From IMG/VR virus record IMGVR_UViG_3300043427_003208, positions 1-20,587 of that record: a DNA stretch of 20,587 nt. The stretch is one strand, 5' to 3'. The notes beneath the pieces are model-generated. The model searched no databases. It saw nothing but the letters and a program-made list of their open reading frames with translations, and was not told where the DNA came from. Each line of letters begins with the position of its first letter. Positions within the stretch are counted from its first letter, which is position 1. The translations under genes and the position numbers were made by a program. The stretch is from a virus. Shown here one piece after another: positions 1-20,587 of the stretch.

Positions 1-209
1 TAAGTATCCAGTTCAATCAAGAAACTGCGAGGACGGTAAGTCTCTCCTGCAACATCGCAGTATCCCAAAACATTTTCACGGGTCAGACCACGATGAAGAA
101 CTTCAATTTCTAATTTATGACGAGGAAAATATTTGGATACAAACCAAGTCACTACATCTTCGCAAAGACGCTTGGAGTACCCATATCCTTCAGTGTAAAG
201 TGTCAACAT
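1..209 (-). CDS. Conserved phage protein, 3'-truncated by window edge (possible metallopeptidase-like N-terminus)
   Basis: Reading leftward from an ATG at 209 gives 69 codons without a stop, running off the window. The protein begins MLTLYTEGYGYSKRLCEDVV and ends ...RSFLIELDT at the edge. The start is fixed by a TAATG overlap with the stop of the 34-aa gene upstream, which indicates translational coupling. A GY-C-VAGETYRPRSFLIEL stretch (about residues 49-67) resembles the region just before the HExxH helix in SprT/minigluzincin-like phage proteins, but the zinc motif itself would lie outside the window, so that family is only a guess. Existence of the gene is well supported by the uninterrupted frame and natural composition. 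Function is unknown. Confidence 0.75.
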   Translation of the reverse strand, partial: MLTLYTEGYGYSKRLCEDVVTWFVSKYFPRHKLEIEVLHRGLTRENVLGYCDVAGETYRPRSFLIELDT

Positions 210-313
210 TAGAATACAGAGTTCAGAGCAACATTACAAACCCTTACACCCCAGTTCATCAGGAGCATGAAGGAACCAACGAAAATCAGTCTATCTAGGT
301 TTGAAAAGGACAT
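209..313 (-). CDS. Small hydrophobic (probable membrane) peptide, 34 aa
   Basis: The ATG at 313 opens a 34-codon frame ending in TAA at 211-209. The stop shares its last A with the ATG of the next gene (TAATG), which is strong evidence that this short frame is real. The peptide starts MSFSNLDRLIF and has one hydrophobic stretch (about residues 9-30, rich in Leu, Ile, Phe, Val and Met, broken by N20 and R24), compatible with a single membrane segment. A purine-rich AAAGAGA lies about 6 bases before the ATG and could serve as ribosome binding site. I do not recognise a named family. It could be a small membrane or lysis-associated phage peptide, but nothing in the sequence shows that. Confidence 0.65.
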   Translation of the reverse strand: MSFSNLDRLIFVGSFMLLMNWGVRVCNVALNSVF

Positions 314-369
314 AAGGTCTCTTTGGTTGTCCACATACTATAAGACCCCTTACAGGCGATTTTAGGCAT

Positions 370-702
370 CTATGGGACAGTTTCTAAAGTGTCATATAAA
401 CTGGGTAAAGGATCAACAAGACGCTGGTGTAACTTATTATGACATTCTTTACATAAGCACCAGCATTTTTTTGATTCTTCTATAATTTCTTTTTTATTAG
501 TAGAATTTGTTACATCAAATGATTTTTTTGTAGGATTTACATGATGAAATTGTATATCGTTTTCGCATCCACAAAAAAGGCATGAAGTTTGTAAAGTTTT
601 ATAGAACTCTTTTGCTCTTTCTCTTCTCCTTTTTCTTTCTATTTTTCTTGCTTCTCTATACTTATCATAATCTGTATAACTAGATTTTTCAAAACTTGCC
701 AT
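370..702 (-). CDS. HNH endonuclease, free-standing, 110 aa
   Basis: This is a small HNH-family nuclease. The N-terminus is a very basic helix (about residues 16-35, RKIERKRRRERAKEF). The catalytic and zinc core follows: CLFC at 41-44, the HH pair at 53-54 in QFHHVNP, then CLCKECHNKLH at 82-92, which supplies the second CxxC (C84, C87) and the N/H residues. All expected HNH elements are present, so the gene looks intact. It is a small free-standing type, like those common in T4-like phages as homing endonucleases. The last residues (DTLETVP) and stop are encoded by one copy of a 23-bp direct repeat whose other copy lies beyond the 5' end. No clear Shine-Dalgarno is visible before the ATG at 702. 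A late promoter word lies 25 bases upstream, inside a terminator hairpin. Homing activity is inferred, not shown. Confidence 0.9.
   Translation of the reverse strand: MASFEKSSYTDYDKYREARKIERKRRRERAKEFYKTLQTSCLFCGCENDIQFHHVNPTKKSFDVTNSTNKKEIIEESKKCWCLCKECHNKLHQRLVDPLPSLYDTLETVP
371..393. repeat. Direct repeat copy 1 (23 bp), 3' end of HNH cassette
   Basis: The plus-strand unit begins TATGGGACAGTTTCT and ends AAGTGTC. It matches positions 745-767 at 22 of 23 bases (A versus G at the 16th base). This copy is inside the last codons of the HNH gene. The unit is a quasi-palindrome: GGACA and TGTCC-like arms face each other across about 10 bases; here the right arm has lost its final C. Confidence 0.85.
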
Positions 703-710
703 TTTTACAA

Positions 711-745
711 ATAAAAAACACCCCTTTATTTATAAAAAGGGGTGT
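711..745 (-). terminator. Rho-independent terminator after the glycan operon
   Basis: On the minus strand, a 10-bp perfect stem (ACACCCC plus TTT at 718-727 pairing with AAA plus GGGGTGT at 736-745) closes an 8-base loop and is followed by a run of T (TTTTTAT). It lies about 25 bases after the TGA of the 948-aa gene and ends the long overlapping operon. The plus-strand side has no matching T run, so it should act mainly leftward. Confidence 0.9.
727..734 (-). promoter_or_regulatory. T4-late-type promoter word TATAAATA inside the terminator hairpin
   Basis: The minus strand reads TATAAATA exactly, the T4 late promoter consensus. It spans the loop and the edge of the stem of the terminator. 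Transcription would start about 6-7 bases downstream, near 720, leaving a leader of about 18 bases before the HNH ATG at 702. It would restart transcription for the HNH gene just after the operon terminator. Promoter activity is inferred from the match and position. Confidence 0.6.
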
Positions 746-767
746 ATGGGACAGTTTCTGAAGTGTC
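745..767. repeat. Direct repeat copy 2 (23 bp), 5' end of HNH cassette
   Basis: This is the second copy of the 23-bp unit, 374 bases from the first. It begins 2-3 bases after the TGA (773-771) of the 948-aa gene and runs into the right arm of the terminator. With the base at 768 it forms the fuller quasi-palindrome, GGGACAG...AGTGTCC at 748-768. Confidence 0.85.
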
Positions 768-770
768 CTA

Positions 771-3617
771 TCAGTATCCATCCTCATGCCAACATTCATT
801 CGAATGTAGTTTTTGCTGTTCGTATGGATAAGAATAAGTATTTCTCTTAGGCCAAACTAAATCAATACCAGTGCTGGGAAAACACTTAAATGCCTTTGGC
901 AAAACTTCAGTGCTAACTGCATGTGCCTCATTCCATGATGGTGCATTATCATAAAGGTATTTTTCAGGTTCAATCAACATCCTTTTAACACGATCATTGA
1001 AACGAGTACAGTAATGTGCTCCAATATAAGTTTCTGGACGAGTTAAGTAATTAGCATATTGTGCAAGTTCATATTTACCAATACGAACTTTATCGATCAA
1101 ACTATTGTACTCCAAAGGAATATCAAACAAAATATGAAGATCTTTAGTTTCACCCCAATAGATATGATCCCTAGGATGGAATAGGAGGGATGGGAATGTA
1201 CCTGCAACAAAGATCTTACCTTCAGTATGATTTTCCATCATAAATTCATACATGTTCATCATACTTGCATAATCATACTTCTGATCAGATCTCATCTTTG
1301 CAGAAAACTTTGTTTTACAATGTTTAATTCCAGCAAAAGATGTTGTGATCTGAAGATTCTTATTGCAAGTACCAGGAGTCAAAGGATAAGAACTCCGTAC
1401 ATACTTTACTCTGCTGGAATGGTAATTATCTGCTCTATCATTGTCCCAGCAGGAAACAATGATATTATTAACAAAAGGGACTTTTAAGTACTCCTCAATG
1501 ATTTCGTCTGTATATTCTTCATATTGTCCTTGTAGAACAATATCCATTTTTTCACTTTCATTGACTTCGACAGTATCTACTTCATTTTCGGCAGAGTTAT
1601 CGAAGGTAAAGTACATAATAAATTGACCTAGATAAGTATCTTTCCAATACTCTCTGAATCCATAGAGGTAGTTGTCATCGAAAAGATGTTCGGTAACTTC
1701 CTTTCCACTTCTTTCATAAACGTGCAATAGACTACACTTAGTCAGGTATAAGTCTCTGAATTCGATAAACCTTTCTATTGCATCCTTATGGTCATTAATG
1801 TGCCATTCTCCTGCACAGTGCCCGACATTTTTAATGATAAAATCGTAGTTTTCTTTGGTGAAGATAGAATACTCCCCACCTTCACAATCAAACTTTAGAA
1901 AATCAATTCGAGTGATGTTATTTTCTTCAACAATCTTTTTGAATGTAGTTGTTGGATATTCATTTCCATCATTTTCATAGATGTAGACACCCTTATCTGC
2001 AATCACAACATTATCACTTTCAAAGTCTGAAATTGCTTTATTGATAAAGGTTACAGGACCATGACCAACATTCTTTTTCAGAGAATGAATCAAAGTATTA
2101 GAAGGTTCAACACAATATACTTGCTTTGGTTTCTTACCTAGAATTGAATGGGTAAATGAACCACAGTTTGCACCAGCATCAATTACAACATCTCCTGCTT
2201 TAATGCGATAGTGCTTTTCGTATGTTCTTTCAATGAAATTTTCATTGGTAAACATCTGTGCATATTCAGGATTTGTTCCACCCCAATCAAAATCAGGTGG
2301 AACTAAATGATTTGGAAAATACTTTTTTAGATTATCTAGAACAACATTTCGATATGTCTCGTGCATATCATGATTTTCATATAGATCTTTAAATATTGCA
2401 CCAGACTCCTCATTCTTACCCCACCACCATCCAGAAATTGCTTTTTCAAAGAGCAATCCATAAACACCAGGATAACCAACGTGAGTTCTTAGTGGTCTTG
2501 AATTTAAATCAGAAAATCTAAGAGCATTATCGGCATAGATGTAGCAATCTTGCCACCATTGCCTCTTCTCTGCAAATTGTGCAAGTAAGAAATATGCTTC
2601 TGGACGAGTGGGAACTAGTACTAGTGCTTGCTGAAGAAGTCCTTTAGCAGTTCCTTCTCGGGTTCCTTGGCGATCATAGCAAATAGATCCATGAATGAGT
2701 GCCTCATATGCAAGAACTTTATCTTCGGATCTTTCTGCACATCTCAGGAAATAGGAAAGTGCAGGAGCAGTATGACCTGCATTCTCGTACCAAAGACCAA
2801 GTGCAAAATTATACTCTGGATTTTCAGTATCCAAAGAATATTGAGTGAGGAGTTCTTCAAGTTGAGTTTTCATTTTTGTTTCAGGCAATCCAAATAATTG
2901 ATTTAATGAGGTATGTTGTGTCTTCCACCAGTTAGATACAAAATCATAACTTTCCTTATGATATTCTTTATGACCACCTTCGATTTGATTAAAGGTGGTT
3001 GATACGGCGTTATTTTCTACAAACAATTCTACAGTATAAACCTTTCCAAGACCATAGAATAAAACATTCTCTGGCATTGGATAAAAATTAGTGCCTGGAA
3101 TTGTTAAGTCATATTCATCACCGACAACATGTCTTTCTAATACTTTTCGTGCATACTCACGAGTCATTATATATGCAGTCACAGACCAATCATACATTGA
3201 TCTCTCACGAAAACAAATCGTATCAAAAGATGGACGAATAGATGTTAATTGGACACACCCCACATCATCTGGGAGTTTGTCCATAAACTCATCCCAAGTA
3301 AAATTCCAATGTTCTAATGTTTCTAAACTTAAATCATCCTCACAGAAGAAAGCATAATCATCATCTTTTTCTTCGTACCATTTTTGAATTGCTTTCAAAT
3401 GAGAAATTACACATCCTGTAGTACCAGCGTCAAGGATATGTAACATTTCTCCTTTAACTTTATCATCACACTCAGCAAATCTTTTTGAAAGTATTGGTGT
3501 TATATCATCAATACCATATTTTAAAAATTGTTCGTGTAATATTTTTTGTCTTTCTGTGCTTTCTTCTAGACTAATGTAATAAGAATATGGAAAGTATTTC
3601 AGTTTATCAGTTACCAT
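771..3617 (-). CDS. Multidomain protein: GT25-like glycosyltransferase + helical repeats + FkbM methyltransferase + WavE-like domain
   Basis: Four modules are seen in 948 aa. Residues ~8-210 resemble LPS glycosyltransferase family 25, with the acidic motif FFCEDDLS at 90-97. Residues ~265-370 are TPR-like helices (NPEYNFALGLWYENAGH, then RPEAYFLLAQFAEKRQWW). Residues ~470-625 form an FkbM-type SAM methyltransferase with DAGANCGSF (480-488), CVEPS (502-506) and FLKFDCEGGE (573-582). Residues ~690-930 resemble the WavE lipopolysaccharide-synthesis family (MDIVLQGQYEEYT; FSAKMRSDQKYDY at 771-783). It probably transfers a sugar and O-methylates a glycan; substrates are unknown. Bacterial versions usually occur as separate proteins, so the four-part fusion is notable. 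Its start overlaps the SDR gene by 11 bases, and it is the last gene before the terminator. The GT25-like part is a paralogue of that in the gene at 6462-7808. Confidence 0.88.
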   Translation of the reverse strand: MVTDKLKYFPYSYYISLEESTERQKILHEQFLKYGIDDITPILSKRFAECDDKVKGEMLHILDAGTTGCVISHLKAIQKWYEEKDDDYAFFCEDDLSLETLEHWNFTWDEFMDKLPDDVGCVQLTSIRPSFDTICFRERSMYDWSVTAYIMTREYARKVLERHVVGDEYDLTIPGTNFYPMPENVLFYGLGKVYTVELFVENNAVSTTFNQIEGGHKEYHKESYDFVSNWWKTQHTSLNQLFGLPETKMKTQLEELLTQYSLDTENPEYNFALGLWYENAGHTAPALSYFLRCAERSEDKVLAYEALIHGSICYDRQGTREGTAKGLLQQALVLVPTRPEAYFLLAQFAEKRQWWQDCYIYADNALRFSDLNSRPLRTHVGYPGVYGLLFEKAISGWWWGKNEESGAIFKDLYENHDMHETYRNVVLDNLKKYFPNHLVPPDFDWGGTNPEYAQMFTNENFIERTYEKHYRIKAGDVVIDAGANCGSFTHSILGKKPKQVYCVEPSNTLIHSLKKNVGHGPVTFINKAISDFESDNVVIADKGVYIYENDGNEYPTTTFKKIVEENNITRIDFLKFDCEGGEYSIFTKENYDFIIKNVGHCAGEWHINDHKDAIERFIEFRDLYLTKCSLLHVYERSGKEVTEHLFDDNYLYGFREYWKDTYLGQFIMYFTFDNSAENEVDTVEVNESEKMDIVLQGQYEEYTDEIIEEYLKVPFVNNIIVSCWDNDRADNYHSSRVKYVRSSYPLTPGTCNKNLQITTSFAGIKHCKTKFSAKMRSDQKYDYASMMNMYEFMMENHTEGKIFVAGTFPSLLFHPRDHIYWGETKDLHILFDIPLEYNSLIDKVRIGKYELAQYANYLTRPETYIGAHYCTRFNDRVKRMLIEPEKYLYDNAPSWNEAHAVSTEVLPKAFKCFPSTGIDLVWPKRNTYSYPYEQQKLHSNECWHEDGY

Positions 3618-4596
3618 AAGACATTTGTAATGCTACTTGTTTGATTAGATCTTCAATATTCAAATGAGGTGTCCACCCAAGTAATTCTTTCGCTTTTTGA
3701 AATGAACCAACTGATGGTCGGATTGACTCGTGTTTGACTACATCTTTATTTAACGGATATTTTCCAACGAATAATTCAGGATAAGAACTCCAAAATTCTT
3801 GTGCTGGTCTATATGTTAATGGAATATGTGTACATTCTAATGCTTCTGCAACCCACTGTGCAATTTGATTGACACTATAATTTAAACCAGTGCAAACATT
3901 GAAATTATCATTTGCTTGTTTTTCTAGGCATAGATCAATCATTGAAATGACATCACCAACCCAGATAAAATCTCGGGTTTGCGTTCCATCAGAACTTAGG
4001 AGGGGAGAAACCCCAGCACGGAATTCCCTAACCAAGAAGTTAAGCAATGGTGGATGAACTCTACGATAATCTCCATCTGGACCAAAGACATTAAACAAGC
4101 GAAGAGTTGTGATGTTCATACCATAATTATCACGATATGATTGGACTAAATCTTCTGCCATTTTCTTTGACAGAGAATAATAAAGCTTTGGATTAAGTTC
4201 TAGATCTTCGGTGAATACGTGCTCTTCACAATTCTCGTAAACTGCACTTGTGCTTGCAAAAATAACATGAGGAATCTCATTTTTTCTTGCAAACTCTAAA
4301 ATATTTGATACACCACCCACATTAATATTAATAGTTTGTAGTGGATGAGTTTCACAATCTGGAAGTGAAGTGATTGCTGCTAGATGAATAATAGCATCAA
4401 ATTTTTCATTTAATACAAATGGTTTTGAGATGTCTATGTAATAAAATGGTGCAATATATCGACCATCTTTTTCTATATTTTTGACGTAACCATTCCTAAG
4501 ATTATCAACAAGAACTAATTCATGTCCCTTTTCAATCAGTAATCTGGAAATGCCACAACCAATCTGACCAGCGGCACCTGTAACAAGTATCTTCAT
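3607..4596 (-). CDS. NAD-dependent epimerase/dehydratase (extended SDR), nucleotide-sugar type
   Basis: This is a 329-aa extended short-chain dehydrogenase, a normal length for UDP-glucose 4-epimerase-like enzymes. The NAD-binding motif GAAGQIG is at residues 7-13, followed by D31 after the second strand and HLAA at 71-74. The catalytic set is visible: S115/S117 in FASTSAVY and the YSLSK motif with Y140 and K144. RLFNVFGP at 166-173 is the usual substrate-side motif. It probably epimerises or dehydrates a nucleotide-activated sugar; the substrate cannot be read from sequence. The start is the ATG at 4596, sharing an ATGA overlap with the upstream gene, and its end overlaps the downstream gene by 11 bases. 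This fits a translationally coupled operon that makes and attaches a modified sugar. Confidence 0.92.
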   Translation of the reverse strand: MKILVTGAAGQIGCGISRLLIEKGHELVLVDNLRNGYVKNIEKDGRYIAPFYYIDISKPFVLNEKFDAIIHLAAITSLPDCETHPLQTININVGGVSNILEFARKNEIPHVIFASTSAVYENCEEHVFTEDLELNPKLYYSLSKKMAEDLVQSYRDNYGMNITTLRLFNVFGPDGDYRRVHPPLLNFLVREFRAGVSPLLSSDGTQTRDFIWVGDVISMIDLCLEKQANDNFNVCTGLNYSVNQIAQWVAEALECTHIPLTYRPAQEFWSSYPELFVGKYPLNKDVVKHESIRPSVGSFQKAKELLGWTPHLNIEDLIKQVALQMSYGN

Positions 4597-5651
4597 TCAA
4601 AAAACTCCTTTAAATTATTTGCATTTCGTGGAATGTTAATTGCTTTAGCGGAAGGATATGGATTACTTCTTGCAAAATCATTAATCACTATTCTCTGTGC
4701 GTGTGGTAATCCCATAATCAGTTGGTGATAAGGAATTCCTTTTTCTTCCATTTCAAATACAGTAGTTCCTCTGTGTTCTTCTGGTCTACTTGTTGTAAGA
4801 ATAATTTTAACCTTACCAGAAGAATAAAGTTCGTTTAGATAATCTATATTCTCTTGTATTGCAGTTCCTTCTCCAACATAAGGTGGAAAGTGAGTAGAAG
4901 AATTAGTCACTAAAGTTCCATCAATATCCACAAACAAACATTTATATTGTTTCTTATATGTATTCCAGGCATCTATAGTTCCCCAATCCTTAAAGTTGGT
5001 TGTAGGCAATCCACGGAAAAGAGAACCAGAAAGTATCATCTCAAATATGATATGACTCACATAACATTCACCATCAATATCTGACAGTTTCTTATAGATC
5101 TCACAAAATTCTAGAGCACTTGCAAATCCATAACCACCAACAGAGAAAGTAGAACTAATCACTCTCTTCTCTACAATATTTGTAATAATATGGTTGATAT
5201 CAAACTGCAAATAACTCTTGGTTTTTGCATTGATATTTTCCATATCATTCAGGTCAAAGTATGCAACCTGATTGGTTGGTTCTGTAATCTCACACTCATA
5301 ATATCCATCAGAGTCCTTGATGAATATGAACCCATCAATATTTGATTTAGAAATGAGTTCACATACAGTTTCAGACTGCGATTTAGTTTGATTATCAAGG
5401 AATACGATATGAGATTTTTTTAGAAGACCAAGTTCATCCAATTCGTGTGTAAAACCCTTATGGAATTGGTACTTATCTTCGTGTTCTTTTAGGCAAGCAA
5501 AGTAAATATTATCAAAAAATTCTAAATTTAATCCAAGTATTGATTCTATCGCCATGAAACGACCCGTCATTGGATGAGTGAGCATCCATTTGGGTCGCAT
5601 ATTTGGAAATCTAGAAGATTTCCCTGCCATGGGAATGATTAAATTCCTCAT
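4593..5651 (-). CDS. Nucleotidyltransferase-like + HAD phosphatase fusion
   Basis: Two enzymes are joined in 352 aa. Residues 1-~235 look like a sugar-1-phosphate or alcohol-phosphate nucleotidyltransferase: LIIPMAGKSSRF at 4-15 is the nucleotide-binding loop and RPKWML at 19-24 carries the conserved Pro-Lys. Residues ~237-352 are a HAD-type phosphatase with DIDGT (242-246, nucleophile Asp), TTSR (286-289) and the acidic INDF (323-326). It probably activates a phosphorylated sugar or alcohol with a nucleotide and also removes a phosphate. The kinase-like gene just upstream (41-base overlap) could supply the phosphorylated substrate. The start at 5651 is chosen because the nucleotide-binding loop begins almost immediately; the M at residue 8 would shorten the overlap but cut into the first strand. 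Confidence 0.85.
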   Translation of the reverse strand: MRNLIIPMAGKSSRFPNMRPKWMLTHPMTGRFMAIESILGLNLEFFDNIYFACLKEHEDKYQFHKGFTHELDELGLLKKSHIVFLDNQTKSQSETVCELISKSNIDGFIFIKDSDGYYECEITEPTNQVAYFDLNDMENINAKTKSYLQFDINHIITNIVEKRVISSTFSVGGYGFASALEFCEIYKKLSDIDGECYVSHIIFEMILSGSLFRGLPTTNFKDWGTIDAWNTYKKQYKCLFVDIDGTLVTNSSTHFPPYVGEGTAIQENIDYLNELYSSGKVKIILTTSRPEEHRGTTVFEMEEKGIPYHQLIMGLPHAQRIVINDFARSNPYPSAKAINIPRNANNLKEFFE

Positions 5652-6465
5652 ACAATTTAGTAGAAGTTATAACTTTATTCAATATACTTTGTTGATGCAA
5701 ATTTGTCAAATAAGGTTCGATTCTTAGTATATTCATAGCATCAAGAACATCAAAACCTGATCTATGAATGAAATACTCGTATCTATCTTCCAGTTTTTCC
5801 CAGATGTATCTGTAAGTTTGAATCACGCGAACCGAAGAAAGATTTTGAACTTTTAGACTCCAGTGATAATATAAATCCTGTTTGATTTTTACAAGATCAC
5901 ATAGGAAACTATCCACATAACAATCCAGAAAATCAATAAAAAACAAACGATTTGGATGAAAGAGAATATTGCTGAATGTCAAATCACCATGGCAAAATGT
6001 ATTTGGAACAATTACTGGATTCTCTTGAATCAAATTTTCCAGATATTCAATAAAATTCTTATGATCACTATTTTCTTTAAGTGTTTGAATCTTACTTAAT
6101 ACTTGATTGGTTACATCAACCATCTTAAATCTGGATGAAAGATAATCAAAGTAACCAAAGAGAGTTTCAATTACAAAATCAATATTTTCTTTACAAGCAG
6201 AAGAAAAGAAATCATAAGAAGATAAACCAGGGACATATTCCATGTCAAAGAAACATAAGTCTTCTTTATTGGCATTTAAAATTTTTGGCGTATCTATGTT
6301 TTTTAATATTAAATTATAAAAAAAATTTTGTTTATCAACCTGCTTTAGCAATCTAGGATTGTATTTTTCTGAAGATGAATACTTACGAAGTGTTGTATTA
6401 TTCAGAAGTTCTAATTTGCAACCAGATAATCCGTCATCAAATTTACTGGCAATAATATGAGTCAT
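5611..6465 (-). CDS. APH / choline-kinase-like phosphotransferase
   Basis: This 284-aa protein carries the aminoglycoside/choline kinase fold signature. The catalytic loop CHGDLTFSN at 158-166 supplies the HxD and the metal-binding Asn. The DFG-like metal motif FIDFLD follows at 176-181. The N-terminal lobe is short and I do not see a clear glycine-rich loop. The family phosphorylates small hydroxylated molecules such as choline, ethanolamine or sugars. Here it sits between a methyltransferase/glycosyltransferase gene (ATGA overlap) and the nucleotidyltransferase-HAD gene (41-base overlap). A kinase-then-nucleotidyltransferase order recalls LicA/LicC phosphocholine activation, but that parallel is inference. 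It is unlikely to be a resistance gene in this context. Confidence 0.82.
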   Translation of the reverse strand: MTHIIASKFDDGLSGCKLELLNNTTLRKYSSSEKYNPRLLKQVDKQNFFYNLILKNIDTPKILNANKEDLCFFDMEYVPGLSSYDFFSSACKENIDFVIETLFGYFDYLSSRFKMVDVTNQVLSKIQTLKENSDHKNFIEYLENLIQENPVIVPNTFCHGDLTFSNILFHPNRLFFIDFLDCYVDSFLCDLVKIKQDLYYHWSLKVQNLSSVRVIQTYRYIWEKLEDRYEYFIHRSGFDVLDAMNILRIEPYLTNLHQQSILNKVITSTKLYEEFNHSHGREIF

Positions 6466-7808
6466 TGCCTCATAAATTCTTCAATTGTTTGAGTGGATCC
6501 TACATTCCTCCACCAATTTAAATTATCTTGATAAGATTGATGATGATATGAATTTACTATTTGTTTCTTTCCTTCTTCAGTATTTGGGTTCAGATATGAA
6601 GGCATAAAACTCAAATCCTCAGTGAATAGGGGGGCACCATAAACTTTACCTAATGGTGAGAAAATAATGGTTTCAATTACAGGAACCTTCGCCCAATCTT
6701 CTCTGAGATGCACATCAGCACCCTGAAGATCTAAATGAAACTTACCATCATAATAATAAGCATCAATTAATTTCTTAGCAAATTCCCGTTTGATAATATA
6801 GGCACATCCAGACCAATCGCACCAGCAACGATTTCTAAAACCAATTTTAAATCTATCAAATTCTCCCTCACGCAACCAACCAAGTTGAACAATTTCCCAA
6901 TCATCTGGAAGATTATTATAAAAATCATCCCAAGTAAAGTTCCAGTATTGGACTAATTCCATACTTAAATCATCTTCGCAGAAGAAAGCAACTTCTTCTT
7001 GTGTATTATCATACCATTCTTTAATTGCCTTTAGGTGTGAAGTAACAGGACCTCTGCTACCAATACTCAAGCGATCAATATAATCACTTATAATTTCATG
7101 CTGTGAGTCATCATACTTTTGAAAGATATGACCTGTGGTATTCTCAACACCAAACTGAGCAAACTTTTGTTGTAGTTTTTCTCTTCTTTCGGTGCAATAT
7201 TCTACATTAATATAATGAACTGGAGGTAAGTTCTTGAGTTTAGATGTATCTGGTTTGTAGTGAATCCAGCACTTTTCGTCAGGAACAAAGTCAGTCAGCA
7301 GTTCGTTGACTGCCTGTTTAACTCCAGGAAACCAATCATATTCTTCATGATAATAATCGTGACCTGCAATAATACCACCTGGTTTTACCTTTGGATACCA
7401 AGCAAGTATATCATCTCTTACATCTTCATATTCATGTGAGGCATCAATGAAAACAAAATCGAGTGAGTTATCTTTAAATTTCTTTGCTCCCTCAAGTGAT
7501 GTCATTTTGAGTGGAAAATAATATTCCTCAACGGGTCTCATATTATCAATGAAGATATCATAGAGTTTAGGCAACTCTTCCATTCCTTCATGCTCAACAC
7601 TTCCTTCCCAAGTATCTACACAGAAGAACTCAATATCTTTATTGGAGTTGGCAATTTCAACGCACATATATGCTGCTGATTTGCCTTTCCAACAACCAAC
7701 CTCTACAAAACGACTTCCCGAAGGAAACCGTTTTGCAATCCTAGAGTAAAGGTTGGGATAAGAAAACCAACCTTCACCGAAATTATCACTTCCGCAAATG
7801 TGTTCCAT
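6462..7808 (-). CDS. SAM methyltransferase + GT25-like glycosyltransferase fusion
   Basis: Two domains are seen in about 448 aa. Residues ~10-185 are a class I methyltransferase of the Methyltransf_24 type, with VEVGCWKGKS near 36-45, CVDTWEG near 64-70 and FIDASHEYEDV near 121-131. Residues ~195-400 are a GT25-like glycosyltransferase with FFCEDDLS near 276-283 and WNFTWDDF near 290-297. The glycosyltransferase half closely matches the N-terminus of the 948-aa protein downstream, so they are paralogues in different fusions. I place the start at the ATG at 7808, which shares a base with the upstream stop (TGATG). A GTG three bases earlier (7811) is also possible and would add one residue. The end overlaps the kinase gene by ATGA. 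The protein probably adds and methylates a sugar on the same glycan. Confidence 0.87.
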   Translation of the reverse strand: MEHICGSDNFGEGWFSYPNLYSRIAKRFPSGSRFVEVGCWKGKSAAYMCVEIANSNKDIEFFCVDTWEGSVEHEGMEELPKLYDIFIDNMRPVEEYYFPLKMTSLEGAKKFKDNSLDFVFIDASHEYEDVRDDILAWYPKVKPGGIIAGHDYYHEEYDWFPGVKQAVNELLTDFVPDEKCWIHYKPDTSKLKNLPPVHYINVEYCTERREKLQQKFAQFGVENTTGHIFQKYDDSQHEIISDYIDRLSIGSRGPVTSHLKAIKEWYDNTQEEVAFFCEDDLSMELVQYWNFTWDDFYNNLPDDWEIVQLGWLREGEFDRFKIGFRNRCWCDWSGCAYIIKREFAKKLIDAYYYDGKFHLDLQGADVHLREDWAKVPVIETIIFSPLGKVYGAPLFTEDLSFMPSYLNPNTEEGKKQIVNSYHHQSYQDNLNWWRNVGSTQTIEEFMRQ

Positions 7809-9475
7809 CACTTTAATTCAAGCAGTACTGACTCTGGGTTTCCGTATATTCTTCCATCTATAGCAATTTTATGTGTAGGAATATATTTTGCAATCAATTC
7901 AGGCCAAGTAGTTCCCATTTCATCATGGAATTCAATGGCAATATATTTGAAATCTGCAAAGCAAGTTGCATTTTCTAGTATATTTCTTTCAGCACCTTCA
8001 ATATCAATCTTCAGGAAATCATACTTAGGAAGATTTTCCAGAGTTGTTGTTGGAATATCATTAAATTGAACAGTATGACTATCGGAATGCATATTATAAC
8101 CACCCACATTTCCATCAGATTGACCCAATGAAATGAAGTCTGCACCATAATAAAGTGCTTTATTAATTACTTTAATACGATACTCATTCTTAAATCTATC
8201 TTGGATGAAGTTGAAGTTCACTGACACTGGTTCCAAAATCAAAGCAGTTTCTAGTGATGGGATTTTTTCAAACATGATTCTGGGAACTTCCCCTGTACAT
8301 CCACCTACATCTAGGATTGATTTAACTTGCCTTTCTTTAAGGAATTCAATGATGCCGACATAAAATGGGCGATTAGACCACTCATCATTGGTATAAAAAA
8401 TATGACCCTCTAAAGATTCAGTGGGGTATCCTTCAAAAGCAGGAAATTGCTCTTGTACTGGTTTTGGTTCTTCTTTTACGTCATCAATACCAATAAAATT
8501 CAATACAAATTCTTTGGATACTTTAACCAAGTATGCTGCATTATCTTGATAACCAAAGGTAATTAGATAATCACCCTTATACTCAACCATACCTACAGCA
8601 AACTCAATCTCAGCATTCATAAATGAGAACTGCCTTGAGACTTTTACAATGTTCCAGTCTTTATCCCAAACAACGAATCGATGACGATAAACACCATCTT
8701 TTCTTCCTGCGGCGCTCTTAGTGAGATAAGTTTCATGAGTCAAACAGAATCTATAGTTATCTCCAAGAGGAATAATCTGCGAACCACCACGAAGATCAAT
8801 GGTGCCAAAATCTTTCCAATCCCTTCTTAGGACAGTTTCTGTAGTATTCGTATCAATATTATATCTAACGATTTCAGTACCATTTGTCCATTTTACATAG
8901 TGATATGGCATATCAAGAATAGGCATCCAATTCTTGTTGCAATATTCTTGATCAGGTGGCGGTGCAGGAATACGATGTTGACTGACTTCCTTTACACCAT
9001 TTTCAGTGAATTCAATTTCAGAAAGTTCCATACGACCAGTTCCAATCGTATCTAGATCTCTTCTTACTCCAGTTATATAAAGTTTATCATCCCAACGAAC
9101 GATACGGCAATCTTCCAGACCAACGAATTCCCAAAGTTCTTTATCTGGGAATGATGAAGTATCAATATGATGATAAGACCTGATACTCATATCATCATTC
9201 ATCTCACACATGATATTCCAAGTGCGAAGACGCAAATCATTTTCTGGATGAATATAAACTAGTGGACCCCAAGGGTGCTCAAACTTTCTCTTTTCGGAAT
9301 GGTAAAGAGTATAATTGATATTTCTAAGATTAACTAATAACTTATCTCCATCAACATAAATTGAAGGGTTTGTAAGTGCAGGACCCTTAATTTCATTTGA
9401 TGGGATGATTAATGGGTGAATAGTTCCTTCGTTTTGAATCGCGAGTTTTACGAAATTCAACTCATCTACTGCCAT
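7808..9475 (-). CDS. Beta-propeller (GH130/GH43-like) + FkbM methyltransferase fusion
   Basis: Residues ~15-330 of this 555-aa protein look like a five-bladed propeller of the GH43/GH130 or related phosphorylase/mannosyltransferase type. Spaced blade motifs are NPSIYVDG (36-43), LEDCRIVRWDD (120-130), NKNWMPI (180-186), RGGSQII (229-235) and EFAVGM (291-296). A Pro/Glu-rich linker (~331-350) leads to an FkbM-type methyltransferase with ILDVGGCTGE (387-396), LEPVS (414-418) and FLKIDIEGAE (487-496). The propeller half may cleave or form a glycosidic bond; its catalytic acids cannot be assigned here. The gene is first in the six-gene overlapping operon, after a 49-base gap with candidate promoters. 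No strong Shine-Dalgarno precedes the ATG at 9475. Confidence 0.8.
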   Translation of the reverse strand: MAVDELNFVKLAIQNEGTIHPLIIPSNEIKGPALTNPSIYVDGDKLLVNLRNINYTLYHSEKRKFEHPWGPLVYIHPENDLRLRTWNIMCEMNDDMSIRSYHHIDTSSFPDKELWEFVGLEDCRIVRWDDKLYITGVRRDLDTIGTGRMELSEIEFTENGVKEVSQHRIPAPPPDQEYCNKNWMPILDMPYHYVKWTNGTEIVRYNIDTNTTETVLRRDWKDFGTIDLRGGSQIIPLGDNYRFCLTHETYLTKSAAGRKDGVYRHRFVVWDKDWNIVKVSRQFSFMNAEIEFAVGMVEYKGDYLITFGYQDNAAYLVKVSKEFVLNFIGIDDVKEEPKPVQEQFPAFEGYPTESLEGHIFYTNDEWSNRPFYVGIIEFLKERQVKSILDVGGCTGEVPRIMFEKIPSLETALILEPVSVNFNFIQDRFKNEYRIKVINKALYYGADFISLGQSDGNVGGYNMHSDSHTVQFNDIPTTTLENLPKYDFLKIDIEGAERNILENATCFADFKYIAIEFHDEMGTTWPELIAKYIPTHKIAIDGRIYGNPESVLLELK

Positions 9476-9496
9476 AAAAATATGAATAATTTTTTG

Positions 9497-9504
9497 TATT
9501 TATT
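9497..9504 (-). promoter_or_regulatory. Late-type promoter word AATAAATA upstream of the glycan operon
   Basis: The gap 9476-9524 on the minus strand contains AATAAATA, a one-base variant of the T4 late consensus that fits NATAAATA, 21 bases before the ATG at 9475. A sigma70-like extended -10 (TGCTATAAT) lies slightly further upstream at about 9510-9518. No terminator hairpin is visible between the 244-aa gene and this operon, so read-through is possible. Confidence 0.45.
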
Positions 9505-9524
9505 TGTTTATTATAGCACGGTTT

Positions 9525-10259
9525 TTAAAATAATGTAGAAAATGAGTATCCAACAGCAGGAGGTCTTGGTCCACCAAAACTTGCAACTATAAGAGAGTGA
9601 CGAGCAGAAATTGCAGAAGTCGTAGCATCAAAACCACCAGTAGTATCTCCTACAGTTGTGCTACGAGCAACAGCAATCGATCCGTCAGCACCTGATGTTG
9701 ATGTGCTTTGTCCAATTTCGGTCATCGCAGTTGGACCAGTTGTATATTCTTGAGAACTCCAAGTGACTTCCTGACCACCAATACAAAGCATAAGTTCCAA
9801 ATAATCATCAGCAGTATCTGTTAAAAAACTTCTGGTATACCCACCTGTTGTTACATTTCCCGATGCTCCTGTTGCAAGAGTGTTTACGGAAGTTCCTGCT
9901 ATTGGATTAGTAAGATCTTGGCCACTTATTCTTACAACATATCCAAAAGCAAGGTTTGGGAATTGTTCACCTGTCACAGCACCAAATACAAAACTTGGGT
10001 TAGTTGCACCTCTTTTAATCCATGCCATCAGACCAGAACCAATTGATTGTGCGTTTGTGTTTGTGTTTCCAGTTACTGAGGTTCTGTTTATGATTTCCCA
10101 ATCGGCAGGAATAGAAGGAATTGTTGCTCCACGAAAAGAAATACAAGCAACTAAAAGGTCATCAGTCGTTGCTCCAGTGGGTGCGTTAAGAGTTAATGAT
10201 CCGTTAGTTGTAGTTGTTTTTGTTGCAACTGTTGATATAGTTTGATAAGCAATTGCCAT
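9525..10259 (-). CDS. Probable virion appendage protein, Thr/Ser/Gly-rich, 244 aa
   Basis: The protein is rich in Thr, Ser, Gly and Ala with a beta-strand pattern throughout (for example NGSLTLNAPTGATTDDLLV at 19-37 and RHSLIVASFGG at 220-230). It has no signal peptide or membrane segment. The composition and the position at the end of the fibre gene block suggest a small tail-fibre or adhesin-like structural protein; similar short proteins occur in marine phage fibre clusters. I do not recognise a specific domain. The conserved-looking core has single aromatic residues (W54, W80, F90, F92) and a C-terminal AVGYSFSTLF. It starts 18 bases after the stop of the repeat fibre gene. Alternative role: fibre chaperone, though the composition argues for a structural part. 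Confidence 0.75.
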   Translation of the reverse strand: MAIAYQTISTVATKTTTTNGSLTLNAPTGATTDDLLVACISFRGATIPSIPADWEIINRTSVTGNTNTNAQSIGSGLMAWIKRGATNPSFVFGAVTGEQFPNLAFGYVVRISGQDLTNPIAGTSVNTLATGASGNVTTGGYTRSFLTDTADDYLELMLCIGGQEVTWSSQEYTTGPTAMTEIGQSTSTSGADGSIAVARSTTVGDTTGGFDATTSAISARHSLIVASFGGPRPPAVGYSFSTLF

Positions 10260-10277
10260 AATATTATCTAAGTATAA

Positions 10278-11660
10278 TTATCTCGGAACTAAACGTAATG
10301 CTACTGTTACTCTTGTAACTGTGGTTGCAGAAGCAACATTAAATTCTAACACATCTCTTGCAGAAAGAGTAGTAGTCCAAGAAGATAATGTCAAATCCTC
10401 CGCTTTTTGTGCTGCAGATAAAGTGGGTGGTTCTGTACCATCAATATTAGTAAATGTTGGAAAGTTTGTGTAAGTTGCTCTGTTTACATCAACTACAATA
10501 CTTCCTGATTGATCTGCTAAAATTGTCCAACCAGTAACTGTATAATTTCCATCTATTACAACATAACCTTTAGACCCAGTAGTGATTACTGATCCACCAC
10601 CATCAATTACAAAATTCAGTGTTCTTGTATTTGAAACAAATGAAGCATTTTGCGAAGCATCAAATTGCAATACATCGTTAGCAGAACCACCAGCAGCAGG
10701 AAGAGTAATTGTGTAGTCTGAAGTAATTGATGCTGGTGCAGTAATAGCAGCATAGTTAGAATTATCTGCATCCATAAATCTCAATGGAGCATCATCGAGA
10801 ATTCTTACAAATCCAGTTCCGTTAGGATTTAAATCAATATTTCCGTTTGCGTTTGTAGATGAAACCTCATTACCGTTAATTGTAATATTATCAACTGCTA
10901 GAATTGTAAGAGTTCCAACTGAAGTCAAAGAAGAGTTAACAACTCCACTTCCGAGTGTTGTTGATGTAAGAACTGAGGTGCTATTGATCTTATAATCACC
11001 ACCAGTTGCTACATTAACTCCTCCAGTAATAGAAATAACGTCAGTAGTTTTATTATAAGTTAATCCAGCATCTCCACCAAAAACTCCACCATCATTAAAC
11101 TGAACTTGAGTATCGGATCCACCAGGATTACCGCTTGCTCCTAACGAGTCATCCTCCCAAGCGAGTGTGGCAGTAGTATCAGTTCTTGTGGAAATCTTTA
11201 ATACTTGACCAGAAGTTCCAATTGTATCGGGAAGAGTATAAAGTCTATCGGCAGTAACTGTTGCTGGTGCTTGAAATGCAATGTAATTACTACTGTCAGA
11301 ATCTGCTAGTCTTAAATCTCCCTGTGCTCCAATAGTTAAATTAGTCCCATCAGTTGTTAAATTCGTGGCACCAGCAAAGGAACCACCACTATTATATTGG
11401 ATTTGACTTGTAGAACCTCCAGGAGAAGCAGAAACTGTCGCCCAACTTGTAGTTCCACTTCCATCAGTTTTTAAATATTGATCAGGTGTTCCATCATCTG
11501 CAGGTAGTGTAAAAGTATATGCAGTTCCTACTGTATCAGGAACTTTAATATCAATATGAGCACTTTCATCAGCATCTAATAATCTAATCTTCGCTCCAGT
11601 ATTACTTACACCAAGTACTTCTGGATTTTTAAGTATTTGACCTCTAGATAATTCAGCCAT
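10278..11660 (-). CDS. Tail-fibre-like protein with internal repeats, 460 aa
   Basis: A repeated module occurs three times: IRLLDADESAHIDIKVP (26-42), LRLADSDSSNYIAFQAP (116-132) and LRFMDADNSNYAAITAP (293-309). Each is followed after about 10 residues by a YTFTLP, LYTLP or YTITLP strand. A second module occurs twice (SQIQYNSGGSFAGATNL at 85-101 and TQVQFNDGGVFGGDAGL at 184-200). The C-terminal ~110 residues (GSIVVDVNRATYTNFP; LSSWTTTLSARDVLEFNV) match a terminal domain common in phage fibres. This is a trimeric-fibre style protein. I place the start at the ATG at 11660 (MAELSRGQIL), because it overlaps the upstream stop as TAATG; an in-frame ATG at 11681 would add seven unlikely residues inside the upstream gene. 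Confidence 0.88.
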   Translation of the reverse strand: MAELSRGQILKNPEVLGVSNTGAKIRLLDADESAHIDIKVPDTVGTAYTFTLPADDGTPDQYLKTDGSGTTSWATVSASPGGSTSQIQYNSGGSFAGATNLTTDGTNLTIGAQGDLRLADSDSSNYIAFQAPATVTADRLYTLPDTIGTSGQVLKISTRTDTTATLAWEDDSLGASGNPGGSDTQVQFNDGGVFGGDAGLTYNKTTDVISITGGVNVATGGDYKINSTSVLTSTTLGSGVVNSSLTSVGTLTILAVDNITINGNEVSSTNANGNIDLNPNGTGFVRILDDAPLRFMDADNSNYAAITAPASITSDYTITLPAAGGSANDVLQFDASQNASFVSNTRTLNFVIDGGGSVITTGSKGYVVIDGNYTVTGWTILADQSGSIVVDVNRATYTNFPTFTNIDGTEPPTLSAAQKAEDLTLSSWTTTLSARDVLEFNVASATTVTRVTVALRLVPR

Positions 11661-14539
11661 TATGCCTGTGCCTCCGTCCATCTAAGAACAAGATCTACCG
11701 TTGCTGCCTGAGAGTTATTATTTGTAATATAGAAAACAACAACTTCAGGTCCGTCTGGATATGTGCTATTTCCGCCGATAATTGAGTTTTGAACTTCTTT
11801 AATCGTACTTAAGTCAAAAGTATTTGTTCCAGAAGTAGACAGATACTGGAATAACACTTCTCCATCAGTTGGAGCAGTTGTGGTATCAACAATACCCCCT
11901 GCCGCTGCAATCTGAGCAAATGATGGTTGGAATACTGTTGCACCACCAATAGAATAAGTATTTGCGTTTGCCCATGTTACGGCACCAATATTAGTTGGAT
12001 TCAAAATGGCAGAAATCTGTAAGTTTCTAGAAGAAACGTTATTAACTTCCAAGGATCTGAAATTAATTTGGGAACGATTTAGAACTTCTCTTTCGCCAAG
12101 TGATCCAGGTAAAGTATTGGAAACTGATGGGGCAGGTCTAAACATCAGTACAGTTTCTGAGGAGTTTCCCGCAATTGAAATGCCAGTTCTTGCATAGTTG
12201 AACAAATAACCAGTATCTTGATCGAATCCACCATCCATAATTACAGCAGAACCCCAGTGCGAAATCGTTGGAGCACAAGAAGTATTCAAGAGAATGACAC
12301 TTGAACCTGATGGATGATCGTAAGATTCAGTAGAACCACGGAATGTTCTTGAAGCACCTGCTAAGTATTGAGTGTAAGAAGTTGCTGTTGTTACACCAGT
12401 CAAAGTGTTTCCACTCTTTCCAGTATAAGATAACATTTCATGACGAATTGTTCCAGACTGATTACTTGTAATCATTACATAACCAGTTGCAATTCCTACA
12501 GGAGTTGGAAATCTAGATGCATCATTCAAAATTAAAGATGTGGTAGAAATGCCAGTATTTACAGATAACTTATCAATTGCAGCTGTATTGGAAACCTCAT
12601 AACGAGCAGGAAGGTTTCCAGATCTCATATATGCTTCATCGTTGATATTATTATTCTTCATACGATGAACGGTCACAAATTCACCAGCAGGACCACGAAG
12701 CATAAAGTCAATGAATCCAGCACCATACCAAGAATATTGAATTCCAAGCATCTGCATCTTGGATAGATCAATATTAAATCCTGATGGAGTATCACTTCCA
12801 TCAATACGGTCCATATTAAACTTACTCTGAGGAACTCTAAGTTCTCTTACAATTGTGGGTTTAACACCCGTTACTGTGACTCCACGATTTTCTGGGTTTA
12901 TGGAGAGTGATGTATCGCTTGTAATTGTAGTTACAACATAAGATTGACCACGAATTACAATCTTATCACCAACCTTAAGTTGTTCAGTAAATCTTGTATT
13001 TGTTCCCGTAACTGCCTGAGAACCATTATTAACTGCGACTGTTCCTGCAAGTTGGAATGTGGAAGATCTTCTTACAACTGCAAGTTCTTGTCCATCATAT
13101 TCCCAGAACATTCCATCATTATCATCAAATAATCCGCAACGGATTGAAGATCCATACCACTTGGTAATAGCAATTCTAGGTTGTGCTTCGAGAACTGCAG
13201 TTGCTACTGTTGGTGCAGGATCTCCAGCAGCAACAGTAAATGAACTATCAGTTATAATTGCTTTTACGACATAAGTTCCGTTATAATTTGCTGAGGTAAT
13301 TCCGTATAATTTAATTGTCGCACCAGCTTGAAGTCCGTGAGGAAGTTGTGTTGTAATCGTAATATCTGGTGCTGAATATGTTACAGATTGAATGTCGAAA
13401 ATTGGATTGAATAGAGTTCCTGTTGAGAATAGAGTTCCTTTTCCTGACTGATAACGGAAATATCTTTTCGTTTGTCTCTTTGCCTCAAGACCATGAATGG
13501 GCAAGAATGGACCCATCAAAACTCCACCATCAAATGGGCGATGGACAAAGAAACTATCATTAACTGCATAAACTGAAATATTAGTTGTCGTGATAGCACC
13601 GTTTGTTACTGTTTGTCCAGCATCATAAGTTACAGTATCTCCATCAATAATTTCCCTTACAAAAAATCTTCCTTCGTGTGCTTGTGCTCCAGCAGTTGTA
13701 TCGACAATTAAGAGTGGAGAACCAGGAACAAGTCCATGTGGAGCTGAGAAATTAACCGTTACAATACCTCCAGCACCATCACCACTCATCGATGAGAGTG
13801 ACATAGGAGTTCCTGCATATACTCCACCTTCTTTTACTTGAGAATATACATTATAAATTGAACCAGTAGCAATACTTCCTTTTGCAAGATAATCAAATGT
13901 TGTGGTTCCGTTTGTTGCAATTACAACAAATATTCCGTCCGCAAGAGTATTGTTGGTTCCAGTAACTGATACTGGTGTTCCAACGGCAAGTGCTTGTCCA
14001 GATTCTACTGTAACTCTTATAGTTGAATATGTTGCAGCACCTAGAGATGCAATATCTGTAACGGTAAGACTTTGCCCAGGAAACTCATAAAACGAAGGAA
14101 TGTTGCGATTTAGACCAATTGACTGCCATTTTGTATTCTGTAGTCCATATTCAAAGTCAGCATCAATAAGAGATTGTGGATTAGCGGTTCTAATTCTTTC
14201 AATTGCATCAGTTCCAAAATCATATGGACGAACTTTTAATCCCTTTTGTTCATCATTAATAAAGATTGTGAGTTCGTCTGTATCAGACATCCCAGTGGTG
14301 TCATAATCCAATAACAACTCTGTATATCCATCAGTAGAATATTCCCAATCAGCATCTGTTACTGGTAAAGGATAATAAGTTGTCGTAAATCCTTTACCTG
14401 GATCTACTTGATTGGCAATAATAACTCCATCAGTAGCATTAATAATCAGCAGAATATCATTCTGAGTATGCCTATCAGAAACAATAATTTTCTTTTGGGC
14501 AGCAATAAAACGATATCTTTCTTCTTTTTTCTTTGCCAT
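11660..14539 (-). CDS. Large virion structural protein (cyanophage tail/baseplate-fibre type), 959 aa
   Basis: It begins MAKKKEERYRFIAAQKKIIV and lacks a signal peptide. Stretches such as NPQSLIDADFEYGLQNTKWQ (120-139), RCGLFDDNDGMFWEYDG (467-483) and VVRRSSTFQL (488-497) are of a type I associate with a large structural protein conserved in T4-like cyanophages. At least three beta modules share an HGL-x-x-G-type turn or its equivalent: AVGTPVSVTG (185-194), HGLVPGSPLLIV (268-279) and HGLQAGATIKLYG (401-413). The protein is probably part of the baseplate-fibre or tail appendage. It starts 7 bases after the collagen-like gene stop, with GGAG 12 bases before the ATG as a weak ribosome site, and its stop overlaps the next start as TAATG. 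The exact location in the virion cannot be told from sequence. Confidence 0.85.
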   Translation of the reverse strand: MAKKKEERYRFIAAQKKIIVSDRHTQNDILLIINATDGVIIANQVDPGKGFTTTYYPLPVTDADWEYSTDGYTELLLDYDTTGMSDTDELTIFINDEQKGLKVRPYDFGTDAIERIRTANPQSLIDADFEYGLQNTKWQSIGLNRNIPSFYEFPGQSLTVTDIASLGAATYSTIRVTVESGQALAVGTPVSVTGTNNTLADGIFVVIATNGTTTFDYLAKGSIATGSIYNVYSQVKEGGVYAGTPMSLSSMSGDGAGGIVTVNFSAPHGLVPGSPLLIVDTTAGAQAHEGRFFVREIIDGDTVTYDAGQTVTNGAITTTNISVYAVNDSFFVHRPFDGGVLMGPFLPIHGLEAKRQTKRYFRYQSGKGTLFSTGTLFNPIFDIQSVTYSAPDITITTQLPHGLQAGATIKLYGITSANYNGTYVVKAIITDSSFTVAAGDPAPTVATAVLEAQPRIAITKWYGSSIRCGLFDDNDGMFWEYDGQELAVVRRSSTFQLAGTVAVNNGSQAVTGTNTRFTEQLKVGDKIVIRGQSYVVTTITSDTSLSINPENRGVTVTGVKPTIVRELRVPQSKFNMDRIDGSDTPSGFNIDLSKMQMLGIQYSWYGAGFIDFMLRGPAGEFVTVHRMKNNNINDEAYMRSGNLPARYEVSNTAAIDKLSVNTGISTTSLILNDASRFPTPVGIATGYVMITSNQSGTIRHEMLSYTGKSGNTLTGVTTATSYTQYLAGASRTFRGSTESYDHPSGSSVILLNTSCAPTISHWGSAVIMDGGFDQDTGYLFNYARTGISIAGNSSETVLMFRPAPSVSNTLPGSLGEREVLNRSQINFRSLEVNNVSSRNLQISAILNPTNIGAVTWANANTYSIGGATVFQPSFAQIAAAGGIVDTTTAPTDGEVLFQYLSTSGTNTFDLSTIKEVQNSIIGGNSTYPDGPEVVVFYITNNNSQAATVDLVLRWTEAQA

Positions 14540-14546
14540 AAGTTAT

Positions 14547-16928
14547 TTAAACTCCGAATAGTATACTGTATGAAATAGATTCTTCTGCTGTTACAAATGC
14601 AGTTGTTGGAGAATTTGTAGATTTAATTGCAACTCCAAAGAATACTTGTCCTGCTTTAGGTGCCTCAACAAAATTAATTTTAATTGGATCAGTTGTTATA
14701 TTTGTTCCACCACTAATATAGAAACCTGCATTTTGCGATGGATCTGGTTGTTGAACTACTCCTCCAACAGAAATAAGTAATCGTGCCGCACTATCTATCT
14801 CACTATTTATAAAATTAGTTGCAGGAGAACCAGAAGTGATTGTGAATTGAGTAGTTGATCCGTTAAATGATGATGATATATCATTTAAAATAACAGATTG
14901 ATCAGGAACTGTTGCAGTCGGACCAACAACTCCCTGAACACCTTGAAGACCTTGAGTACCTTGAATACTTCCAGCAAGACCTTGAACGCCTTGATTACTT
15001 AATCCTTGAACTCCTTGCCGACCTTGTAATCCTTGTAATCCTTGTAATCCTTGAACACCTTGGTTTGAGAGTCCTTGAACACCTTGAAGTCCTTGAGCAC
15101 CCTGAGATCCATTAGTACCTTGCACACCCTGATTACTCAGTCCTTGTGTTCCTTGATCTCCTTTAAGACCTTGAGTACCTTGTACACCCTGATTACTCAG
15201 TCCTTGTGTTCCTTGATCACCTTTAAGACCTTGTAGACCTTGTAGACCTTGGGAACCTTGATTACTTAAACCTTGAGCACCTTGTCTTCCTTGAAGTCCT
15301 TGTAGACCTTGTAGACCTTGAGAACCTTGATTACTAAGACCTTGAGTACCTTGATCTCCCTTAAGTCCTTGAGTACCCTGAACACCTTGATTTGAGAGAC
15401 CTTGAGTTCCCTGATCTCCCTTAAGACCTTGAACCCCTTGATTTGAAAGTCCTTGTAAACCCTGAAGACCTTGAGCGCCTTGAGATCCTCCAGAACCCTG
15501 AACACCTTGGTTTGATAGACCTTGAGTTCCCTGATCTCCTTTAAGACCTTGTAAACCTTGTACTCCTTGAACACCTTGATTACTTAGACCTTGAACACCC
15601 TGAAGTCCTTGAGCGCCTTGAGATCCTCCAGAACCCTGAACACCTTGGTTTGAGAGTCCTTGAGTACCCTGTCTTCCCTGAAGACCTTGAGTACCCTGAA
15701 CACCTTGATTTGAGAGTCCTTGAGTACCTTGATCACCTTTAAGACCTTGAAGACCTTGAGTACCCTGAACACCTTGATTTGAGAGTCCTTGAGTACCCTG
15801 TCTTCCTTGAAGACCTTGAAGACCTTGAGTACCCTGAACACCTTGATTACTTAAACCCTGAAGACCTTGAACACCCTGTTGCCCTTGAGCGCCTTGAGAA
15901 CCACCAATACCTTGAGCACCCTGTGAACCAGTATCTCCTTTATCACCAGTACGAGCAAAGGTAATAATTACATCTTCGCTTGCTGTAAATGAAGTTGCGC
16001 TACCGGAAACATATCCACAATCAACTTGGAAATATCCAGTTTGCTCTACAATTGATGAAATAGTGAATAAAGCAAAATCGGATGCATCAAACTTATTAGA
16101 TATTCTAAAATGACCCTTAATTGTTGATGTTGAATCATCAATAGTTCTCAAAAATGATTGAATATCCGTAGTTCCATCGTTCGCATCATCAATATAAAGT
16201 TGTGTCGCAAGAGTTACATTTGCATTGTTTAATTTGAGATTTCCTACACCTGGATCAGTGTTAGTTGTATCTGTGTTGAAAGTATAATCAAAAGTTGCAC
16301 CACCAAAGTTTCCATCCTTACCAGATAAACCTTGAAGACCTTGTGATCCTTGAGTACCAAATATTCCTTGAAGTCCTTGAGTACCCTGTCTTCCCTGAAG
16401 TCCTTGTAAACCTTGAGTACCTTGAGCGCCTTGATTAGAAAGACCTTGAGTTCCCTGATCTCCTTTAAGTCCTTGTAGACCTTGAACACCTTGGTTTGAG
16501 AGTCCTTGAGTACCCTGTCTTCCTTGAAGACCTTGAGTACCTTGAACACCTTGATTTGAGAGTCCTTGAGTACCCTGATCTCCTTTAAGACCTTGTAGAC
16601 CCTGAAGACCTTGAACACCTTGGTTTGAGAGACCTTGAGTTCCTTGATCTCCCTTAAGTCCTTGAAGACCTTGAGCACCCTGAACACCTTGATTACTTAA
16701 ACCTTGAAGACCTTGGACACCTTGCCGTCCTTGAGTACCTTGAACACCTTGATTGGAAAGACCCTGAACACCTTGAAGTCCTTGTGTTCCCTGATCTCCT
16801 TTAAGACCTTGAGTGCCTTGAGTTCCTTGAATACCCTGATTGGCAAGACCTTGAACACCTTGTGCTCCTTGTACACCTTGACCACCAGAAAACTGTGAAC
16901 CTATGAGATCGGTTAAATTAGTTGCCAT
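14547..16928 (-). CDS. Collagen-like repeat protein, probable fibre, 793 aa
   Basis: The layout is a short head (1-14, MATNLTDLIG), collagen-like region 1 (~15-206), a globular beta island (~207-326), collagen-like region 2 (~327-670) and a globular tip (~671-793). Gly occurs every third residue, with Gln in most Y positions (GLQ, GTQ, GVQ, GRQ, GAQ). The repeats have no proline. They are broken at 21 places by G-LSNQ-G (once LANQ), and KGD pairs occur ten times in GLKGDQGTQG. The C-terminal tip (SSFNGSTTQFTITSG; AARLLISVGGVVQQP) resembles fibre-tip domains seen in phages and could nucleate trimerisation. The role is inferred as a triple-helical tail fibre or host-contact protein. A candidate late promoter lies before it and AGG sits close to the ATG. 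It heads the structural gene block. Confidence 0.92.
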   Translation of the reverse strand: MATNLTDLIGSQFSGGQGVQGAQGVQGLANQGIQGTQGTQGLKGDQGTQGLQGVQGLSNQGVQGTQGRQGVQGLQGLSNQGVQGAQGLQGLKGDQGTQGLSNQGVQGLQGLQGLKGDQGTQGLSNQGVQGTQGLQGRQGTQGLSNQGVQGLQGLKGDQGTQGLSNQGAQGTQGLQGLQGRQGTQGLQGIFGTQGSQGLQGLSGKDGNFGGATFDYTFNTDTTNTDPGVGNLKLNNANVTLATQLYIDDANDGTTDIQSFLRTIDDSTSTIKGHFRISNKFDASDFALFTISSIVEQTGYFQVDCGYVSGSATSFTASEDVIITFARTGDKGDTGSQGAQGIGGSQGAQGQQGVQGLQGLSNQGVQGTQGLQGLQGRQGTQGLSNQGVQGTQGLQGLKGDQGTQGLSNQGVQGTQGLQGRQGTQGLSNQGVQGSGGSQGAQGLQGVQGLSNQGVQGVQGLQGLKGDQGTQGLSNQGVQGSGGSQGAQGLQGLQGLSNQGVQGLKGDQGTQGLSNQGVQGTQGLKGDQGTQGLSNQGSQGLQGLQGLQGRQGAQGLSNQGSQGLQGLQGLKGDQGTQGLSNQGVQGTQGLKGDQGTQGLSNQGVQGTNGSQGAQGLQGVQGLSNQGVQGLQGLQGLQGRQGVQGLSNQGVQGLAGSIQGTQGLQGVQGVVGPTATVPDQSVILNDISSSFNGSTTQFTITSGSPATNFINSEIDSAARLLISVGGVVQQPDPSQNAGFYISGGTNITTDPIKINFVEAPKAGQVFFGVAIKSTNSPTTAFVTAEESISYSILFGV
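14804..14811 (-). promoter_or_regulatory. Internal TATAAATA word in the collagen-like gene
   Basis: This is an exact T4 late consensus on the minus strand, inside the coding sequence for the C-terminal tip and 264 bases before the next gene start (14539). It could give extra transcription of the structural genes downstream. The distance is long and a chance match in AT-rich coding DNA is quite possible. Confidence 0.25.
14919..15950 (-). repeat. Tandem minisatellite-like repeats, collagen-like region 2
   Basis: Degenerate 51-, 60- and 69-bp units encode GLSNQG followed by Gly-X-Gln triplets. Fourteen units are present. Neighbouring units share long identical DNA stretches, so unit gain and loss by recombination is likely. 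Confidence 0.85.
16311..16886 (-). repeat. Tandem minisatellite-like repeats, collagen-like region 1
   Basis: Seven units of the same family as region 2 are spaced mostly 60 or 69 bp apart (one 87 bp). The first unit has LANQ in place of LSNQ. It is separated from region 2 by about 360 bp encoding a globular island. Confidence 0.85.
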
Positions 16929-16963
16929 TTTTACCTATTCTTATATTTTCTCATAGTTTTAGA

Positions 16964-16971
16964 TATTTATT
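16964..16971 (-). promoter_or_regulatory. Late-type promoter word AATAAATA upstream of the collagen-like gene
   Basis: The 42-base gap between the RmlB-like gene and the collagen-like gene has AATAAATA on the minus strand, overlapping the TGA of the upstream gene. It is 35 bases before the ATG at 16928. It is the same 8-mer found before the glycan operon at 9497-9504, and fits NATAAATA. AGGT sits 5 bases before the start codon as a weak ribosome site. Confidence 0.45.
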
Positions 16972-18002
16972 CAATAAGTAATCCAACGAGTATTTTCTAG
17001 TGTCCAATTTGTGACTTCTTTAATCCGTTCTCGAACTGATTTTGCAGGAACCCATCCAAGATTTTTCATTTTTTCTCCACACAGAGCATAACGTAAATCA
17101 TGCCCAGGACGGGAAGAGTGAAAGTCTACCAAGTCATAATTAAGTTTTTTACCTTGAGAATCAGCAATAATCTGAGCAAGTTCAAGATTATTCAATTCTT
17201 CGGCGCCAACAATATTAAACTTAGGACATTTTGCTCCAGTTGCATCTGGAACGCAAATAGTGTTTAGATACTTTAAATTTAATAAAAATAAAACAGCATT
17301 TGCAACGTCTTCAGCGTGAATATAATGCCTTGAACCAGGAATAGTTCTTGTGCTATCACTATGAATTGTTACAGTTTCACCATCACGAATTCTCTTAATA
17401 CACATAGGAATGTATTTCTCTGGATGCTGACGCTCACCAAATACGTTCATTGTATGGGTGATGTAAACAGGCAGACCGTAGGTATTCTCATATGCCACGG
17501 CAAGTTCCTCACCACCCGCTTTTGATGCGCTGTAGGGGTTTGTGGAGTTATACCGGTCGTTCTCTTTATACTTGATGCCATTTGGAGCAGGACCGAATAC
17601 TTCATCGGTACTGAAGTAAATAAATCTTTCCAAATTATCCTGAGTTCTTGCAAATTCAAGAATGTTGCAGGTTCCAACTACATTGTCGAGAACAAACTCC
17701 ATGGGATACTCAATGCTTCTATCAACATGAGACCCAGCAGCAAGGTGTAGAACATAATCAACTTTTCCGATTTCAGAACGTACTAAAGGATTTAGTTCTG
17801 CTTTAAGGTCATGATGTACAATCTTTACACGTTTCCTAACATTAGGATCAAAAGAAAGCATAAGATCATGAAGACGATTAAGATTTCCACTGTAATCGAG
17901 ACGATCAAGAGTTATGATTTCCCAATCAGTGTGTTTAAGAATTTGTCCAATCAGATGATGAGCAATAAATCCTGCGCCACCAGTAATAAGTGCTTTTTTC
18001 AT
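16971..18002 (-). CDS. dTDP-glucose 4,6-dehydratase-like (RmlB family) sugar-nucleotide dehydratase
   Basis: This 343-aa extended SDR is the normal length for RmlB. GGAGFIA at 8-14 is the NAD loop and LDRLDYSGN at 32-40 follows the second strand. HLAAGSHVDRSI at 86-97 and FSTDEVFG at 130-137 give the Thr-Asp-Glu dehydratase triad (T132, D133, E134). Y157 and K161 are in the YSASK motif. The triad favours a 4,6-dehydratase over a plain epimerase. The enzyme would convert an NDP-hexose to its 4-keto-6-deoxy form, the first step to deoxy sugars such as rhamnose; the nucleotide is uncertain. No RmlC or RmlD partner is visible in the window, so later steps may use the host, the second SDR (3607-4596) or genes outside. 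It starts one base after the upstream TGA. Confidence 0.92.
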   Translation of the reverse strand: MKKALITGGAGFIAHHLIGQILKHTDWEIITLDRLDYSGNLNRLHDLMLSFDPNVRKRVKIVHHDLKAELNPLVRSEIGKVDYVLHLAAGSHVDRSIEYPMEFVLDNVVGTCNILEFARTQDNLERFIYFSTDEVFGPAPNGIKYKENDRYNSTNPYSASKAGGEELAVAYENTYGLPVYITHTMNVFGERQHPEKYIPMCIKRIRDGETVTIHSDSTRTIPGSRHYIHAEDVANAVLFLLNLKYLNTICVPDATGAKCPKFNIVGAEELNNLELAQIIADSQGKKLNYDLVDFHSSRPGHDLRYALCGEKMKNLGWVPAKSVRERIKEVTNWTLENTRWITY

Positions 18003-18003
18003 A

Positions 18004-18360
18004 TCAATAAAGTTTAACTTCTCTATAATTTGAATTGGTTAGTTCATTTATTTCTCTTTTTATTCTTGCTCTCTCGTCATTAGTAATATAGACACTACGA
18101 GCAAGTTCAATAAATTCATTATCAAATCTTTGTTCTTTTTCTAACTTTCTTAACTTGTCTTCTATTTTCCAAAGTTTTTCATTAACTTTTTTTAATTGAA
18201 CCTCATACTCTAAAATATACTGAGTAAGAGTACTTTTGATTGTATTTAATTCTTGCAATTCCTTTTGCACATATTCGTCATCAGTAAATAAAGATTTGAT
18301 TTCTAAAATAGTAATCTTATCTATTAATTCACCGACAGATACTGGAATTTCTATTTTCAT
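18004..18360 (-). CDS. DUF6165-type coiled-coil protein, 118 aa
   Basis: The protein begins MKIEIPVSVGELIDKITILE and has a long charged helix (about residues 35-80, KKVNEKLWKIEDKLRKLEKE). It then carries FDNEFIELARSVY (79-91) and NDERARIKREIN (93-104), ending near REVKLY. This pattern matches the DUF6165 family as I recall it, found beside LPS, capsule and glycosyltransferase genes in bacteria and in viruses. No enzymatic motif is visible. The function is unknown; a coiled-coil adaptor or assembly factor for glycan enzymes is possible. It shares an ATGA overlap with the exostosin-like gene upstream and is followed after one base by the RmlB-like gene, so it is coupled to sugar enzymes on both sides. 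Confidence 0.82.
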   Translation of the reverse strand: MKIEIPVSVGELIDKITILEIKSLFTDDEYVQKELQELNTIKSTLTQYILEYEVQLKKVNEKLWKIEDKLRKLEKEQRFDNEFIELARSVYITNDERARIKREINELTNSNYREVKLY

Positions 18361-19127
18361 AATACTTCTGACACTTTATTTTTTATTTTTTGGATTCTAT
18401 TTTTCCACCAATCTAAAATGAGTTGATTATCCATATCATATTCTAACATAGATTGGCATTTTTCTACAGCATCTTTCCAAGTTTCAGCAAATACCCAAGG
18501 TGGATTTTCTTCGTACATGAAAGTACATTCTATTTCTTCTTTTGAAGCAACAACAACTGGAATAGCACCATTCATCGATGCCTCATAAAGACGGAAACAA
18601 TCTAGTGAAGAGTTGCCACGACCACAAGGAACAAAGATAGACTTGGAATATATCTTACACATCAAATCTTTTGGTGCAGATCTTCCAACGAAATTTTTTG
18701 TAATACTATGAAACTCATTTAACATTTCTTGTCGGTCATTCTTAATCTCACCAAGAAAAGACCAATTCAAAACCTTATCTTCATTAAAAACTTTACACCC
18801 ATTCGTATATCCAAGAGGAATATGAATTGTATTTGAAGTATAAGTGTATTGTGGATGATGATACTGTCTTAAGAACAAATCACAATAATTGCCCAACTGA
18901 TTAAATTGTTGCAGATTTTCTGCAATCAACTCATCAGAAAGGCAAATTATAATCTTTGGTTTTGATTTTTTAACTGCGGATAAAATCTCAGTATATGAAT
19001 GAGCCCTGGAAGCAAAAATAAAAACCTCACCGCTTTCATTTAGGTTATGGGAAACCTTACCTTCTGGTAAAATTTCTTTTAACAAAAAGTCAGTTTCCCA
19101 CAAACCATTTTCAATTACTATATTCAC
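18357..19127 (-). CDS. Exostosin-like (GT47-type) glycosyltransferase, 256 aa
   Basis: The C-terminal half has the exostosin donor-binding signature: SIFVPCGRGNSSLDCFRLYE (163-182) followed by ASMNGAIPVVV (183-193). The middle has NTIHIPLGY (99-107) and LNWSFLGEIKNDR (120-132), the strand-loop pattern of GT-B enzymes in this clan. The N-terminal Rossmann-like half is short (about 100 residues) compared with eukaryotic exostosins, but typical of bacterial and viral versions. It lacks a membrane anchor and should be soluble in the host cytoplasm. It is joined to both neighbours by ATGA overlaps. It probably transfers a sugar onto the glycan made by this locus; the donor sugar is not readable from the sequence. 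Confidence 0.82.
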   Translation of the reverse strand: MNIVIENGLWETDFLLKEILPEGKVSHNLNESGEVFIFASRAHSYTEILSAVKKSKPKIIICLSDELIAENLQQFNQLGNYCDLFLRQYHHPQYTYTSNTIHIPLGYTNGCKVFNEDKVLNWSFLGEIKNDRQEMLNEFHSITKNFVGRSAPKDLMCKIYSKSIFVPCGRGNSSLDCFRLYEASMNGAIPVVVASKEEIECTFMYEENPPWVFAETWKDAVEKCQSMLEYDMDNQLILDWWKNRIQKIKNKVSEVL

Positions 19128-20587
19128 AGGAAGTTTGTTTTGATGTAATCCAGAATAACAGGGTTCTTTGTAACTACACCAAGTCCATAGCAGTGAGTGA
19201 AAGTGAATTTGGGCATATCAAGTTCATCAAAGAATTTCTTCACACCATATTCATTACCATTCATATTTTCAATGCAAGTATCATGAAGTAGAATGACACC
19301 ATTTTCACTTAAGAACTTAGTCCAAGTTTCAAAGTCTTTCTTTACATCATCATAATGATGACTTCCATCAATGTGAAGAATATCAATTTCTTTATCCCAA
19401 GTTTCTGCAACCTCATTAAAATCACCTTTGATAATGGTTACATTATCTTGTAGATGAAGTTTTTCTCTCTTCATCATTACATAATCATACTTTTCTTTAA
19501 TGTGAGTCCCAACAAAGTCATCACCAGTAAAGTTATCAATACCATAAACATGTCCAATTCTTGGCATGGCGAATGAGAAGGTTGAATATCCATAATCAAC
19601 ACCAAGATCCACAATCACTTTAGGATTAATAAATCTTACAAGTCTTTCAGCGAATTCACGATGACCAGTCCAAGCAGTTGCTGGTGTATCATCAAGATTT
19701 GTCATGAATAGTTTATCAATAGCATCTGTTCTTTCTTTTGCACTTATGGTTTCTGGAGAAAAACCAGAAGCAAAAACAATAATATTTGGATTTTGTGTCA
19801 ATTTACCAATTGTCAATAAATGAGTAAATGCCTTACCCATAGATTCTCCACCAATATTCATTGCTTCACTGAGAGCATGGAAAGCATAGTTGGATGCTTT
19901 TTGAATATCTCCAGCATTAATAAGAGCAATACTGGACATAATGAATACATCAATCCTCATAGGATCAAAGTAAGGTTTAGAAATGCTTAGATATTCCTGA
20001 CCTAGTTCAACTGATTTTTCGATATTCTTAACTTCAAAGTAATGCTTGAAAATAAACCAAAGGAAGTATGTACTAGTAGGATCTTTTTCAAACTCTCTTT
20101 CACAAATAGAGAGATAGAAAAGTTGCTTGTCTACACTTGGTTGAATATTTTTCGTAATCTTAATTGTAGTATCAACAGAAACTTCATTTAAATGATTTTC
20201 TGTTGGAATAAACATGGGCGTTTCATGAACTGAATTTACCCAAGTATAGTTGGCAGTTCTATGAAAACGAACGTGAGCAGTTTGACCTAAAGTTGGTTCT
20301 TCTTCTCCAACCCTATCATACCGTTCGTGATTAAATGCTGTGAATTCTTCGGCAATTACCCCAAGACCTTCTGGGAAGAATTCATCTAAATCTTCATTAA
20401 AATCGAGAGAGAATGCCCAATCTGTCTTTACATAAGAAAGTGCAGTATTTCTTGCTGCAGAAAAATCAAACTCTTCTCTGGTTTGTGGGTGTTCATAAAC
20501 CTCAATACCAGCATCTTTAAGTAGTTCTACTGTTTTATCTGTACTACCAGTATCAACTACAACAGTATGAGGGAATTTCTTTGAGAT
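19124..20587 (-). CDS. GT2 glycosyltransferase + TPR-like + methyltransferase protein, 5' end beyond window
   Basis: The minus-strand frame is open from the window edge at 20587 to the stop at 19124 (487 aa seen), so a start at the internal ATG (20215) would be false. The first ~124 residues are the middle of a GT2 glycosyltransferase: HTVVVDTGSTDKTVELLKDA, FDFSAARNTAL, then FSLDFNEDLDEFFP and WVNSVHETP. TPR-like helices follow, about 30-150 residues after the internal Met. The C-terminal ~170 residues are a Methyltransf_24-type domain with VIVDLGVDYGYST, YGIDNFTGDD and HIDGSHHYDDV. The protein probably transfers a sugar and methylates it or a neighbouring group. It shares an ATGA overlap with the exostosin-like gene. 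Its helical repeat between glycosyltransferase and methyltransferase parallels the 948-aa protein at the other end. Confidence 0.85.
   Translation of the reverse strand: MSKKFPHTVVVDTGSTDKTVELLKDAGIEVYEHPQTREEFDFSAARNTALSYVKTDWAFSLDFNEDLDEFFPEGLGVIAEEFTAFNHERYDRVGEEEPTLGQTAHVRFHRTANYTWVNSVHETPMFIPTENHLNEVSVDTTIKITKNIQPSVDKQLFYLSICEREFEKDPTSTYFLWFIFKHYFEVKNIEKSVELGQEYLSISKPYFDPMRIDVFIMSSIALINAGDIQKASNYAFHALSEAMNIGGESMGKAFTHLLTIGKLTQNPNIIVFASGFSPETISAKERTDAIDKLFMTNLDDTPATAWTGHREFAERLVRFINPKVIVDLGVDYGYSTFSFAMPRIGHVYGIDNFTGDDFVGTHIKEKYDYVMMKREKLHLQDNVTIIKGDFNEVAETWDKEIDILHIDGSHHYDDVKKDFETWTKFLSENGVILLHDTCIENMNGNEYGVKKFFDELDMPKFTFTHCYGLGVVTKNPVILDYIKTNFL

Follow-up and report, generated by a model that had tools for sequence, protein, structure and literature searches.

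The window examined here, the whole of a 20.6-kb virus record, carries minus-strand T4-like tail-fibre, collagen-like and glycosyltransferase genes, among them a gene for a collagen-like protein of the tail region with long GxQGxQG repeats (14547-16928, minus strand). The locus under study is likewise read on the minus strand. It opens with a gene of 948 aa (771..3617) of the glycosyltransferase 25/FkbM methyltransferase/WavE-like type, also present at the empty sites L175-L177 described below, whose TGA stop (771-773) marks the left edge of the insertion site. Three bases further on lies the 5' or outer copy of a dyad, GACACTTCAGAAACTGTC (750..767), in the position held by the single dyad of the empty sites, followed by an intrinsic terminator hairpin, ACACCCCTTT...AAAGGGGTGT and then TTTT (718..745; -15.7 kcal/mol, z -3.66), the loop of which contains a sequence match to the T4-type late promoter word, TATAAATA (727..734). 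Next comes the gene for an HNH nuclease of 110 aa (370..702), assigned through PHROG HNH families; the inner copy of the dyad, GACACTTTAGAAACTGTC (376..393), overlies its terminal codons DTLETVP-stop and is judged orthologous to the dyad of relatives devoid of the HNH gene. A -10 box, TATAGT (337..342), stands 33 bp downstream of the inner dyad, a spacing within the 31-33 peak documented below, and precedes a conserved small membrane ORF of 34 aa, MSFSNLDRLIFVGSFMLLMNWGVRVCNVALNSVF (209..313), and the 5' part of a T4-GC70/PF06114-type gene (1..209), the first and second genes behind the inner promoter. The 34-aa peptide is unannotated, overlaps the start of the next gene and occurs in most of the loci L040-L076 as well as in L175-L177. 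According to the ORF list, the insert holds only the HNH ORF and neither a transposase nor a recombinase.

The core of the two dyads is a 23-bp unit found at 371-393 and 745-767 (22/23 identical, 374 bp from start to start), which can be extended to 34 nt at 85% identity. A 20-base pattern of the unit has exactly two matches in the window, both with 0 mismatches, the chance expectation being 0.02 even with 3 mismatches allowed. A sequence-only reading of this DNA had described the pair as bracketing a terminator, a late promoter and a complete HNH gene, with the outer copy just past the stop of the preceding operon and the inner copy coding for the last residues of the nuclease (ORF 702-370), and the layout given above bears out each of these points. 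Beyond that reading, the unit proves to be part of a longer dyad, and its inner copy is followed by a -10 box. Both copies share AAGGGGT, 18 and 19 bases behind CCCATA, which may faintly hint at a duplicated dyad-plus-hairpin module rather than at two unrelated dyads. An exact 22-mer search of viral contigs returned no match outside the window, nor did blastn of the region against phages.

The native dyad, GTGnCASTT-N4-AASTGnCAC, is found across marine cyanomyoviruses 31-34 bp upstream of TATAAT, and 96 sites give a consensus of approximately TGTGnCASTT-N4-AASTGnCACA. Scanning viral contigs with GGGACAGTTTNNNAAGTGTC yielded 29 stretches. In many of these, an HNH gene is absent, and the unit sits at a gene end, that of peptide deformylase among others, about 30 bp ahead of a TATAAT-like box. 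With at most one mismatch, the dyad GACASTTNNNNAASTGTC has 39 sites in nine cyanomyoviruses (P-SSM7, S-SM2, S-SRM01, S-SKS1, P-SSM2, Syn9, S-PM2, P-SSM4 and P-HM2) versus one for the reversed pattern, and none in the genomes of T4, KVP40 or S-CREM2. Downstream of 172 oriented dyads from seven cyanomyoviruses (covered by L036-L039, L094-L131 and L150-L173), TATAAT-like boxes occur at offsets 31, 32 and 33 in 10, 26 and 20 cases, respectively, against a background of about 1.6 per offset elsewhere and a flat distribution for control dyads; the class with TATAAT 32 bp from the dyad is thus present in other phages. Under a looser definition, the seven genomes contain 104 dyad promoters versus 15 with the reversed dyad. 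In P-SSM7, five of them lie within a small-ORF cluster at 42-45 kb, where the -10 box stands about 30-35 bp ahead of the next start codon, and others precede the T4-GC146 peptidase and cobS. The full dyad pattern occurs in at least 120 stretches of viral contigs and has 17 matches in 257 Gb of bacterial and archaeal genomes, on the order of the chance expectation; of these 17, three come from cyanobacteria, including one from Prochlorococcus. A promoter owned by the host was rejected on this comparison.

Given the spacing peak, the abundance in phages and the chance-level matches in cellular genomes, the dyad and its -10 box are, as far as sequence can tell, a phage promoter class and not the end of a mobile element. 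This class, which appears little described so far and may in part be known already, is a candidate for the early/middle promoter of marine T4-like phages. Cyanomyoviruses are devoid of motA and asiA, and reviews regard their early/middle control as unclear and mention a putative middle promoter for just P-SSM4 and Syn9 (PMC2984593; PMC5780444). The product of T4-GC321, considered as a candidate regulator, had no Pfam match. S-CREM2, which does not possess the usual dyad, carries GTTAAGnnnTGTTAC-type dyads similarly spaced from -10 boxes TATA[AC]TA (L132-L140; record positions 30941, 40045, 41136, 62493 and 141014), which suggests that the dyad in use varies with the phage lineage. The spacer of dyad promoters often holds a terminator hairpin. 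Of note, a peptide-deformylase-like protein (L008, L025, L027) ends in MDTLETVPAVV and has the DTLETVP tail in common with the unrelated HNH protein, since the promoter dyad forms its last codons.

With regard to the window, the two copies do not behave alike. When a dyad promoter is defined by a dyad with at most two mismatches and a -10 box 31-34 bp on, the inner copy belongs to the class, with TATAGT at 33 bp; the outer copy falls outside it, the sequence at 33 bp being TTTTAT (716-711), which has 4/6 matches and is no canonical -10. A relative of the downstream gene is encoded at 37 viral loci, and many of these have a dyad about 172-185 bp from the gene start and a TATAGT-like box about 33 bp on, with no HNH gene. 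As these HNH-less relatives carry dyad and box at an equal distance, the inner copy is best read as the orthologous promoter of the downstream gene pair, a conserved element that the C-terminal codons of the HNH gene would form. At the corresponding site, three dyads are packed into about 300 bp in L044, L045 and L047, and a profile search of these three loci found no HNH.

A late word, or a near match to it, is located in the hairpin loop before the HNH gene in the window, in L003 and in S-CREM2, and a near match lies in the hairpin arm in L081. This placement is rare: none of the 342 late words of eight other genomes is inside a terminator hairpin, and the single cases in S-CREM2 and in the window both precede an HNH gene. 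T4 late promoters start a few bases behind the late word. A late transcript starting there would lack the 5' arm of the hairpin and would thus be expected to escape the terminator.

The HNH protein itself matches PHROG HNH endonuclease families (best E 2.9e-16) and was not recognised by Pfam alone; Pfam HNH matches three of seven family members, with a best value of 0.00054. The homologues share C41, C44, H53, H54, C84, C87, H88 and H92. The AlphaFold model of the window protein (mean pLDDT 85.8) has a strand-helix-strand-helix order, and Foldseek returned weak matches (best E 0.24) with HNH nucleases at the top. PHROG, Pfam and the model place the protein among those with an HNH/beta-beta-alpha-metal nuclease domain, and endonuclease activity can be predicted for it. 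The fold is modelled with confidence except for residues 98-110, the last 13 including the dyad-encoded tail, where pLDDT falls below 50; this would be in keeping with codons whose role lies in the DNA and not in the fold.

In four of eight HNH loci (the window, L003, L078/L079 and S-CREM2), the HNH reading frame terminates within the promoter element belonging to the gene that follows, the dyad being of the GACA...TGTC type in most and GTTA...GTAAC in S-CREM2, and the four other homologues (L080-L083) have no dyad at their end. A 5' dyad copy is found in the window only; the other HNH loci with the element have the 3' copy alone. The GACA-type dyad at an HNH end (3/7) compares with about 5.6% of genes in the seven genomes that have such a promoter behind them, giving p of about 0.005, or 0.07 if the base rate of early regions is taken as 15% of genes. 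None of the dyad loci that the two pattern searches in viral contigs had returned carries an HNH gene of the window family ending at the dyad. A fixed register of HNH end and dyad relative to VDPLP was also considered, and it fails with L078, where the dyad lies five codons further on. The HNH ORF of S-CREM2 (L004 2417-2728, from 58536) is unannotated in the GenBank record. The sequence-only interpretation is partly supported: the arrangement recurs in other contexts with the HNH homologues of L003 and S-CREM2, but the two-sided bracket belongs to the window only.

The sequence-only reading had also called for a comparison with relatives that might hold an empty site with a single unit, and such sites exist. 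Relatives of the upstream gene were found at 21 loci. Among these, L175/L176 and L177 share both flanking genes with the window and have no HNH gene; just one dyad is present, immediately after the stop of the upstream gene, and TATAGT or TATAAT stands about 33 bp beyond it. In alignment with the window, they show a single clean gap that covers the window's additional dyad, hairpin and HNH gene, which supports insertion at a gene end. A second pair is formed by L003, with an HNH homologue 53% identical, and by L198 (upstream gene 87% identical) and L196/L197, in which a stop is followed by a single dyad, a hairpin and a -10 box at the HNH position of L003. In L003, the dyad overlies HNH codons with TATAAT 32 bp on, and no dyad is present on the 5' side. 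L003 has another dyad promoter further on, where the small gene that follows its HNH gene ends (1867-1890), which makes the dyad promoters tandem; a search for relatives of this 51-aa gene found none. In S-H34 and S-B68, HNH-less relatives of S-CREM2, a dyad of the lineage type, a hairpin and a -10 box precede the homologue of the downstream gene, a comparison that is partial as it rests on downstream-gene homology.

The hairpins differ between the two kinds of site. At each of the four empty sites, the sequence from the dyad to the -10 box folds into a strong hairpin (-17.4 to -19.6 kcal/mol). At both occupied sites, the window and L003, this spacer hairpin has been lost, the spacer folding weakly (-6.4 and -2.8 kcal/mol, z about 0), and the terminator hairpin is found 5' of the HNH gene instead (-15.7 and -19.6 kcal/mol). 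At the two loci compared, the HNH gene is thus intergenic and variably present, some relatives having it and others not at the corresponding junction.

We consider it probable, on the strength of these sequence comparisons, that a native module of dyad, terminator and -10 promoter in a marine T4-like cyanophage received a free-standing HNH endonuclease gene of the T4 type by insertion, with the downstream promoter left intact. The original module would have consisted of the stop of the upstream gene, the dyad, the terminator hairpin, the -10 box and an early-type gene. After insertion, its 5' part would comprise the stop, a dyad copy and the terminator with the late promoter in its loop, and its 3' part the HNH gene, a dyad copy made of its last codons, the original -10 box and the downstream gene. 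As the promoter is kept with its 33-bp spacing, deletion of the nuclease gene would tend to damage it. Transcripts entering from upstream would meet the terminator; late transcripts starting in the loop would be unable to fold it, and the nuclease should therefore be made late. The HNH protein might cut at or near the dyad, and repair by recombination through the dyad may have generated the second copy. Recombination through the many dyads of the genome after such a cut would explain this copy, as would two independent dyads.

The last possibility leads to a rather unlikely alternative, namely that the two copies may be ordinary dyads resembling each other through their common consensus, the HNH gene having inserted passively between a gene end and a promoter, a place that tolerates insertions, with no relation to the dyad. 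The consensus does account for most of the identity, tandem dyads are frequent at this locus in the HNH-less L044, L045 and L047, and four HNH homologues do without a dyad. However, the identity (22/23) reaches the free positions of the motif and the flank, the HNH-less sites with both neighbours have one dyad only, and the association of HNH ends with the dyad exceeds the base rate. An operator or promoter role of the outer dyad for the HNH gene is improbable, whether its ligand is a phage activator or, as with I-TevI, the HNH protein itself, repressing its own gene from a site similar to its target. Its position 15 bp upstream of the late word would suit this role, and I-TevI has a promoter operator resembling its homing site, as I-TevII and I-TevIII may have (PMC2988022); against it, the sequence 31-34 bp from the outer dyad (TTTTAT) is no canonical -10, and other HNH homologues have no dyad there.

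More improbable still is a mobile cassette that would be autonomous and have 23-bp repeats of its own at its ends, duplicated or carried along on insertion, as the sequence-only reading had proposed. Two near-identical copies do bracket the insert exactly, HNH-less relatives with both neighbours have one copy, and a terminator and a late promoter of the insert's own are both present between the copies. Yet the unit, which that reading took for part of the module, is a native promoter element occurring without HNH in well over 100 places, and no other HNH locus has a 5' copy. Nor do the repeats look like its ends: the inner copy would be the orthologous promoter of the downstream gene, conserved upstream of it in HNH-less relatives, and the three HNH-less loci with three dyads are an arrangement of the kind that the reading itself had named as contradicting it. 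Since the insert contains the HNH ORF alone, with no transposase or recombinase, and its repeats are native promoter elements, it does not classify as an insertion sequence or transposon. A target-site duplication made by a transposase was likewise rejected, the insert having no transposase gene.

Insertion of a free-standing endonuclease into a native promoter module remains our preferred reading, and a broader version of it, possible but doubtful, would have this HNH family land on early-promoter elements, cut at the dyad and insert through the short homology that the dyad provides; its C-terminal codons would be selected as the promoter element of the invaded lineage, so that the family could spread across cyanophages with no promoter being broken. 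The locus provides clear occupied/empty pairs for a homing-type nuclease whose C-terminal codons would be the promoter element of the next gene, and points to a widespread promoter class in marine T4-like cyanophages, composed of a dyad near -53 and a sigma-70-type -10. How early and middle transcription proceeds in these phages in the absence of MotA and AsiA is described as an open question (PMC2984593), and the dyad therefore offers a direct handle on it, that of finding the protein that binds the dyad.

Much of this has parallels in T4. Free-standing endonucleases of this phage are inserted at intergenic promoters, with downstream promoters embedded in their coding regions, an arrangement that favours retention of the endonuclease gene, and they are expressed from middle or late promoters, with hairpins that let only late transcripts pass (PMC2988022). 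The HNH genes mobA-mobE and the GIY-YIG genes segG, segA and segE resemble the window in being intergenic, free-standing and co-directional with their neighbours, and segG and mobC likewise keep the promoter of the downstream gene intact. As in several T4 members, the window appears to embed this promoter (inner dyad 376-393, -10 box 337-342), but the embedded promoter is of the cyanophage dyad type and forms the last codons. Unlike in T4, an additional promoter dyad lies beside the HNH gene, and its homing is putative. I-TevI, segB and Aeh1 mobE share with the window a hairpin and late promoter directly upstream, from which only late transcripts escape (PMC2988022); their hairpin hides the ribosome-binding site, whereas the window has a terminator ahead of the start codon, with the late word inside the loop. 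Another counterpart is the HNH ORF of S-CREM2, which is homologous, has a hairpin and late promoter before it and a dyad over its last codons, and differs in its lineage-specific GTTAAGnnnTGTTAC-type dyad and in having no 5' copy. Finally, the dyad promoters resemble the T4 middle promoters with their MotA box in combining a phage-specific upstream element with a sigma-70-type -10. The MotA box of T4 lies at about -30, and the dyad, about 24 bp long and centred near -53, is placed further upstream.
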